NCBI RefSeq assembly: GCF_002754475.1
Contig: NZ_PEFL01000001.1
Coordinates: forward strand, 1,054,001-1,118,000
Direction: 5' to 3'
From: Comamonas sp. 26
GTDB taxonomy: Bacteria; Pseudomonadota; Gammaproteobacteria; Burkholderiales; Burkholderiaceae_C
Length of the DNA stretch: 64,000 nt
Both the position numbers and the translations under genes were made by a program. The notes under the pieces were generated by a model, which had not been told where the DNA came from, made no database searches, and worked only from the letters and a program-made list of their open reading frames with translations. Every line of letters starts with the position of its first letter. Position 1 is the stretch's first letter. Below are positions 1 through 64,000 of this stretch, in pieces.

Positions 1-1
1 A

Positions 2-211
2 CTGTTGTTGGTCGATGAACCTACTGCCCACCTTGATACAGAGACTGCCCGCCAGATTGCGCTGTCCCTCAAACAGATCGCAGCAGGGCGTACGCTGATT
101 GTTGCCACCCATGATGCTGAGTTAGCATCGTCAATGGACCGGGTGATCGCGATGTCTGCGGTGGGTGCGAGCACTCATCTGGACGCCGAATTCTGCAAGG
201 AGGGTGTATGA
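2..211 (+). CDS. cydD: CydD, C-terminal end of ABC exporter subunit (partial)
   Basis: The window opens inside this gene; only the last 69 codons are present. The visible part begins at the Walker B strand (LLLVDEPTAHLD) and continues through the H-loop (IVATHD), so it is the end of an ABC ATPase domain. Its stop overlaps the ATG of the next gene (ATGA at 208-211), which is cydC, so this is almost certainly cydD. CydDC is a heterodimeric inner-membrane exporter of cysteine and glutathione, needed to assemble cytochrome bd, and cydAB follows directly downstream. The family assignment rests mainly on this context, since the transmembrane part is outside the window. Confidence 0.9.
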   Translation: MLLVDEPTAHLDTETARQIALSLKQIAAGRTLIVATHDAELASSMDRVIAMSAVGASTHLDAEFCKEGV

Positions 212-1926
212 GCCGTAATCTGCAGACACTGGGCCAGGTCCTGCGTGAACTGGCCCATATGGCGCCCCGCAAACTCTGGCTGGGTGGCGCGGCGCTGGCT
301 GCGCTCACGGTGGTCATGGGTATGGCCTTGCTGGGTTTGTCCGGCTGGTTCATTACCGCTACCGCACTGGCCGGGCTGCTGCCTGCTACGGCACTGGTGT
401 TTGATGTGTTCATGCCATCGGCCGGCATTCGCCTGCTGGCCGTGGGCCGCACCGGCGCGCGTTATGCCGAGCGACTGGTCACCCATGATGGCACGCTGGC
501 CGTTCTGGCCGCGCTGCGCGAAAAACTGTTTCGCAGCTGGGCCGCACCACAGGCCGCACGCCTGCTGCTGCAACGCCCGGCACGACTGCTGCAGCGCCTG
601 ACCGCAGACGTCGATGCGCTGGACAACCTTTATCTTCGGCTGCTGGTGCCCGCTGCTGCCGCCTTCGGTGCAGCCTTGCTGCTGGCTCTGGCCTTTGGCT
701 TGATGCACGGCTGGCTGGGGCTGCTGGCTTGGGTCTGGTTGCTGTTGGCTGGCTGGGGTATTGCCTTGTGGCATGGCCTGCGCAGCCGCAAGAGCGCTGT
801 GCGCCGCGCCATGGCGCTTGAAATGCTGCGTGCCCAGACCGTGGATTTGGTCGCTGGCCAGACCGATTTGCTGATGGCAGGCCAGCTGCCCGCACAGATG
901 CAAAAAGTGCTGAGTGCAGATGCACGCGGCACCCGTGCGGATGAGCAGCTTTACCAGTCTGAAGCGGCTGTAACGCAAGCCTATGGTGCGGTATCTGCTA
1001 TTACTTTAAGTGCAGCCATGATCTTGATGGCCTGGCTGATGGAGCAGGGCCGCATCAACGGGCCCGTGGCAGCGCTGGGCATTTTGCTGGCCTTGTCAGC
1101 CATGGAACCCTTTACCGCCTTGCGCCGTGGCGCGACAGAAGCCGGGCGCACATGGCTGGCCGTGCGCCGCCTTGGCCCGGCGCTGGCTAAAAAAGCTGAT
1201 GCAGAGCCGAAGGTGACGATTACGCAACCAAAGCATCACGCCATAGAGCTGCGTCAGGTTCAGCTGCGCCAGCTGGGCCCTGTTGATTTGACGATTCGCC
1301 AGGGTGAGCGCGTGGTGCTAATGGGTGCCAGCGGCGCAGGAAAGACCACGCTGCTCAATGCCATTGCGGGTGAGCTGCCGGTGCAGTCTGGGCAGTTGCT
1401 GGCGCAGCGCTGCAGCTGGATGACGCAAAGAACCGAGTTGTTTCAAGACAGCCTGCGTGACAACCTGCGCTTGGCCAATCCGCAAGCCAGCGATGAGCAG
1501 CTGTGGAGTGCGCTGCAAGCCGCAGGGCTTGAGCAAGATGTGAAGGCGCTGCCACAGCAGCTGGATACCTTGCTGGGCGAGGGCGGGCTGGGTTTGTCTG
1601 GCGGTCAGTCGCGCCGTCTGGCGCTGGCGCGTTTGTTGCTCAGCGATGCGCCTTGCTGTCTGCTGGATGAAGCCACCGAAGGGCTGGATGCCGTGACTGC
1701 CGCCGATGTGCTACAGCGGCTAGAGCATGCCGCGAAAGAACGAACCCTTGTTTTTGCCACGCACTGGCAGCGCGAAGCCCTCATGGCCGACCGCATTGTG
1801 TGCTTGCAAGCCGGGCGCGTGCAGATGGATGCCCAGCGCGGTACCCCCGAGTTCGAGCAGGCGATTGCCGGTTTGCGCGCTGATGCGGTGAAAGCGACAC
1901 CAGCAATGGCGACACCGAATGTGTGA
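208..1926 (+). CDS. cydC: CydC, thiol reductant ABC exporter subunit
   Basis: 572 residues, the usual CydC length. The first half is an ABC exporter transmembrane domain; the hydrophobic segments starting near residue 20 (WLGGAALAALTVVMGMALLG) are clear. The second half is the ATPase: Walker A GASGAGKTT near residue 371, signature LSGGQ near 465, Walker B CCLLDEATE near 486, H-loop FATHW. It pairs with CydD to export cysteine and glutathione to the periplasm, which supports haem insertion into cytochrome bd. The start overlaps the cydD stop by 4 nt, so the two are translationally coupled. The gene ends 36 nt before cydA, giving an apparent cydDCABX operon. Confidence 0.95.
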   Translation: MSRNLQTLGQVLRELAHMAPRKLWLGGAALAALTVVMGMALLGLSGWFITATALAGLLPATALVFDVFMPSAGIRLLAVGRTGARYAERLVTHDGTLAVLAALREKLFRSWAAPQAARLLLQRPARLLQRLTADVDALDNLYLRLLVPAAAAFGAALLLALAFGLMHGWLGLLAWVWLLLAGWGIALWHGLRSRKSAVRRAMALEMLRAQTVDLVAGQTDLLMAGQLPAQMQKVLSADARGTRADEQLYQSEAAVTQAYGAVSAITLSAAMILMAWLMEQGRINGPVAALGILLALSAMEPFTALRRGATEAGRTWLAVRRLGPALAKKADAEPKVTITQPKHHAIELRQVQLRQLGPVDLTIRQGERVVLMGASGAGKTTLLNAIAGELPVQSGQLLAQRCSWMTQRTELFQDSLRDNLRLANPQASDEQLWSALQAAGLEQDVKALPQQLDTLLGEGGLGLSGGQSRRLALARLLLSDAPCCLLDEATEGLDAVTAADVLQRLEHAAKERTLVFATHWQREALMADRIVCLQAGRVQMDAQRGTPEFEQAIAGLRADAVKATPAMATPNV

Positions 1927-1962
1927 CTTGTTTTTTTATTGACCGAGAGAAAGGACCTGACC

Positions 1963-3549
1963 ATGGACCTCGATATCGTCGATTTATCGCGACTACAGTT
2001 TGCGGTAACGGCGCTCTACCACTTTTTGTTTGTGCCGCTGACGTTGGGCCTGTCCATTCTCATCGCCATCATGGAGACGGTGTTTGTGATGACGGGGCGC
2101 ACTATATGGCGCGACATGACCAAGTTCTGGGGTGTGCTGTTTGGCATCAACTTCGCCATGGGTGTAGCGACCGGCGTGGTGATGGAGTTTCAGTTTGGCA
2201 TGAACTGGAGCTACTACAGCCACTATGTGGGTGACATCTTTGGCGCGCCGCTGGCAATCGAAGGTCTGATGGCCTTCTTCCTGGAAGCGACCTTTGTGGG
2301 CCTGTTCTTCTTCGGCTGGGATCGCCTGAGCAAGGTCAAGCACCTGATGGTGACCTGCCTGATGGCGATTGGCACCAACTTCTCGGCGCTGTGGATTCTG
2401 GTGGCCAACGGCTGGATGCAGAACCCAGTGGGTGCCGCCTTCAATCCGCAGACCATGCGGATGGAGGTGACTGACTTCTTTGCCGTGCTGACCAACCCGG
2501 TAGCGCAGGCCAAGTTTGTGCACACCGTGTCGGCTGGATATGTGATGGCTTCGCTGTTTGTGCTGGGGGTATCGGCCTGGTATCTGCTCAAGGGGCGACA
2601 CGTGCACCTGGCCAAGCGATCGATGACCGTGGCGGCATCTTTTGGTCTGGCGGCTTCGCTGTCCGTGGTGGTACTGGGTGACGAGTCGGGCTATCTGTCG
2701 TCCGAGCATCAGAAGATGAAGCTGGCTTCCATCGAAGCCATGTGGGAAACGGAGCCTGCACCGGCCGCGTTTACCGCCTTCGGTTTCCCCGACCGCGAAG
2801 CGCGTGAGACCCATTTTGCGGTGCACATCCCGTGGGTCATGGGTTTGATCGGCACACGCTCGCTGACCACCGAAATTCCCGGTATCAACGATCTGGTCAA
2901 GAGTGCCGAGGGCAATATTCGCAACGGTATCGACGCCTATGACGCGCTGCAGACCATTCGTGCTGCCAGAAGCGATGCGGAAATTCCTGCCGAAGCCCGT
3001 CTGCGCTTTGAGAACAACGGCACCAACATGGGTTACGCCCTGCTGTTGATGCGCTATGTGGATGATCCGCGCAAGGCGACTGAAGAGCAGATCAAGCAAG
3101 CAGCCATGGACACCGTTCCGCCCGTGGGGCCGCTGTTCTGGACTTTCCGCATCATGGTGGCACTGGGCATGTTCTTCATCGTGCTGACCGGCACTTTCTT
3201 CTACCTGTCCATGCGTCACAAGCTGGATGCCTATCCCTGGCTGCTCAAGGTTGCCGTGCTGTCCATTCCTTTGCCCTGGATTGCTGCGGAATGCGGCTGG
3301 GTGGTGGCTGAGCTGGGTCGCCAGCCCTGGATTATCGAAGGCGTGCTGCCCACGGCCATGGCGGTGTCCAACCTGGGCGCCGGCACATTGCTGCTGACGA
3401 TTTTGGGCTTTGTGCTGATCTACACCGTGATGCTGGTGATCGAACTCAAGCTTCTGGTGCGTGCCATCAAGAAGGGGCCGGAGCACGAGAGTGAGCCGCA
3501 CCTGAGCTTTTACGAGCCCATGATCAAGAAACTGGCCAGTGCCCGCTGA
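1963..3549 (+). CDS. cydA: Cytochrome bd ubiquinol oxidase subunit I
   Basis: 528 residues. Together with CydB it oxidises ubiquinol and reduces O2 to water at low oxygen, and its haems are in this subunit. The GRQPW quinol-oxidase signature is near residue 450. A conserved His lies in the first helix (LYHFLFVPLTLG, residue 20) and a second in FVHTVSAGY. The length and long central loop fit the E. coli-like long-Q-loop group. I chose ATG 1963 because AGAAAGGA lies at a proper distance upstream; the frame is also open from a TTG at 1939, which would add eight residues, but that is less likely. A cydB gene follows after 23 nt. Confidence 0.96.
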   Translation: MDLDIVDLSRLQFAVTALYHFLFVPLTLGLSILIAIMETVFVMTGRTIWRDMTKFWGVLFGINFAMGVATGVVMEFQFGMNWSYYSHYVGDIFGAPLAIEGLMAFFLEATFVGLFFFGWDRLSKVKHLMVTCLMAIGTNFSALWILVANGWMQNPVGAAFNPQTMRMEVTDFFAVLTNPVAQAKFVHTVSAGYVMASLFVLGVSAWYLLKGRHVHLAKRSMTVAASFGLAASLSVVVLGDESGYLSSEHQKMKLASIEAMWETEPAPAAFTAFGFPDREARETHFAVHIPWVMGLIGTRSLTTEIPGINDLVKSAEGNIRNGIDAYDALQTIRAARSDAEIPAEARLRFENNGTNMGYALLLMRYVDDPRKATEEQIKQAAMDTVPPVGPLFWTFRIMVALGMFFIVLTGTFFYLSMRHKLDAYPWLLKVAVLSIPLPWIAAECGWVVAELGRQPWIIEGVLPTAMAVSNLGAGTLLLTILGFVLIYTVMLVIELKLLVRAIKKGPEHESEPHLSFYEPMIKKLASAR

Positions 3550-3572
3550 AGGCCCGCAAGGAGTATGAGCAA

Positions 3573-4727
3573 ATGATCTTGCATGAACTGATTACATACG
3601 ACGTGCTGCGCGTCATCTGGTGGCTGCTAATGGGGGTGCTGCTGGTGGGCTTTGCCGTGACCGATGGCTTTGACCTGGGAGCCATGGGTCTGCTGCGTGC
3701 CACTGCGAAGACCGATGTGGAACGCCGCACGGCCATCAACTCGGTGGGCCCGGTGTGGGAAGGCAACCAGGTGTGGCTGATTCTGGGCGGCGGCGCCATC
3801 TTTGCCGCCTGGCCGCAGCTGTACGCGGTGTCCTTCTCGGGCTTTTATCTGGCCATGTTTGCCGTGCTTGTGCCGCTGATCCTGCGCCCCGTGGCCTTCA
3901 AGTTCCGCAGCAAGCACGAAGATGCGGCCTGGCGCAACCGCTGGGACTGGGTGCTGTGCATCACGGGTCTGGTGCCATCGCTGCTGTTTGGCGTAGCCGT
4001 GGGTAATGTGATTCTGGGCGTGCCTTTCCGCCTGGCGGATGACATGCGCATTTACTACGACGGCACCTTTTTTGGGCTGCTGACGCCGTTTGCGCTGCTG
4101 TGTGGCCTGGTGTCGCTTTGCATGCTGCTGATGCATGGTGCTGCCTGGCTGGTCTTCAAGACCGAAGGCGAAGTGTCGGCGCGCGCCGCGCGCTATGGCT
4201 CGGTGGCGGCCGTGCTGACGACGCTGCTGTTTGCTGCAGCAGGCGTCTGGCTGGCAACAGGTATCAACGGCTATGTGATTACCAGCGACATCAATCCGCT
4301 GGGGGCATCCAATCCGTTGAACAAGACGGCGGAAATGGCTGCGGGTGCCTGGCTGGCCAACTTCAAGGCCTATCCGCTGCTGTGGCTGCTTCCGGGCATA
4401 GGGCTGCTTATGCCGCTGGTCGTGGCCTTGGGTCTGCGCAGTCGCCGCGAATGGATCAGCCTGCTGGGCAGCGGTCTGGCCATCGCCTGTGTCATCTTGA
4501 CCGTGGGCGCTGCCATGTTCCCCATGATCCTGCCTTCCACCATTGACCCGCGCTTTAGCCTGACGGTCTGGGATTCGTCCTCCAGCCACATGACGCTGTT
4601 CATCATGCTGGTCTGCGTGGGGATCTTTTTGCCACTGATCCTGATTTACACCAGCTGGGTGTACTCGGTGCTGCGCGGCAAGGTGGATATCAAGGCCATT
4701 GCGACTGGCCAAGGTCACTCTTACTAA
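3573..4727 (+). CDS. cydB: Cytochrome bd ubiquinol oxidase subunit II
   Basis: 384 residues, a multi-pass inner-membrane protein. The N-terminus (VIWWLLMGVLLVGFAVTDGF) and the segment WEGNQVWLILGGGAIFAAWP are characteristic of CydB. It forms the oxidase core with CydA and has no haem of its own in the E. coli-type enzyme. AAGGAG lies 9 nt upstream of the ATG. It is in line with cydA (23-nt gap) and cydX (24-nt gap), so all are likely on one transcript. Confidence 0.96.
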   Translation: MILHELITYDVLRVIWWLLMGVLLVGFAVTDGFDLGAMGLLRATAKTDVERRTAINSVGPVWEGNQVWLILGGGAIFAAWPQLYAVSFSGFYLAMFAVLVPLILRPVAFKFRSKHEDAAWRNRWDWVLCITGLVPSLLFGVAVGNVILGVPFRLADDMRIYYDGTFFGLLTPFALLCGLVSLCMLLMHGAAWLVFKTEGEVSARAARYGSVAAVLTTLLFAAAGVWLATGINGYVITSDINPLGASNPLNKTAEMAAGAWLANFKAYPLLWLLPGIGLLMPLVVALGLRSRREWISLLGSGLAIACVILTVGAAMFPMILPSTIDPRFSLTVWDSSSSHMTLFIMLVCVGIFLPLILIYTSWVYSVLRGKVDIKAIATGQGHSY

Positions 4728-4751
4728 TCAACAAGAAGGAAGGGACTGAAT

Positions 4752-4892
4752 ATGTGGTATTTCTCCTGGTTGCTCGGCCTGCCGCTGGCAGCTGCTTTTG
4801 CGGTGCTCAACGCCATGTGGTTTGAGCTGACGGAAGATGAGGTGACTCGTCGTCGTCTGCTGGAAGAGACCAACTCGCTCCCAGAGGCCTGA
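4752..4892 (+). CDS. cydX: CydX, small cytochrome bd subunit (46 aa)
   Basis: A 46-codon gene 24 nt after cydB, short enough for automatic callers to miss. The protein starts MWYFSWLLGLPLAAAFAVLN, very close to the E. coli CydX start MWYFAWILG, and forms one transmembrane helix with a charged C-terminal tail (ELTEDEVTRRRLLEE). AAGGAAGGGA at 4736-4745 provides the ribosome-binding site. CydX is a structural subunit that stabilises the haems of the CydAB complex. The gene is followed by a strong hairpin terminator that ends the operon. Confidence 0.95.
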   Translation: MWYFSWLLGLPLAAAFAVLNAMWFELTEDEVTRRRLLEETNSLPEA

Positions 4893-4910
4893 GTGAGTTG
4901 AAACAAAAAA

Positions 4911-4942
4911 GCCCGACTGGTTTTTGCCAGCCGGGCTTTTTT
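4911..4942. terminator. Bidirectional terminator between cydX and eda
   Basis: Stem GCCCGACTGG / CCAGCCGGGC with one mismatch and a TTTTTG loop, preceded by an A-run and followed by six T. It can end both the cyd operon (plus) and the edd-eda operon (minus). Confidence 0.85.
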
Positions 4943-4957
4943 GTGTACTGAGGGTTT

Positions 4958-5596
4958 TCAGCTTTGGCGCAGCGTCAGCGTGGCCAGCGCAAGGTCGGTG
5001 ATCTGTGACCAGTTGCCGCTGTCCAGCGCACTGGCGGGAACCAGCCAGGAGCCGCCCACGCAGACCACATTGGACAGTGCGAGAAATTCGGCCGCGTTGG
5101 CAGGCGAGATGCCACCCGTGGGGCAAAACCGTACATCGCCAAACGGGCCTTGCCAGGCCTTGAGCATGGGTGCACCGCCGGACTGCAGGGCTGGGAAGAA
5201 TTTCAGCTCGTTAAAGCCATCGTCCTGCGCCATCATGATTTCGCCGCTGGTGGCTACACCGGGCAGCAGGGGCAAGTCCAGATCGCGGCAGGCCTGCCCT
5301 AGCTTGCTGGTGTAGCCGGGGCTGACAGCAAAGCGCGCACCTGCGCGTGCGGCGGCGGCGGCGTCTGCTGCATTGCGAACGGTGCCTGCGCCGACGATGG
5401 CTTCAGGCACTGCCTTGGCAATGGCTTCGATACAGGCCAGACCCTGAGGGGTGCGCAGCGTGACTTCGAGCACGCGAACACCGCCGGCCAGCAATGCCTT
5501 GGCCATGGGGACGGCATGCTCGACCTGGTGCAGCACGATGACCGGGATGACCGGCGCATCTTGCATGATGGAAAGGGCTGTCAGTTGAGTAGCCAT
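4958..5596 (-). CDS. eda: KDPG aldolase (2-dehydro-3-deoxy-phosphogluconate aldolase)
   Basis: 212 residues, standard Eda length. It splits 2-keto-3-deoxy-6-phosphogluconate into pyruvate and glyceraldehyde-3-phosphate, the last Entner-Doudoroff step. Family motifs are visible: VIVLHQVEHAVPMAKALLAG, EVTLRTPQG with the catalytic Glu, GAGTV, and FFPA with the Schiff-base Lys just before it (NELKFFPA). I chose ATG 5596 because GGAG lies 7 nt upstream; a GTG at 5602 is the alternative. The start lies inside the end of edd (16-nt overlap), so translation is probably coupled. Confidence 0.95.
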   Translation of the reverse strand: MATQLTALSIMQDAPVIPVIVLHQVEHAVPMAKALLAGGVRVLEVTLRTPQGLACIEAIAKAVPEAIVGAGTVRNAADAAAAARAGARFAVSPGYTSKLGQACRDLDLPLLPGVATSGEIMMAQDDGFNELKFFPALQSGGAPMLKAWQGPFGDVRFCPTGGISPANAAEFLALSNVVCVGGSWLVPASALDSGNWSQITDLALATLTLRQS

Positions 5597-7428
5597 GTGC
5601 ACGCTCCTTCTTCTGCGCTGAGCGCATTGCGCCGGAATCCGGCAAACAGTTCCCGGCCCAGTCCCCGGCCGTTGCTTCGCTTCAGGGCCTCAGGCATCTG
5701 GGCCAGTTCGCGCAATGCCCATTCGGCCTCGCTCACTTCAGCTTGCAACTGGCCGGTGCTGGCATTCAGGGTAATCAGGTCGCCGCTGCGCACCTTGGCC
5801 AGCGGGCCGCCTGCCAGCGCTTCGGGGCTGAGGTGAATGGCGGCGGGCACTTTGCCGGAAGCGCCGCTCATGCGCCCATCGGTCACCAGTGCCACTTTGT
5901 AGCCCTTGCCTTGCAGCACGGCCAGTGGTGGGGTCAGCTTGTGCAGCTCTGGCATGCCGTTGGCCTGAGGGCCTTGCCAGCGCACTACGCAGACCACGCC
6001 GTTGTAGCCATTGCTCTGGCAGGCTTGCTCCAGCGCGCCGGATTTGAAGGCGGCTTGCAGCTCGTCCTGTGAATCAAACACCCATGCGGGGGCTTGCAGG
6101 TGGTGGCGGTCTTCGGGCACGGCGCTGACCTTGATCACGCTGCGGCCCATATTGCCCTTGAGCAGTTTGAGTCCACCCGTGGGGCTAAACGGTGCGCTGG
6201 CCGGGCGCAGCACGCCATCGTCGCCCGATGCGCCTGCCTCTTTCCAGAGCAGGCTGCCGTTCTCGACATGGGGGATACGGCCAAAGGCGGCCATGCCGTC
6301 TTCGCGCACGGTGAGTACATCGTCATGCATCAGCCCGGCCTGCAGCAGCTGGGCGATGACATAGCCGGGGCCGCCTGCACGCTGAAACTGGTTCACATCG
6401 GCACTGCCATTGGGGTAGATGCGCGCCAGCAGTGGCACCATGGAGGACAGCTGTTCAAAATCGTCCCAGTCAATGATGATGCCCGCCGCACGGGCCACGG
6501 CCACCCAGTGAATCAGGTGGTTGGTAGAGCCACCTGTGGCCAGCAGGGCCACCATGGCGTTGACGATGCAGCGCTCATCCACCAAGCGGCCAATAGGCGT
6601 AAAGCGCTTGCGGTCGGTGATGGACAGAACGGTGCGCATGGCTTCGCGTGTCAGCAGCTCGCGTTCGGCTTCGGCGGGGTTGATGAAGGAGGTGCCTGGC
6701 ACATGCAGGCCCATGGCTTCCAGCAGCATCTGGTTGCTGTTGGCCGTGCCGTAGAAGGTGCAAGTGCCCTGGTCGTGATAGGCCGCATTCTCAGCAGCCA
6801 GCAGCTCTTGTCGGCCCACCAGACCTTGTGCCGCTAGTTCGCGAACCTTGGCTTTTTCGTTGTTGGACAGGCCCGATGTCATGGGCCCTGCGGGCACAAA
6901 CACGGTGGGCAGATGGCCAAAGTGCAGCGCGCCAATCAGCAGGCCGGGAACGATTTTGTCGCACACGCCCAGCATCAGCGCTGCGTCAAACGTGTCGTGG
7001 GTCAGCGCAATGGCGGTGGACATGGCAATCGCATCGCGGCTGAACAGGCTCAGCTCCATGCCGGGCATGCCCTGAGTCACACCGTCGCACATGGCGGGCA
7101 CGCCGCCGGCTACCTGAGCGGTGGCGCCATTGCGGCGGGCTTCGTCTTTCAGAATGTCGGGATAGCGGGCAAACGGCGCATGGGCAGACAGCACGTCGTT
7201 ATAGGCGGTGACGATGCCGATGTTGGAGCCTTTTTCTTCAACGATGCGGATCTTGTCGGCACCGGGAAGCGCAGCAAAGGCGTGGGCCACGTTGGCGCAG
7301 CCCATGCTACGTACCTGGGGCGGGCGGGCGGCCATGGCGTCAACCTGCTCCAGATAGTCGGTGCGGGTGGCGTGGCTGCGCTCCTGAATGCGCCGCGTGA
7401 CTTGAGCGAGTACGGGATGGACTGCCAT
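5581..7428 (-). CDS. edd: Phosphogluconate dehydratase
   Basis: 615 residues, from the IlvD/Edd family. It dehydrates 6-phosphogluconate to KDPG and carries a labile iron-sulfur cluster. The N-terminus ([18 protein letters not shown]) aligns with E. coli Edd, which supports the ATG at 7428 over an in-frame GTG at 7464. Conserved parts include [28 protein letters not shown] with a cluster Cys, GVCDKIVPG, and [19 protein letters not shown] near the C-terminus. It overlaps eda and follows dctP after 120 nt. With gntK upstream, the operon takes gluconate to pyruvate and triose phosphate. Confidence 0.96.
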
Positions 7429-7548
7429 GATGAGAATCTTTGGTGATGCAGGAGCGTTTTGCACTCATGCATCTGGAAGGGAAAAAAGCCGCCACGGAGC
7501 GCCTCACGAGAGAAGCTGCTTGCGGCCGTGGCGACTGCGGGAGCAGGC

Positions 7549-8565
7549 TTATTTGGCCCGCGCTTGCTTGACGGCAGCTTGCACGGAGTCCCAGGTGCCT
7601 TGACCCACGGTCTTGGCAATGCCTGCGTTCACCGTGTTCAGCTTTTCGCGCATGCGCCCAGCTTCTGTAGCGGGCAGCTCATTGACCTGCATGCCCTTGG
7701 CCTTGATTTCAGCCAGTGCCTTGGTGGCTTCTTCACGCGTGTCCTTGCGCTCGAAGTCGCGGCTCTTGATGGCAGCGTCTTGCAGCACTTTCTTTTCAGC
7801 CGGGCTCAGCGTGTCCCACCACTTCTTGCTGACGGTGACGATCCAGGGGCTGTAGACGTGGTTGGAGACCGTCAGGTACTTCTGCACCTCATAGAATTTG
7901 CTGGAAAGCACGGTGTTGAACGGGTTTTCCTGTCCGTCCACCGCCTTGGTCTCCAGCGCGGTAAACAGCTCGGAGAAGGGCAGGGGCACAGCGTTGGCGC
8001 CCAGCGTCTTGAAACTATCGAGGAAGACGTTGTTCTGCATCACACGTAGCTTCACGTCTTGCAGGTCTTCCAGCTTGGTGATGGGGCGCTTGTTATTGGT
8101 CAGGTTGCGGAAACCGTTTTCCCAGTAAGACAGGCCGACCATGCCCTTGGGCTCCAGGCTGGCCTTGACTTTGTCGCCCACGGGGCCGTCCAGCACGGCA
8201 TCTGCTTCCTTGGTGTTGGCAAACAGGAAGGGGGTGTCCCAGATGGCCATTTCAGGTGTCAGGCCGACCAGCGTAGCGGTAGAGCCAACCATCATTTCCT
8301 GGGCGCCGCCAATCAGGGCTTGTTGCATCTGGGTGTCAGAGCCCAAGGCCGCGTTGCCGATGGCGCGCACCTTCATCTTGCCACCCGTGGCTTTTTCCAC
8401 TTCCTTGGCAAACATGCGCACGGCGCGGCCCTGGTTGGAGTCTTCCACCAGACCGTAGCCAAAGCGCACAAGGCGGGGCTTGAAGTCCTGAGCCTGAACG
8501 GCGCCCGTTGCCAGCAACATGGCTGTGAGGGCTGTGAGGGCTGTGACTGCAAATTTGATACGCAT
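7549..8565 (-). CDS. TRAP transporter substrate-binding protein, DctP type (probable gluconate)
   Basis: 338 residues. A Sec signal peptide ending near AVQAQ is followed by a DctP/TAXI-like periplasmic binding fold; the LRVMQN segment carries the conserved Arg that usually pairs with the substrate carboxylate in DctP proteins. GGAGAC precedes the ATG at 8565. The frame is open further upstream but without a signal-like start. It captures a sugar-acid-like carboxylate and hands it to DctQM. Position between gntK and edd-eda makes D-gluconate the best guess; this is inference from context. The signal-peptide codons contain a near-perfect 9-nt triple repeat (CTGTGAGGG type, 8523-8546). Confidence 0.9.
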   Translation of the reverse strand: MRIKFAVTALTALTAMLLATGAVQAQDFKPRLVRFGYGLVEDSNQGRAVRMFAKEVEKATGGKMKVRAIGNAALGSDTQMQQALIGGAQEMMVGSTATLVGLTPEMAIWDTPFLFANTKEADAVLDGPVGDKVKASLEPKGMVGLSYWENGFRNLTNNKRPITKLEDLQDVKLRVMQNNVFLDSFKTLGANAVPLPFSELFTALETKAVDGQENPFNTVLSSKFYEVQKYLTVSNHVYSPWIVTVSKKWWDTLSPAEKKVLQDAAIKSRDFERKDTREEATKALAEIKAKGMQVNELPATEAGRMREKLNTVNAGIAKTVGQGTWDSVQAAVKQARAK

Positions 8566-8616
8566 GACCGTCTCCTTGCTTAAATGGGCCAGAGCCCTGT
8601 TATTAAAGTGAAATGG

Positions 8617-8649
8617 GCTGGATACGCAGGCAGGTATTGCGCATCCAGC
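8617..8649 (-). other. Intercistronic hairpin between dctM and dctP
   Basis: GCTGGATACGC and GCGCATCCAGC form an 11-bp stem with one mismatch and an 11-nt loop, in the 110-nt gap between the dctM stop and dctP start. There is no T-run in the operon direction. Such hairpins before binding-protein genes often protect mRNA and raise binding-protein output relative to the permease; that role here is inference. Confidence 0.55.
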
Positions 8650-8675
8650 TATGAAAACAAGAGTGTTTGATGGAC

Positions 8676-9956
8676 TTAGTGCAGCCACTTGAGTGGCGTT
8701 GTCACCAACTGCGGGAACATCACAAACAACGCCGCCAGCACCACATAAACCATCAGGAAGGGGTTGGTGCCTTTGATGACGGTTTCCATGCGCAATTTGC
8801 CCACGCCAGCCACCACGTTCTGCACCGTGCCCACGGGCGGGGTAATCAGGCCAATACAGCCCACATAGATGAACATGAAGCCGAAGTAGACGGGGTCAAT
8901 ACCCGCCTTGACGGCCAGTGGTGCGCAGACCGGGCCGAAGATCAGGATGGTAGGTGTCAGGTCCATGGCGGTACCCACTACCAGTAGGAAGATCATCATC
9001 ACGGCCATGAACAGCACGGGCTGGTCCAGCAGGCCGGCAAAGCTGTCGGCCAGCATATTGGGCAGGTCGGCCAGCGTGATCATGTAGGCCGTTACAGTCG
9101 CTGCACCGCAAAGGAACATGACGACAGCGGTGGTCTTGGCTGCAGCCAGAAACACGGCGTAGAGCTTGTTCCAGTTCATCTCGCGATAAACCACCATGGA
9201 GACAAACAGCGCATAGACAGCGGCAACCACGGCAGCTTCGGTGGGGGTGAAGACTCCGCCCTTCAGGCCACCCAGAATGATGACCGGCATCATCATGGCC
9301 CAGAAGCTCTTGAAAATTGCCTTCATGCGCAGACCCCAGCCCACGCGTTCACCCGATGCAAGCTTGAATTTGCGGGCAATAAACCACCATGCGGCGATGA
9401 GGAAGGCACCCATGAACAGGCCGGGGAACACGCCTGCCAGAAACAGCTTGCTGATGGAGGTGTTGGTCGTCACGCCATAAATCACAAAGGGCATGGACGG
9501 CGGAATGATGGGGGCGATGATGCCGCCCGAAGCCAGCAGACCTGCGCTGTAGCTGTCAGGGTACTTCTGGTCGCGCATCATGGGCAGCAAGATGGTGGCC
9601 AGTGCAGCAGTGTCGGCAATGGCCGAGCCACTCATGGACGCCAGCAGCACGGCAGCGCCAATGGCCACATAGCCGAGACCGCCGGGGATATGGCCCACAA
9701 AGGCGCGGGCCAGATCGATGATGCGGCGCGACAGGCCGCCCGCATTCATCAGCTCGCCCGCCAGAATGAAGAAGGGCACGGCCAGCAGTGGGAAGTTGTC
9801 AAAACCCGCTTGCAGGTTTTGCGCCAGCAACTGAGTGTCGAAGAAGTCCAGGTGCCACATCAAGGCCACGCCGGTGAGGATCAGCGAATGCGCAATCGGC
9901 ATGCCAATGACCATGCCGCCGATCAGAACGGCGAGAAAAATCAGGGTTACAACCAT
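8676..9956 (-). CDS. TRAP transporter large permease, DctM type
   Basis: 426 residues, the standard DctM length, with about a dozen hydrophobic segments (for example IFLAVLIGGMVIGMPIAHSL at the start). Typical family stretches are present: GSAIADTAALATILLPMM and GLITPPVGTVQNV. DctM is the sodium-driven translocation subunit of the TRAP complex in the inner membrane. AAGGAG precedes the ATG. It lies 10 nt after the dctQ stop, so the pair is co-translated; dctP follows 110 nt later. Substrate is inferred from the gntK-edd-eda neighbours as gluconate or a related sugar acid. Confidence 0.93.
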   Translation of the reverse strand: MVVTLIFLAVLIGGMVIGMPIAHSLILTGVALMWHLDFFDTQLLAQNLQAGFDNFPLLAVPFFILAGELMNAGGLSRRIIDLARAFVGHIPGGLGYVAIGAAVLLASMSGSAIADTAALATILLPMMRDQKYPDSYSAGLLASGGIIAPIIPPSMPFVIYGVTTNTSISKLFLAGVFPGLFMGAFLIAAWWFIARKFKLASGERVGWGLRMKAIFKSFWAMMMPVIILGGLKGGVFTPTEAAVVAAVYALFVSMVVYREMNWNKLYAVFLAAAKTTAVVMFLCGAATVTAYMITLADLPNMLADSFAGLLDQPVLFMAVMMIFLLVVGTAMDLTPTILIFGPVCAPLAVKAGIDPVYFGFMFIYVGCIGLITPPVGTVQNVVAGVGKLRMETVIKGTNPFLMVYVVLAALFVMFPQLVTTPLKWLH

Positions 9957-9966
9957 GGCGCTCTCC

Positions 9967-10473
9967 TTATTCCACGCTGGTTTCCGAAGATTCGGTGGGG
10001 GTGCCGCGAATCATGTCGCGCACCACCACGACCAGCATGCCAATGGCCAGCACCAGCGTTGCCGCGGCGCCCAGCGCCAGTGGGTAGCCCAGCACCGTGC
10101 TGTAGCTGCTCCAGCCTGCTATCACCTGCTCCCAAGAGCCCCACAGCAGTAGCACCATGCAGGCGGTAATCAGCAACTGTGAAACCCAGAACAGCACCTT
10201 GCGGGCAACAGGGCCGACTCGGGACGTGACCATGTCAAAGCCCAGGTGTGCGCCTTCAAACGCGGCCACGATGGAGCCAATAGCGACCAGCCAGACGAAC
10301 AGCAGACGCGAGATTTCTTCGTACGACACGATGCTGGTGTGAAAGACGTAGCGAAGCACCACGTTGATGAAAACGGCAATCACCATGCCGGCCAAAGCCA
10401 GCACCATCAGCCCTTCGGCCAGCCGTTTGAGCAGTGGCTTGCGCTCTTGCTCTGTTGGGTTGTTTGTTGACAT
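9967..10473 (-). CDS. TRAP transporter small permease, DctQ type
   Basis: 168 residues with four hydrophobic segments, as expected for DctQ. The characteristic segment SYEEISRLLFVWLVAIGSIVAAFEGAHLG carries the RLLFVW motif and the conserved Glu/His. DctQ scaffolds the DctM permease in the inner membrane. It sits between gntK (13-nt gap upstream) and dctM (10-nt gap), so it is in the same operon. The order Q-M-P is one of the standard TRAP orders. Confidence 0.92.
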   Translation of the reverse strand: MSTNNPTEQERKPLLKRLAEGLMVLALAGMVIAVFINVVLRYVFHTSIVSYEEISRLLFVWLVAIGSIVAAFEGAHLGFDMVTSRVGPVARKVLFWVSQLLITACMVLLLWGSWEQVIAGWSSYSTVLGYPLALGAAATLVLAIGMLVVVVRDMIRGTPTESSETSVE

Positions 10474-10486
10474 CGTTGGCTTCCGG

Positions 10487-11038
10487 TTATTTCTGTATTG
10501 GCGATGCAGGTGTTTTGTTGCTCAGCCACTGCTGCACCTGGCGGGCGATCTCACCCAGCTCGGTGGTGGCGCTGATGGTCAGCACGTCGGGCTCAAGGCG
10601 CGGGTCTTCCAGAGTGGCGAACTGGTTGGCCACGAGTTCAGGAGAAAAGAAATGTCCGGGCCGGGTCTGCACGCGGGTCAGAGCAGTTTCGTAGTTCAGC
10701 TCCAGAAACACAAAGCCCAGAGGCTGGGCGCTGCGCAATTGCTCGCGGTATTTGTGCTTGAGGGCAGAGCAGGTGAGCACCACGCTATGGCTGGTGCTGG
10801 CTTGACTGAGCCGCAGGGAAAGACGCTCCAGCCAGCCTTGGCGGTCTTCATCATTTAGTGCAATGCCAGCCGCCATCTTGTCTACGCTCTGCTGCGAGTG
10901 GTAGCTGTCGCCTTCCACTAGTTCCCAGCCCAGTTGCTGCGCGATGGCTTGCCCGGCACTGGATTTTCCGCAGCCGGAAACACCCATGATGACCAGTGCG
11001 ACCATGGTTTGAGGGGTGTCTAGCTTGTTATTATTCAT
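10487..11038 (-). CDS. gntK: Gluconokinase
   Basis: 183 residues, GntK/IdnK family. It phosphorylates D-gluconate with ATP to 6-phosphogluconate, the substrate of Edd. The P-loop GVSGCGKSS is near residue 20, followed by LVEGDSYHSQQSVDKMAAGIALNDEDR, and VVLTCSALKHKYRE, each matching E. coli GntK in place. First gene of the minus-strand operon. Its start is unusual: the ATG at 11038 lies only 3 nt after the operator palindrome and has no separate Shine-Dalgarno sequence. A second in-frame ATG at 11005 (MVALVIMGVSG) is possible. Confidence 0.93.
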   Translation of the reverse strand: MNNNKLDTPQTMVALVIMGVSGCGKSSAGQAIAQQLGWELVEGDSYHSQQSVDKMAAGIALNDEDRQGWLERLSLRLSQASTSHSVVLTCSALKHKYREQLRSAQPLGFVFLELNYETALTRVQTRPGHFFSPELVANQFATLEDPRLEPDVLTISATTELGEIARQVQQWLSNKTPASPIQK

Positions 11039-11041
11039 TTT

Positions 11042-11055
11042 GGATAGCGCTATCC
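11042..11055. promoter_or_regulatory. Operator palindrome O1 before gntK
   Basis: GGATAGCGCTATCC is a perfect 14-bp palindrome of the even, CG-centred type bound by LacI-family repressors. It shares its 8-bp core TAGCGCTA with a second site by the divergent LacI-type gene. On the minus strand a TTGACC (-35 like) lies just upstream, so a bound repressor would block transcription start of gntK. Confidence 0.75.
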
Positions 11056-11153
11056 TTGCTGGTCAAAAAAATGCGCCGCGAGAAACTCCGAACTACGCAG
11101 AACTCGTAGACTTCAGAGCTGAACCGGCTGCAGATAGGTGATCAAAATTGTTT

Positions 11154-11167
11154 GGTTAGCGCTATCA
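11154..11167. promoter_or_regulatory. Operator palindrome O2 before the LacI-type gene
   Basis: GGTTAGCGCTATCA keeps the core TAGCGCTA of O1 with imperfect outer bases. The two centres are 112 bp apart, so looping between them is conceivable. It sits about 40 bp before the regulator start and suggests autoregulation. Confidence 0.7.
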
Positions 11168-11204
11168 TATCATTGCTGAATCCACGTTTTATTAGGAGAT
11201 TCCC

Positions 11205-12278
11205 TTGCCTCGCGCCTCAAATCCTCAAGCTGATCGCAGCTCTGAACCCGCGAACTCACGTCGCTCACGTGCCAGCGGAAGGGTCACGCTCAGCGATGTG
11301 GCAGAGGCAGCGGGTGTCAGCTCAATGACGGTCTCACGTGCCTTGCGGGGGGAGCGCAGAGTCGCGCCAGCGCTGGTTGAGAAGGTGCGTGAGGTGGCGG
11401 CCTCGCTGGGCTATGTGCCTGACCTTGCTGCACGTGCGCTGGCATCGCAAAAAAGCACGCAGGTGCTGGTGTTGGTGCCCATGCTGTCAAACACGCTGTT
11501 TGTGGATGTGCTGGAGGCTGCGCACAAGGTGCTGTTTGCGCGTGGCTATCACATGCTGATTGGCGTGACGCACTACGACCCGCAGGAAGAGGAGCAACTG
11601 CTGCGAGCCTATTTGCCCATGCGCCCGGCAGGCCTGCTGTTGACGGGGTTTGACCACAGTGAAGCGTCTCGAAAGCTGCTGGCAGCCAACCCGGTGCCGC
11701 GTGTGCATCTGATGGAGCTGCACCCGACTGAGCGAAGCCAGGGTACCTATAGCGTTGGCTTTTCGCAGACGCAGGCAGGGGCAGAGATCACGCAGCACCT
11801 GCTGGACAAAGGCTACCGCCGCATTGCCTTTTGCGCGGCCCAGCTCGATGCACGGGTCATGCAGCGGCTGGAGGGGTTCCGTCAGGTGCTTAAGCAGGCC
11901 AATTTGTATGATCCGGCGTTGGAGTTCCTTGACCCCGAGCGCTCATCAATGGCGCTGGGGGCAAGGCAGTTTGAGGCTCTGATGAAGAGCCAGCATGCGG
12001 TAGATGCTATCTTTTTTTGCAATGACGACATTGCGCAGGGAGCCTTGCTGGCTGCCAGTCGTCTGGGTGTGCAGGTGCCTCAGCAGGTCGCTATAGCGGG
12101 CTTCAATGATTTGCCTGGTAGCGACCAGATGGTTCCGCCGCTGACCACCATTCATACGCCACGAAGTGAGGTGGGGGAGAAAGCGGCCACTATGTTGCTG
12201 CAACTCTTGGATGGAGAGGCAGTCAAGCAGCCTTGCATGGATCTGGGCTTCACCTTGGTGCCCAGATCTAGTACCTGA
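11205..12278 (+). CDS. LacI-family regulator of the gluconate operon (GntR-like)
   Basis: 357 residues. An N-terminal helix-turn-helix (VTLSDVAEAAGVSSMTVSRA, residues about 28-47) with the LacI hinge helix (DLAARALAS) precedes a periplasmic-binding-protein-like effector domain. The start is a TTG at 11205 with AGGAG 6 nt upstream; no ATG fits. It is divergent from gntK-dctQMP-edd-eda with two shared-core palindromes between, so it probably represses that operon and itself, with gluconate or 6-phosphogluconate as the likely inducer. It is functionally like E. coli GntR, which is also a LacI-family protein. The effector is inferred. Confidence 0.88.
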   Translation: MPRASNPQADRSSEPANSRRSRASGRVTLSDVAEAAGVSSMTVSRALRGERRVAPALVEKVREVAASLGYVPDLAARALASQKSTQVLVLVPMLSNTLFVDVLEAAHKVLFARGYHMLIGVTHYDPQEEEQLLRAYLPMRPAGLLLTGFDHSEASRKLLAANPVPRVHLMELHPTERSQGTYSVGFSQTQAGAEITQHLLDKGYRRIAFCAAQLDARVMQRLEGFRQVLKQANLYDPALEFLDPERSSMALGARQFEALMKSQHAVDAIFFCNDDIAQGALLAASRLGVQVPQQVAIAGFNDLPGSDQMVPPLTTIHTPRSEVGEKAATMLLQLLDGEAVKQPCMDLGFTLVPRSST

Positions 12279-12311
12279 TAAGAGACTTAAGTGGCTTGAG
12301 CGGTGCGCTGC

Positions 12312-12896
12312 TCAGGCTTCAGGTGCTGACTTGCCGCGCCCGGTAATCTTGTCTTTCAGATCGAGCAAGCGGGTCACGGTAGAGCCCATGCCCATGAGCT
12401 GCATGGCGGTTTCGGGCGAAAGGCGCTGCACATCGTCAAACCAGCTCATCAGCTTGTCGATGAGCTCGTGCATATCGCGCATGCGCTGCTGGGCATAACG
12501 CTCTTCATCAGAGCTGGCTTCTTCCATCATGGCGGCGCGCAGCATGGACTGTGTGGGCTCAATCTCGCGGCGGCGGCGCTCTTCAGCCAGACGTTTGAAG
12601 ATTTCCCAGACATCCTCGGGCGCCTGAAAGTATTCGCGGCGGTCACCGGGCTGATGACGCAGCTGAACCAGCCGCCAGGCTTGCAGTTCCTTGAGTCCCA
12701 TGCTCACGTTGGAGCGGGAAAACTCCAGCGTCTCGGCAATCTGGTCGGCGTTCAGCGGCTCGGACGAGATAAACAGCAGGGCGTAGATCTGCCCCACGGT
12801 GCGATTAATGCCCCAGCGGCTGCCCATTTCACCAAAATGCGAAACAAATTGCCTGCTCAGTTCCGGCAGTGGTTTAGCTTGAGTCATGGCCTCCAT
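12312..12896 (-). CDS. GbsR/MarR-family transcriptional regulator
   Basis: 194 residues. The segment GRTVG-type start (INRTVGQIYALLFISSEPLN), the recognition region ADQIAETLEFSRSNVSMGLK and the wing (RHQPGDRREYFQ) match the GbsR group of MarR-like winged-helix proteins. The C-terminal half is helical and charged, likely for dimerisation. Two starts are possible (12896 or 12887); neither has an ideal ribosome-binding site. It is convergent with the LacI-type gene and divergent from the acyltransferase gene, so no target can be named with confidence. Confidence 0.8.
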   Translation of the reverse strand: MEAMTQAKPLPELSRQFVSHFGEMGSRWGINRTVGQIYALLFISSEPLNADQIAETLEFSRSNVSMGLKELQAWRLVQLRHQPGDRREYFQAPEDVWEIFKRLAEERRRREIEPTQSMLRAAMMEEASSDEERYAQQRMRDMHELIDKLMSWFDDVQRLSPETAMQLMGMGSTVTRLLDLKDKITGRGKSAPEA

Positions 12897-13146
12897 TGTG
12901 CCTTTGCATGGACTTCTCAGTGGGGCGTGGGATCAAGCCAGAGTGCAACTCCTGCACTTTCAAGCATTAAATTTTGTAATTCCTGGCATGTCTTGTCGCG
13001 TAACACTTGCAACGCGTCAGCAAATTGTTGGGAATCGGCGCAAAATCGCCACCTGTTTTTACGTCGGCTTTCTGACCTTTCCGGGTCTTGGATCAAAAGC
13101 GCACTTTGTTGCCTGTGATTTGCTAGCTGCAGGTAGCCGTGATCAG

Positions 13147-14325
13147 ATGTCCCAAAGTTCAACTTCTATTTCCTCTCATTCCCGTAGCGCGCTGCTCGAT
13201 TGCACCAAGGGGCTGGCATGCGCCGCTATCGTCTGGCATCACCTCGCTTTTTACGGCCCGATGTCCGATGTGGCCCACCCCGTGATGCCAGACCTGCTGG
13301 ACTGGCTGTATGAGTACGCCCGTATGGCGGTGCAGATATTTCTGGTGATTGGCGGCTTTCTGGCCGCCGCCAGCCTCGCCCCGCAAGGGCTGTCACGCTT
13401 TGACTCGCCATGGGCAAAGATCGGCAAGCGCTTTGTTCGCCTGCTTGTTCCCTATGCGGTGGCGCTGGTGATGACGATTGTGATTTCAGCGGCCATTCGT
13501 CCCTGGTTTGATCACGATTCAGTTTCTGCCGATCCTGACCTTTGGCAGCTCATGGCCCATGCGCTGCTGCTGCAAGGCATTGTGGGTGAGGAGTCGCTGT
13601 CTGCCGGTGTCTGGTATGTGTCCATCGACTTTCAGCTGTTTGCGGGCACTGTATTGCTGCTGGCCGGGGTGCGCTGGCTGCAGCAACGGATTGCTGCACG
13701 CTTGGGCGATGCAGCGGTTGCACGCTGCTGGCCGTGGACCGTAACTGGCGCGCAGGCGCTGGTCGTGCTGGGCGCGTCGGCATCGCTGCTGAGCTTCAAT
13801 CTGGATGCTGAGCTTGATGTCTGGGCCATTTACTTCATGGGTGCCTATGGCATAGGCATGATGGCCTTCTGGGCTGTGGCGGCAGAAAAGCGCATCACGG
13901 CGTGGAGCTGGGGCATGCTGATTGCCGCACTGGTCATTGGTGCGCTGGTTTATGAATGGCGCGACCGTATCTTTCTGGCCGGCGTGACGGCCATGCTGCT
14001 GATCATCTGCATGCGCACCGAGGGCATTGCGCGCTGGAAGGGCTTTGCGCCGCTGCGTCGACTGGGTGAGATTTCGTATTCGGTGTTTCTCATCCACTTC
14101 TCCATCTGTCTGCTGGTCAATGCGGTGGTCAACCACTTCTGGCATGGCTCAGTCACAGCGGCCGTGGTGGGCATTCCGTTTGCCTTTGTGCTGTCTCTGA
14201 CGGCGGGTTATGCGCTGTACCAGCTGGTTGAATGCCATGTCTCGTCGTGGAACCAGGCACTGCGCTGGCAGGCGGGTCTGATTGGTGCCGGTTTGCTGAC
14301 GACCTTGCTGGCAGGTCTGCGTTAA
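13147..14325 (+). CDS. Acyltransferase family 3 membrane protein
   Basis: 392 residues from the ATG at 13147. Around ten hydrophobic segments are spread over the protein. The N-terminal block (LLDCTKGLACAAIVWHHLAF) with its conserved His, and the later GEISYSVFLIHFSICLLVN, are typical of acyltransferase-3 (OafA/YrhL-like) proteins, which transfer acetyl or other acyl groups to surface sugars or other acceptors at the inner membrane. The open frame extends upstream to 12886, but that part overlaps the divergent regulator and is not protein-like. No glycan genes lie nearby, so the acceptor is unknown. A terminator follows. Confidence 0.85.
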   Translation: MSQSSTSISSHSRSALLDCTKGLACAAIVWHHLAFYGPMSDVAHPVMPDLLDWLYEYARMAVQIFLVIGGFLAAASLAPQGLSRFDSPWAKIGKRFVRLLVPYAVALVMTIVISAAIRPWFDHDSVSADPDLWQLMAHALLLQGIVGEESLSAGVWYVSIDFQLFAGTVLLLAGVRWLQQRIAARLGDAAVARCWPWTVTGAQALVVLGASASLLSFNLDAELDVWAIYFMGAYGIGMMAFWAVAAEKRITAWSWGMLIAALVIGALVYEWRDRIFLAGVTAMLLIICMRTEGIARWKGFAPLRRLGEISYSVFLIHFSICLLVNAVVNHFWHGSVTAAVVGIPFAFVLSLTAGYALYQLVECHVSSWNQALRWQAGLIGAGLLTTLLAGLR

Positions 14326-14347
14326 ATCTGTTGGCACCCATAAAAAA

Positions 14348-14372
14348 GCAGCCCGATGAGGCTGCTTTTTTT
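14348..14372. terminator. Terminator between acyltransferase gene and rnk
   Basis: GCAGCC / GGCTGC stem with loop CGATGA, A-run before and seven T after. It serves both convergent genes. Confidence 0.8.
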
Positions 14373-14393
14373 GTGATTGCAGGCTGGGCTGGG

Positions 14394-14804
14394 TTAGCGG
14401 TGCAACTCGCCTGAGCTTTCAGGCTGGAACTCGATGGCATCAACGCGCACCGTGACCTGATGACCCGTGGGGCTAGGCATCTTCAACTCATCGCCGACAG
14501 AAAGACCCAGCAAGGCAATGCCCACGGGGGCAAAGATGGAGACCTTGTCGGCGCTGCCATCCATGTCCTTGGGGTAGACCAGTGTCAGCGTGTTGCTCTT
14601 GTTGATTTCGAGCATGGTGAAGCGCACCGTCGAATTCATGGTCACCACATTGGGGGGCATATCTTCCGGGTCGAGCACATCTGCGCGATCCAGCTCTGCT
14701 TCCAGTGCATCACGGCCCGGAAACAGGCTGTTGTTCTTTTCCAGCAGCGTTTCGATGCGTTCCAGATCCAGAGACGACAAAGTGATGTTGGGCTTGCGCT
14801 CCAT
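14394..14804 (-). CDS. rnk: Rnk, nucleoside diphosphate kinase regulator
   Basis: 136 residues, the normal Rnk length. An N-terminal coiled helical pair (LSSLDLERIETLLEKNNSLF) is followed by the GreA/GreB-like C-terminal domain (VSIFAPVGIALLGLSVGDEL). Rnk binds RNA polymerase near the secondary channel and was named for its effect on nucleoside diphosphate kinase levels. I chose ATG 14804 because GGGAG lies 7 nt upstream; the frame is open to 14912 but that extension is not family-like. It is followed by the shared terminator. Confidence 0.92.
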   Translation of the reverse strand: MERKPNITLSSLDLERIETLLEKNNSLFPGRDALEAELDRADVLDPEDMPPNVVTMNSTVRFTMLEINKSNTLTLVYPKDMDGSADKVSIFAPVGIALLGLSVGDELKMPSPTGHQVTVRVDAIEFQPESSGELHR

Positions 14805-15462
14805 GGTGTGACTCCCTTGCGAGATGCAGTAATTGACGCTTTGGCGTTGCGCGAACGGACAAAAGCCCGGGCAACGGTGTTGTCCGGGCCAAGGCATGCA
14901 GATAGGCACCAAATTGGTGCATTCCCTGTATTGTCAGCCAAGGATGCGGAAGTGCCAAGTCATCTCGCACTGGGTCAGTGCGAATTAAGTTTAATGTTTG
15001 CTCTTCTTTAAGTAGCGTGTTACGCCTGCCAGTAAAGGGCTTGATTCTGTTTTTATAGAAAATTTAAAACTCTTGATTGACACGGTATTGATTGCGATGT
15101 TTCAAGAGTTGTCTCTTTCATCCAATTTTTAAATCATTAATACTCATGTGCGTAGAATTCGGTAAAACTAAAAATTATTTTTGAATGTATTTGGTATTAT
15201 TTTAAAATTTGCATGAATTAAATAATTTCGATAATTTTATTTTCAGATAAGTAGGTGATTTTTTTTAATAAATTTCATTATGGTAATTCATGGTTAAATG
15301 ATTTTTGTCCGATGGCGACAGCTCTTGCCTTTTTGCGTCATTTTATTTGTAAGGGAAGGCTTGCTCTCAGTAGATGCCCGATTGACCTTGATCAATGGGG
15401 TTTGTGAAAATATTCTATGGTAAGCCAATGGCTTTGTTTATTGATTCAGAAGTGGGTAAGTC
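14805..15462. other. 658-bp intergenic region, strongly AT-rich from about 15000
   Basis: No credible gene on either strand. From about 14990 to 15350 the composition drops far below the surrounding DNA, with long A/T runs. It holds an FNR-type box at 15382-15395. Such AT islands often mark nucleoid-protein binding and acquired or silenced regulation; I cannot tell which from sequence alone. Confidence 0.7.
15382..15395. promoter_or_regulatory. FNR/ANR-type box upstream of the AraC gene
   Basis: TTGAC-CTTG-ATCAA, one base from the TTGAT-N4-ATCAA consensus, and a common variant in beta-proteobacteria. It ends 67 bp before the ATG at 15463. A TATTCT (15411-15416) could be the -10 element. Confidence 0.5.
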
Positions 15463-16485
15463 ATGAATCAGCGCAGTGTTCGTAATATCAGTCTCAAAAA
15501 ATATTCTCAGATTGCCACTGATCTGGGAATTGATCAATTACGAATGTTCCGACAGGTGGGGCTTGAATCCAGCTGGCTGCAGGCTTCTGAAATTTGGGTG
15601 CCTGAAACCAATTTTGCCCATTTGCTTCAAAAAACATCCAGCGCTGCTGATAATGCATCGATAGGCCTGTTAATGGGCGCGCTGTGGAAGCTTTCTGATT
15701 TTGGTTATTTAAGCCTCGCCCTTCAGTACCAAGCCAGCCTAGGGCAGGCGATTGCTACCATTTCTGAGTACTCGCACCTGCTCAGCAGCACAATTAGCGT
15801 CAATGTGGTGCGGCAGAACAAAGTTGCCATCATTCAGCTGCACTTGACTACGGGCCGGGAGCAGCCGGGGCGTCACCCGGTGGAGTTGGGCGTGGCGGTG
15901 CTGCAGGCCTTGTGCCGCCATCAGCTGGGTCGCAACTGGTGCCCTATGAGCACGCATTTCACACATGAGGCACCGATCAGCACGGTGCAGCATCGGCGTA
16001 TCTTTGGCTCGGACATGGTGTTTGATTCTGATTTCGACGGACTGGTGCTTTCTTGCGCAGACCTTGACCAGATTCACCCCGCTTATGACGAAAGCATGGA
16101 GCAGTATGCGCGCCACTTTCTTGACACCATGGCGCCTGTGCGAGCCCGGCCAGATATTGAGCAGCAGGTCAAGCTGGCCATTCAGGCCTTGTTGCCCCAT
16201 GGTCGCTATAGCATCGCGCAGGTGGCCAGCACCATTGGGTTCAGCACGCGCTCGCTACAGCGCAATCTGGATAGTTCGGGCACCAGTTTTCAGCTGGCGC
16301 TCAATGCCGTGCGTATGCAGACTGCGACCCGGGCGCTGAAGAACCCGCGTCTGTCCATCAGCGACGTGGCCCTGCAGACCGGCTTTGCCGAGAACAGCTC
16401 TTTTACGCGCTGGTTCAATGCAGAGTTTCAACAAAGCCCCAGCAACTGGCGCGCCGTGAATTTTGCGAGCGTAGCGGTGAACTGA
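15463..16485 (+). CDS. AraC-family regulator with arabinose-binding-like N-terminal domain
   Basis: 340 residues. The N-terminal two thirds resemble the AraC 'arabinose-binding' (OruR/ArgR-type) domain, with GYLSLALQYQASLGQAIATI typical. The C-terminal DNA-binding domain has two helix-turn-helix units: IAQVASTIGFSTRSLQRNL and ISDVALQTGFAENSSFTRW. Regulators of this group often control catabolism of amino acids, aromatics or steroids. The neighbours are a convergent Bug receptor gene and rnk, so the target is not clear. The AT-rich upstream region and FNR-like box suggest oxygen-linked or silenced expression. Confidence 0.85.
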   Translation: MNQRSVRNISLKKYSQIATDLGIDQLRMFRQVGLESSWLQASEIWVPETNFAHLLQKTSSAADNASIGLLMGALWKLSDFGYLSLALQYQASLGQAIATISEYSHLLSSTISVNVVRQNKVAIIQLHLTTGREQPGRHPVELGVAVLQALCRHQLGRNWCPMSTHFTHEAPISTVQHRRIFGSDMVFDSDFDGLVLSCADLDQIHPAYDESMEQYARHFLDTMAPVRARPDIEQQVKLAIQALLPHGRYSIAQVASTIGFSTRSLQRNLDSSGTSFQLALNAVRMQTATRALKNPRLSISDVALQTGFAENSSFTRWFNAEFQQSPSNWRAVNFASVAVN

Positions 16486-16522
16486 TGGAGCGAACCTGAC
16501 AGCCGGGTGAGCAAGAACGCAC

Positions 16523-16560
16523 AAGGCCGGAGTCTCAATGACTCCAGCCTTTGTGTTTTT
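16523..16560. terminator. Terminator between AraC gene and Bug gene
   Basis: AAGGC-GGAGT / ACTCC-GCCTT stem with one internal mismatch, followed by TTGTGTTTTT. It suits both convergent genes. Confidence 0.65.
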
Positions 16561-16574
16561 ACAGACGCTGGCTA

Positions 16575-17570
16575 TTACTGAGGCTGATAGTCAATCGACT
16601 TGAGCAGCGCCTGCTGGCGCTGATAAGCCTTTTGCAGCTCGCTCATCAGGGCTTCAGACGTTGCATCAGTGCCAGATTCCATTCCCATATCCCTGACCTT
16701 GGCGGCGATCTGAGGTTGCTTGAAGTACTGCAGAGCAATCTCGCGGACCTTGGCCTGCACATCGGCTGGCGTGTCAGGGCGGGACCAGACGCCAAACCAG
16801 CTCACCTCAGATAGCTGTGGGTAGCCCAGCTCCTTGAAGGTGGGTACGTCGGGCAATTGCTCCATACGATTGGGGTAGTTCACGGCCAGAGCCTTGACTT
16901 TGCCGGCCTTGATCAGGGGCAGGGAGGTGGTGAGACCGTCCATCATCAGTGGGATATGACCACCCATGAGATCGGTCAGGGCAGGGGGCGAGCCCTTGTA
17001 GCCTAGGTGCTTCATCTTGATGCCCATCAGATGCCCCAGCAGCATGCCCGAGGTATGGCCGCGCATGCCCGCAGCATAGGAGGCAAAGTCCAGACCTTCT
17101 GGCTGCTTTTTGCCATAGGCGCTGAGCTGCTGCAGATTGCTGGCCGGGAAGTCTTTGTTGGCGATAAGTACCAGGCCGTTACGGCTGAGCTGGGCCAGCG
17201 GCTTCAGGTCTTTGAAGGGCTGATAGTTGACCTTGTAGGCCAGGGGCGTTTCACTGACGATGCCGCCCTGGATCAACAAAAACGTATGCGCATCTTTGCC
17301 GTTATTGAGCAAGTCTGTCACGGCCAGCACTCCGGCAGCGCCGGGCTTGGACTCCACAATCACGGGTTTTCCCAGCTGCTTTTGCATGCCGTCTGCCAGC
17401 AGGCGAGCGAGAGAGTCTGCATTGCCGCCTGCAGGCCCGCCCACGATCATTCGAATGGGTTTGCTGGGCCATGCTGGCGTTTGCGCATGGGCTGAAAAGC
17501 TTGTGGCAACGCCCGTCACACTCAGGCAGGCACCCAGCGCGACCGCTTTCCATTGAATTGTCTTGCTCAT
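16575..17570 (-). CDS. Bug-family (TctC) periplasmic binding protein
   Basis: 331 residues. A Sec signal peptide ends near FSAHAQ, followed by the Bug start WPSKPIRMIVGGPAGGNADS and the usual later blocks (GKPVIVESKPGAAG, GHIPLMMDGLTTSLP). Bug proteins bind small carboxylates or neutral organic molecules in the periplasm. No tctA/tctB permease genes are near, so it is an orphan receptor, as most Bug proteins are in this family of bacteria. GGAGAC precedes ATG 17570. It may be linked to the AraC gene or to the LysR gene next to it, but the sequence does not decide. Confidence 0.9.
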   Translation of the reverse strand: MSKTIQWKAVALGACLSVTGVATSFSAHAQTPAWPSKPIRMIVGGPAGGNADSLARLLADGMQKQLGKPVIVESKPGAAGVLAVTDLLNNGKDAHTFLLIQGGIVSETPLAYKVNYQPFKDLKPLAQLSRNGLVLIANKDFPASNLQQLSAYGKKQPEGLDFASYAAGMRGHTSGMLLGHLMGIKMKHLGYKGSPPALTDLMGGHIPLMMDGLTTSLPLIKAGKVKALAVNYPNRMEQLPDVPTFKELGYPQLSEVSWFGVWSRPDTPADVQAKVREIALQYFKQPQIAAKVRDMGMESGTDATSEALMSELQKAYQRQQALLKSIDYQPQ

Positions 17571-17752
17571 CGTTGTCTCCGTTTGTTCTGGTCTGTTTCC
17601 CAAAAACCTTACGCCCAAATGCTTGAGGCATGGTTCTGGGTGCGCCGGCGTCGCAGCGGTGAATGCCACGTCACACGATGTCAAAAATTCTCAGATGGAG
17701 CCCTGAGATGCCGCTTGACGAATGACGCCAGTATTTGATGGCTTCAGACGGA

Positions 17753-18658
17753 TCAGGGTTTTGGAGCAAAGGCTTGCTGGCCTGCTGTCTGGGGGCTTTC
17801 CGAGCGCTCAATGGCATTCAGAAAAGAGCGTACCAGCAGGCTTTCACTGCGCTCTTTCATGCAATACACATAGGTGGTAGTTCTGGCTGGGTCGCCCGCA
17901 ATCCGAACGGGTTTGAAGCGCGGGTCTGCAATGAATTCGGCTTCGGACACGGTGCCTACGCCCAGACCACGCGCCACGGCTTCACGAATGGCTTCGCGGC
18001 TGCCGATCTCTAGTGAAGTGCGGGGCTCAATACCCGCTTCTCTGAGCGCTTTCTCCAGTGCAGAGCGTGTGGTGGAGCCCTGCTCGCGCAGCAGCAGGGG
18101 CTGGCCTCGAAGCTCATGAATTTCAATCTGCTCGCGCCGTGCCAGCGGGTGATCGACATGGGCAAACATGATGATGGCGTGGCGCGCATATTCGCGGGCC
18201 AGCAGCTCGGGCCTGTCGTAGAGACCGGCTAGCACAGACACGTCGGTGGTGTAGTTCTCCAGATCCTGCAGCACCTGCTGAGAGTTGCCCATGCGTATAG
18301 ACAACTGTAGCTTTGGGTGGCGTGCGCGGTAACTGGCCACCATTTCAATCACATGAAAGGGTCCCACGGCCCCGATCTTGAGTTCGCCCTGATTGAGCTG
18401 GCCCGAGTCACGCAGAAAGAACTCGGTTTCCGACTCCAGCGCCAGCAGCTTCTGTGCCAGCGCCATCAGTTTGTGCCCTGCGCTGGTCAGCGTCATGCGA
18501 TAGCCCTGACGGTGAAACAGCTCGATCTGGCTTTGCCTCTCCAGTGTGGCGATCTGGCTGGAGACCGTAGGCTGGCTCACTCCCAGGCTGCGGGCCGCAG
18601 CGCTCAGGCTGCCTTGCTGTGCCACGGAGATAAAGGCGCGATAGCGGGCGGTACTCAT
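17753..18658 (-). CDS. LysR-family regulator, probably of the phosphonate cluster
   Basis: 301 residues. The N-terminal winged helix (YRAFISVAQQGSLSAAARSLGVSQPTVSSQIATLE) is a clear LysR domain, followed by a substrate-binding domain that contains EVARGLGVG-type sequence (REAVARGLGVGTVSEAEF). It is divergent from phnD with a 170-bp gap, the usual arrangement of a LysR activator and its target. The likely inducer is the transported phosphonate or its aldehyde product; this is inference. A partial dyad at 18718-18734 is a candidate binding site. Confidence 0.88.
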   Translation of the reverse strand: MSTARYRAFISVAQQGSLSAAARSLGVSQPTVSSQIATLERQSQIELFHRQGYRMTLTSAGHKLMALAQKLLALESETEFFLRDSGQLNQGELKIGAVGPFHVIEMVASYRARHPKLQLSIRMGNSQQVLQDLENYTTDVSVLAGLYDRPELLAREYARHAIIMFAHVDHPLARREQIEIHELRGQPLLLREQGSTTRSALEKALREAGIEPRTSLEIGSREAIREAVARGLGVGTVSEAEFIADPRFKPVRIAGDPARTTTYVYCMKERSESLLVRSFLNAIERSESPQTAGQQAFAPKP

Positions 18659-18717
18659 GCAAATCTCATCTCAAGGTTGAATCTATAGAAGCTGTCAAAA
18701 CTGATTTTGAAACCTTC

Positions 18718-18734
18718 ACATGACAGTCATATGT
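18718..18734. promoter_or_regulatory. Imperfect dyad between LysR gene and phnD
   Basis: ACATGAC / GTCATATGT form an imperfect inverted repeat in the divergent promoter gap. It is a candidate LysR site, with only moderate support. Confidence 0.35.
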
Positions 18735-18828
18735 CGTCCCTAACATTTGCGTCAACGCACTGCAATAACGGTGCGATGGCTCCGGCGAGAGCCGCACTCT
18801 ACAGACGCACATGCAAAGGATGAACTCC

Positions 18829-19704
18829 ATGACGATGACCCGCAAAACCTGGCTGAAAGCCGCAGTCGCCAGCCTGACCCTGGCAGCTACCACCGGCATC
18901 ATGGCGCAGCAGCCCACCGAGCTGCGCGTGGGCCTGATCCCTTCTGAAGACGCTCAGGCCATGATGCGTGCCAGCCAGCAGGTGATGGAGCAACTGGCTG
19001 CGAAGACCGGCATGAAGGTCAAGCCCTTTGTGGCGAATGACTACAACGGCGTGATCGAAGCCATGCGCTCGGGCAAGATTGACGTGGCTTACTTTGGCCC
19101 GTTCTCATATGTGCTGGCCAGCCAGCTGGCCAATGCCGAGGCCTTTGCCATTCCTGTGGCCAAGAAGTCGGGCAAAAGCTCATACCAGAGCCTGATCATC
19201 AGCAAGAAAGACAAAGGCCCAGCCACTGTGGCGCAGCTGCAGGGCAAGACCTTTGCGTTTGTCGACCCCAGCTCGGCCTCGGGTCATCTGTTTCCCAAGG
19301 CAGGTCTCAAGGGTGACGGGGTCGACACCGACAAATACTTCTCGCGTGTGATTTTTTCGGGCTCCCACGACGCCAGCATCATGGCGGTGGCCAACGGCAA
19401 GGTGGATGCAGCAGCCGTAGCCGATCCCATCTTTCAGACAGCCATTGCCAAGGGCCATGTGAAGGCCGAGGACTTCCAGATCATCTGGCGGTCGCAGCCC
19501 ATCCCTGAGTCCCCCATGGCCTGGCGCAAGAACCTAGACGAGGCCACCAAGAAAAAAGTCGCCGCCGCGCTGGCCGAAATCAAGGGCCTGCCCTGGGGCG
19601 ACCGGGGTGAGCTCAATGGCTTTGCCCCGACCAGCGATCAGGCCTACGACGTGGTGCGCAACACCGCCAAGGCCCTGAATCTGGACCTGGGGAAGATGAA
19701 ATGA
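18829..19704 (+). CDS. phnD: PhnD, phosphonate-binding periplasmic protein
   Basis: 291 residues from ATG 18829. A signal peptide (KAAVASLTLAATTGIMAQ) precedes a PhnD/PtxB-type fold with LRVGLIPSEDAQAMM, DVAYFGPFSYVLA and TFAFVDPSSASGHLFP, all characteristic. It captures phosphonates or phosphite-like ligands for the PhnCE transporter. Four in-frame ATGs lie close together (18811, 18820, 18829, 18835); I chose 18829 because AAAGGA at 18815-18820 gives 8-nt spacing. The stop overlaps the phnC start. It is first in the phnDCE-ADH-phnX cluster. Confidence 0.93.
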   Translation: MTMTRKTWLKAAVASLTLAATTGIMAQQPTELRVGLIPSEDAQAMMRASQQVMEQLAAKTGMKVKPFVANDYNGVIEAMRSGKIDVAYFGPFSYVLASQLANAEAFAIPVAKKSGKSSYQSLIISKKDKGPATVAQLQGKTFAFVDPSSASGHLFPKAGLKGDGVDTDKYFSRVIFSGSHDASIMAVANGKVDAAAVADPIFQTAIAKGHVKAEDFQIIWRSQPIPESPMAWRKNLDEATKKKVAAALAEIKGLPWGDRGELNGFAPTSDQAYDVVRNTAKALNLDLGKMK

Positions 19705-20537
19705 TCACCATCCGCAATCTGCGCAAAAGCTATGTCAGCAACCATGTGCTGCACGGCATCGACATGGATGTGAAGGCGGGTGAGTTTGTAGTGATGCTGG
19801 GCTTGTCCGGCGCAGGCAAATCCACCTTGCTGCGCTGTATGAATGGCCTGAACCAGCCTGACAGCGGAACGCTGCAGGTGGGCGGCATTGACCTGATGCA
19901 AAAACATTCGCGCCGCGAGCTGGCCCGTCATGTGGCCATGGTGTTTCAGCACCACAACCTGGTGCAGCGCCTATCGGTACGCAAGAACGTTCTGACCGGG
20001 CGGCTGGGGCAGGTGGGCACGCTGGCATCGGTGCTGCAGCTGTTCAGGCAAAGCGATATCGCGCTAGCCGATGAATGCCTGCAGCGCGTGGGCCTGGCCC
20101 ATAAGGCTGATGAGCGCACAGAAGCGCTGTCGGGTGGACAGATGCAGCGCGTCGGCATTGCCCGGGCTCTGGCCCAGCAGCCGCAGGTGATTCTGGCGGA
20201 CGAGCCGGTTGCGAGTCTGGACCCCAAGACCGCCCGCAGCGTGCTGCAGTATCTGCGTGAAGCCACGCGGGAGCTGGGTATTGCCGTGGTCTGCAATCTG
20301 CATCAGGTCGATTACGCCAAGGAGTTTGGCGACCGCATCGTCGGTCTCTCGCAAGGGCGCATGGTGTTTGATGGAGCGCCTGAGTTACTCAATGAAGATG
20401 CGCTCAACGCTATCTACAGCAGTGATGTGCAGCATCCGCCGCAGTCACCCGCAGAGGCTGGCATTGCGCTGACCGCGCCCGGCGCATGGTTGCCGAAGGC
20501 CATGCCTGCCGTAGCCACTGCAGGAGGTTTGCAATGA
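19701..20537 (+). CDS. phnC: PhnC, phosphonate ABC transporter ATPase
   Basis: 278 residues. Walker A GLSGAGKST near residue 34, Q-loop MVFQHHN, signature LSGGQMQR, Walker B VILADEPVASLDP, and the H-loop NLHQVDYA, which is the PhnC form. It energises phosphonate uptake with PhnE and PhnD. Both ends overlap neighbours by 4 nt (ATGA type), so phnD, phnC and phnE are translationally coupled. Confidence 0.95.
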   Translation: MITIRNLRKSYVSNHVLHGIDMDVKAGEFVVMLGLSGAGKSTLLRCMNGLNQPDSGTLQVGGIDLMQKHSRRELARHVAMVFQHHNLVQRLSVRKNVLTGRLGQVGTLASVLQLFRQSDIALADECLQRVGLAHKADERTEALSGGQMQRVGIARALAQQPQVILADEPVASLDPKTARSVLQYLREATRELGIAVVCNLHQVDYAKEFGDRIVGLSQGRMVFDGAPELLNEDALNAIYSSDVQHPPQSPAEAGIALTAPGAWLPKAMPAVATAGGLQ

Positions 20538-21373
20538 ACAGTCACCCCTTGAAAAACACGCCAGACCGCTGGCAATGGACGGCGGCACGCCCCGCAGGCA
20601 TCAGCGGCTGGCTGGGGTATGCAGGGCTGGCTCTGGCGATAGTCTGGGTACTGCACTGGAGCGCAGAGGGCGCGCAGATGAGCTGGGGTGAGCTGGCGGG
20701 CGGCATGCCGCAGATTGGCGACTTTCTCTCGCGTTCTGTGCCGCCGGACTGGAGCATCTTGCCGCGCCTGTGGGCACCGGCGCTAGAGACGATTCAGATT
20801 GCCGTCTGGGGCACTTTGCTGTCTGTGCTGCTGGCGCTGCCGCTGTCCTTTATCGCGGCCAGCAATCTGCACAGCTGGCACTGGCTGCGCCGCATCACGC
20901 GGCAGTTTCTCAACGTGGTGCGCAGCATTAACGAGCTGATTCTGGCACTGGTCTTTGTCTCGGCTGTGGGCCTGGGACCTTTCCCCGGTGTGCTGGCGCT
21001 GGCCCTGCACGGCATGGGCATGCTGGCCAAATTCTTTGCCGAGGCGATTGAAGAAATCGACGAAGGCCCGCTGCAAGCCCTGCGCAGCGCCGGTGCCACT
21101 CAGCTGCAGATCATTGCCTTTGGCGTGGTGCCGCAGGTCATCACCGCGTGGATTGCCGTGGTGCTCTACCGCTTCGAGGTCAATCTGCGCTCAGCCACTG
21201 TGCTGGGCATGGTGGGCGCGGGCGGGCTGGGCTTTGAGCTGGTCAGCAGCCTCAAGCTGTTTCGCTATCAAGAAACAGCCACTTGCATCATCGTCATCAC
21301 GGTGATGGTGATTGCCGCTGACATGGTTTCCAACTGGCTGCGCAGCCGCATTCAGCAGGGCGCACGCCACTGA
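20534..21373 (+). CDS. phnE: PhnE, phosphonate ABC transporter permease
   Basis: 279 residues from ATG 20534 with AGGAGG 6 nt upstream; the open frame before it lies inside phnC. Several transmembrane segments are visible, with the PhnE-type stretches LETIQIAVWGTLLSVLLALPLSF and the EAIEEIDEGPLQALRSAGAT coupling loop that contacts PhnC. It forms the membrane channel for phosphonate uptake. It is followed by a 121-nt gap before the alcohol dehydrogenase gene. Confidence 0.94.
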   Translation: MNSHPLKNTPDRWQWTAARPAGISGWLGYAGLALAIVWVLHWSAEGAQMSWGELAGGMPQIGDFLSRSVPPDWSILPRLWAPALETIQIAVWGTLLSVLLALPLSFIAASNLHSWHWLRRITRQFLNVVRSINELILALVFVSAVGLGPFPGVLALALHGMGMLAKFFAEAIEEIDEGPLQALRSAGATQLQIIAFGVVPQVITAWIAVVLYRFEVNLRSATVLGMVGAGGLGFELVSSLKLFRYQETATCIIVITVMVIAADMVSNWLRSRIQQGARH

Positions 21374-21494
21374 TAGAGCTGCGATGCCAGCATGCATCGC
21401 AATCTTTCTGAATCTTCAAAAAAATGAGCTTAAAGCGTTTGTATAGAAAGCGCTGAGGGCAGATTTCGCTCAAAAATCTTCAAAGGATTTTCTC

Positions 21495-22580
21495 GTGTGG
21501 ACTTATCACAACCCCGTGCACACCCATGTGGGCCGCAACAGCCTGAACCAACTGCCTGCCTTGCTGGCTGGCCGCAACTGCCTGCTGGTCACTTTTCCTG
21601 AGGCCGAAGGTCTGGGGCTGGTGCAGCGTGTGCGAGCCCTGCTGGGCAGTCAGCTGCGCGGCGTGATTGACAGCATTTCGCCCAACCCCGATGTGCAATG
21701 GCTGGCCCCGCTGTACGAGCAGGTGCAGCGCGATCATGCCGATGTGCCCGTCATCGTGGCACTGGGCGGCGGCAGCGCCATTGACTCAGCCAAGGCCTTG
21801 CTGTGCGCAACAGAATCCGGAAAATTTTCCGATTTGCTCTCGATTTTGCAGCAGGGAGCGCAATTGCTACCAGCGCCACACAAGCATTTGATTGCGATTC
21901 CCACCACGGCAGGCACGGGCAGCGAAGTGACGCCTTGGGCCACGATCTGGGATCAGGCGGCGGGTCAGAAGTACTCGCTCCATCAGGAGTGCACCTGGCC
22001 CGAGGCTGCGGTGATTGATGCCGATCTCATGACCAGTCTGCCCGCTGGTGCCTCGCTGGCTTCCGGGCTGGATGCGTTATCGCACGCGCTGGAATCCATC
22101 TGGAATGTGAACCGTAACCCCATATCGATGGCGCTGGCCGTGCAGTCGGCCCGCCGCACGCTGGCCACATTGCCCGCGCTGATGCGTGATTTGCTCAACC
22201 CGCAACTGCGCAGCGATATGGCTGAGGCCGCGCTGCTGGCCGGGCTGGCTTTTTCCAATACCAAGACGGCGCTGGCGCATTCGCTCTCATACGACATCAC
22301 GCTGCAGCATGGCGTGCCGCATGGCATTGCCTGCTCATTCAGCCTGCCGCTGGTGCTGGAGATGGCGCTGGGGGCCGATGCCGTGACGGACGCGGCGCTG
22401 CTCTCCATCTTTGATGCCATGACACCTGCCGTTGCCGTGCAGCGCCTGCAGCAGTTTTTGCAGCAGCTGGGTGTGGCGACTGACCCCGCGCATTACGGCA
22501 TCGCCTCCGCTGACTGGCAGACCATGGTGAACAAGGCCGCCAGCGGTCCGCGCGGGCGCAACTTTATTCGCAGCATTTAA
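21495..22580 (+). CDS. Iron-containing alcohol dehydrogenase, phosphonoacetaldehyde reductase-like
   Basis: 361 residues, type III (Fe-dependent) alcohol dehydrogenase. The NAD-binding stretch VIVALGGGSAIDSAKA is followed by PTTAGTGSEVTPW, and metal ligands are visible in GLDALSHALES (Asp and His), ALAHSLSY (His) and GVPHGIACS (His). It resembles the phosphonoacetaldehyde reductases (PhpC type) of phosphonate metabolism. Between phnE and phnX it could oxidise 2-hydroxyethylphosphonate to phosphonoacetaldehyde, the PhnX substrate, or reduce an aldehyde made by the pathway. The start is GTG 21495 with AAAGGA 7 nt upstream. The family is sure; the substrate is inferred. Confidence 0.8.
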   Translation: MWTYHNPVHTHVGRNSLNQLPALLAGRNCLLVTFPEAEGLGLVQRVRALLGSQLRGVIDSISPNPDVQWLAPLYEQVQRDHADVPVIVALGGGSAIDSAKALLCATESGKFSDLLSILQQGAQLLPAPHKHLIAIPTTAGTGSEVTPWATIWDQAAGQKYSLHQECTWPEAAVIDADLMTSLPAGASLASGLDALSHALESIWNVNRNPISMALAVQSARRTLATLPALMRDLLNPQLRSDMAEAALLAGLAFSNTKTALAHSLSYDITLQHGVPHGIACSFSLPLVLEMALGADAVTDAALLSIFDAMTPAVAVQRLQQFLQQLGVATDPAHYGIASADWQTMVNKAASGPRGRNFIRSI

Positions 22581-22602
22581 ATTCGAAACCTAAGTTTTAA
22601 TC

Positions 22603-23478
22603 ATGAACGCCATCACTCACTCCGAAGAGCAAGCCGTTTCCAAGGCATCCACTACCGCCACAGCCGACCTGTCACCGCTACAAGCCGTCATCTTTGACTG
22701 GGCCGGCACGCTGGTGGACTTTGGCTCGCTCGCACCCACGCAGATTTTTGTGGAAGCCTTTGCCACCTTCGGCATCACCATCACGCTGGCGCAGGCGCGC
22801 GGGCCTATGGGTCTGTCCAAGTGGGACCATATCTACCAGTTGCTGCAGGATGAAAGCATTGCCACGCAATGGCAGACCCGCTTTGGCCACAGTCCGAGCA
22901 ACGAGGATGTGGATGCCATCTACGCCCGCTTCATGCCAATGCAAATTGCCAAGGTGGGCGAGTTTTCTGCGCCTATCGAAGGTGCGGTGCAGACCCTGCA
23001 ATGGCTGCGTGCCAACGGACTGAAGGTCGGTTCCTGCTCGGGCTATCCGCGCGAAGTGCTCAATCAGCTGCTGCCGCAGGCTGAAGCCGCAGGTGTCAAG
23101 CCCGATCATGTTGTTGCAGGTGATGAGCTAGCTGCCGGTGGCCGTCCCGGCCCCTTCATGGCGCTGGCCAATGTGCTGGCGCTGGGCATTGGCGATGTGC
23201 GTGCCTGCGTGAAGGTGGACGATACCGTGCCCGGCATTGAAGAAGGTCTGCGCGCGGGCATGTGGACCGTGGGGCTTAGCCTGTCGGGCAATGAAGTGGG
23301 CTATAGCGTGCAGGAATTTGCCAATGCTCCTGCAGGTGAAGTCAACGCCCGCGTGGCTTCTGCCGAGGCCAAGCTTAAAAAAGCAGGGGCGCATTACGTG
23401 GTGCGCAGCGTGATCGATTTGCCCGCCGTGCTGCAAAGCATTGCTGCGGAGATGCGAGCCGGGCGCAAACCGGTTTGA
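22603..23478 (+). CDS. phnX: PhnX, phosphonoacetaldehyde hydrolase (phosphonatase)
   Basis: 291 residues, HAD superfamily. The nucleophile motif FDWAGTLVD is at residues about 29-37, the Schiff-base Lys is in GLSKWDHIYQ (the 'SK' Lys), and VKVDDTVPGIEEG carries the HAD acidic motif. It hydrolyses phosphonoacetaldehyde to acetaldehyde and phosphate, cleaving the C-P bond. It lies 22 nt after the alcohol dehydrogenase gene. In most clusters it is paired with phnW, the 2-aminoethylphosphonate transaminase, but none is present in this window. The N-terminal 25 residues look variable. A strong terminator follows. Confidence 0.95.
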   Translation: MNAITHSEEQAVSKASTTATADLSPLQAVIFDWAGTLVDFGSLAPTQIFVEAFATFGITITLAQARGPMGLSKWDHIYQLLQDESIATQWQTRFGHSPSNEDVDAIYARFMPMQIAKVGEFSAPIEGAVQTLQWLRANGLKVGSCSGYPREVLNQLLPQAEAAGVKPDHVVAGDELAAGGRPGPFMALANVLALGIGDVRACVKVDDTVPGIEEGLRAGMWTVGLSLSGNEVGYSVQEFANAPAGEVNARVASAEAKLKKAGAHYVVRSVIDLPAVLQSIAAEMRAGRKPV

Positions 23479-23507
23479 TGTGGGCAGAGACGCAGAAAAG
23501 AAAATGC

Positions 23508-23538
23508 AAAAGGGCTGCCAGCGGGGCAGCCCTTTTTT
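23508..23538. terminator. Terminator after phnX (also faces mobR)
   Basis: AAAAGGGCTGCC / GGCAGCCCTTTT stem with a 5-nt loop and a T-run. It can serve both directions. Confidence 0.85.
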
Positions 23539-23577
23539 GATAAGGCCTTCGCACTGACTCGCTGGCGAGACTGGTGC

Positions 23578-24105
23578 TCAGGCCACATCGCCAGCTGCTG
23601 TGCTGGCCTCTGGGCCGCCCTGCTCATGGTGTTCAATCACTTTGCGCATCAGCTGCGCAAAAGTCTCCCGTTCTTCTTCGCTCAGCGGGTCCAGCATGCG
23701 CTGCTGGGCTTGCAGCACGGCTGGGCCAGCGCTGGTCAGCAGGGCTTCTCCATCAGCAGTAAGCGAAAGCAGGCGCACCCGGCGGTCTTTGGCTGTTTGT
23801 TGGCGCTGCAACAGGCCGCGTACTTCCAAGCGGTCGATGACGCCGCCAATAGTGGCTTTGTCAAAGCCTACTTCCACACTTAGCGTGCGCTGATCAATGC
23901 CGGGCAGGTGCACCAGTTTTTGCAGCACGGCAAATTGCAGGGGCGTTATGCCCCATGCATCAGTTGCCTGCGTAAACATGGCCACAGCCACTTGTTGCAG
24001 GCGGCGAATGCCATGGCCGGGAAAGGTCTCAACCTCCAGCCGAGGGAAGGCGGGTTGGCTGTTGTCACTGCTTGAAGCCATCTCCCGAGAGTCTGCTTTA
24101 TTCAT
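23578..24105 (-). CDS. mobR: MobR, MarR-family repressor of mobA
   Basis: 175 residues. Winged-helix MarR features are clear: ITPLQFAVLQKLVHLPGIDQRTL, then FDKATIGGVIDRLEVRGLLQR and the wing TAKDRRVRLLSLT. It is divergent from mobA with repeated palindromes between them. MobR is known from C. testosteroni as the repressor of 3-hydroxybenzoate 4-hydroxylase, released by 3-hydroxybenzoate; the assignment here rests on family plus this arrangement. Confidence 0.9.
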   Translation of the reverse strand: MNKADSREMASSSDNSQPAFPRLEVETFPGHGIRRLQQVAVAMFTQATDAWGITPLQFAVLQKLVHLPGIDQRTLSVEVGFDKATIGGVIDRLEVRGLLQRQQTAKDRRVRLLSLTADGEALLTSAGPAVLQAQQRMLDPLSEEERETFAQLMRKVIEHHEQGGPEASTAAGDVA

Positions 24106-24151
24106 GGTTAACCCTTATTTTGTTTGCGTTTTGATGTGCAGATAATACGCT

Positions 24152-24190
24152 GCATACATCTGGTATGTATGCATACTATATGCATGCATA
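24152..24190. promoter_or_regulatory. MobR operator region, two adjacent palindromes
   Basis: GCATACAT-CTGGT-ATGTATGC (24152-24172) is an 8+5+8 inverted repeat. TATGCATGCATA (24179-24190) is a perfect 12-bp palindrome, with GCATA-CTA-TATGC overlapping both. Together they form a GCATA-rich array 70 bp before the mobA start, fitting a MarR-type operator that controls both genes. Confidence 0.75.
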
Positions 24191-24259
24191 TCTAAATGAA
24201 GCGAAAGCCGCCCGCCAGCGCTTTCCGCACAAGATTCACCCGACGCACTAGAGGCCTTC

Positions 24260-26179
24260 ATGCAATTTCATCTCAATGGTTTTCGTCCCGGCAGCCCGCT
24301 GGTCGCTGAGGCCTCTCCACTGGCACATGCCCATACCGAAACCGCGCCCGCCAAGGTGGATGTCCTCATCGTGGGCTGTGGCCCTGCAGGCCTGACGCTG
24401 GCCGCGCAACTGGCGGTGTTTCCTGACATTCATACCTGCATCGTCGAGCAGAAAGAAGGTCCTATGCAACTGGGCCAGGCCGACGGTATTGCCTGCCGCA
24501 CCATGGAGATGTTCGAGGCCTTTGACTTTGCGGATCAGGTGATCAAGGAAGCCTGCTGGATCAACGATGTCACCTTCTGGAAGCCTGATGACAAGACTCC
24601 CGGCAACATCGCCCGCCACGGCCGTGTGCAGGACACGGAAGATGGTCTGTCGGAGTACCCGCACGTCATCCTGAACCAGGCGCGTATTCATGACTTTTAT
24701 CTGGAGCGCATGCGCAACTCGCCCAGCAAGATGGAGCCCCACTACGCCCGCCGCGTGGTGGATGTGAAGGTGGACCACAGTGCTGCAGATTACCCTGTGA
24801 ACGTGACGCTGGAGCGCGTTGATGCGGAGCACGCCGGGCAGATCGAAACCGTGCAGGCCCGCTATGTGGTGGGCTGCGATGGCGCGCGCAGCAATGTGCG
24901 CCGTGCCATGGGACGCCAGTTGGTGGGTGATTCGGCCAACCACGCATGGGGTGTGATGGACGTTCTGGCGGTTACGGACTTTCCTGATATTCGCTTCAAG
25001 GCTGCCATTCAGTCCGAGCATGGCAATGTGCTTATCATTCCGCGTGAAGGCGGCCATCTGGTGCGTTTTTATGTGGAGATGGACAAGCTGGGCGTGGACG
25101 AGCGCGTGGCCAATCGTCAGATCACGGTGGAGCAATTGATCGAAACCGCACAGCGCGTCATTCACCCCTACAAGCTGGATGTGAAGAATGTGCCCTGGTG
25201 GTCGGTGTATGAGATCGGCCAGCGCATCTGCGACAAGTACGACGATGTGACGGATGCCGTCGCCACCGAAGATTCGCCGCTGCCCCATGTGTTTATCGCT
25301 GGCGATGCCTGCCACACCCACAGCCCCAAGGCCGGTCAGGGCATGAACTTCTCCATGCAAGACACCTTCAATCTGGGCTGGAAGCTGGCCGCCGTGCTGC
25401 GCAAGCAATGCGTGCCCGAACTGCTGCACACCTACTCGTCTGAGCGTCAGGTCGTTGCCCAGCAACTGATTGACTTTGACCGCGAGTGGGCCCAGATGTT
25501 CAGCGATCGCGCCAAGGAAGGCGGCGAGGGCGGTGTGGACCCCAAAGAGTTCCAGAAATACTTTGAGCAGCATGGCCGCTTTACCGCAGGCGTGGGCACG
25601 CATTACGCACCTTCCGTGCTGACGGGTGAGGCTGCGAACCAAACTCTGGCTAGCGGTTTTACGGTGGGTATGCGCTTTCACTCAGCACCTGTAGTGCGCG
25701 TGTCGGATGCCAAGCCTGTGCATCTGGGCCACTGCGGCAAAGCCGATGGCCGCTGGCGTCTGTATGCGTTTGCAGGCCAGGCGGATCTGGATCAACCTGA
25801 ATCCGGTCTGCTGGCGCTGTGCCGCTATCTGGAGACTGACCCTACATCGCCCCTGCGCCGCTTTACGCCAGCAGGGCAGGACATGGACAGCATCTTTGAT
25901 GTGCGCGCTATTTTTCCGCAGGCTTATACCGATGTGGCGCTGGAGAAGCTGCCCGCGCTGCTATTGCCAAGCAAGGGCAAGCTGGGCCTGCTTGACTATG
26001 AAAAAGTCTTCAGCCCTGATCTGAAGAGTGCAGCTCAGGACATCTATGACATGCGCGGTGTAGACCGTCAGCAGGGCGCGCTGGTCATCGTGCGACCTGA
26101 CCAGTATGTGGCCCAGGTTCTGCCTTTGAACGACCACGCCGCGCTGAGCGCGTACTTTGAGGCCTTCATGCTGGCGTGA
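24260..26179 (+). CDS. mobA: MobA, 3-hydroxybenzoate 4-monooxygenase
   Basis: 639 residues, exactly the length known for C. testosteroni MobA. It is an FAD flavoprotein of the phenol hydroxylase-like group; it uses NADPH and O2 to convert 3-hydroxybenzoate to protocatechuate. The FAD-binding GCGPAGLTLAAQLA is near residue 38, the second FAD motif FIAGDACHTHSPKAGQGMN near 350, and a C-terminal thioredoxin-like domain follows after about residue 480, as in phenol hydroxylase. mobR is divergent. The protocatechuate ring-cleavage genes are not in this window. Confidence 0.95.
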   Translation: MQFHLNGFRPGSPLVAEASPLAHAHTETAPAKVDVLIVGCGPAGLTLAAQLAVFPDIHTCIVEQKEGPMQLGQADGIACRTMEMFEAFDFADQVIKEACWINDVTFWKPDDKTPGNIARHGRVQDTEDGLSEYPHVILNQARIHDFYLERMRNSPSKMEPHYARRVVDVKVDHSAADYPVNVTLERVDAEHAGQIETVQARYVVGCDGARSNVRRAMGRQLVGDSANHAWGVMDVLAVTDFPDIRFKAAIQSEHGNVLIIPREGGHLVRFYVEMDKLGVDERVANRQITVEQLIETAQRVIHPYKLDVKNVPWWSVYEIGQRICDKYDDVTDAVATEDSPLPHVFIAGDACHTHSPKAGQGMNFSMQDTFNLGWKLAAVLRKQCVPELLHTYSSERQVVAQQLIDFDREWAQMFSDRAKEGGEGGVDPKEFQKYFEQHGRFTAGVGTHYAPSVLTGEAANQTLASGFTVGMRFHSAPVVRVSDAKPVHLGHCGKADGRWRLYAFAGQADLDQPESGLLALCRYLETDPTSPLRRFTPAGQDMDSIFDVRAIFPQAYTDVALEKLPALLLPSKGKLGLLDYEKVFSPDLKSAAQDIYDMRGVDRQQGALVIVRPDQYVAQVLPLNDHAALSAYFEAFMLA

Positions 26180-26206
26180 TGGAATTGATTCCCGTGGATG
26201 GGACTT

Positions 26207-26232
26207 AAAGGAGGGCTTGGCCCTCCTTTTTA
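26207..26232 (+). terminator. Terminator after mobA
   Basis: AAAGGAGGG / CCCTCCTTT stem with loop CTTGG and a trailing T-run, 28 nt after the mobA stop. Confidence 0.85.
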
Positions 26233-26298
26233 TTGCGCTGTTTGCTACGATATTTGCAGTGGCTCTTTTGCTGGCCGCTTGCTTTGTAGAGATAAACC

Positions 26299-26598
26299 AT
26301 GCTGCTGATCGTGGGGACGGTGCGACTGCCGCCCGAGAATCTTGAACGTGCCAGACCGGCCATGCTGGCCATGACAGAGGCATCCCGTGCCGAAGTGGGA
26401 TGCCTTGAGTATGGCTACGCGGAAGATGTATTTGTGCCTGGGCTCATTCATGTCAAAGAACTGTGGAGCGACCAGGCCGCGCTGGATGCACATTTCGCAT
26501 CGGCCCACATCCAGGCTTGGCGTGCTGCGTGGCCTGTGCTGGAGATTGGAGACAGGGATTTGCGGGTGTATGAGGTCGGCCAGCCGCGTGCCACCTGA
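26299..26598 (+). CDS. Antibiotic biosynthesis monooxygenase (ABM) domain protein
   Basis: 99 residues, a single ferredoxin-like ABM domain: VGTVRLPPENLERARPAMLAM, then EVGCLEYGYAEDV and VKELWSDQAALDAHFASAH. Members of this fold include quinol monooxygenases such as YgiN and haem-degrading enzymes; the latter need residues I cannot confirm here. The start at 26299 has only a weak purine stretch upstream. It is convergent with the cupin gene. Physiological role is unknown. Confidence 0.8.
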   Translation: MLLIVGTVRLPPENLERARPAMLAMTEASRAEVGCLEYGYAEDVFVPGLIHVKELWSDQAALDAHFASAHIQAWRAAWPVLEIGDRDLRVYEVGQPRAT

Positions 26599-26616
26599 GT
26601 GGATGGGCGGTCCCGT

Positions 26617-26961
26617 TCAGCCCTGCTTGACGATATCGATCGAGATCTCTACAGCGGTGATTGATCCCCGGTTTTCAAGCCAGTGCGTGGTGTTTCTGTC
26701 CTCAGGCCAGCCCACTCCGAGTCCATAGTCCGTCGCCACGCCATTGCGATGGTCGGTGATCGTGCCTTCAAGAATAAAGACCGTGCCGGGTCTGTCCTTG
26801 TGGTTGTGAACCGGACCAAAGACGCCTCCTGGCGCTATGGTCACCAGCCGCATGCGAAGCTGGCGCCCCGTCATGCCGTCGATCTCGGGGCCAAGGTCGA
26901 CTGTTGAAAGCAACTTCACCGTCACACCCTTTGTTTCGGGTGCCTGTTGTTCGTGGGGCAT
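26617..26961 (-). CDS. Cupin-domain protein
   Basis: 114 residues from ATG 26961, with GGAG 6 nt upstream. A small single cupin: GVFGPVHNHKDRPGTVFILEG gives the first cupin motif with metal-type His residues (HNH), and NTTHWLENRG the second. The HNHxDRPGT form is typical of stress- or cytosolic-sensor-like cupins of unknown substrate. Signal peptide is not evident, so it is probably cytoplasmic. No functional link to mobA is visible. Confidence 0.8.
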   Translation of the reverse strand: MPHEQQAPETKGVTVKLLSTVDLGPEIDGMTGRQLRMRLVTIAPGGVFGPVHNHKDRPGTVFILEGTITDHRNGVATDYGLGVGWPEDRNTTHWLENRGSITAVEISIDIVKQG

Positions 26962-27217
26962 CTTGCGCTCCTTCAAATTCAGCCAAAGCCTTCAATACAA
27001 CGAGCTTTTGCTGCGTTTTTTGTTGCGCCGTTTGGCATGACCAGTGCTCTGCTCAAAAGTGTGATCTCTCGTCGGCGCATAGGAAAGGGCAAGCCCATGC
27101 TGTCGGCATGGCAGGCTGGGGATCAAGGCAGCAGCAGAAAACGGGAGATGCGGCTTGTGCTTGTTTGGTCTTTTCCCTTGGGCGACCTCGTCCGGGCGAT
27201 TCCTCGACAATGCGCAC

Positions 27218-27466
27218 ATGACTTCTCAAGAACAACCGCACAACCCGCTGCATGGCCTGACACTGGAGCGCATCGTCTCCGATCTGGTGGATTACTACGG
27301 CTGGAACGAACTGGGTCGCCGCGTGCAAATACGCTGCTTTAACCAGGACCCCAGTGTTGCGTCCAGCCTGAAGTTTTTGCGCAAAACGCCTTGGGCGCGC
27401 GAGCAGGTCGAGCAGCTGTATGTGAATACGCAGCGTGCGTATGAGCGTGAGCAACGCGGCTACTGA
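27218..27466 (+). CDS. VF530 family DNA-binding protein
   Basis: 82 residues from ATG 27218. The sequence [39 protein letters not shown] and [17 protein letters not shown] is the full VF530 (DUF2132) domain, a small helical fold reported to bind DNA. The open frame continues upstream to 27155, but the extension is not family-like. Function is unknown beyond possible DNA binding; it stands alone between the cupin gene and the GGDEF gene. Confidence 0.85.
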
Positions 27467-27603
27467 GGGTTTGATGGACTGAGAAATTTAGTGCCGGTGC
27501 AGTGCTCCACTTGTACGGGTTGACATATGGAAGCGAGCGTGTACTTGTATGATTTGTAAACGAATGAATCTACAAAAGCCTGCTGTTCTCGCTTAGTTTT
27601 CCC

Positions 27604-28551
27604 ATGTCCCACACCGAGTCTTTTACGGCCAGCCAGTACGCCGCTATTTTGAACAGTCTGCCCGATCCAGCTTTCGTTCTGACGGAGACGGGCCGCTATG
27701 CAGCGGTATTGGGTGGCAAAGACAAGCGCTATTACCACGACGGCACCTCACTGGTGGGCAAGTTCATTGCTGATGTGCTGTCGCCCGCCAAAGCGCAATG
27801 GTTTGTGCAAAGAATTCAGGAGGCACTGGCTAGTCAACAGATGCTGGTGCTGGAGTATGAATTGAGCGTGCACGACGTGCTGGGGCTGCCGAAAGAAGGG
27901 CCCGTGGAGCCTGTCTGGTTTGAAGGCCGTATCAGCACCTTGAGTGAGTGCTTTGACGGAGAAAGAGCCGTCATCTGGGTGGCCTGCAACATCACGGACA
28001 ACAAGCGAATGCAGCAGAAACTGCAGCAGCAGGCCTTGCATGACGAGTTGACCGGCCTGAAAAATCGCCGTGGCTTCATGTGTGCCATGGAGCAGGCCTA
28101 TCAGGCCTATTTGCTCCAAGGGAAGCAGGCATGCCTCATGAGCTTTGATGTGGATTATTTCAAAGCCATCAATGATGGACTGGGTCATCCCGCAGGAGAT
28201 CAAGCGTTGCGAGATCTGTGCGCTGCCGTGCGCCAGCTGGTCCAGCCTGATGAGGTGTTTTGCCGAGTGGGTGGAGATGAGTTTGCCATTCTGAGCGACA
28301 GGTGCTCTGAGGTGGACATCACCGCCTTGGCGCAGCAAGTGCTGGATGCCGGTCAGCGGGCGCTGAAGTGTTATGCCACAGGCGGGCCTGTACCGGCGCT
28401 GAGTCTGGGCATCACATCCTTTATGCCTACAGACACAAGTCTGGAAGACATCATGCGCAGGGCTGATCAAGCCCTGTACATGGCCAAGGTTCAGGGCGGG
28501 GATCAGATGTTCATTGCCAGGCAGGGTATGGCTGAGTGCGGCATGGCCTGA
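27604..28551 (+). CDS. PAS-GGDEF diguanylate cyclase
   Basis: 315 residues. The N-terminal part (about 1-135) is PAS-like (AAILNSLPDPAFVLTETGRY, and a PAC-like end VIWVACNITDNKRMQ). The C-terminal GGDEF domain is intact: HDELTGLKNRRGF start, FDVDYFKAINDGLGHPAGD, and active site RVGGDEFAILSD. It should make cyclic di-GMP from GTP. The inhibitory I-site RxxD before GGDEF appears absent (VQPD), so product inhibition may be weak. There is no membrane segment, so it is cytosolic and probably senses a small ligand or redox cue. Confidence 0.88.
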   Translation: MSHTESFTASQYAAILNSLPDPAFVLTETGRYAAVLGGKDKRYYHDGTSLVGKFIADVLSPAKAQWFVQRIQEALASQQMLVLEYELSVHDVLGLPKEGPVEPVWFEGRISTLSECFDGERAVIWVACNITDNKRMQQKLQQQALHDELTGLKNRRGFMCAMEQAYQAYLLQGKQACLMSFDVDYFKAINDGLGHPAGDQALRDLCAAVRQLVQPDEVFCRVGGDEFAILSDRCSEVDITALAQQVLDAGQRALKCYATGGPVPALSLGITSFMPTDTSLEDIMRRADQALYMAKVQGGDQMFIARQGMAECGMA

Positions 28552-28589
28552 CTCAGCCCTGTCAGGTGGGCATGGGCAAGCGCTGAAGC

Positions 28590-29453
28590 TTAGAGGCCAA
28601 GCTGCGCCGCATGGTGGCGCAGGTGGTCGTCGATAAAGCTCTGAATAAAGTAGTAGCCGTGGTCATAACCGGCTTGGCGGCGCAGCGTCAGAGGTTGAGC
28701 TGCCTTGGCACAGGCCGCTTCAAAGGCTTCGGGCAGCAGCTGCTTTTCGATCAAAAACTTATCGGCCAAACCTTGGTCGATCAGAATGCCGCCGGGGTAG
28801 GGCACGCTGGTCTGCGTGTTCATCAACTCGCTGGCGTCATGCTTGGCCCACTCGGCCTTGTCGTTGCCCAAATAGCCGGTGAATGCCTTGTGGCCCCAAG
28901 GGCAGTTCACAGGGTTGGCAATGGGTGCAAAGGCCGACAGGGACTTGAAAATGCCGGGGTGGCGCAGCGCCAGTGTCAGTGCGCCGTGGCCGCCCATGCT
29001 GTGACCGAAGATGCCCAGACGCGCCATGTCCACAGGCAGCTTGCTGCCCACTAGCGGCAGCAGCTCGTTCAGGATGTAGCTTTCCATGCGCCAGTGAAGC
29101 GCCCAGGGCGTGGTGGTCGCGTCGAGATAAAAGCCTGCACCTACGCCAAAGTCCCAGCTGTCCGCCTCACCCGCCAGGCCCGCGCCGCGTGGGCTGGTGT
29201 CGGGGCAGATCAGGGCGATGTTCAGCTCGGCCGCCAGACGCTGCGCGCCAGCCTTGGCCATAAAGGTTTCTTCGGTGCAGGTCAGACCGGCCAGATAAAT
29301 CAGCGCGGGCACCTTCTCGCCCAGCACTGCCTTGGGCGGCAGGTAGACCGAGAACTTCATGTTCAGGCCGATCTCGCTGGAGAAATGCTCGTAATAGCGC
29401 TGGGCACCGCCAAAGCAGGCGTGGGCGCTCTTGAGTTCGAAAGAAGAGGACAT
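28590..29453 (-). CDS. fghA: S-formylglutathione hydrolase
   Basis: 287 residues, esterase D family. It hydrolyses S-formylglutathione to formate and glutathione, the second step of formaldehyde detoxification. Catalytic Ser in GHSMGGHGAL, His in GYDHGYYF, and Asp in the ILIDQGLADKF region. Start ATG 29453 has AGGAG 6 nt upstream. It follows adhC on the same strand after 105 nt, matching the known frm pathway order. A dispersed repeat unit lies in that gap. Confidence 0.95.
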   Translation of the reverse strand: MSSSFELKSAHACFGGAQRYYEHFSSEIGLNMKFSVYLPPKAVLGEKVPALIYLAGLTCTEETFMAKAGAQRLAAELNIALICPDTSPRGAGLAGEADSWDFGVGAGFYLDATTTPWALHWRMESYILNELLPLVGSKLPVDMARLGIFGHSMGGHGALTLALRHPGIFKSLSAFAPIANPVNCPWGHKAFTGYLGNDKAEWAKHDASELMNTQTSVPYPGGILIDQGLADKFLIEKQLLPEAFEAACAKAAQPLTLRRQAGYDHGYYFIQSFIDDHLRHHAAQLGL

Positions 29454-29538
29454 CAGATGCTCCTGAATAGAAAGCTGCATGCGCATGTTGAAAAAGGGTT
29501 TCAAGCCTTTTGATGCCTGAAACCCTTGCTTTTAAAAC

Positions 29539-29550
29539 GCTAGCAGCTAT
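29539..29550. repeat. Dispersed short repeat, copy in fghA-adhC gap
   Basis: GCTAGCAGCTAT, identical to copies at 34924 and 61080. On the minus strand it reads ATAGCTGCTAGCG with an A/T-rich flank. See the finding on dispersed repeats. Confidence 0.6.
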
Positions 29551-29558
29551 GGTTTTGA

Positions 29559-30725
<1,167 letters not shown>

Positions 30726-30884
30726 TCAGCGAAGCCCAGACTGTAGGGCATGGTGGCTGAACAACGCCTGACCATGGCCGCTGTTTCAATGGCTTTGGCC
30801 GAATATGGTGGTTTATTGAGCTTGCGGCCATTTTTGTGGCTGGCTTTTAAAATTCAGCCCTGTTTTTACCTTCGTCCATGCCTG

Positions 30885-31919
30885 ATGGAACATCGCCACT
30901 CCCACCCGCACACACTTCCTCACCGCATTGATCTGATCGTCTACCCCGGCTTCAAGTCGCTGGAGGCGATTGGTCCCATGTCTGTCTTCGACTACGCCAA
31001 CATCCACCTGCGCGGACGCGGCCAGCGTGATGGGTATGAGGTGCGCATCACGTCGGCAGCTCAGGGCGTTGTGCAGTCCGATACCTTGATGGCGCTGCAG
31101 GCCACGCAGTCGCTGGGCGAGCTGGCTGAACGCGGCACGGGCTGCACGGTGATCGTCGTGGGCTCGCGCCATATCGAGACGGTGCTGGGCACATCGGGCG
31201 AGCTGGTGCAGTGGTTGCAAGTCATGGCTGTTCGCGTGCCGCGTTTGATTGCCCTGTGCTCAGGCAGCTTTTTTCTGGCCGAGGCAGGTCTGCTGGATGA
31301 GCGCCGCGCCGCCACGCACTGGAGCGTAGCCAAGCTGCTGGCCCAGCGCTACCCGCGTGTGCAGGTTGATGCCGATGCCATTTATGTGCGTGACGATGTG
31401 AAAGACAGCGATGGCGAGCGCCAGATCTGGACCTCGGCCGGGGTGACCGCAGGCATTGATTTGGCGCTGGCCGTGGTGGAGCAGGACTTTGGCCATGCGC
31501 TGGCGCTGGAGGTGGCGCGGGATCTGGTGATGTACCTCAAGCGCCCCGGCGGCCAGTCCCAGTTCAGCGTGCCGCTGGCGGCGCAATCCACCCAGCACCG
31601 AGGTGTGCAGGCGGTGCAGCAATGGGTGCTTGCCCACCTTGAGAAGCCCGTGACGCTGGCCCAGATGGCCGAGCAGGCCGCGATGAGTGAGCGGCACTTT
31701 CGCCGAGTCTTTCAGCAAGAAACAGGGCAAAGCCCATCGGCCTTTGTAGAAAACGCAAGGCTTGAAGCGGCCAAGCAGCTGCTGGAGGCGCAAAGCCAGC
31801 GGCCGCTGAAGACCGTGGCCGCCCATGTGGGCCTGGGCTCGGAGCAGGCGCTGCGCCACCTGTTTGTGAAGAAGCTGGGCATTACGCCTGTGGCCTACCG
31901 GGAGCGCTTCGGGGATTGA
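30885..31919 (+). CDS. GlxA-type AraC-family regulator (GATase1-like N-terminus)
   Basis: 344 residues from ATG 30885. The N-terminal DJ-1/PfpI-like domain (HRIDLIVYPGFKSLEAIGPMSVF, then LCSGSFFLAEAGLLDERRAATHW) carries the conserved Cys of the family. The C-terminal AraC domain has MAEQAAMSERHFRRVFQQETG and HVGLGSEQALRHLF. Family members often control amino-acid or quaternary amine catabolism. It is divergent from adhC (210 bp gap) and could regulate formaldehyde oxidation, but the target is inferred. The frame is open to 30750; the extension is not conserved-looking. Confidence 0.85.
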   Translation: MEHRHSHPHTLPHRIDLIVYPGFKSLEAIGPMSVFDYANIHLRGRGQRDGYEVRITSAAQGVVQSDTLMALQATQSLGELAERGTGCTVIVVGSRHIETVLGTSGELVQWLQVMAVRVPRLIALCSGSFFLAEAGLLDERRAATHWSVAKLLAQRYPRVQVDADAIYVRDDVKDSDGERQIWTSAGVTAGIDLALAVVEQDFGHALALEVARDLVMYLKRPGGQSQFSVPLAAQSTQHRGVQAVQQWVLAHLEKPVTLAQMAEQAAMSERHFRRVFQQETGQSPSAFVENARLEAAKQLLEAQSQRPLKTVAAHVGLGSEQALRHLFVKKLGITPVAYRERFGD

Positions 31920-32167
31920 TTGACCATAAAACGTCAGTAGCTGGCGGGGTGCTCTTCTATATGTGAGGATGACTCATGGGTAAGTGAGCATGAGCCTTCA
32001 TTGTCGCCTGTAACTTTTATAATCGCGCCGCCATTGCTGCAGGTGCTTTTAGCCCTTCGCGGCGATTCACACGGAGAGGCCCGGGGCTCAGAAGTAGCTC
32101 CAGTATCCGTTCCCATTGCGAACGATGCATGGCCGTGTGACCCGAATTTCAGCTATCTAAAGTCATC
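31920..32167. other. 248-bp gap before the permease gene
   Basis: No gene seen. It should hold the promoter of the permease-glycerate kinase pair; a TATAAT-like hexamer is at 32018-32023, but I find no well-spaced -35 element or clear operator. Confidence 0.4.
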
Positions 32168-33505
32168 ATGAGCAGTATTGCTATCTCTTCCATTCTGGTG
32201 GTCCTGAGTATTCTGGCCATCATTTTTCTCACGGCCAAGCTCAAAGCCAACGTCTTTGGCGCGCTGTTTGCTGTTTCGCTGCTGCTGGCGGTGTTCGGCA
32301 CCAGCCTGCCCCTGCCCAAGGTGATGGATGCGCTCAAGACTGGCTTTGGCAACACGCTGGGCGGCATCTCCTTCATCATCATCTTTGGTGCGGCGATTGC
32401 CGTGTGCATGCAAAAGAGTGGCGGCGCCCTGAGCATTGCCACCCACATCCTGAACCTGGCAGGCAAGCAAAACGCCAGGCCCGCCATGGCCTGGACGGGT
32501 TTCATCCCCGGCCTGACCATCTTCTGCGACACGGGCTACATCATTCTGAGCGGCATCGCCCGCAGCATCAGCGCCAGCTCCAAGGTGCCCATGCCGCTGA
32601 TCGCCTCCATCCTCGGTACATCGCTGTATGCCGTGCACTGCCTGGTGCCCACACACCCTGGCGCACTGGCAGCTGCCACCACGCTCAATGCCAATCTGGG
32701 TCTGCTGGTGCTGGCTGGCGTGCTGTTTGCCATTCCCGGTCTGTTGGCTGCTTACTACTGGGCCAACTGGATGTGCAAGGGCAAGGACTACGCACCTGCC
32801 GTGGCCGAAGAGAGCGAGCAGCAATCCACCGCCAACCTGCCATCGTTCGGTTTCTCCCTGCTTCCCGTGGTGCTGCCACTGGTGCTGATCTCGATTTCCA
32901 CATTGCTCACCACACTGGGCTACAAAGATGGCTTTGCCACCATTTTCCACTTCATGGGTAACCCCCCTGTCGCCTTGCTGGTGGGCATGTTGTGCGGCAT
33001 GTGGCTGCTGGCCTGCAACGGCGGCAAAAAGGGTGACTTCAGCGCCGTGCTGGAAGAGGCCATCATCAAGTCCGGCCCCACGCTGATCATTACCGCTGCA
33101 GGCGGCATGTTCGGCGCCATCATCAAGGAAACCGGTGTGGGCGGCGCACTGGGCCAGGCTCTGGGCAATGCCTCTATCGGTCTGCTGGTGCCGTTCATCA
33201 TTGCCGCGCTGCTCAAGACGGCGCAGGGTTCGTCCACCGTGGCTGCGCTGACATCGGCTGCCATCATTGCGCCTAGCCTGGCCACCTTTGGTCTGGATTC
33301 GGAAACGGGCCGCATCTTCGCGGTGCTGGCCATTGGTGCAGGCTCCATCGTGGCATCGCACGCCAACGACTCCTACTTCTGGGTGGTGACCAAGTTCTCC
33401 CAGATCGAAATGGAAGACTCGCTGCGCGTCTTCACCACCTCCACCATCGTCATGGGTATGGTCAGCTTCGCCTGCATCTGGGTGGCCAGCGCCTTCATGC
33501 TCTGA
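32168..33505 (+). CDS. GntP-family permease (probable D-glycerate transporter)
   Basis: 445 residues with many hydrophobic segments, the usual GntP length. Family stretches include FIIIFGAAIAVCMQKSGGA, FCDTGYIILSGIA, CLVPTHPGALAA and LLKTAQGSSTVAALTSAAI. GntP proteins are proton symporters for gluconate-like sugar acids. Here the next gene is glycerate kinase, 17 nt downstream, so D-glycerate is the likely substrate. Gluconate is probably handled by the TRAP system at 7.5-10.5 kb instead. Substrate is inferred from neighbours. Confidence 0.87.
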   Translation: MSSIAISSILVVLSILAIIFLTAKLKANVFGALFAVSLLLAVFGTSLPLPKVMDALKTGFGNTLGGISFIIIFGAAIAVCMQKSGGALSIATHILNLAGKQNARPAMAWTGFIPGLTIFCDTGYIILSGIARSISASSKVPMPLIASILGTSLYAVHCLVPTHPGALAAATTLNANLGLLVLAGVLFAIPGLLAAYYWANWMCKGKDYAPAVAEESEQQSTANLPSFGFSLLPVVLPLVLISISTLLTTLGYKDGFATIFHFMGNPPVALLVGMLCGMWLLACNGGKKGDFSAVLEEAIIKSGPTLIITAAGGMFGAIIKETGVGGALGQALGNASIGLLVPFIIAALLKTAQGSSTVAALTSAAIIAPSLATFGLDSETGRIFAVLAIGAGSIVASHANDSYFWVVTKFSQIEMEDSLRVFTTSTIVMGMVSFACIWVASAFML

Positions 33506-33522
33506 ACCGGTAGCACTGCATC

Positions 33523-34665
33523 ATGAAAATTGTGATCGCCCCCGATTCCTACAAGGAAAGCCTGTCCGCACTGGAAGTGGCCATGCAGATCGAGCTGGGA
33601 TTCAAGGAAATCTTTCCGGACGCCGAGTACGTCAAAGTGCCCATGGCCGATGGCGGCGAAGGCACGGTGCAGGCCATGGTCGAGGCCACGCAGGGCCGCC
33701 AGGTTGAAGTCGAAGTGACAGACCCGCTGGGTCAGCGCATCACCGGCTTCTACGGCCTGACGGGCGACGGCCGCACCGCCATGATCGAAATGGCTGCGGC
33801 CAGCGGTCTGGCGCTGGTGCCGCCTGCACAGCGCAACCCCAACGTCACCACCAGCTACGGCACGGGGGAATTGATCATTGCAGCGCTGGATGCCGGTGCC
33901 CGCCACCTGATTCTGGGCATTGGCGGCAGCGCCACCAATGATGGCGGCGCTGGCATGTTGCAGGCGCTGGGCGTGCAACTGCTGGATGCGCAAGGCGTTG
34001 AGCTGGCACGCGGCGGTGCGCCGCTGGCGCTGCTGGCCCGCATTGACATGAGTGGCTTGGACAAGCGCCTTGCCGAATGTCAGATTGAAGTGGCCTGCGA
34101 CGTGGACAACCCGCTGACTGGTGAGCGCGGTGCATCGGCCATCTTTGGCCCGCAAAAAGGTGCCACGCCTGAAATGGTGCAGTCGCTGGATGTCAGCCTC
34201 AAGCACTTTGCCGCCATCATCCAGCGCGACCTGGGTGTGGCCGTGGATGCCGTGGCGGGCGCCGGTGCCGCAGGCGGCATGGGCGCGGCCATGATGGCCT
34301 TCCTCAAAGGGCAACTGCGCCCCGGCTGCGAAATCATTGCGCGTGCTGTGGGTCTGGAAGCTGCCGTGCGTGATGCCGACCTGGTCATCACCGGTGAAGG
34401 CCGCATTGACCAGCAGACCATCTTCGGCAAAACGCCCTTTGGGGTGGCCACCGTGGCAAAGCAGTTTGGCAAACCCGTCATCGGCATTGCCGGTGGTCTG
34501 GGCACCAATGCGCAAGTGGTGCACGAGCATGGCATTGACGCCATCTTCAGCGTGCTCAGCCGTATCTGCACTCTGCAAGATGCGCTGGCCGAGGCCGAGC
34601 ACAACGTACGCTCATCGGCGCGCAATATTGCCGCCGTGCTGGCCATGGGGCAGCGCATGGGTTGA
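33523..34665 (+). CDS. glxK: Glycerate kinase (GlxK/GarK type)
   Basis: 380 residues, class II glycerate kinase. It phosphorylates D-glycerate with ATP, in this family mostly to 2-phosphoglycerate. The N-terminus [16 protein letters not shown], then [34 protein letters not shown] and [21 protein letters not shown] are characteristic. It is 17 nt after the permease gene, so they form one operon for glycerate use. It ends with a terminator and a short tandem repeat in the 3' flank. Confidence 0.92.
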
Positions 34666-34666
34666 A

Positions 34667-34702
34667 GCGCTCTACTAGGCGCTCTAGTAGGCGTTTTACT
34701 GG
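34667..34702. repeat. Three degenerate 12-bp tandem units after glxK
   Basis: GCGCTCTACTAG, GCGCTCTAGTAG and GCGTTTTACTGG follow one another directly after the stop codon. No function is evident. Confidence 0.5.
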
Positions 34703-34716
34703 GCATTATTCAAAGC

Positions 34717-34750
34717 AAAACCCCGCTCGCAATTGCAGGCCGGGTTTTTT
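34717..34750. terminator. Terminator after glxK
   Basis: AAAACCC arm and GGGTTTT arm flank a GC-rich loop that includes the palindrome GCAATTGC, followed by a T-run. It lies between the convergent glxK and XRE genes. Confidence 0.7.
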
Positions 34751-34770
34751 GTTTTCAGAGCTTCAGAACT

Positions 34771-35229
34771 TCAAAATGGCGGGCTCTTGAAGAAATCCAG
34801 CGCCGCCCTGGCCGCAGCAAAGTTGCGTTCAATCTGCGCTTGCTGTTCTATGGCGGCTGCTTTGCTAGAGGCTTCTTTCTGCAGTTTTGAGTCTTTTTGA
34901 CCTCTGGCCTTTGTAATGATTGTGCTAGCAGCTATCGAAATGGAAGCGTTCTGGGCTGAGGACTGGCTCACTTGGGCTGGGAGTAACTGCCCCAGATCCA
35001 GCGCCGGGTTGAGCTGCCACAGGCAAGACACATAAGTCGCCATCGCCACTGCCGGGTCCCCGCGCTCAATACGCGCCATGGTCGGCTGAGAGATGCCGAG
35101 TTTGCTCGCCCACTGGGCCTGCGTCTCGCCCCGGCTTTTACGCTGGGCCACTATGCTTTGAGCAAGCTGTTCGATCTGCGCAAGGATGGCTGGCGGAAAG
35201 TCTGCGGGACTGGTGTTCTGGCGAGGCAT
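34771..35229 (-). CDS. XRE-family helix-turn-helix regulator
   Basis: 152 residues. The XRE domain is at about residues 25-80: RKSRGETQAQWASKLGISQPTMARIERGDP. The rest is a polar, Ala/Ser/Lys-rich tail with no known domain (residues 80-150). The tail contains an in-frame copy of a dispersed 12-mer (34924-34935). The domain resembles antitoxin-type HTH proteins, but no toxin gene is next to it, and it is divergent from a membrane protein gene. Target unknown. Confidence 0.8.
   Translation of the reverse strand: MPRQNTSPADFPPAILAQIEQLAQSIVAQRKSRGETQAQWASKLGISQPTMARIERGDPAVAMATYVSCLWQLNPALDLGQLLPAQVSQSSAQNASISIAASTIITKARGQKDSKLQKEASSKAAAIEQQAQIERNFAAARAALDFFKSPPF
34924..34935. repeat. Dispersed short repeat, copy inside the XRE gene
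   Basis: GCTAGCAGCTAT, identical to the copies at 29539 and 61080, here in frame in the non-conserved linker of the regulator, where it encodes part of SIAAST. Confidence 0.6.
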
Positions 35230-35349
35230 ATGCCAATGGTAGTGCTCCTGGAGGCTGGTACTGGGCTTGTCGATGCTGCTACTGACAATTTCCTACGACC
35301 AGACCAAGGCTGTAGTGCAAATATCGGCGAAGCACCCAGGAGAGCACCC

Positions 35350-35856
35350 ATGAAAATTTTGCACGCTGTTTTTATCGCCCTGCATTCTTTGATTGCCTTG
35401 TTGTTCGCGCTTGCCGCCGTGGCCCTGGTCTGGGTGGCGGCCAGCAAAGGCTGGCAGGTGATCCATGGCGGCATGGAGGGCAGTGTCACGCTGCACCTTG
35501 TCGAAGCGCTGGGCACGCTGGCCTCCGGCGTGGTGGCCTTGCAGATTGCCCAGACAGTCATGGAAGAAGAGGTGATGCGCGACGCCCATATCAGCGGTCC
35601 GACGCGGGTGCGCCGCTTTCTGTCGCGCTTCATGGTGGTGCTGGTGGTGGCCCTGGCGATAGAGGGACTGGTGGCCACCTTCAAGGCGCAGGAAGAGCCC
35701 GAGAAGCTGCTGTACTCAGCTGCCTTGCTGGTGTCAGTGGGTGTTCTGATGGGTGGCTGGGGCCTATTTGTGCACCTGAACCGCTCTGCCGAAGAGCTGG
35801 AGCCCGAAGCGATGGAGGATGCCAAGAGCGAGGACCACAAGGTGGACAAGGGCTGA
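35350..35856 (+). CDS. Predicted inner-membrane protein of unknown function
   Basis: 168 residues from ATG 35350, with AGGAG 7 nt upstream. About four hydrophobic segments: HAVFIALHSLIALLFALAAVA at the start, a central one, FMVVLVVALAIEGLVATF, and LLYSAALLVSVGVLMGGW. The C-terminal tail is acidic. The open frame extends to 35158, but that part overlaps the XRE gene on the other strand and is not protein-like. I recognise no family. It is convergent with the large helicase gene, with a terminator between them. Confidence 0.75.
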   Translation: MKILHAVFIALHSLIALLFALAAVALVWVAASKGWQVIHGGMEGSVTLHLVEALGTLASGVVALQIAQTVMEEEVMRDAHISGPTRVRRFLSRFMVVLVVALAIEGLVATFKAQEEPEKLLYSAALLVSVGVLMGGWGLFVHLNRSAEELEPEAMEDAKSEDHKVDKG

Positions 35857-35880
35857 AGCTGTTTGGGATGCCTGTCATGC

Positions 35881-35910
35881 AAAACGCCCTGAGGACTTCA
35901 GGGCGTTTTT
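35881..35910. terminator. Bidirectional terminator before the large helicase gene end
   Basis: ACGCCCTGA / TCAGGGCGT stem with loop GGACT, flanked by A-run and T-run on either side. Confidence 0.85.
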
Positions 35911-35924
35911 CTGCAAGCCTCCAA

Positions 35925-38900
35925 TTAGGCAGGCAACTGGTACAGCGTGCCGTTGAATCTGACTTCGGCGCTGTGGTGCAGCGCATCGAGCTGGCCCAGA
36001 ATCAGCTCGCGCACAGCAACGGTGACGGCATTCAGCCCCAGCATGCGCGCCACGGCCGCAGGCAGCTCGTCGCGCTGGCCGCCCAGACTGGACTGCAGCG
36101 CCTGCTTGATGGCCTGGCGCACTTCGGCAGGCGGCAGACAGTCGGGACGGCGCAGATTTGCCGAGCTGACGGCAGAGCGGTCGCGCACGCGCACCGTGCG
36201 GCCCGGCAGATCGAGAAAATCGGCTTCGGCGGTGATGGCGCCATCGGCCAGCAGCGATTGGCGGGCCGCATCCAGCGCATCGCGTACGCGGCTGCCCGCG
36301 CGTTGCAGACCCCAAAGAGTGCGCATGCGCGTGGTGAGCTCGTCGAAGTGAACCGGGCCTTCCTGCTCCACCACCTGCAGCACCAGTTGCGCCAGAAGCG
36401 AGGTCGGCAGGCTGTGCAGATCCTTGGAGGGCACATCCAGGCTGGCCTCGGCATAGGCGACTTCAGGCCTTGCCTGGTCGCTGTTGCTGGCATCTTTTGC
36501 GGGCTCGACGCGCTCTATCACTTCAATAGCTGCTGGCGCAGATGGAATCTGGGCTTGCGGCAGATTGGGTTCAAGGTTTTGCTGCGCGCGCTGAACGGCG
36601 GCCAGCACTTTTTCCGTCTCGGCGCGTGGCTGGCGAAACCAGTCGCAGCCCCAGATGCGCAGCAGGGTCCAGCCCTGACTCTCCAGCACCGACTGGCGCA
36701 GACGGTCACGGTCGCGGGCGGAGCGGCTGTGGTGGTAGCTCATGCCATCGCACTCAATACCCAGCAGATAGCGGCCCGGTTGCTCGGGGTCCACCACGGC
36801 AAGGTCGATAAAGAAGCCGGCAATCCCAAACTGCGTTTCGATCTGCAGGCCTAGGGGCGTGAGTTTCGCGGTCAGCGCCTCGTAAATATCTTCTTCCAGC
36901 GGTGATTCCAGATCGCGCCCGCTGATGCTCGCCACAGCCAGATTGCCGGTCGCTGCGTAGTTGAGGAAGACCTTGAGGGCGGCCACGCCCTTGCCTTTGC
37001 CGCGCTCCAGATCGATGTCATCGGCCGTGATGGACGAGAACACCTCGCAGCGCTGCTTGGCACGCGAGATCAGTACGTTCAAACGGCGCTCACCGCCATC
37101 GGCGCTCACCGGGCCAAAGCGCATGGGCAGATAGCCCTGAGCATTGCGCGCATAGGCCACCGAGATATAGATCACATCGCGCTCGTCGCCCTGTACGTTT
37201 TCCAGGTTCTTGATGAAGAAGGGTTCGTTGGGATGGGCGACAAAAAAGGACTCGGCCTCGGGCTGCTGGCGACGCAGCAGTTCCAGCTCGTCCTGAATGG
37301 CGACTTTTTGCTGCAGCGAGAACGCGGCCACGCCCAGACTGAGCTGAGGTGTTTGCAGTGCGTGCGCCATGATGGCGCGCGCAATGGTCTGCGCCTCGAT
37401 GCGGTTGACGCGCGTGCCGCCACTGTCAAATCGACCCTCTGGCAGATGGTGAAAACGCAGGCCCATGCCCGCGCGCGCCGTGTAGGGGCTGGGCACGATG
37501 AACAGACCGCTGTTGTAGAACTGCTGGTTGGACACTGCAATCAGCGACTGGTGGCGGCTGCGGTAATGCCAGCGCAGCATGAGCTGGGGCATGCCCTTGG
37601 CAAGGCACAGGCTCAGAATGCTTTCCACATCTGCGGCACCGGCGATGAGCTGTTCTTCGTCCTCGTCATCCAACTCGTCCTGCTCGCTGGTCATGCGTGA
37701 GAAAAAGCGCGTGGGCGGCAGCTGGCGGTCATCGCCCACCACCACCAGCTGCTTGCAGCGGGCAATGGCACCCAGCGCATCCACAGGCTCGATCTGGCTG
37801 GCCTCGTCAATGACCAGCAGGTCAAACTCGACCGCGCCGGGCTCCAGAAACTGGGCCACGGACAGCGGGCTCATCATGAATACGGGCTTGATGGCCTGCA
37901 CCGCCTCGCCCGCCAGCTTGAAGAGCTTGCGCAGCGGCATGTGGCCGCGCTTGCGGGCAATCTCGCCATTGATGACACCAAGTGGTCCTATGCCAGAGGC
38001 CGTGCGCGGTACCTGCTCGTAATGCGATAGCGCAGACTGGGCACGCGCCAGCTCAATGCGTTCGATATCCAGTGCGCGGAACTGGCGCACCTTCTGGCTG
38101 TGCTGGTCACCGTTGAAAGCCACCAGCGCAGGATGCGTCTGCGTGGCCTGGCGCAGCAGTGCTTCGTAATAGGCGCGCTCAAAGCTGGGCGACATGGCAT
38201 CCGGCGTGATGGCGTCCAGCTCCAACTGCTCGACCAACGGGGCCAGCCCCGAGGCGCGAGCCTGCTCGCGGGTGGCGTGGTATTGGGTCCAGTCCAGCAG
38301 GGCGGCGGGCTGGGCTATCCACTGTGCCAGTCGCGCATTCAGTGCGGTAAAAGCAATGCCGGATAGCGCTGGAGCACCAAAGGCTTCTGGCGTATCTAAC
38401 TGGTAATTGGAGAGCATGGCCGACGCTGCTTGCTCAAATCTTTGTAGCGATGCTGTCGCTGTTGCGGCCAGCTCCGCACAGTGCGCAGGCGATGGCAGCT
38501 GGGCATAAAGCTGACGGAAGGACTCGCTACGGCCTTGGCCGTCCGGGCCGCTCATCCAGCGCAGCACCGCCTGCAGCTGGCTCCAATCGCTTTGCTCGCC
38601 CAGCCAGAGCTGGCCAAAGGCGGCCGTTCCATCGGCGCTTTGCTGGGCCAGTGTCTGGCGCAGTCCTTGTGCCTGCAACAGCGCATCCAGCCACTGAATA
38701 CGCTCGGCCTTGGTTTTGGGGAGCGCCTCTTTGAGATGCGCCTTGACGCTGGCAACCGCCTGGCGGTAGCCGCCGTTGAAGAGGCGAAACAGTGAATCGC
38801 CATGGGCGGCAATGCTTTGGCGGGCGCTGTTCCAGTCCTGGTTCCAGGCTGACTCTGCAAAGCGGCTGCGCAGGCCTTGTGCCTGCTGGCTGAATTGCAG

Positions 38901-40766
38901 GCCCGTTTCCAGCAGCTTTTGCAACTGACCCAGGCCATGGCTCCAGATGGCACTGGCGACAGACTGCCTGTCTAGCGTGGGCGCAGAGGCCAGTTGCTGA
39001 GCCAGTGCAATCTGCTCTTCAATATCTTGAATGTTTTGCGGCGCTAGCGCATTCAGTGATTGCGCGAGCTGCTCACTATCTTGTAGCGTCTGCTGCAGCA
39101 AATTCTGCACAGCAGGTAGTTGCTGGGCAAAGCGTTCGGCATCCATTTTGAGCAGGGCGGGGTGGCAGACGCCGCGCCATGGATGTTGCTGAATGGGCAT
39201 GACCTTGCTGGCGGCCTGGCGCAGCGCCTGCACGGTTTGCTGGCGTGCAGAAAAGTCCGTGGGTGTCCAGTCCTGCGCACCTTGCAGCAAGTCGGGCAGG
39301 TGGGCAATTTGCACCGCATCGAGCTTGGCCAGCTGGCCCAGGATTTGATAAGGCGTCAGCGCGCAGGGCACCAGCGCCTGATGCATGACTTCGCTGTGCG
39401 CATTGAGCTGCTGCTGTACGTGGGTCAGCTCGTTGATGATCTGGTCGCGGTGCTCCACACGCGGGCGGCCCAGGTCACGCGTGGCCTTGAGTTCTTCGAG
39501 AACCTTGCGCTTGTTGGTGTGGTGGCTGTGCAGTTCCAAGCAGGCGGGGCCAAGGCCCACGGCTTTCAGGCGGCGGTTCACTACCTCTAGCGCCGCCATT
39601 TTTTCGGAGATGAACAGCACCTTCTTGCCATCGGCAATCGCGGCGGCAATCACGTTGGTGATGGTCTGGGACTTGCCGGTGCCAGGTGGCCCTTGAATGA
39701 CGAGATTCTCGCCACGGCGCACGGCTTCGATGGCCAGCGATTGTGAGCTGTCTGCATCCACCACATGGCGCTGGCTGACGACGGGAATCAATTCGTCCAC
39801 ATCGGCATCTTCGGGAAAAATTTCGCCGCGGGCCTCAAAGCCATCCTGCAGCGCAGAGGCAATCAGCGCCTGCTGATCCAGTCGCTTATCTTGCGGCCAG
39901 GTGCTCGCGTCCAGGTCGCGGTACATGAGGAACTTGGCAAAACTGAAAAAGCCCAGCGTCATCGCATCGGGCAAGACCTGCCAGCCCGGCTGGGCAGCCG
40001 CCATGCTGCTGACCTGCGCCAGATAGGCGACAGGGTCAAAGTCATCGCCGACCTTGAATTCAGGCAACTCCAGACCAAAGTCTGCCTTGAGTTTGGCAGC
40101 AAGCGAAAGGTTTTCGGCCGCATCTTCCTGCAGCCAGCCCAAGGTAAAGCGCTCGGCAGCGCTTTTGCGTTCCAGTGCCACAGGCAGCAAAATCAATGGC
40201 GCAAAGCGCGGCTTGTCGGGCGCATTGCGGTCAAACCATTGCAGGTGACCAAGGGCCAGAAACAGGATGTTGACGCCTTGCTCTTCCACAAAGGTGCGGG
40301 CATCGGAATGCATGTCCAGCAAGCGGCGCTGCAGCTTTTCGCTGTTCAGGCGCGTCTGCAGCTTCAGGTCGCGGTGGCGTTGCGCCACGCCGCGCTCGTC
40401 GCGTTCTGCACAGGCATCGTCTTCGGGCTGGGGCAGGGCGGGATGCGGTGCTTCGGCGGCTTCCTGCGCAGTCTCATCGGTCTTGCTCGGCACAAAGCTC
40501 ATGGCCTTGCCATCCGTCACCAGCAGGCGGTAAATCTCGGGCGTCAGCTCATCGGCAAAGTGCAGCAGCTTGGCTGTGGCGGCCTGCGGCAGGCTCAGCA
40601 GCCGGTTGCGTGTGGATAGGTCCAGCAGCGACTGGCGGCTTTTTTCCAGCTGTAGGGCGATGGGGGAGGAGGGCAAGGCGACTGCAGCTGGCACAGCGGC
40701 GAAGGCATCGCCAGAAGCGCTGCCTTCCGAGCCAGAGGCTGCGCTTGAATTCTCGTTGGCGGACAT
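35925..40766 (-). CDS. Large SF1 helicase-nuclease with DUF4011, Vsr-like nuclease and DUF3320 domains
   Basis: 1613 residues, by far the largest gene here. Order: DUF4011-like N-terminus (SRQSLLDLSTRNRLLSLP, residues 43-60), SF1 helicase with Walker A GPPGTGKS at 359-366, Walker B VIDEAS near 985, and later motifs VQGDERDVIYIS and RLNVLISRAKQ; then a Vsr/DUF559-like nuclease near 1320-1390 (IDLAVVDP, GIECDG, YHHSRSARDRDRLRQ, RIWGCDWF), and a C-terminal DUF3320 region (about 1440-1600). It probably translocates on nucleic acid and cuts it. Proteins of this architecture occur in some antiphage contexts, but this gene stands among ordinary genes. It contains a dispersed repeat at 36526 in a linker. 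Confidence 0.85.
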   Translation of the reverse strand: MSANENSSAASGSEGSASGDAFAAVPAAVALPSSPIALQLEKSRQSLLDLSTRNRLLSLPQAATAKLLHFADELTPEIYRLLVTDGKAMSFVPSKTDETAQEAAEAPHPALPQPEDDACAERDERGVAQRHRDLKLQTRLNSEKLQRRLLDMHSDARTFVEEQGVNILFLALGHLQWFDRNAPDKPRFAPLILLPVALERKSAAERFTLGWLQEDAAENLSLAAKLKADFGLELPEFKVGDDFDPVAYLAQVSSMAAAQPGWQVLPDAMTLGFFSFAKFLMYRDLDASTWPQDKRLDQQALIASALQDGFEARGEIFPEDADVDELIPVVSQRHVVDADSSQSLAIEAVRRGENLVIQGPPGTGKSQTITNVIAAAIADGKKVLFISEKMAALEVVNRRLKAVGLGPACLELHSHHTNKRKVLEELKATRDLGRPRVEHRDQIINELTHVQQQLNAHSEVMHQALVPCALTPYQILGQLAKLDAVQIAHLPDLLQGAQDWTPTDFSARQQTVQALRQAASKVMPIQQHPWRGVCHPALLKMDAERFAQQLPAVQNLLQQTLQDSEQLAQSLNALAPQNIQDIEEQIALAQQLASAPTLDRQSVASAIWSHGLGQLQKLLETGLQFSQQAQGLRSRFAESAWNQDWNSARQSIAAHGDSLFRLFNGGYRQAVASVKAHLKEALPKTKAERIQWLDALLQAQGLRQTLAQQSADGTAAFGQLWLGEQSDWSQLQAVLRWMSGPDGQGRSESFRQLYAQLPSPAHCAELAATATASLQRFEQAASAMLSNYQLDTPEAFGAPALSGIAFTALNARLAQWIAQPAALLDWTQYHATREQARASGLAPLVEQLELDAITPDAMSPSFERAYYEALLRQATQTHPALVAFNGDQHSQKVRQFRALDIERIELARAQSALSHYEQVPRTASGIGPLGVINGEIARKRGHMPLRKLFKLAGEAVQAIKPVFMMSPLSVAQFLEPGAVEFDLLVIDEASQIEPVDALGAIARCKQLVVVGDDRQLPPTRFFSRMTSEQDELDDEDEEQLIAGAADVESILSLCLAKGMPQLMLRWHYRSRHQSLIAVSNQQFYNSGLFIVPSPYTARAGMGLRFHHLPEGRFDSGGTRVNRIEAQTIARAIMAHALQTPQLSLGVAAFSLQQKVAIQDELELLRRQQPEAESFFVAHPNEPFFIKNLENVQGDERDVIYISVAYARNAQGYLPMRFGPVSADGGERRLNVLISRAKQRCEVFSSITADDIDLERGKGKGVAALKVFLNYAATGNLAVASISGRDLESPLEEDIYEALTAKLTPLGLQIETQFGIAGFFIDLAVVDPEQPGRYLLGIECDGMSYHHSRSARDRDRLRQSVLESQGWTLLRIWGCDWFRQPRAETEKVLAAVQRAQQNLEPNLPQAQIPSAPAAIEVIERVEPAKDASNSDQARPEVAYAEASLDVPSKDLHSLPTSLLAQLVLQVVEQEGPVHFDELTTRMRTLWGLQRAGSRVRDALDAARQSLLADGAITAEADFLDLPGRTVRVRDRSAVSSANLRRPDCLPPAEVRQAIKQALQSSLGGQRDELPAAVARMLGLNAVTVAVRELILGQLDALHHSAEVRFNGTLYQLPA
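36526..36539. repeat. Dispersed short repeat, variant inside helicase gene
   Basis: ATAGCTGCTGGCGC, one mismatch from the ATAGCTGCTAGCG form. It encodes part of a linker (residues around APAAIEVI) between the nuclease and DUF3320 regions. Confidence 0.45.
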
Positions 40767-40921
40767 GGGTTTCCCAGATCAATCAGTTGGCACTGACTGT
40801 ACTGGGAAAAGTGTATGGCTCCAGTGCTGTGCAGCTTGGGGCCTCCAGTACAAAGTACCTTTGGAGCTGCTAGGACGGGCATTCCAAAGTGGTTTGCATG
40901 AGCGAACCAATGACCTTCCAA

Positions 40922-41374
40922 TCAGAACTTCCAGCCCAATTCAGCACTGACAAACCCAGAGCAGTAGCTGCAGGTTTTGGGGCTTAGGCGGCCGGTAATT
41001 TCGATGTGCTCTGTGACACGCCAACGAATGAGCGCACCACCAGCGAATTCGACGGGGTTTTGGTAGTTGGTTCGAATGCCTGCAAACAAGCCTGCATCGA
41101 AGCTGCCGACGGAAAGGGGTGAATACTCTGCAATGGCATAGGTGCTCCACTTGCTGAGACTGTTTTTGTAGAAGCCCGCCTGAATGGAGAAGTCACTGCC
41201 AAAGTCTCTTCTAAGACCAAGACCTGGGTTGGTTTCATTCCATTTTTGGCCATGCGCTCTTTCGGAGAAGTGATGGCTGAACGTATGCAGATTGAGAGAC
41301 CAACTCTCCTCAGCGTGAAGCGCCGAGCAGAAGATCAACAGAGATGACTCCACAAACACTTTAGGGCATTTCAT
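40922..41374 (-). CDS. Predicted outer-membrane beta-barrel protein, unknown
   Basis: 150 residues. A Sec signal peptide ends near SALHA (residue 20), followed by alternating polar and aromatic stretches (LNLHTFSHHF, FSIQAGFYKNSLSKWSTYAIAEY, LGWKF at the end) with a C-terminal aromatic residue. This is the pattern of a small beta-barrel of PagP-like or lipid-modifying type, but I do not recognise the family. Base composition is lower in GC than neighbours. It follows the helicase start region (same strand, 155 bp apart) and may be acquired DNA. Confidence 0.55.
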   Translation of the reverse strand: MKCPKVFVESSLLIFCSALHAEESWSLNLHTFSHHFSERAHGQKWNETNPGLGLRRDFGSDFSIQAGFYKNSLSKWSTYAIAEYSPLSVGSFDAGLFAGIRTNYQNPVEFAGGALIRWRVTEHIEITGRLSPKTCSYCSGFVSAELGWKF

Positions 41375-41526
41375 CGATTTTCAGCGCTTAGGCTGCCTTG
41401 TTGAGAAATCAGCTTGGTTCGTCTAAGTCCAGCTTATCGATGAACAATTTTGTAAAGTTACAAATGAATCCCGCGAGGATGTAATCAAATGTCTTTATCT
41501 GGGGTGGCTCTCTGAGGAACGGCAAC

Positions 41527-41552
41527 AAAAAAGCCGCATTGCTGCGGCTTTT
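41527..41552 (-). terminator. Terminator of the DEAD-box helicase gene
   Basis: AAAAGCCGCA / TGCGGCTTTT stem with loop TTGC, 22 nt beyond the minus-strand stop. Confidence 0.85.
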
Positions 41553-41573
41553 GGTTTGAATGCGATGCCAGAT

Positions 41574-42878
41574 TTAGATTTTTCCGTCGCTGTTGCTGTT
41601 GACAGGTAAAAGTCCTGCAGCGCGCAGCTTGTCTTTCTTGCTGGGTCTGCGGCCTTTGATGCCGCCGTTGCCGTCTTGCGCGACGGGAGGTGGCGGCACT
41701 TCTTCGGTGGGCTCGAAACCTTCAATCTGTTCCAGTGCAATGTCTAGCTGGTTGCGTTTGCAGATCAGCTCCCAGTGTGCAGTTTCTGCGGGTGGAACAA
41801 AAGTGATAGCGGCACCCGCATGTCCGGCGCGGCCTGTGCGGCCAATACGGTGAATATAGTCGGCGGGAGAGCGTGGCAGGTCGTAGTTGATGACCGTAGG
41901 CAGCTGCGCAATATCAATGCCGCGCGAGGCCAGATCGGTGGTAATCAGCAGCTGCCAGCGCTTGGACTTGAACTGCTCGAGTACATCCTTGCGGGCACCT
42001 TGGCTCATGTCGCCATGGAAGGTGGTGGCGAAGATGCCGGCCTTGTACAGCTTGTCTGCCAGCATTTCTGCAGTGTGGCGCTTGGCGACAAAGACCAGCG
42101 CGCGTTCCCATTCGGGTTGGCCTTCGCCATCTTTGACCAGTTTGCGCAGCAGCTGGGTACGGCTAGGGCTGTCCACGGCAATCGCGCGCTGGGTGATGTT
42201 TTCGGGGCTGGCCGAGTGTTCGGCAGTGCTGTCGGCATCGACCTGCACGCGCACGGGGTCGTGCAGCAGCTGAGTAGCCAGGGCTTCCACGTTCTGTGGG
42301 AAGGTGGCAGAGAACAGCAGGGTCTGACGCTTGGCGGGCAGCAGGGCCAGCACGCGGTTGAGTTCTTCGGCAAAGCCTTGATCCAGCAGGCGGTCGGCCT
42401 CGTCCAGCACCAAGTGCTGCACTGCATTCAGGCGCACGGCGTTGCTGCTGACCAGATCGAGCAGTCGGCCGGGTGTGGCGACCAGAAAGTCGGCGCTGCC
42501 GCGCATCTGCATCATTTGCGGGTTGATGGATACGCCGCCGTAAACCACGCGGCTGCGGGGCTGATCTTGCAGTTTGCGTGTCAGGTCGCTCAGGCTTTCA
42601 TGCACCTGCTGAGCCAGCTCGCGTGTGGGCACGAGGATTAGGGTGGCCAGTGGGCGTACAAAGCCGGTGTGGTTGCGCTTTTGCGCCATCCAGCCTTGCA
42701 GCAGCGGCATCAGGTAAGCCATAGTCTTGCCCGAGCCCGTGGGCGCACAGGCCCAGAGGTCACGCCCGGCCAGTACGGCGGGGATGGCCTGGGTCTGGAT
42801 CGGCGTTGCGTTGTGCAGGCCCAGGTCCTGGGCAGCATTCAAAAGCTCGGCACGCAGGCCTAGAGGGGCAAAAGACAT
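41574..42878 (-). CDS. DEAD-box RNA helicase, RhlE type
   Basis: 434 residues from ATG 42878. All core motifs are intact: Q motif NATPIQTQAIPAVL, motif I APTGSGKTMAYL, DEAD in VLDEADRLLD, SAT in LFSATFPQNVEALA, and the last motif YIHRIGRTGRAGHAG. The basic tail (GRRPSKKDKLRAAG) is common in RhlE. It unwinds short RNA duplexes in ribosome biogenesis or RNA decay. The upstream frame reaches 43142 but overlaps the divergent oxidoreductase gene and is not conserved-looking. The ribosome-binding site is weak. Confidence 0.92.
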   Translation of the reverse strand: MSFAPLGLRAELLNAAQDLGLHNATPIQTQAIPAVLAGRDLWACAPTGSGKTMAYLMPLLQGWMAQKRNHTGFVRPLATLILVPTRELAQQVHESLSDLTRKLQDQPRSRVVYGGVSINPQMMQMRGSADFLVATPGRLLDLVSSNAVRLNAVQHLVLDEADRLLDQGFAEELNRVLALLPAKRQTLLFSATFPQNVEALATQLLHDPVRVQVDADSTAEHSASPENITQRAIAVDSPSRTQLLRKLVKDGEGQPEWERALVFVAKRHTAEMLADKLYKAGIFATTFHGDMSQGARKDVLEQFKSKRWQLLITTDLASRGIDIAQLPTVINYDLPRSPADYIHRIGRTGRAGHAGAAITFVPPAETAHWELICKRNQLDIALEQIEGFEPTEEVPPPPVAQDGNGGIKGRRPSKKDKLRAAGLLPVNSNSDGKI

Positions 42879-43001
42879 AGAGGCAGGATGAAAAGAATCA
42901 ATAGCAGTGTGCAGGAGGCGCATTGTGCGGGAATTACCGCGTCGCAGCAGGGCGCAGGGACAAGCTACAGTCATTCCATTCAAGAAACAAGGAGCAAAAA
43001 C

Positions 43002-43997
43002 ATGAGCCAGGCCATGCATCAAGCCATCGTGATTAACGAGTACGGCGGCCCAGAGGTGCTGAAGATTGCCTCTGTAGCTTCGCAGGCTCTGGCGGCTGGT
43101 CAGGTCCGCGTGCAGCACACACGCATTGGTGTGAATTTTCACGATGTCTATGTGCGCTCAGGCTTGTACAAGACGCTGGCGCTGCCGGGCACGCCCGGTA
43201 TCGAGGCTGTGGGCGTGGTCGCTGAAGTCGGCGAGGGCGTGAGCCGCTTCAAAGTGGGTGACCGGGTTTGTTATATCTCTGCGGCCTATGCCATTTACGC
43301 GGCAGAGCGCGTGATTGCGGCCGATGAGCTGATTGCCGTGCCCGATGATTTGAGCGATGCACTGGTGGCATCCAGCTTGCTGCGCGGGCTAACGGCTGAT
43401 GTGCTGCTGCACCGCGTAGCCCATGTGGGGCAGGGCACGCGCATTCTGGTGCAGGCTGCGGGCGGCGGCATGGGACAGATTTTGAGTCAGTGGGCCACGC
43501 GCCAGGGCGCGATGGTGATAGGGACGGCGGGCAGCGATGCCACGGCGAAGAAGGCCGATCAGGTCGGTTGTGTCGAGGTGATTCGCTACCGGGGTGAGGG
43601 CGCTGAGGATGTGGCGGAGCGCGTGCTGGAGCTGACGCATGGCGAAGGCGTGGATGTGGTTTATGACGCGGTGGGCAAGGTCAGCTTTGATGGCTCGCTG
43701 GCCAGTTTGAACATTGGCGGGCAGCTGGTGATATATGGGCAATCGTCTGGCCCGGTGCCTGCGCTGGAGATTGCGCGGCTTGCGGCCAAGTCAAACAGCG
43801 TGAGTCGGCCCATGGTTTTCCATTTTGTGAAAAAGCCTGCCGAGCGCGAAGCCATGGCCGAGCGCGTGTTTGAGGCGCTGCGTAAAAAGCATTTTCGCAT
43901 GGGCGTACCTCAGGAGTTTGCGCTGGCAGATGCCGCAGCAGCCCACCGCGCACTGGAGGCGCATGGCGCGGTTCAGCCTATCTTGCTGGTGCCGTAA
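43002..43997 (+). CDS. NADPH:quinone oxidoreductase, zeta-crystallin-like
   Basis: 331 residues from ATG 43002, with AAGGAG 7 nt upstream. MDR superfamily: N-terminal HQAIVINEYGGPEVLKI, the stretch TRIGVNFHDVYVRSG, and the NADPH-binding LVQAAGGGMGQILSQWA. There is no zinc-binding Cys cluster, as expected for the QOR group. It reduces quinones or enones with NADPH. It is divergent from the DEAD-box gene and has no obvious operon partner. Confidence 0.88.
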   Translation: MSQAMHQAIVINEYGGPEVLKIASVASQALAAGQVRVQHTRIGVNFHDVYVRSGLYKTLALPGTPGIEAVGVVAEVGEGVSRFKVGDRVCYISAAYAIYAAERVIAADELIAVPDDLSDALVASSLLRGLTADVLLHRVAHVGQGTRILVQAAGGGMGQILSQWATRQGAMVIGTAGSDATAKKADQVGCVEVIRYRGEGAEDVAERVLELTHGEGVDVVYDAVGKVSFDGSLASLNIGGQLVIYGQSSGPVPALEIARLAAKSNSVSRPMVFHFVKKPAEREAMAERVFEALRKKHFRMGVPQEFALADAAAAHRALEAHGAVQPILLVP

Positions 43998-44009
43998 GCA
44001 AGCTAGGTT

Positions 44010-44034
44010 GCTATGAAATAGGAAGCTGCTTGCG
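44010..44034. repeat. Dispersed short repeat, variant after quinone oxidoreductase gene
   Basis: A 25-nt unit beginning GCTATGAAATAGGAAGC and ending TGCTTGCG; its right half matches the ATAGCTGCTAGCG family, and the left half gives the partly complementary GCTAT arm. A second half-unit (GGTAGCTGCTTC) lies at 44090-44101. Confidence 0.45.
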
Positions 44035-44147
44035 ACCTATGTATATTGATTTTCTGCTCGAATCAGTCTGAAGAGCGCTGTTTACAGGCGGTAGCTGCTT
44101 CTATTTTGTATAGCGACTGGCTGCGGCTTGATCAAGTAAAAGAAAAA

Positions 44148-44177
44148 GCCCGCCAGCTTTTGCAAGCTGCGGGCTTT
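44148..44177. terminator. Terminator between quinone oxidoreductase and gltA
   Basis: GCCCGC-C-AGCTT / AAGCT-GCGGGC stem with a bulged C and a short loop, A-run before and T-run after. It serves both convergent units. Confidence 0.85.
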
Positions 44178-44216
44178 TTGCACCTTGGCAGACCCGGTAA
44201 CCGGGCCTGAAAGCGA

Positions 44217-45527
44217 TTAACGCTTGCCGATAGGCTGAACGTCGCGCTGAGCAGCGCCGGTGTACAGCTGGCGAGGACGGCCAATCTTGTACTCGGGGTC
44301 ACCCATTTGTTCGTTGAGCTGAGCGATCCAGCCCACGGTACGGGCCAGAGCGAAGATGCCGGTGAACAGGTTCACTGGAATGCCGATAGCGCGCTGAACG
44401 ATGCCGGAGTAGAAGTCGACGTTGGGGTACAGCTTGCGCGAGACGAAGTAGTCGTCTTCCAGGGCAATCTTCTCGACTTGCTTGGCCAGGGCGAACAGGG
44501 GATCCTTTTCCAGACCCAGCTCTTGCAGGATTTCGTTGCAGGTTTCCTGCATGAGCTTGGCGCGGGGGTCGTAGTTCTTGTACACGCGGTGGCCAAAGCC
44601 CATCAGCTTCACGCCGCTGGTCTTGTCCTTGGCCTTTTCCATGAACTCGCCAACCTTGGCAATGCCGCCGTTGGCCTGGATGTCTTCCAGCATGTTCAAG
44701 CAGGCTTCGTTGGCACCGCCGTGGGCAGGGCCCCACAGGCAAGCAACGCCAGCGGAGATGGCTGCGAAGGGGTTGGTGCCGGACGAGCCGCACAGGCGCA
44801 CGGTCGATGTCGACGCGTTTTGCTCGTGGTCTGCGTGCAGGATGAAGATTCGGTCCAGAGCACGTTCAATCACGGGATTGACCTTGTACTCTTCGCAAGG
44901 GTTGCCGAACATCATGCGCATGAAGTTGCCTGCATAGGACAGGTCATTCTTCGGGTACATGTAGGGCTGGCCCACGCCGTACTTGTATGCCATGGACACC
45001 AGGGTAGGCATCTTGGCAATCAGACGGATGGCAGCAATGTTGCGGTGCTCAGGGTTCGTGATGTCGGTGCTGTCGTGATAGAACGCCGACATGCCGCCCA
45101 CCAGACCGGTCAGCACAGCCATGGGGTGTGCATCACGGCGGAATCCACGCAGGAAGAACTGCATCTGCTCGTTGACCATGGTGTGCTGGGTCACGGTGTT
45201 TTCAAACTCAGCCTTCTGGGCTTCGTTTGGCAGCTCTCCGTACAGCAGCAGGTAACAGGTTTCGAGGAAGTTGCAGTTCTTGGCCAGTTGCTCGATAGGG
45301 TAGCCGCGGTACAGCAGCTCGCCCTTGTCGCCATCAATGTAGGTGATGGCGGACTGGCAGGCAGCGGTAGAGAGGAAGCCCGGGTCATAAGTGAAACTGC
45401 CGGATTGACCGTACAGCTTACGGATGTCGATCACGTCAGGGCCGATGCTGCCCTGATAGACCGGCAATTCGACGCTAGGGGCGCCATTGCTAAAAGACAG
45501 CGTTGCTTTGTTGTCAGCGAGTTTCAT
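44217..45527 (-). CDS. gltA: Citrate synthase, type II
   Basis: 436 residues. It joins oxaloacetate and acetyl-CoA to citrate. Catalytic His is in [11 protein letters not shown], and [14 protein letters not shown] plus the Asp-containing C-terminal region match. The N-terminal extension ([18 protein letters not shown]) is typical of the NADH-sensitive hexameric type found in Gram-negatives. It is the last gene of the sdhCDAB-sdhE-gltA operon (29 nt after sdhE). Codon choice favours GCT, CGT and AAC, a sign of high expression. Confidence 0.97.
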
Positions 45528-45556
45528 TTCAAACTTCCTTCTCTAAATTGCCTAGC

Positions 45557-45850
45557 CTACTGGGGTGAGCCGCCGGGGACGCGCTTGCGCAGCATCTCCA
45601 GGACTTCCCTTACTTCTTGGGTGTCGAGTTGACCTTCTGGTTCCTTGCGACGCAAGAAAAGATCCATCAGGTCGTTGTCTGCCAGATCCATCAAGGCAGA
45701 CATGCCAGCCGCGTTTTGTTGCGTGAGCTGGCTTCCGTAGGTGGCGAAGAACTGCTCAATGAAGAGATCGTTCTCAACCAGGCCACGGCGGCTGCGCCAC
45801 TTAAGCAGGTCGCGCTCACGTTCACCGAGCAGAGTATTCGTCATCAGCAT
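45557..45850 (-). CDS. sdhE: SdhE, succinate dehydrogenase assembly factor (FAD attachment)
   Basis: 97 residues. It carries the RGxxE motif (RSRRGLVENDLFIEQF) needed for covalent flavinylation of SdhA. The start at 45850 overlaps the sdhB stop (TGATG), which couples it to sdhB; an internal ATG at 45844 (MTNTLL) is the alternative. The frame is open upstream to 45922, but that part lies inside sdhB. It is placed between sdhB and gltA as in many beta-proteobacteria. Confidence 0.93.
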   Translation of the reverse strand: MLMTNTLLGERERDLLKWRSRRGLVENDLFIEQFFATYGSQLTQQNAAGMSALMDLADNDLMDLFLRRKEPEGQLDTQEVREVLEMLRKRVPGGSPQ

Positions 45851-46554
45851 CAGACGGTTCGACGAACCATCAGCTCCTTGATTTTGCCAATCGCTGCGGT
45901 GGGGTTCAGGTGCTTGGGGCACACGTCCACACAGTTCATGATGGTGTGGCAGCGGAAGAGTCGGTAAGGATCTTCCAGGTTATCAAGGCGCTCGCCCGTG
46001 GCCGTGTCACGGCTGTCCGCGATGAAGCGGTAAGCCTGCAGCAGGCCGGCCGGGCCCACGAACTTGTCGGGGTTCCACCAGAACGAAGGGCAGCTGGTGG
46101 AGCAGCTTGCGCACAGAATGCACTCGTACAGGCCGTTGAGCTCTTCGCGCTCTTCGGGGGACTGCAGGCGTTCCTTGCTTGGCGTTGCGTACACATCGCT
46201 TTGCAGGTAAGGCTTGATCGAGTGGTACTGCTTGAAGAACTGGGTCATGTCCACGATCAGATCGCGAACCACGGGCAGGCCGGGCAGGGGTTTCAACACG
46301 ATGTCACCCTTGAGGGTGTTCATGTTGGTCAAGCAGGCCAGACCGTTTTTGCCGTTGATGTTCATCGCATCCGAGCCGCATACGCCTTCACGGCAGGAGC
46401 GACGGAACGAGATCGATGGATCCATTTCCTTGAGCTTGACCAGGGCGTCCAGCAGCATGCGTTCGTGACCGTCGAGTTCGACTTGCACGGTTTGCATGTA
46501 GGGCTTGGCGTCCCGATCAGGATCGTAGCGGTAGATTTTGAATGTGCGCTTCAT
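45850..46554 (-). CDS. sdhB: Succinate dehydrogenase iron-sulfur subunit
   Basis: 234 residues. Three clusters are visible: [2Fe-2S] in CREGVCGSDAMNINGKNGLAC, [4Fe-4S] in CILCASCSTSCPSFWW, and [3Fe-4S] in CHTIMNCVDVCPKHLNP. It transfers electrons from SdhA flavin to ubiquinone. It follows sdhA by 27 nt. Confidence 0.97.
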   Translation of the reverse strand: MKRTFKIYRYDPDRDAKPYMQTVQVELDGHERMLLDALVKLKEMDPSISFRRSCREGVCGSDAMNINGKNGLACLTNMNTLKGDIVLKPLPGLPVVRDLIVDMTQFFKQYHSIKPYLQSDVYATPSKERLQSPEEREELNGLYECILCASCSTSCPSFWWNPDKFVGPAGLLQAYRFIADSRDTATGERLDNLEDPYRLFRCHTIMNCVDVCPKHLNPTAAIGKIKELMVRRTV

Positions 46555-46581
46555 TTTGATCTTCTCTCGTGGGCTACTGGA

Positions 46582-48387
46582 TTAGAACGTACGAACCTTG
46601 GGGGGTACGCTTGCAACGGTCAGGGGCTTCAGGTTCACAGGCTTGTAAGACAGGCCGTTTGTGGCGCTATCCCACAGTGTGTGCTTGAGCCATTCCTTGT
46701 CGTTGCGGCCCAGCGGGAATTCGGCGTGGTCGGCAGGGTGCTCGTAGTCGTACACGGTGTGTGCACCACGGCATTCCTTGCGGGCTGCGGCCGATGTCAT
46801 GGTGGCTTGTGCCACTTCGATCAGGTTGTCCACTTCCAGAGCTTCCATGCGTGCGGTATTCCACACCATGGACTTGTCCTTCAGCGTCACGGAACCTACG
46901 CGTTCGCGCAGGGCGTTGATCTTGGTCACGCCTTCGTCCATGCTCTTCTGGGTGCGGAACACGCCAGCGTGAGTTTGCATGGAAGTGCGGATTTCGCCTG
47001 CCAGATCCTGGGCGTAGGTGCCTTCCTTGGAGTCTTGCAGCTGGTTCAGACGAGCCAGGGTGCGGTCAGCGCCGTCGGCGGGCACTTCGCGGTGCGAGCC
47101 AAAGCCGTTGACGAATTCCACAATGTGCTTGCCGGCAGCCTTGCCGAAGACCAGCAGGTCCAGCAGCGAGTTGGTGCCCAGGCGGTTGGCGCCGTGCACT
47201 GACACGCAAGAGCATTCGCCCACTGCGTACAGGCCGTTCACAACGCGGTTTTGTGTACCGTCGTAGGTCACAACCTGGCCGTTGATGTTGGTGGGGATGC
47301 CGCCCATCTGGTAGTGGATGGTAGGAACCACGGGGATGGGTTCCTTGGTGATATCCACGTTGGCGAAGTTGTGGCCAATTTCTTCCACGGAAGGCAGGCG
47401 CTTGCGGATGGTGTCTGCACCCAGGTGGTCCAGCTTCATCAGGATGTAGTCCTTGTTAGGACCACAGCCACGACCTTCCTTGATTTCCTGGTCCATCGAG
47501 CGCGACACGAAGTCACGTGGGGCCAAATCCTTCAGGGTAGGAGCGTAACGCTCCATGAAGCGCTCGCCTTCGCTGTTCAGCAAAATTGCGCCTTCGCCTC
47601 GGCAGCCTTCGGTCAGCAGCACGCCCGCACCAGCCACGCCGGTGGGGTGGAACTGCCAGAACTCCATGTCTTGCAAAGGAATGCCAGCGCGTGCTGCCAT
47701 GCCCAGGCCGTCACCGGTGTTGATGAAAGCGTTGGTCGATGCCTGGAAGATACGGCCAGCACCGCCAGTTGCCATCAGCACAGCCTTGGCGTGCAGTTCG
47801 TACAGATCGCCGGTTTCCAGCTCGAGTGCGGTCACGCCGACCACATCGCCTTCGGAGTTGCGGATCAGGTCCAGAGCCATCCATTCCACGAAGAAGTTGG
47901 TCTTGGACTTGACGTTCTGCTGGTACAGCGTGTGCAGCATGGCGTGACCGGTACGGTCAGCGGCAGCGCAGGCGCGTTGCACGGGCTTTTCGCCGTAGTT
48001 GGCGGTGTGGCCGCCGAAAGGACGCTGGTAGATCGTGCCGTCAGCGTTGCGGTCGAAAGGCATGCCGAAGTGTTCGAGTTCGATCACGACGTTCGGTGCT
48101 TCGCGACACATGAACTCAATGGCGTCTTGGTCGCCCAGCCAGTCAGAGCCCTTGATGGTGTCGTAGAAGTGGTAGTGCCAGTTGTCGTCGGACATATTGC
48201 CCAGCGAAGCGGACACGCCGCCTTGAGCAGCCACAGTGTGCGAACGTGTAGGGAAAACCTTGGACAGGGACGCGACCGACAGACCGGCGCGCGACAGTTC
48301 CAGCGCGGCGCGCAGGCCGGAGCCGCCAGCACCGACGATCACGACGTCAAACTTGCGCTTGGTGATATTTGCTTTGGAGTAGCTCAT
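46582..48387 (-). CDS. sdhA: Succinate dehydrogenase flavoprotein subunit
   Basis: 601 residues. It oxidises succinate to fumarate. The FAD fold starts VVIVGAGGSGLRAALELSRAG, and SHTVAAQGGVSASLG carries the His that binds FAD covalently. The substrate-site region HPTGVAGAGVLLTEGCRGEGA and the C-terminal SHARKEGR-type stretch (AAARKECRGAHTVYDYEHP) are standard. It follows sdhD by 33 nt in the operon. Confidence 0.97.
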   Translation of the reverse strand: MSYSKANITKRKFDVVIVGAGGSGLRAALELSRAGLSVASLSKVFPTRSHTVAAQGGVSASLGNMSDDNWHYHFYDTIKGSDWLGDQDAIEFMCREAPNVVIELEHFGMPFDRNADGTIYQRPFGGHTANYGEKPVQRACAAADRTGHAMLHTLYQQNVKSKTNFFVEWMALDLIRNSEGDVVGVTALELETGDLYELHAKAVLMATGGAGRIFQASTNAFINTGDGLGMAARAGIPLQDMEFWQFHPTGVAGAGVLLTEGCRGEGAILLNSEGERFMERYAPTLKDLAPRDFVSRSMDQEIKEGRGCGPNKDYILMKLDHLGADTIRKRLPSVEEIGHNFANVDITKEPIPVVPTIHYQMGGIPTNINGQVVTYDGTQNRVVNGLYAVGECSCVSVHGANRLGTNSLLDLLVFGKAAGKHIVEFVNGFGSHREVPADGADRTLARLNQLQDSKEGTYAQDLAGEIRTSMQTHAGVFRTQKSMDEGVTKINALRERVGSVTLKDKSMVWNTARMEALEVDNLIEVAQATMTSAAARKECRGAHTVYDYEHPADHAEFPLGRNDKEWLKHTLWDSATNGLSYKPVNLKPLTVASVPPKVRTF

Positions 48388-48420
48388 TCTTAACCTTCAA
48401 TCGTGGAGACCGTGTCTCAA

Positions 48421-48786
48421 TCAGAGACGCCACAGAACCTGGATGCCCCAGCCGACGCATCCGAGCAGCCAGACAATGGTGACCACTTGCAGCGAGAGGC
48501 GTAGGCCCACAGACTTGACGTAGTCCATCCAGATGTCACGCACGCCAATCCATGCGTGCCAGCCCAGAGCCACAAACAGGGCCAGGGTCAGAAATTTCAT
48601 CCACTGGGGGGCAAAGATGCCAGCCCACTGCTCGTAGCCCACGGGGCCGCCGACTGTCAGAAAGCGAACCAGCAGCACTACGGTGTACAGAGCCATCAGG
48701 ACAGCTGTAGAGCGTTGAGCCAGAAAGTCGCGGGTGCCATAGTGCGCGCCGACAACGGTGCGCTTGGAGCCGTAATTCACGGACAT
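48421..48786 (-). CDS. sdhD: Succinate dehydrogenase membrane anchor
   Basis: 121 residues with three hydrophobic segments. The N-terminal SKRTVVGAHYGTRDFLAQRS and LFVALGWHAWIGVRDIWMDYVK, with the quinone-site/haem-region His, fit SdhD. It anchors the complex in the inner membrane with SdhC. Confidence 0.93.
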   Translation of the reverse strand: MSVNYGSKRTVVGAHYGTRDFLAQRSTAVLMALYTVVLLVRFLTVGGPVGYEQWAGIFAPQWMKFLTLALFVALGWHAWIGVRDIWMDYVKSVGLRLSLQVVTIVWLLGCVGWGIQVLWRL

Positions 48787-48826
48787 GGTTGTTTCCTTAT
48801 CGTGGGATGTTGTTAACCGGGGCCGA

Positions 48827-49252
48827 TCAGTACAGACCGAACAGCTTGGCGCCCAGCACCACGGTCAGTGCGACGCTGATAACCAGCACGCCAACAGCAG
48901 TGGACTTGCCGGTTTGCTTGTTCACAGCGTGGTGGTTCACGTCCATCACCAGGTGACGAACGCCAGCGCAGAAGTGGTGCAGATAGCCCCAGATCAGTGC
49001 CAGGCAGACCAGCTTGGCAAGCCAGCCGAATTGACCGGCGAACACCGAGGTGAAGGAATCAAACGAAATTTCCGACGAGATCGAGTTGTCGAACATCCAG
49101 ATGATGAACGGCAGCAAGAGCGCCATCAGCAAACCGCTGATGCGGTGCAAGATGGACACGACGCCTGCCAGAGGCAGGCGATAGGTCGGAAGGTCCGAGA
49201 AGAAGTTGATGTTGCGGAACTCTGGCCGCTGTTTTGCTTTTTGCTCTGTCAT
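48827..49252 (-). CDS. sdhC: Succinate dehydrogenase cytochrome b556 subunit
   Basis: 141 residues from ATG 49252. SdhC signature VSILHRISGLLMALLLPFIIW and the haem-ligand His in HHFCAGVRHLVMDVNHH. Three membrane helices. First gene of the operon. The open frame extends to 49309 without support. An upstream inverted repeat (49353-49384) sits between this gene and the GntR gene stop. Confidence 0.95.
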   Translation of the reverse strand: MTEQKAKQRPEFRNINFFSDLPTYRLPLAGVVSILHRISGLLMALLLPFIIWMFDNSISSEISFDSFTSVFAGQFGWLAKLVCLALIWGYLHHFCAGVRHLVMDVNHHAVNKQTGKSTAVGVLVISVALTVVLGAKLFGLY

Positions 49253-49352
49253 GGCAGGGTACTTTCGTGGATGTAACTGCGTTGTAATCGCTAGTGCGAA
49301 GCGACACAAAATTCTATTGCAATGCAGCAGAATCCGTTAGCCGAATTTGCAT

Positions 49353-49384
49353 AGCGTTGATTGGCGGTTGGCGCAATCAACGCT
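49353..49384. other. Inverted repeat upstream of sdhC
   Basis: AGCGTTGATTG / CAATCAACGCT, an 11-bp perfect stem with 10-nt loop, followed by TTTT in the plus direction. It lies just past the GntR gene stop (minus strand), about 100 bp before sdhC. It could end gntR transcription or act as an operator for the sdh operon. Confidence 0.5.
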
Positions 49385-49397
49385 TTTACGGGGGGAT

Positions 49398-50189
49398 TCA
49401 GTTCAAGGCATTGCGGTAATGATGAGTGTCCGTGAGGTACAAACCACGTCGTAACTCCATGGGAACATCGTTATATGTGTAAGCCGTGCGCTCTACGCTG
49501 AGCAAGGGCGTGGCACTCGGAATGTTGAGCAATTGAGCCTGCTCTGCATCCGGAAGAACGGCTCGAATTTTCTCATCGGCCCGCACCATGCGCACGCCGT
49601 AATCCAGCTCGAACATGGCGTAAGTTGGACCTTGGTAATTCGACATTTGTTCTGCAGTCAGGCCCTTGAAGGCGTTGCCTGGCAGCCAGATGTCTTCCAA
49701 AATAGTCGGAATTCCTGCAAAAGACAGGATGCGGCGCACATGCATGACGGCGTCGCCAGTACGAAGCGCCAGAGCCCGGGCCACCTCGGCCGGCGCGCGC
49801 AGGCGGCGGCATTCGAGGATGCGGCGCTCTGCGCGGCCTTCGCCTTGCAGATCGCCAGCATCGGGGCGAAGATTCAGAAAGCGGTATTGAACCTGTTGTG
49901 CGGCGTGAGTGGCTACAAACGTTCCCTTGCCTTGACGACGCATGACCAGGTTTTCAGCGGCCAGTTCATCAATCGCCTTGCGCACCGTGCCTTGGCTGAC
50001 CTTGAAGCGGGCAGCCAGTTCCATTTCACTGGGAATCAGTTCTCCGGGGCGCCATTCGCCAGCTTCCAGTCCCTGGAGGATCAGACCTTTGATCTGCTGA
50101 TACAAAGGGCTGAATGCTGGGGTGGAGACGCCGGTGCCAGTGTTATTGCTGGCGTTGTTGTCCGGGACTGTGTTGTGAAGGGTGGCCAT
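49398..50189 (-). CDS. GntR/HutC-family regulator, probable TCA-cycle regulator
   Basis: 263 residues from ATG 50189. An N-terminal GntR winged helix (FSPLYQQIKGLILQGLEAGEW, then ELAARFKVSQGTVRKAIDEL) is followed by a UTRA domain of the HutC type. It lies between the sdh-gltA operon and mdh, divergent from mdh, and a perfect palindrome sits in the shared gap. It most likely senses a TCA-cycle intermediate and controls these genes; this role is inferred from context. Confidence 0.88.
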   Translation of the reverse strand: MATLHNTVPDNNASNNTGTGVSTPAFSPLYQQIKGLILQGLEAGEWRPGELIPSEMELAARFKVSQGTVRKAIDELAAENLVMRRQGKGTFVATHAAQQVQYRFLNLRPDAGDLQGEGRAERRILECRRLRAPAEVARALALRTGDAVMHVRRILSFAGIPTILEDIWLPGNAFKGLTAEQMSNYQGPTYAMFELDYGVRMVRADEKIRAVLPDAEQAQLLNIPSATPLLSVERTAYTYNDVPMELRRGLYLTDTHHYRNALN

Positions 50190-50282
50190 AGTAGTTTTTT
50201 GAGGGGATCGCCTCCGCGATGCAATGTGCAAAAACAAACAGGTTACAAGCAGGTTTGCGTTGACCGCTAGGTGAGGATCATA

Positions 50283-50294
50283 TCTTATATAAGA
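50283..50294. promoter_or_regulatory. Palindromic operator candidate between gntR and mdh
   Basis: TCTTATATAAGA is a perfect 12-bp palindrome, with a partial second copy ATAAGAC next to it, 11 bp before the -35 element of the mdh promoter. Suitable for the divergent GntR/HutC protein. Confidence 0.65.
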
Positions 50295-50305
50295 CATAAG
50301 ACAAA

Positions 50306-50335
50306 TTGACTGGGATTTGAAATCAGCAGTACACT
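50306..50335 (+). promoter_or_regulatory. Sigma-70-like promoter of mdh
   Basis: TTGACT (50306-50311), 18-bp spacer, TACACT (50330-50335), about 95 bp before the mdh ATG. Confidence 0.55.
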
Positions 50336-50430
50336 TGCCGCATGTTTGCGGAGCTTGTGCTACTGGTGGTTACGCTGGTGTTACCTCGCGCCCATAACAT
50401 CTCACTTTTTTCCAATATTGGAGTTTCACC

Positions 50431-51420
50431 ATGAGCAAGAAGCCCGTCCGTGTCGCCGTTACTGGCGCAGCTGGCCAAATCGGTTACGCCCTGTTGTTTC
50501 GCATCGCATCCGGCGAAATGCTGGGTAAAGATCAGCCTGTCATTTTGCAGCTGCTGGAAATCCCCGACGAAAAGGCTCAAAACGCTCTGAAGGGCGTGAT
50601 CATGGAGCTGGAAGACTGCGCATTCCCTCTGCTGGCTGGTATCGAAGCCCACGCCGACCCTCTTACCGCTTTCAAGGACACCGACTACGCTTTGCTGGTT
50701 GGCGCCCGTCCTCGCGGCCCAGGCATGGAACGTGCTGACCTGCTGGCTGCCAACGCTCAGATTTTCACCGCTCAGGGCAAGGCTCTGAACGCTGTGGCCT
50801 CGCGCAATGTCAAGGTTCTGGTTGTGGGCAACCCCGCCAACACCAACGCTTACATCGCCATGAAGTCGGCACCTGATCTGCCTGCCAAGAACTTCACCGC
50901 CATGCTGCGTCTGGACCACAACCGCGCTGCTTCCCAGCTGGCTGCCAAGGCCAACTTCGCTGTGGGCGACATCAAGCAACTGACCGTCTGGGGCAACCAC
51001 TCGCCCACCATGTACGCAGACTACCGTTTCGCTTCCGTGAACGGCAAGTCGGTCAAGGAAATGATCAACGACCAGGAATGGAACGCCAACGTGTTCCTGC
51101 CCACGGTTGGCAAGCGCGGTGCCGCCATCATTGCGGCTCGTGGCCTGTCCTCGGCTGCTTCGGCTGCTAACGCTGCTATCGACCACATGCGCGATTGGGC
51201 TCTGGGCTCTAACGGCGAATGGGTCACCATGGGCGTGCCTTCCAACGGTGAATACGGCATTCCTGCTGGCATCGTGTTCGGCTTCCCCGTGACCACGACT
51301 GCTGACGGCGAATACAAGATCGTCGAAGGTCTGGAAATTGATGCCTTCTCGCAAGAGTGCATCAACAAGACTCTGGCTGAGCTGCAAGGCGAGCAAGACG
51401 GCGTCAAGCACCTGCTGTAA
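50431..51420 (+). CDS. mdh: Malate dehydrogenase
   Basis: 329 residues, the longer beta-proteobacterial type. It converts malate to oxaloacetate with NAD+. NAD motif [19 protein letters not shown] is at the N-terminus, and substrate residues are in [13 protein letters not shown] and [16 protein letters not shown]; catalytic His is in [15 protein letters not shown]. The codon use is strongly biased to GCT, CGT and AAC, as expected of a highly expressed gene. It is followed by tam after 8 nt and begins the mdh-tam-lyase-acnB group. Confidence 0.97.
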
Positions 51421-51428
51421 TAAGCACC

Positions 51429-52235
51429 ATGCAAGACTGGAACCCCGCGCTGTATCTGCGCTTTGCCAATGAGCGCACGCGCCCGGCAGCAGAGTTGCTG
51501 GCACGGGTGAATCTGGTCGAGCAAGCGGCTCGCAGCCTCCACATCGTGGATCTGGGCTGCGGGCCGGGTAACTCTACCGAGTTGCTAGCCGCACGCTTTG
51601 CCAATGCGAGCGTGCTCGGTATCGACAACTCTCAGGCCATGTTGGAGACTGCACGCAAGCAGTTGCCCACGGCCCGGTTTGAAGCAGGTGATATCGCCAC
51701 CTGGACTTTGGCTGGCAATGAAGCGGCACCTGATCTGATCTACGCCAACGCCTCCCTGCAGTGGGTCGGAGAGCATGAAACCCTGATTCCCCGTCTGTTT
51801 TCGCTGTTAACGCCCGGTGGCGTGCTGGCGATCCAGATGCCTGACAACCGTCAGCAACCCTCGCACCGGCTGATGCGCGAAGTCGCGCAATTGCCGCAGT
51901 TTGCCCGGTACATCGGCGATGCAGACAAGGTGCGAACCGAAATTTTGCCTCTAGGGGCTTATTACGATTTACTGGCTGCGCCCGAGAATGAGGCAGCAAG
52001 CGTCGATGTGTGGCACACCATCTACCAGCACCCCATGGATTCGGCGGCGGCCATTGTGCAGTGGCTCAGCAGCACGGGCCTCAAGCCTTTTGTAGAAGGC
52101 CTGCCCGCCGCGTTGCAAGCAGAGTTTCTGGCTGAATACGAGCGCCGCATTGAGGCGGCCTACCCCCTGCGAGCCGACGGCAAGCGCCTGTTGGCTTTTC
52201 CTCGACTTTTCATAGTGGCGCAGCGCAAGTCATGA
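51429..52235 (+). CDS. tam: Trans-aconitate 2-methyltransferase
   Basis: 268 residues. It starts [20 protein letters not shown], very close to E. coli Tam, with the SAM-binding motif [16 protein letters not shown], then [13 protein letters not shown] and [21 protein letters not shown], and ends [13 protein letters not shown]. It methylates trans-aconitate, an inhibitor of aconitase formed spontaneously from cis-aconitate. Sitting between mdh and acnB, it supports aconitase function. It is translationally linked to the next gene (4-nt overlap). Confidence 0.93.
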
Positions 52236-53227
52236 CGAAAGAATTGGTTCACCCTGCTCAGGTCTTGCTGGACGCACAAGGCGGTGCTCAGCGTCTGCCT
52301 GTTTGTGATCACTACAGCGGCGTGGAAGTGCGCATGCGCAAAAGCCTGCAGTTGCAGGCAGAGATGATGCAAGAGTTCGGTACCTGCGTGTTTGACGTCA
52401 CGCTGGACTGCGAGGACGGTGCCCCCGTGGGTCAGGAAGCGCAGCACGCAAAGCTGGTGGCCGAGCTGGCCAACGGCGCTGAGCATGGCGCGCGCGTCGC
52501 AGCGCGGGTACATGCGGTGGACCACGAGCACTTTCAGCAGGATATGGACATCATTGCTGGCAACGCCGCAGAGCGCCTGTGCCACATCATGATTCCCAAA
52601 GTCGAAAGTCTGGATGACGTGCTCCAGGCTGAAAAAGCCTTGCAGCGCGCTACAGGCAAGCGCGTACCGCTACATGTTTTGATTGAATCGCCTGCCGCAG
52701 TGCAGCAGGCCTTTGACATTGCCGCCCACCCGGCCGTGCAAAGCATCTCGTTCGGGCTGATGGACTTTGTCTCGGCCCACGGTGGTGCTATTCCGGCAGC
52801 GGCCATGACGGCGCAGGGCCAGTTTGAGCACCCCATGGTGGTGCGCGCCAAGCTGGAGATCGCCGCCGCTTGCCATGCCTACGGCAAAGTGCCGTCGCAT
52901 TGCGTAGTGACTGAATTCAAGAATCCACAGGCTCTTGAGGCTTGTGCGCAAAAAGCGTCGCGCGAGTTGGGCTACACGCGCATGTGGAGCATTCACCCGG
53001 ATCAGATTCGGCCCATCTTGCGCGCTTTTTCTCCTGCGGAAGACGAAGTAAAGCAAGCGGCACAGATTCTTACCGCTGCAGCAGTGCAGAATTGGGCGCC
53101 CATCAATTTTGGTGGTGTACTACACGACCGCGCCAGCTACCGCTATTTTTGGCAATTGCTTGAGCGCGCTCACCAGACGGGGCAGGCCTTGCCAGTTGAA
53201 GTTCAACCCTGGTTTGCCTCGCACTGA
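52232..53227 (+). CDS. CitE-like HpcH/HpaI aldolase/citrate lyase family protein
   Basis: 331 residues. A TIM-barrel CitE-type lyase: DVTLDCEDGAPVG carries the acidic metal-binding residues, IMIPKVES and HVLIESPAA follow, and WSIHPDQI is the family end motif. Relatives cleave malyl-CoA, citramalyl-CoA or citryl groups. The exact substrate is unknown. It overlaps the tam stop by 4 nt, so it is likely co-regulated with the TCA genes. Confidence 0.83.
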   Translation: MTKELVHPAQVLLDAQGGAQRLPVCDHYSGVEVRMRKSLQLQAEMMQEFGTCVFDVTLDCEDGAPVGQEAQHAKLVAELANGAEHGARVAARVHAVDHEHFQQDMDIIAGNAAERLCHIMIPKVESLDDVLQAEKALQRATGKRVPLHVLIESPAAVQQAFDIAAHPAVQSISFGLMDFVSAHGGAIPAAAMTAQGQFEHPMVVRAKLEIAAACHAYGKVPSHCVVTEFKNPQALEACAQKASRELGYTRMWSIHPDQIRPILRAFSPAEDEVKQAAQILTAAAVQNWAPINFGGVLHDRASYRYFWQLLERAHQTGQALPVEVQPWFASH

Positions 53228-53268
53228 CCCCCAAACGAACTCATAACAAGTCTGCAGGAGCTATTCCT

Positions 53269-53832
53269 ATGAAGACCCTGATCGCTACTTTAATGATTGC
53301 AGCCCCTTTGCTTGCAATCAGCCACTCTGCTGTGGCCGAAACCGCAACCAAGGCCAAGACTGTGGCTACCAAGAAGGCTCCCGTTGCCAAAAAGGCTCCT
53401 GTTGCCAAGAAGGGCAAAGCCGCTGCTGCAGCAGCCGTTGCGGGCGGCGCTGCTGTGGTGGCCGCCGGCCCCGCTTCTGCTGCGTTGAGCACAGAAGATC
53501 TGGCCGTGGCCGAGCGTGTGCACAAAGGTCGTATCGCCTGCGAACTGGGTGCTTTTGTCAACGTGAACGCTGATACGGCCAACCCCGGCTACTTCATCGT
53601 GGACGGCCGTGGTTTCAAGTACCACATGGTCCCCGTGAAGACCTCGACCGGCACCGTGCGCCTGGAAGACAAGGCCGCTGGTGCGGTGTGGCTGCAGATC
53701 GCCAACAAGTCGATGCTGATGAACCAGAAAGCGGGTCAGCGCCTGGCTGACGAATGCATGAGCCCCGAGCAACAACAAGTCGCTGAAGCCATTCGCAAGA
53801 ACCCACCTCCTAGCCTGCTGGACAACAAGTAA
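53269..53832 (+). CDS. Small exported protein with Lys/Ala repeat, unknown
   Basis: 187 residues. A Sec signal peptide ends near SHSAVAE. Residues about 25-55 carry an AK-rich repeat (APVAKK repeated twice, then KKGKAAAAAA), followed by a small globular region (GRIACELGAFVNVNADTANPGYF, ending AIRKNPPPSLLDNK). AGGAG is 8 nt upstream. I do not recognise the family; it is probably periplasmic. It lies between the lyase gene and acnB on the same strand and may be co-expressed with them. Confidence 0.75.
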   Translation: MKTLIATLMIAAPLLAISHSAVAETATKAKTVATKKAPVAKKAPVAKKGKAAAAAAVAGGAAVVAAGPASAALSTEDLAVAERVHKGRIACELGAFVNVNADTANPGYFIVDGRGFKYHMVPVKTSTGTVRLEDKAAGAVWLQIANKSMLMNQKAGQRLADECMSPEQQQVAEAIRKNPPPSLLDNK

Positions 53833-53929
53833 GTCCCGCGAGGCTGAGGGCTGACCTATCGCACATGTGTCAGCCCTGTAATTCGCGCTAACCGCGCAGC
53901 CTTTTTTAAAAACCATTGGAGAGACCCCC

Positions 53930-56515
53930 ATGTTGAAAGCCTACCGTGACCATGTGGCAGAACGCGCCGCACTGGGCATCCCCCCGTTGCCTCTGGATGC
54001 CAAGCAGGTTGCTGACCTGATCGAGCTGATCAAGAACCCACCCGCTGGCGAAGAAGCATTCCTGATGGATTTGCTGACTCATCGCGTGCCGCCTGGTGTG
54101 GACGATGCAGCCAAGGTCAAGGCTTCCTTCCTGGCTGCCGTGGCTCACGGCGATATCAAGGTGGGTCTCATCTCCAAGGCCAAGGCCACCGAGCTGCTGG
54201 GCACCATGGTGGGCGGCTACAACGTTCACCCCCTGATCGAGCTGCTGGACGACGCGGAAGTCGCCGGTGTGGCTGCTGACGCTCTGAAGAAGACATTGCT
54301 GATGTTTGACTTCTTCAACGACGTCGCCACCAAAGCTAAGGCAGGTAACGCCAAGGCCCAGGAAGTGATGCAAAGCTGGGCGGATGCCGAATGGTTTACA
54401 TCGCGCCCCAAGGTTGAAGAAAAAATTACCGTTACCGTCTTCAAGGTGCCCGGTGAGACCAATACCGACGATCTGTCGCCCGCTCCTGACGCATGGAGCC
54501 GTCCTGACATTCCTCTGCACTACCTGGCCATGCTCAAGAACACGCGTCCCGACGCGGCGTTCAAGCCCGAAGAAGACGGCAAGCGCGGCCCCATGCAGTT
54601 CATTGAAGACCTGAAGAAGAAGGGTAACCTCGTCTCCTACGTGGGTGACGTGGTCGGTACCGGTTCTTCGCGCAAGTCGGCCACCAACTCCATCATCTGG
54701 GGTACGGGCGTTGACATTCCTTTTGTGCCCAACAAGCGCTTCGGTGGCGTGACACTGGGTGGCAAGATCGCTCCCATTTTCTTCAACACACAAGAAGACT
54801 CCGGCGCTCTGCCTATCGAAGTGGACGTTTCCAAGCTGGAAATGGGTGACGTGATCGACGTGCTGCCCTACGCCGGAAAGATCGTCAAGAACGGTGAAAC
54901 CGTTGCCGAATTTCAGCTCAAGAGCGATGTGCTGCTGGACGAAGTGCAAGCCGGTGGCCGTATCAACCTGATCATCGGCCGTTCGCTGACCGCCAAGGCG
55001 CGCGAAACTCTGGGTCTGCCCGCATCCACCGTGTTCCGCTTGCCTACAGCGCCTGCTGAAACCAAGGCTGGCTTCACACTGGCCCAGAAGATGGTCGGCC
55101 GCGCTTGTGGTCTGCCTGAAGGTCAAGGCGTGCGCCCCGGTACTTACTGCGAACCCCGCATGACCACCGTTGGCTCGCAAGATACCACCGGCCCTATGAC
55201 CCGTGACGAGCTGAAGGACCTGGCTTGCCTGGGCTTCTCCGCCGACATGGTGATGCAATCCTTCTGCCACACAGCCGCTTACCCCAAGCCTGTGGACGTG
55301 AAGACGCACCGCGAACTGCCTTCGTTCATCTCCAACCGCGGCGGCGTGGCCCTGCGTCCTGGTGACGGCGTGATTCACAGCTGGCTCAACCGCCTGCTGC
55401 TGCCTGATACCGTTGGTACCGGCGGTGACTCGCACACCCGTTTCCCTATCGGTATCTCCTTCCCCGCAGGCTCCGGTCTGGTGGCCTTCGGTGCCGCTAC
55501 CGGCGTGATGCCGCTGGACATGCCCGAATCGATTTTGGTTCGCTTCAAGGGCGAAATGCAGCCCGGCGTGACCCTGCGCGATCTGGTGCACGCGATTCCT
55601 CTGTATGGCATCAAGCAAGGTCTGCTGACCGTTGCCAAGGCTGGCAAGATCAACGAATTCTCGGGCCGTATCCTGGAAATCGAAGGCCTGCCTAACCTGA
55701 AGGTCGAGCAAGCGTTTGAGCTGTCCGATGCGTCTGCCGAGCGTTCTGCCGCTGGTTGCACGATCAAGCTGAACCCTGAGCCAATCAAGGAATACCTGAC
55801 TTCGAACATTGTTCTGATGAAGAACATGATCGCCGACGGTTACTCTGACGCCAAGACGCTGCAGCGCCGCATCGAAAAGGTCGAAGCCTGGCTGGCCAAC
55901 CCTGATCTGCTGTCTGCCGACAAGGATGCTGAGTACGCTCACGTCATTGAAATCGACATGGGCGACATCAAGGAACCTATCGTTTGCTGCCCTAACGATC
56001 CTGATGATGCCAAGACCCTGTCCGACGTGTCCGGTGTCAAGATCGACGAAGCCTTCATCGGTTCTTGCATGACCAACATCGGTCACTTCCGCGCCGCAGC
56101 CAAGCTGCTGGGCGGCCAGCGCGACATCCCTGTCAAGCTGTGGGTGGCTCCTCCCACCAAGATGGACCAGACCGAGCTGATCAAGGAAGGCCATTACGCC
56201 GCCTTCGGTACCGCCGGTGCGCGTACCGAAATGCCCGGCTGCTCGCTGTGCATGGGCAACCAGGCCCAAGTGCGCGAAGGTGCGACTGTCATCTCGACTT
56301 CGACTCGTAACTTCCCCAACCGTCTGGGCAAGAACACCAACGTGTACCTGGGATCGGCCGAGTTGGCCGCCATCGCGTCGCGTCTGGGCTACCTGCCTTC
56401 CAAGGAAGAGTACCTGAAGGAAATGGGCGTGATCGATGCCGACAAGGCATCTGTCTACCGCTACATGAACTTCAACGAAATCGCTGAGTACGCTGAAGTG
56501 GCTGCCAAGATCTAA
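53930..56515 (+). CDS. acnB: Aconitate hydratase B (bifunctional aconitase/2-methylisocitrate dehydratase)
   Basis: 861 residues. It interconverts citrate and isocitrate with a [4Fe-4S] cluster. N-terminal HEAT-like domain, then the swivel and aconitase domains. The cluster Cys residues are in [17 protein letters not shown] and in [27 protein letters not shown] precedes the ATG. It follows the small exported protein by 97 nt. The sequence also has [19 protein letters not shown] of the substrate site. It ends with a terminator. Codon use shows high expression bias. Confidence 0.96.
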
Positions 56516-56551
56516 GCCTCAGAAGCCAAGGCTTTCAAAGGCCTTGCTCCC

Positions 56552-56584
56552 AAAGCCCGCAGGATGAAAGTTCTGCGGGCTTTT
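56552..56584 (+). terminator. Terminator after acnB
   Basis: AAAGCCCGCAG / CTGCGGGCTTT stem with a 10-nt loop, followed by TTGCTTTTTT. Confidence 0.8.
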
Positions 56585-56876
56585 GCTTTTTTACTCCGGC
56601 TGCGATGGCTGCTGCAAACCCGTCTGCGTTTCGGCATTGGCGATCCACGGCCAGAGTCGTAGTCTGACTCAGTCAAAAAAGTGAGCTGCAAGCGCCCGCC
56701 ATTCAATAGGAGTAGGAGTGGTTTCATATCGAAATCCAGATTTGATAGGCGCTGCGAGCTATGTTTTTCGTTATACCAACCATGTCCTTCGGCGGATAAC
56801 TTTGTCTGGGGCAACAGAGATAATTTCGAAGCTTTAAAATCCACGGCTGCGCCGCGCTGGCGCACTCTTCGCAACC
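56585..56876. other. Gap before yhhQ leader
   Basis: No gene seen over 292 bp. It should contain the promoter of yhhQ; its 3' end runs into the predicted riboswitch. Confidence 0.5.
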
Positions 56877-56910
56877 ATGGGTTCCCTCGCCCCCATAGAC
56901 CAAAAAGGAC
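56877..56910 (+). promoter_or_regulatory. Predicted preQ1-I type riboswitch in the yhhQ leader
   Basis: ATGGG (56877-56881) pairs with CCCAT (56892-56896) to form stem P1 around a 10-nt loop, TTCCCTCGCC. The A-rich tail ends AAAAAGGAC (56902-56910), where GGA can pair with TCC of the loop (56883-56885) to close an H-type pseudoknot. The C just before the second P1 arm is where preQ1-I switches recognise ligand. The same GGA is the Shine-Dalgarno site of yhhQ (ATG at 56915). This fits the compact preQ1-I class and the gene it usually controls. Confidence 0.65.
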
Positions 56911-56914
56911 TGTC

Positions 56915-57595
56915 ATGACATCCGCTCATGCCGTGCAGACGCCATCGTCGCGCCTGCCGCTATACCTCTCGCTTCTGGTGGTGTTCCACATCGCCATCGT
57001 CATCGCCAGCAACTATCTGGTGCAACTGCCGATCACGCTGCTGGGCTTTCACAGCACCTGGGGTGCCTTCAGCTTTCCGTTCATCTTCCTGGCCACCGAC
57101 CTGACCGTGCGTCTGATCGGTAAGGTGGAAGCACGGCGCGTCATCACACGGGCCATGTTGCCTGCGCTGCTGGTGTCCTATGTAGTGGGCGTGCTGTTCC
57201 ATGACGGCCGCTTCAATGGCTGGGACACGCTGGAGTCCTTCAACAGCTTTGTGTTTCGCATCGCTCTGGCCAGCTTTGCTGCCTATGTGTTGGGCCAGTT
57301 GCTGGACATTCAGGTGTTCGACCGCATTCGTCAGAAAAGCCATGCCTGGTGGTTGGCGCCTGCCGCTGCCTCGGTGTTCGGTCAGCTGCTGGATACGGCA
57401 GCTTTCTTCTCGATTGCTTTCTGGAACAGCACCGATGCTTTCATGGCCGCCAACTGGATGGAAATCGCCATGGTCGATTACGTCATCAAGCTGGCTGTGA
57501 GTCTGCTGCTATTCGTTCCTGCCTATGGCGTGGTGCTGGCCACGATTGTGCGCAGCATGCGCATGCCGGCAGCGCCAGCGGCTGTTGCGCCCTGA
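56915..57595 (+). CDS. yhhQ: YhhQ, queuosine precursor transporter
   Basis: 226 residues from ATG 56915. COG1738/DUF165 family with six to seven membrane segments; LLVVFHIAIVIASNYLVQLP at the start, FIFLATDLTVRLIGKVEARRVI and the later DTAAFFSIAFW are typical. YhhQ imports preQ0/preQ1, precursors of the tRNA base queuosine. The frame is open to 56681, but that part is not protein-like. A preQ1-like riboswitch overlaps its ribosome-binding site. A terminator follows. Confidence 0.9.
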   Translation: MTSAHAVQTPSSRLPLYLSLLVVFHIAIVIASNYLVQLPITLLGFHSTWGAFSFPFIFLATDLTVRLIGKVEARRVITRAMLPALLVSYVVGVLFHDGRFNGWDTLESFNSFVFRIALASFAAYVLGQLLDIQVFDRIRQKSHAWWLAPAAASVFGQLLDTAAFFSIAFWNSTDAFMAANWMEIAMVDYVIKLAVSLLLFVPAYGVVLATIVRSMRMPAAPAAVAP

Positions 57596-57624
57596 GCAGG
57601 CGGCTTCACGCCGCGGCAATCCAA

Positions 57625-57649
57625 GCCCCTTCTCGAAGGGGCTTTTTTT
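57625..57649 (+). terminator. Terminator after yhhQ
   Basis: GCCCCTT / AAGGGGC stem with loop CTCG and seven T. Confidence 0.85.
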
Positions 57650-57724
57650 CGCCTTGATGCGGTTGGCAATGAAAAAGGCCGCCTGATGACGGCAGCCTTT
57701 GAATCTTTAGTTGCGTTTTTGGCT

Positions 57725-58189
57725 TCAGGTCTGGCTTTGCAGATAGTTCTGCAGCCCAACCATATTGATCAGGCTTAGTTGCTTCTCCAGCCAGTAGGCA
57801 TGGTCTTCCTCTGTATCGCGCAACTGGGTCAGCAGCATGTCGCGGCTCACATAGTCGCGGTGCTGTTCGCATAGCGCTATGCCTTGCTGCAGACCGGCGC
57901 GCACCTCGTACTCGGTAGCCAGGTCTTTGCTCAGCATCTCGGGAACGGTCTCGCCGGGCGTGAATTCCTTGGGGCGCATGTCGGGGTGGCCGCCCAGCAT
58001 CAGGATGCGGCGCAGCAGTGCGTCGGCATGCTGGGTCTCTTCCTGCATCTCGTGATCCAGGCGCGTGAAGAGCTTGGTGAAGCCTTGGTCTTCATAGATG
58101 CGCGAGTGCGCGAAGTACTGGTCGCGCGCTGCGAGCTCGCCGCGCAGCAGGTCCTTCAGATAGTCGACGACAGCGGGGTGGCCTTGCAT
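57725..58189 (-). CDS. bfr: Bacterioferritin, haem-free type subunit
   Basis: 154 residues, ferritin-like four-helix bundle. Ferroxidase ligands are in place: Glu18 ([15 protein letters not shown]), Glu51 and His54 ([10 protein letters not shown]), and the later Glu and His of [16 protein letters not shown]. At position 52, the haem-ligand Met of E. coli Bfr is Thr, so a haem cannot be bound in the usual way. Subunits of this type pair with a Met52 partner in some bacteria. It stores iron as mineral and limits Fenton chemistry. No partner gene is in this window. The ribosome-binding site is weak. Confidence 0.9.
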
Positions 58190-58340
58190 ATTTGTTGTTC
58201 TCGTTGAGTTTGCGAAGCCTGAAGTATCTCGCGGCTGGCTTCAGCAAACCAGGATGGCTATCAATTCCCGAGCGCCAGCGCTCTGGATGCGGGCTGTAAG
58301 CAGGTGTATTCGCATTGACGAGCCAGGACGCCGGCTCTTT

Positions 58341-59228
58341 TCAGAGCCTTGCCACGGCCTGCTTCAGGCAGGTCAGCAGCGTCTGCACCAGCGGATTGGC
58401 GGGATCGCGGCGCCACATGGCCAGCATCTCGGACGAGGGGTGCGCTCCCTGCAGTGGGCGGAACACCAGGCGCGGCATACCCACGCGCTCCAGCGCAGCG
58501 GGCACCAGCGCCAGGCCCTGGCCCAGCGAAACCAGCGAAATCACCGACAGCCAGTGCCGCACCTCGTGGCGCACCTCGGGCGCAAAGCCGTGGGCCAGGC
58601 ACATCTCGTAGATACGCTGGTGGTAGGCCGGCGAAACCATGGGGGAAAACAGGATCAGCCGGTCGTTCTTCAGTTCGGCCAGGTCAACGGCTTCGCAGGC
58701 CTGCAGAGCATGGTGCTCGGGCATGCAGACCACGAAAGCCTCTTCCATGATGAGCTGGCTGGCAATGCCTTCGGGCGGCTGTATGGAATGGACCAGGGCC
58801 ATGTCCAGCCGCATCTGCTGCAGGTCGAGGATTTGTTCGGCGCTGTTGGCTTCCAGCATGTCCACACGTACTTGGGGATGCAGGAGCTGGAATTGCTCCA
58901 ATGCCTGGGGCAGGCCGCGGTACAGGCTGGAGCCGACAAAGCCCAGGCGCAGATGGCCGCGCGTGCCCTGTGCCACGTCACGTGTTTCCTGCGCGGCCTG
59001 CTGGCTCAGGGCCAGCAGCTGGCGAGCCTTGCCCAGCAGATGTTCGCCTGCTGCCGTGAGCCGCACGCCCTTGCTGCTGCGTTCGAACAACTGGGCCTGC
59101 AGCTCTTGCTCGAGCTGCTTGATGGCCACGGACAGCGGGGGCTGAGAGATCGACAACCGCTGGGCCGCGCGGCTGAAGTGAAGCTCTTCGGCCAAGGTGA
59201 CGAAGTAGTGCAGCAGCCGCAGTTCCAT
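58341..59228 (-). CDS. LysR-family regulator (benzoate/catechol-type)
   Basis: 295 residues. Winged-helix MELRLLHYFVTLAEELHFSRAAQRLSISQPPLSVAIKQLE is the form of CatR/BenM-like LysR proteins. It is divergent from the acyl-CoA dehydrogenase gene with a 106-bp gap containing two copies of an AT-rich 12-mer. It probably activates that gene and represses itself; the inducer is unknown. Confidence 0.9.
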   Translation of the reverse strand: MELRLLHYFVTLAEELHFSRAAQRLSISQPPLSVAIKQLEQELQAQLFERSSKGVRLTAAGEHLLGKARQLLALSQQAAQETRDVAQGTRGHLRLGFVGSSLYRGLPQALEQFQLLHPQVRVDMLEANSAEQILDLQQMRLDMALVHSIQPPEGIASQLIMEEAFVVCMPEHHALQACEAVDLAELKNDRLILFSPMVSPAYHQRIYEMCLAHGFAPEVRHEVRHWLSVISLVSLGQGLALVPAALERVGMPRLVFRPLQGAHPSSEMLAMWRRDPANPLVQTLLTCLKQAVARL

Positions 59229-59232
59229 GGTG

Positions 59233-59276
59233 TTAATAATATTTAAAAAGTATTGATAAAGATTTTAATAATATTT
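59233..59276. promoter_or_regulatory. Two direct copies of TTAATAATATTT between LysR gene and dehydrogenase gene
   Basis: TTAATAATATTT occurs at 59233-59244 and 59265-59276, 32 bp apart (about three helix turns), starting 5 bp before the LysR ATG. Each contains the small palindrome AATATT. They are candidate regulator sites in otherwise GC-rich DNA. Confidence 0.5.
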
Positions 59277-59334
59277 GACGCGAATACACCAGGGTGCTGA
59301 AATTTACCGTAATTGATTCCAGCAGGAGACCTTC

Positions 59335-61041
59335 ATGTCCGCCAATGACCAGCCTCAGATGCATGCCGTGACCCAGGCCGTCAACGCCCAGGCTCACCCG
59401 GTGCCCGACCGCCACGGTGCCAATTTCTATGCCACCGACGCCGAGCTGCAATCGCTGCTCAAGCTCTATCTGCCAGCCGATCTGCTGGCCCATCTGCAGC
59501 CGTACTTCCAGCGCATGGGCGAGCTGGCCGGTGGCCGCATCGACGAGCTGGCCGGCATTGCCGACAAGAACCCGCCCGAGCTGGAATACCGCACGCGCTC
59601 GGGCCAGGACCGCCAGCGCATCATCAAGCATCCGGCCTATGAAGAGCTGGAGCGAATTGCCTATGGAGAGTTCGGCCTGCAGGCCATGTCGCACCGCGAC
59701 GACATGCTGGGCTGGCAGGGCAAGATGCCGCCGATCGTCAAATACGCACTGACCTATCTGTTCGTGCAGTCCGAGTTCGGTTTGTGCTGCCCGCTGTCCA
59801 TGACCGATTCGCTGACCCGCACCTTGAAGAAGTTCGGCAGCAGTGAGCTGGTGGACAAATACCTGCCACAACTGCTGTCGCTGGACTGGGATGAACAGGC
59901 GCAAGGAGCCATGTTCATGACCGAGCAGGCGGCCGGCTCGGACATCTCCAACACCCAGACCATAGCCTATGCCCAGGCCGATGGCAGCTGGAGCCTGACG
60001 GGCGACAAATGGTTTTGCTCCAACCCCGATGCGGAATTTGCCATGGTGCTGGCGCGCGTGGATGGCGGGCCGCCCGGCATGAAGGGCATTTCGCTGTTTC
60101 TGCTGCCGCGGAGCCTGGACGACGGCAGCGACAACCATTACCGCATCGTTCGCTTGAAGGACAAGATGGGCACGCGCTCCATGGCCAGCGGCGAAATCCG
60201 CATGGACGATGCCCGTGCCTATCTGGTGGGCGAGCAGGGCCGGGGCTTTGTGCAGATGGCCGATATGGTCAACAACTCACGTCTGTCGAACGGCGTGCGT
60301 TCGGCCGGCATGATGCGCCGCGCCGTGGCCGAGGCCGAGTTCATCGCCCATGAGCGCATCGCCTTCGGCAAGCGCATTGAGGACATGCCACTGATGCAGC
60401 GCCAGCTCGACAAGCTACGCCTGCCGGCCGAACAGGCGCGCAGCATGGTGTTCCAGACAGCGCAGACGTTGATGCGCTCCGATGCCGGCGAGCCCGATGC
60501 CTATGCGCTGCTGCGCATTCTGACGCCCATGCTCAAATTCCGCGCCTGCCGCGATGCGCGCAAGGTCACGGGCGATGCCATGGAAGTGCGTGGCGGCTGC
60601 GGCTATATCGAGGAGTGGAGCGACCCGCGTCTGGTGCGCGATGCCCACCTGGGCTCCATCTGGGAAGGCACGAGCAATATCGTGGCCCTTGATGTGATTC
60701 GGGCCATCAAGCGCGAAGGTTCGCTGCCGGTGCTGCAAGCCTATTTGACGAAGCTGCTGGATGAGGCGCAGCTCAGCGCCGCTTACCGCCAGGCGCTGGA
60801 AGCAGCGCTGGCGCGGGCCGGCGCACTGGCAGAGAAAGCGGCAGAAGAGGGTGGCGATGTGCTGGCCCGCCAGGCGGCTACCGGCCTCTACAACTGCACC
60901 ACGGCCATTGCCATGGCCTGGGAGGCGGGCCAGACCGGCTCGGCCGAGCGCCTGCGCCTGTCGCAGCTGGTGCTGCTGCACCGCGTGCTGTCGCGCGATC
61001 CGCTGGAGTCGGCCCAGCTGCCGGCGCAGTGGAATACATGA
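59335..61041 (+). CDS. AidB-like acyl-CoA dehydrogenase
   Basis: 568 residues, longer than ordinary acyl-CoA dehydrogenases and close to the AidB type. FAD-binding and catalytic blocks are visible: FMTEQAAGSDISNTQT, KMGTRSMASGEI, and WEGTSNIVALDVIRAIK with the catalytic Glu. AGGAG is 6 nt upstream of the ATG. It likely oxidises a short branched or aromatic acyl-CoA; AidB itself has a DNA-protection role instead, so function cannot be fixed. It begins the group with the Bug receptors and M20 gene, and a LysR gene is divergent from it. Confidence 0.85.
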   Translation: MSANDQPQMHAVTQAVNAQAHPVPDRHGANFYATDAELQSLLKLYLPADLLAHLQPYFQRMGELAGGRIDELAGIADKNPPELEYRTRSGQDRQRIIKHPAYEELERIAYGEFGLQAMSHRDDMLGWQGKMPPIVKYALTYLFVQSEFGLCCPLSMTDSLTRTLKKFGSSELVDKYLPQLLSLDWDEQAQGAMFMTEQAAGSDISNTQTIAYAQADGSWSLTGDKWFCSNPDAEFAMVLARVDGGPPGMKGISLFLLPRSLDDGSDNHYRIVRLKDKMGTRSMASGEIRMDDARAYLVGEQGRGFVQMADMVNNSRLSNGVRSAGMMRRAVAEAEFIAHERIAFGKRIEDMPLMQRQLDKLRLPAEQARSMVFQTAQTLMRSDAGEPDAYALLRILTPMLKFRACRDARKVTGDAMEVRGGCGYIEEWSDPRLVRDAHLGSIWEGTSNIVALDVIRAIKREGSLPVLQAYLTKLLDEAQLSAAYRQALEAALARAGALAEKAAEEGGDVLARQAATGLYNCTTAIAMAWEAGQTGSAERLRLSQLVLLHRVLSRDPLESAQLPAQWNT

Positions 61042-61075
61042 TTTGAATGAAATACGGCTGCAGCGCAATATAGAC

Positions 61076-61104
61076 AAGCGCTAGCAGCTATCAATTTTAT
61101 AAGC
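61076..61104. repeat. Dispersed short repeat, full copy
   Basis: A 29-nt unit with AAGCGCTAGCAGCTAT then an A/T-rich tail (CAATTTTATAA). The 12-mer GCTAGCAGCTAT is at 61080-61091. Same element as at 29539 and 34924. Confidence 0.6.
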
Positions 61105-61141
61105 CAACGTTTGATTGGCAGATTTACCAAGGAGACAAGCC

Positions 61142-62137
61142 ATGAGTGTGAATCGTCGTCTGTTCGTGGGCGCTGGCGTGATGGCCGGTGCCGCCCTGAG
61201 TCTGGGAACTTCGCTGGGCGCCGTGGCGGCCGAGAAATTTCCCGAGCGCCCCATCATGTTTGTCGTGCCCTTTCCTCCGGGCGGGCCCACAGACGCCATG
61301 GCCCGCATTCTGGCCACCGAGCTGACCAAGGAACTGGGCCAGAGCGTGATCGTGGAAAACAAGGCCGGTGCCGGCGGCAATATCGGTGCCGATGCCGTGG
61401 CCCGCGCCAAGCCCGATGGCTACACACTGATGTTCGGCACCTCGGGCCCGCTGGCCATCAACAAGCCGCTGTACAAGTCCATCAATTACGACCCGCGCAC
61501 CAGCTTCACGCCCATTATTTATGTGGGCTATCTGCCCAATGTGCTGGTGGTGCGCCCGGATCTGGGCGTGAGCAATGTCAAGGAGCTGATTGCGCTGGAC
61601 AAGGCCAAGCCCGGCAAGCTCAACTTTGCTTCGTCCGGCAATGGGGCTTCCTCTCATCTGGCGGGGGTGCTGTTCAACGGCATGGCCGGTACCCAGTTGC
61701 AGCATGTGCCCTACAAGGGCACGGGCCCGGCGCTCAATGATTTGCTGGCAGGGCAGGTGGACATGGCCTTTACCGACATCCTCACGGCCATGCCTTATAT
61801 CAAGGCAGGCAAGTTCAAGGCCCTGGGCATTGCCACGGCCAAGCATTCCAGCGCCATGCCGCAAATCCCCACCATCGCCGAGCAAGGCCTGCCGGCTTAT
61901 GACGTGAGCGTGTTCTTTGGCGTGGTCGGCCCCAAGGGCATGGCTGCAGATCGGGTGGAGCTGCTGAACCGCGCCTATACCAAGGCCCTGGACTCCGAGA
62001 ATGTCAAAAAAGCGTTTGCCGCCCAGGGGCTGGAGCGCGGTGCCGACACCAAGCCAGCCTATCTGGCAAGCCTGGTGAAAACCGAGGTCGACAAATGGAC
62101 TGAGGTGGTGCAAAAGGCGGGCGTCAAGCTCGATTGA
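61142..62137 (+). CDS. Bug-family (TctC) receptor with twin-arginine-like signal
   Basis: 331 residues from ATG 61142 with AAGGAG upstream. N-terminal NRRLFVGAGVMAGAALSLG carries a twin Arg before a hydrophobic stretch, so Tat export is possible. Typical Bug stretches follow: RPIMFVVPFPPGGPTDAMAR, AGAGGNIGADAVARAKPDGYT and LLAGQVDMAFTDILTAMP. It lies between the acyl-CoA dehydrogenase and M20 genes on the same strand. No tctA/tctB permease is near. Ligand unknown; N-acyl amino acid or carboxylate is plausible from context. Confidence 0.9.
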   Translation: MSVNRRLFVGAGVMAGAALSLGTSLGAVAAEKFPERPIMFVVPFPPGGPTDAMARILATELTKELGQSVIVENKAGAGGNIGADAVARAKPDGYTLMFGTSGPLAINKPLYKSINYDPRTSFTPIIYVGYLPNVLVVRPDLGVSNVKELIALDKAKPGKLNFASSGNGASSHLAGVLFNGMAGTQLQHVPYKGTGPALNDLLAGQVDMAFTDILTAMPYIKAGKFKALGIATAKHSSAMPQIPTIAEQGLPAYDVSVFFGVVGPKGMAADRVELLNRAYTKALDSENVKKAFAAQGLERGADTKPAYLASLVKTEVDKWTEVVQKAGVKLD

Positions 62138-62247
62138 TGAGCACATCGCGCCTTCGTCGGTTGACAGCGCTGGAGGCGGTCCCTCTGCCCGTCACTGCCC
62201 ATGAGAGAGATCGCTGTGATCCATGGGCTTCACATCATGGATTGGAT

Positions 62248-63429
62248 ATGACAATTTCAAGCCCTCCCCATTTGCTGGCGCAGCTGCAGGCCACGGCAGC
62301 CGAGTTTGTGGATATTCGCCGCAGCATCCATGCCCATCCCGAGCTGGCCTTTGAGGAAAACCGTACCAGCAGTATCGTGGCCGAATGCCTGGAGCGCTGG
62401 GGCTATGCGGTGCATCGAGGCCTTGGCACGACCGGCGTGGTCGGCGTTCTGAAAAAAGGCCTGGGTGGAAAATCCTTGGGCATCCGGGCCGACATGGATG
62501 CTCTGCCCATTCATGAACGCACAGGGCTGGATTACGCCAGCCGCCTGCCGGGCAAGATGCATGCTTGCGGACATGACGGACATACCGCCATCTTGCTATG
62601 TGCGGCCCAATACCTTGCCGAACAGGCGGAGTTCAACGGAACGTTGAATCTGATCTTTCAGCCCGCCGAGGAAAACGAGGGCGGCGCCTTGCGCATGGTG
62701 GATGAGGGCCTGTTCGAGCAGTTTCCCTGCGATGAAATCTATGCGCTTCACAACGCGCCGGGTCTGCCGGTGGGCAAGATGGCCATCAGTCAGGGGCCGG
62801 CCATGGCCTCGTTTGATCGGGTCACCGTGACGCTGCGCGGGCGCAGCGCCCATGGAGCCATGCCGCACCACGGCATCGATAGCATGCAATGCGCGGCAAG
62901 CATTGTGCTCGGCTTGCAATCCATCATCACGCGGGAGATAGATGCCCAGCATGCGGCCGTCATCACGGTGGGGTCCATCCAGGCGGGCGAGGTCTTCAAT
63001 ATCGTGCCTGAAACTGCGGTACTCAAGATCGGGGTGCGGGCGCTGGACCCCGATGTGCGCAGCTGGGTGGAAAGGCGCATCAAGGCCTTTATCCAGGCCC
63101 AGGCAGAGAGCTATCAACTCGGTTGCGAGATCGCCTATGTGCACAAGTACCCGGTGCTCGTGAACTGCAGGGAGCAGACCGAGTATGCGCGCCAGGCGGC
63201 CATTCGCTTGCTGGGTACGGACAACGTGGGAGAGCGTACGCCCACGATGGGCAGTGAAGATTTTGCCTACATGCTGCAAAAGCGCCCGGGGGCTTACATC
63301 CGTCTCGGCAACGGAGTGGGCGAAGACGGCGGTTGCATGGTGCACAACCCGCTGTATGACTTCAACGACAAGGCCTTGCCTGTAGGCGCGGCCTTCTGGG
63401 TGCATCTGGCGCAAAGCTATCTGGCTTGA
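62248..63429 (+). CDS. M20-family amidohydrolase (N-acyl amino acid hydrolase)
   Basis: 393 residues from ATG 62248, the usual length. M20D motifs: HAHPELAFEENRTSSIV, LGIRADMDALPI, MHACGHDGHTAILL with the metal-binding His and Asp, and LIFQPAEENEGGA. It hydrolyses amide bonds of the IAA-amino acid or hippurate type. An earlier start at 62137 (ATG overlapping the Bug stop) adds 37 residues that are not conserved-looking, so the shorter form is preferred; the ribosome-binding site of the shorter form is weak. It sits between two Bug receptors and may act on their ligand. Confidence 0.88.
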   Translation: MTISSPPHLLAQLQATAAEFVDIRRSIHAHPELAFEENRTSSIVAECLERWGYAVHRGLGTTGVVGVLKKGLGGKSLGIRADMDALPIHERTGLDYASRLPGKMHACGHDGHTAILLCAAQYLAEQAEFNGTLNLIFQPAEENEGGALRMVDEGLFEQFPCDEIYALHNAPGLPVGKMAISQGPAMASFDRVTVTLRGRSAHGAMPHHGIDSMQCAASIVLGLQSIITREIDAQHAAVITVGSIQAGEVFNIVPETAVLKIGVRALDPDVRSWVERRIKAFIQAQAESYQLGCEIAYVHKYPVLVNCREQTEYARQAAIRLLGTDNVGERTPTMGSEDFAYMLQKRPGAYIRLGNGVGEDGGCMVHNPLYDFNDKALPVGAAFWVHLAQSYLA

Positions 63430-63467
63430 AGCGACACATCTGATACCTATAAAAGGAGACAACAGAA

Positions 63468-64000
63468 ATGAACACCTATCACCGTCGCACCTTTTTGCAG
63501 CACACGGCAGCGCTTTCGAGTGCTGCCGCGCTCGTGGGCCGCAGTGCATGGGCTGCGGAATCTTTTCCCTCCAAGCCTTTGACCCTCATGGTTCCTTACC
63601 CCGCCGGCGGGGTCAGCGATGTGGCCGCGCGAATTTTTGCCGAGTCCATTGGGCGCAGCGTCAAGCAGCCGGTGATTGTGGAAAATCTCGGGGGAGGCAC
63701 CGGTCTGATCGCCGCAAACAAGGTGCTCAACACGCCTGCCGATGGCTATATGTTCTTTCACGGCTCGGCCAATGAGGTGTTCCTGGCCCCGATGCTGAAT
63801 GCGGCAGCGCGCTATAAGCCGAGTGACTTCATGCAAGTGGCGCCTACGACGGATGCCGCCATTGTGCTGATGGTGAGAGAGGGTCTGCCCGTCAGCAGCT
63901 ATGACGGGTTTATCGACTATGCGCGCAGCCGCAAGGGTCAGCCTCTGACCTACGGGACAGTTGGCATTGACTCCATGTACAACCTCATGGGCGATGCGCT
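63468..64000 (+). CDS. Bug-family (TctC) receptor, C-terminus outside window
   Basis: The start and 177 codons are seen; the gene runs off the window end. N-terminal YHRRTFLQHTAALSSAAAL has a twin-arginine motif close to the Tat consensus (RRTFLQ), followed by a Bug domain start (SKPLTLMVPYPAGGVSDVAAR, VIVENLGGGTGLIAANKVL). AAAAGGAGAC precedes the ATG. It follows the M20 gene by 38 nt and so is likely in the same operon. Confidence 0.88.
   Translation, partial: MNTYHRRTFLQHTAALSSAAALVGRSAWAAESFPSKPLTLMVPYPAGGVSDVAARIFAESIGRSVKQPVIVENLGGGTGLIAANKVLNTPADGYMFFHGSANEVFLAPMLNAAARYKPSDFMQVAPTTDAAIVLMVREGLPVSSYDGFIDYARSRKGQPLTYGTVGIDSMYNLMGDA

What the first reader, a model, noticed from the sequence alone, without database searches (positions are those of the whole stretch)
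56877..56915. preQ1-I-like riboswitch that covers the yhhQ ribosome-binding site
A 5-bp stem (ATGGG/CCCAT) with a C-rich loop and an A-rich tail ending in GGA fits the smallest riboswitch class. The GGA can pair with the loop TCC, and it is also the Shine-Dalgarno site, 5 nt before the yhhQ start. The gene makes a transporter for the same ligand, so ligand binding would shut off import translation. All parts are present within 34 nt.
Basis: partly seen in the sequence, partly recalled or inferred. Interest (0 to 1): 0.7.

Follow-up and report, generated by a model that had tools for sequence, protein, structure and literature searches.

The report
Tiny preQ1 riboswitch before yhhQ
A 33-nucleotide RNA switch in front of a Comamonas queuosine-precursor importer gene is very probably a real relative of one already solved in E. 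coli, with one extra base in its sensing loop; it is a known kind of switch that the standard RNA library misses.

Summary
The feature is real. Window 56877-56909 carries a 5-bp P1, a pyrimidine loop UUCCCU..., and a tail AAAAAGG that is the Shine-Dalgarno site of yhhQ (start 56915). It is a preQ1-I riboswitch of the type III kind, whose E. coli yhhQ example has a crystal structure (PMC10622847). Rfam has no match at the site, but Rfam also misses the E. coli element, so that test cannot decide. A covariance model from Alcaligenaceae and E. coli leaders finds the site at 37.7 bits, next 12.5. The element stands, compact or with a long linker, before 109 of 130 distinct yhhQ leaders in a set biased to relatives, with compensatory P1 changes. 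In the genus, 31 of 53 genomes have a model hit, exactly the 31 with a close YhhQ. The window's copy departs from the described type III by one extra loop base and G in place of gatekeeper A13. The mechanism (preQ1 buries the SD, lowering import) is inferred by homology. Some relatives carry linkers up to 169 nt.

The parts
56877..56881 (+). P1 5' strand, AUGGG
   Evidence: pairs with 56892-56896; compensatory changes in relatives
56882..56891 (+). pyrimidine-rich loop UUCCCUCGCC (L1, anti-SD strand, L2); 10 nt where E. coli has 9; G at 56889 where E. coli has A13
   Evidence: E. coli numbering from PMC10622847 section 9
56885..56887 (+). anti-Shine-Dalgarno CCU, P2 5' strand
   Evidence: homology with E. 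coli C9-G30, C10-G29, U11-A28; part of the search anchor, so no covariation could be seen
56892..56896 (+). P1 3' strand, CCCAU; the specificity C is expected just before it at 56891 (or 56890)
   Evidence: role by homology
56897..56901 (+). variable linker (AGACC) at the start of L3
   Evidence: length 0-46 nt in 106 leaders; 165-169 nt in three more
56902..56909 (+). A-rich L3 end and Shine-Dalgarno site AAAAAGGA; AGG 56906-56908 is the P2 3' strand
   Evidence: with the tail not demanded, 109 of 110 leaders with loop and P1 have AAAGG downstream
56915..57595 (+). yhhQ, 7-cyano-7-deazaguanine/preQ1 transporter, 226 aa
   Evidence: NF008406 328 bits, TIGR00697 188 bits, both over cut-off
56848..56864 (+). 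short hairpin TGCGCC/GGCGCA upstream of the riboswitch, possibly near the 5' end of the mRNA
   Evidence: lineage-specific, see Noticed in passing
56835..56840 (+). -10-like TAAAAT (weak candidate promoter element)
   Evidence: such a site ends 36 nt before P1; no full sigma-70 match

Best explanation
A preQ1-I riboswitch of the type III kind that controls translation of yhhQ. When preQ1 is scarce the tail is free, AAAAAGGA binds the ribosome and the importer is made. When preQ1 is plentiful it is bound between P1 and P2: the loop cytosine next to P1 (56891, or 56890) pairs with it, loop U56882/U56883 and tail A56905 hold its edge, and P2 (C56885-G56908, C56886-G56907, U56887-A56906) buries the Shine-Dalgarno site, lowering import. 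Shown here: sequence, homology, P1 covariation, position at the yhhQ start, conservation. Inferred from the E. coli structure and assays (PMC10622847): ligand, pocket, P2, repression.
For: R2, a model from six Alcaligenaceae leaders and E. coli, finds 56876-56908 at 37.7 bits, next 12.5. The E. coli leader reads AUUGGG-UUCCCUCAC-CCCAAU-GGUUAAUC-AAAAAGG; its linker matches the one quoted in PMC10622847. 106 of 130 distinct yhhQ leaders hold the compact anchor and 3 more an extended form. Over 11 classes (stem plus loop length) 52 of 55 P1 pairs are standard, shuffles mean 42.3, sd 1.9, 0 of 20,000 reach it; sliding the 3' strand drops 525 of 530 pairs to 230-323. In the genus, 31 of 53 genomes have R1 hits (E up to 0.1), the same 31 that have YhhQ at E below 1e-80 (sets compared). 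In G017 (L029) queC overlaps the yhhQ stop by 4 nt, so the element heads a yhhQ-queC pair. The own genome has queC and queF.
Against: Rfam gives no hit at the site; a whole-genome RF00522 search gave 6 sub-threshold matches (best 16.3 bits), none at yhhQ. The dinucleotide before the P1 3' strand is CC, not the AC described for type III, and A13 is G. P2 has no covariation support. Folding alone does not stand out (z = 0.62): the minimum-energy structure has a shifted P1 register, though the centroid has the 5-bp P1. The bare pattern could occur by chance. I found no binding or expression data for a Comamonadaceae leader (0 papers; library limited to open papers).
Confidence: 0.93

Rival explanations
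1. The AUG inside P1 starts a 13-codon leader peptide (56877-56918, MGSLAPIDQKGLS, stop overlapping the yhhQ start as ATGA), and conservation reflects translational coupling rather than a riboswitch.
For: The ORF is there, and 31 of 106 leaders have a P1 AUG whose stop overlaps the yhhQ start as ATGA.
Against: 12 of 106 leaders have no AUG in P1, and in the remaining 63 the frame runs on or ends elsewhere. P1 changes keep pairing (TTGGG/CCCAA, TCGGG/CCCGA, ACGGG/CCCGT, GAGGG/CCCTC). No Shine-Dalgarno-like purine run is visible in the 25 nt before the window's P1 AUG.
Confidence: 0.03
2. The inverted repeat ATGGG-N10-CCCAT is a DNA operator for a protein repressor, and the tail is just a strong ribosome-binding site.
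For: It is an inverted repeat just before the gene; yhhQ is reported as a PurR-regulon member (PMC5372724, passages seen).
Against: Arms change sequence while keeping pairing, whereas the loop UUCCCU is kept (the loop was the search anchor, but P1 was not): the reverse of what an operator would show. Loop, P1 and tail persist together even across a linker of 165-169 nt. The E. coli homologue has a solved preQ1-bound RNA structure (PMC10622847).
Confidence: 0.02
3. A decayed riboswitch: the extra loop base and A13-to-G have abolished ligand binding and only the ribosome-binding site is still under selection.
For: A13 contacts U11 in the E. coli pocket ceiling and the E. coli aptamer tolerates mutation poorly (PMC10622847 sections 9 and 13).
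Against: The 10-nt loop occurs in 56 of 106 leaders and under four family labels, P1 stays paired, and G13 is itself common (41 of those 56): not the pattern of decay.
Confidence: 0.02

Closest known systems
preQ1-I type III riboswitch of E. coli yhhQ (PMC10622847; abstract, sections 8, 9, 13 and find-passages read)
   Same: Same gene, same position over the Shine-Dalgarno site, P1 hairpin, loop beginning UUCCCUC, A-rich L3, AAGG in the tail.
   Different: Window loop has 10 nt instead of 9 (one extra C) and G instead of A13; P1 one pair shorter; linker 5 nt instead of 8.
Rfam RF00522 PreQ1 (preQ1-I with the UUCGuAA...UC loop)
   Same: Same fold class and same pathway: found directly before yhhQ in L162, L171 and L172 (47.7-52.5 bits), and several hundred nt upstream on the yhhQ strand in nine more loci (50.9-55 bits).
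   Different: 12-nt loop with UUCG and UC before the P1 3' strand, tail AUAAAAAACUAAGgA (consensus). The model does not reach the window or the E. coli type III element.
preQ1-I type II (Tte, Bsu), as described in PMC11625349 (find-passages) and PMC10622847 section 9
   Same: H-type pseudoknot, cytosine specificity base, A-rich L3.
   Different: Longer loop containing purines; in Tte only the first two SD bases are buried.

Membership tests
preQ1-I riboswitch (class I) | 5-6 bp P1 hairpin | tested here: met
   AUGGG/CCCAU; 52 of 55 pairs standard over 11 classes
preQ1-I riboswitch (class I) | A-rich L3 tail ending in the P2 3' strand | tested here: met
   AAAAAGG in the window; 109 of 110 leaders with loop and P1 have AAAGG downstream when the tail is not demanded
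preQ1-I riboswitch (class I) | Specificity cytosine directly 5' of the P1 3' strand | tested here: met
   C56891 with P1 drawn at 5 bp
preQ1-I riboswitch (class I) | H-type pseudoknot, P2 pairing | tested here: inconclusive
   Complementary CCU/AGG present, but both strands were part of the search anchors, so no covariation could show
preQ1-I riboswitch (class I) | Binds preQ1 | not testable with these tools
   needs in-line probing or ITC
preQ1-I type III | UU flanking the P1 5' strand and pyrimidine-rich short loop | tested here: met
   UUCCCUC
preQ1-I type III | AAGG Shine-Dalgarno upstream of yhhQ, able to pair with the loop | tested here: met
   AAGG 56905-56908, 6 nt before the yhhQ ATG; occlusion itself inferred
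preQ1-I type III | AC dinucleotide before the P1 3' strand | tested here: not met
   CC with 5-bp P1, GC if the extra C is bulged from P1; wording of the feature from PMC11625349. Hence filed as a variant of type III, not a plain member
Rfam RF00522 | Score at or above 39 bits | tested here: not met
   no match at the site; E. coli type III also has none, while L162, L171, L172 score 47.7-52.5 bits

The most novel reading that the evidence does not exclude
The 10-nt-loop, G13 form is a distinct sub-type with changed ligand choice. The extra base falls beside C12, whose phosphate is proposed to make the E. coli switch prefer preQ1 over preQ0 about 138-fold (PMC10622847 section 13), and G13 replaces the proposed gatekeeper A13. 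G13 is seen only with the 10-nt loop (41 of 56 against 0 of 50; related sequences, so not independent counts). Such a switch could sense preQ0, which YhhQ is reported to import, as well as or instead of preQ1.
Probability: 0.13. Interest if true: 0.5.

Novelty: new variant of a known kind. Interest (0 to 1): 0.3.

Why it matters
It confirms, from raw sequence, one of the smallest natural riboswitches in a lineage for which my searches found no report, and shows that Rfam's preQ1 model missed every type III element I gave it, the E. coli crystal-structure example included. The loop variants are a natural mutation series at the residues proposed to separate preQ1 from preQ0, and the 33-169-nt linkers are natural tests of how far the pseudoknot's strands can be parted.

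Tried and rejected
Rfam as a test of the claim: rejected as uninformative, because the E. coli type III element also scores nothing while three yhhQ leaders of the same order score 47.7-52.5 bits.

Leader-peptide and operator readings: see rivals. My first impression that L047, L049 and L052 had lost the riboswitch was wrong: P1 and loop lie 165-169 nt upstream of the tail. R1 matches not at yhhQ (G065 and G366; G637, G667 and G773; second matches of G034 and G035) were read and left as chance; several look like coding sequence, but I did not identify them by a search. A first alignment of 9- and 10-nt loops (A1) misplaced the extra base and was not used; A2 was dropped for tail misalignment. 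In one search, 13 loci not holding YhhQ (L001-L006, L123, L125, L134-L138) were left out before the count.

The original description of type III (McCown 2014) is not held, so whether its 293 sequences include Comamonadaceae or 10-nt loops could not be checked. Literature searches. (Comamonas, Acidovorax) listed 0 papers; one search listed 2 and one search listed 6, of which only PMC3766115 was opened (passages). Of PMC5372724 and PMC11625349 I saw passages only.

Full report
What is there. Window 56877-56909 reads AUGGG UUCCCUCGCC CCCAU AGACC AAAAAGGA, followed by 5 nt and the yhhQ AUG at 56915. The ORF 56915-57595 is YhhQ by NCBIfam NF008406 (328 bits, cut-off 252). The neighbours are acnB upstream, with a terminator-like hairpin at 56552-56583, and bacterioferritin downstream on the other strand. 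The genome is 4.7 Mb in 3 contigs; the closest named YhhQ relatives are Comamonas.

Is it more than chance? The bare pattern is weak evidence: 13 of 60 order-1 random windows contain one, and folding does not stand out (z 0.62). Homology is strong evidence. Leaders of YhhQ relatives show the same P1, loop and tail. A model from nine leaders without the window (R1; L036 is from the window's genus by handle, and L100 from its family by recalled taxonomy) finds it at 37.7 bits, next 11.7. A model from six Alcaligenaceae leaders (family recalled for some) plus E. coli (R2) finds it at 37.7 bits, next 12.5. E-values are rough.

How widespread. Of 162 loci with YhhQ, 130 leaders are distinct by sequence; 106 hold the compact element and 24 do not. 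The anchor demanded G-UUCCCU and a run of at least four A plus GG within about 80 nt, but no P1 pairing. With the tail not demanded and at least 4 of 5 P1 pairs demanded instead, 110 of 130 leaders match: the 106, the three long-linker ones (L047, L049, L052; 165-169 nt), and L153, which has no AAAGG tail and is left as chance. Of the 24 without the compact form, three are the long-linker ones; three (L162, L171, L172) have an RF00522 riboswitch directly before yhhQ; nine have an RF00522 match several hundred nt upstream on the same strand, the sequence just before yhhQ in some of them reading like the end of another gene; nine showed neither. The set is biased to close relatives of the window.

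By sample. Genus: R1 hits 31 of 53 genomes at E up to 0.1, the same 31 that have YhhQ at E below 1e-80; 21 of the other 22 have only a distant match and one none. Two of the 31 (G034, G035) have a second, weak match elsewhere. Class: YhhQ (NF008406, E up to 1e-60) is in 14 of 369 genomes; R1 at E up to 0.01 hits 8 of 369, six of them at YhhQ, and reading leaders adds three weaker ones (L142, L148, L150): 9 of 14 type III kind, 1 of 14 RF00522 (L144), 4 neither. Order: YhhQ is in 23 of 399; R1 hits 8 of 399, five at YhhQ; with L168 and L174 the type III kind stands before 7 of 23, RF00522 in 11 of 23 (three adjacent, eight further upstream), neither in 5.

P1 is a real helix. Stems include AUGGG/CCCAU, UUGGG/CCCAA, UCGGG/CCCGA, ACGGG/CCCGU, GAGGG/CCCUC and GCUGG/CCAGU with 5 standard pairs, and CUGAG/CUCGU, CUGGG/CCCAU and UUGGG/CCCAU with 4. 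Over 11 classes (stem plus loop length) 52 of 55 pairs are standard; shuffling partners gives 42.3 (sd 1.9), never 52 in 20,000; sliding the 3' strand drops 525 of 530 to 230-323. The choice between 9- and 10-nt loops was made by best pairing, which favours the true data a little, and the sequences are related. P2 (CCU/AGG) was part of the anchors, so it rests on homology.

What it is. E. coli yhhQ carries AUUGGG-UUCCCUCAC-CCCAAU-GGUUAAUC-AAAAAGG, the preQ1-I type III riboswitch with a 2.3 A structure (PMC10622847). There A27 of the SD touches preQ1, C8, U11, A28 and A13 form the ceiling, and C9-G30 and C10-G29 close P2. Type III is described as almost exclusive to Pseudomonadota, with UU after P1, AC before the P1 3' strand and AAGG paired (PMC11625349 passages). 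Rfam 15 finds neither this element nor that of E. coli, even at E up to 10.

How the window's copy differs. Its loop is 10 nt with GCC where E. coli has AC. Among 106 leaders, 50 have 9 nt, all with A13; 56 have 10 nt, 41 with G and 15 with A. The 10-nt loop is seen in the window's family and under three other family labels (f76: L120, L124; f146: L121; f189: L133). So it is a recurring, maintained variant. Because the AC feature is not met, I file it as a variant of type III. Whether it is already in the 2014 alignment I could not check.

How it works. By homology: preQ1 bound, SD buried, less YhhQ. The genome has queC (203 bits) and queF (386 bits), both over cut-off, so it probably also makes preQ1, and the switch would lower import when synthesis or salvage suffices. 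In G017 queC overlaps yhhQ by 4 nt downstream of the element, and in G018 queC lies directly beside yhhQ on the same strand, which ties the element to the pathway.

Linker inserts. In L047, L049 and L052 the linker folds as one long hairpin (-75 to -98 kcal/mol). The three are 74-87% identical pairwise; of 62 consensus pairs, 38 are invariant, 7 change on one side, 4 on both, and 13 are broken in at least one. The tip of the L047 insert matches three other places in its own genome (L179, L182, L185; 76-83% over about 60 nt) and one in the genome of L049 (L184; 96% over 56 nt); L179 and L182 fold as long hairpins. This suggests a dispersed palindromic repeat that landed in the linker. L168 and L174 have 46- and 33-nt linkers with a predicted hairpin.

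Verdict. Interest is modest and lies in the loop variant, the Rfam gap and the linker inserts.

Noticed in passing
L047, L049, L052 (yhhQ leaders of Acidovorax sp. MR-S7, Comamonadaceae CD01, Diaphorobacter nitroreducens): The riboswitch is split by a 165-169-nt hairpin linker between P1 and the A-rich tail; the hairpin tip resembles other places in the genomes of L047 and L049.
   Followed up: partly
L168 (G792) and L174 (G619): Linkers of 46 and 33 nt with a predicted hairpin between P1 and the A-rich tail.
   Followed up: partly
L162, L171, L172; and L144, L154-L156, L158, L160, L161, L170, L173: yhhQ loci with RF00522-type preQ1-I riboswitches instead: directly before yhhQ in the first three, several hundred nt upstream on the yhhQ strand in the other nine, perhaps heading an operon with an upstream gene. 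So the two preQ1-I kinds share this gene within one order.
   Followed up: partly
window 56848-56864 and relatives among L008-L026: A short hairpin (TGCGCC/GGCGCA; TGCGTC/GACGCA in L012) about 12 nt before P1; some other Comamonas leaders have a different hairpin there. A -10-like site ends 36 nt before P1 in 10 of 104 distinct upstream stretches, against mostly 13-25 nt in others.
   Followed up: partly
L029 1453-2864: queC start overlaps the yhhQ stop by 4 nt behind the riboswitch: a yhhQ-queC pair in this genome of the genus.
   Followed up: yes
window 56877-56918: P1's AUG opens a 13-codon ORF whose stop overlaps the yhhQ start as ATGA; not conserved in frame across leaders.
   Followed up: yes
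Rfam RF00522: The curated PreQ1 model did not detect the type III elements it was given (window, L076, L117 of E. coli, L142, L119), the crystallised E. coli kind included.
   Followed up: yes
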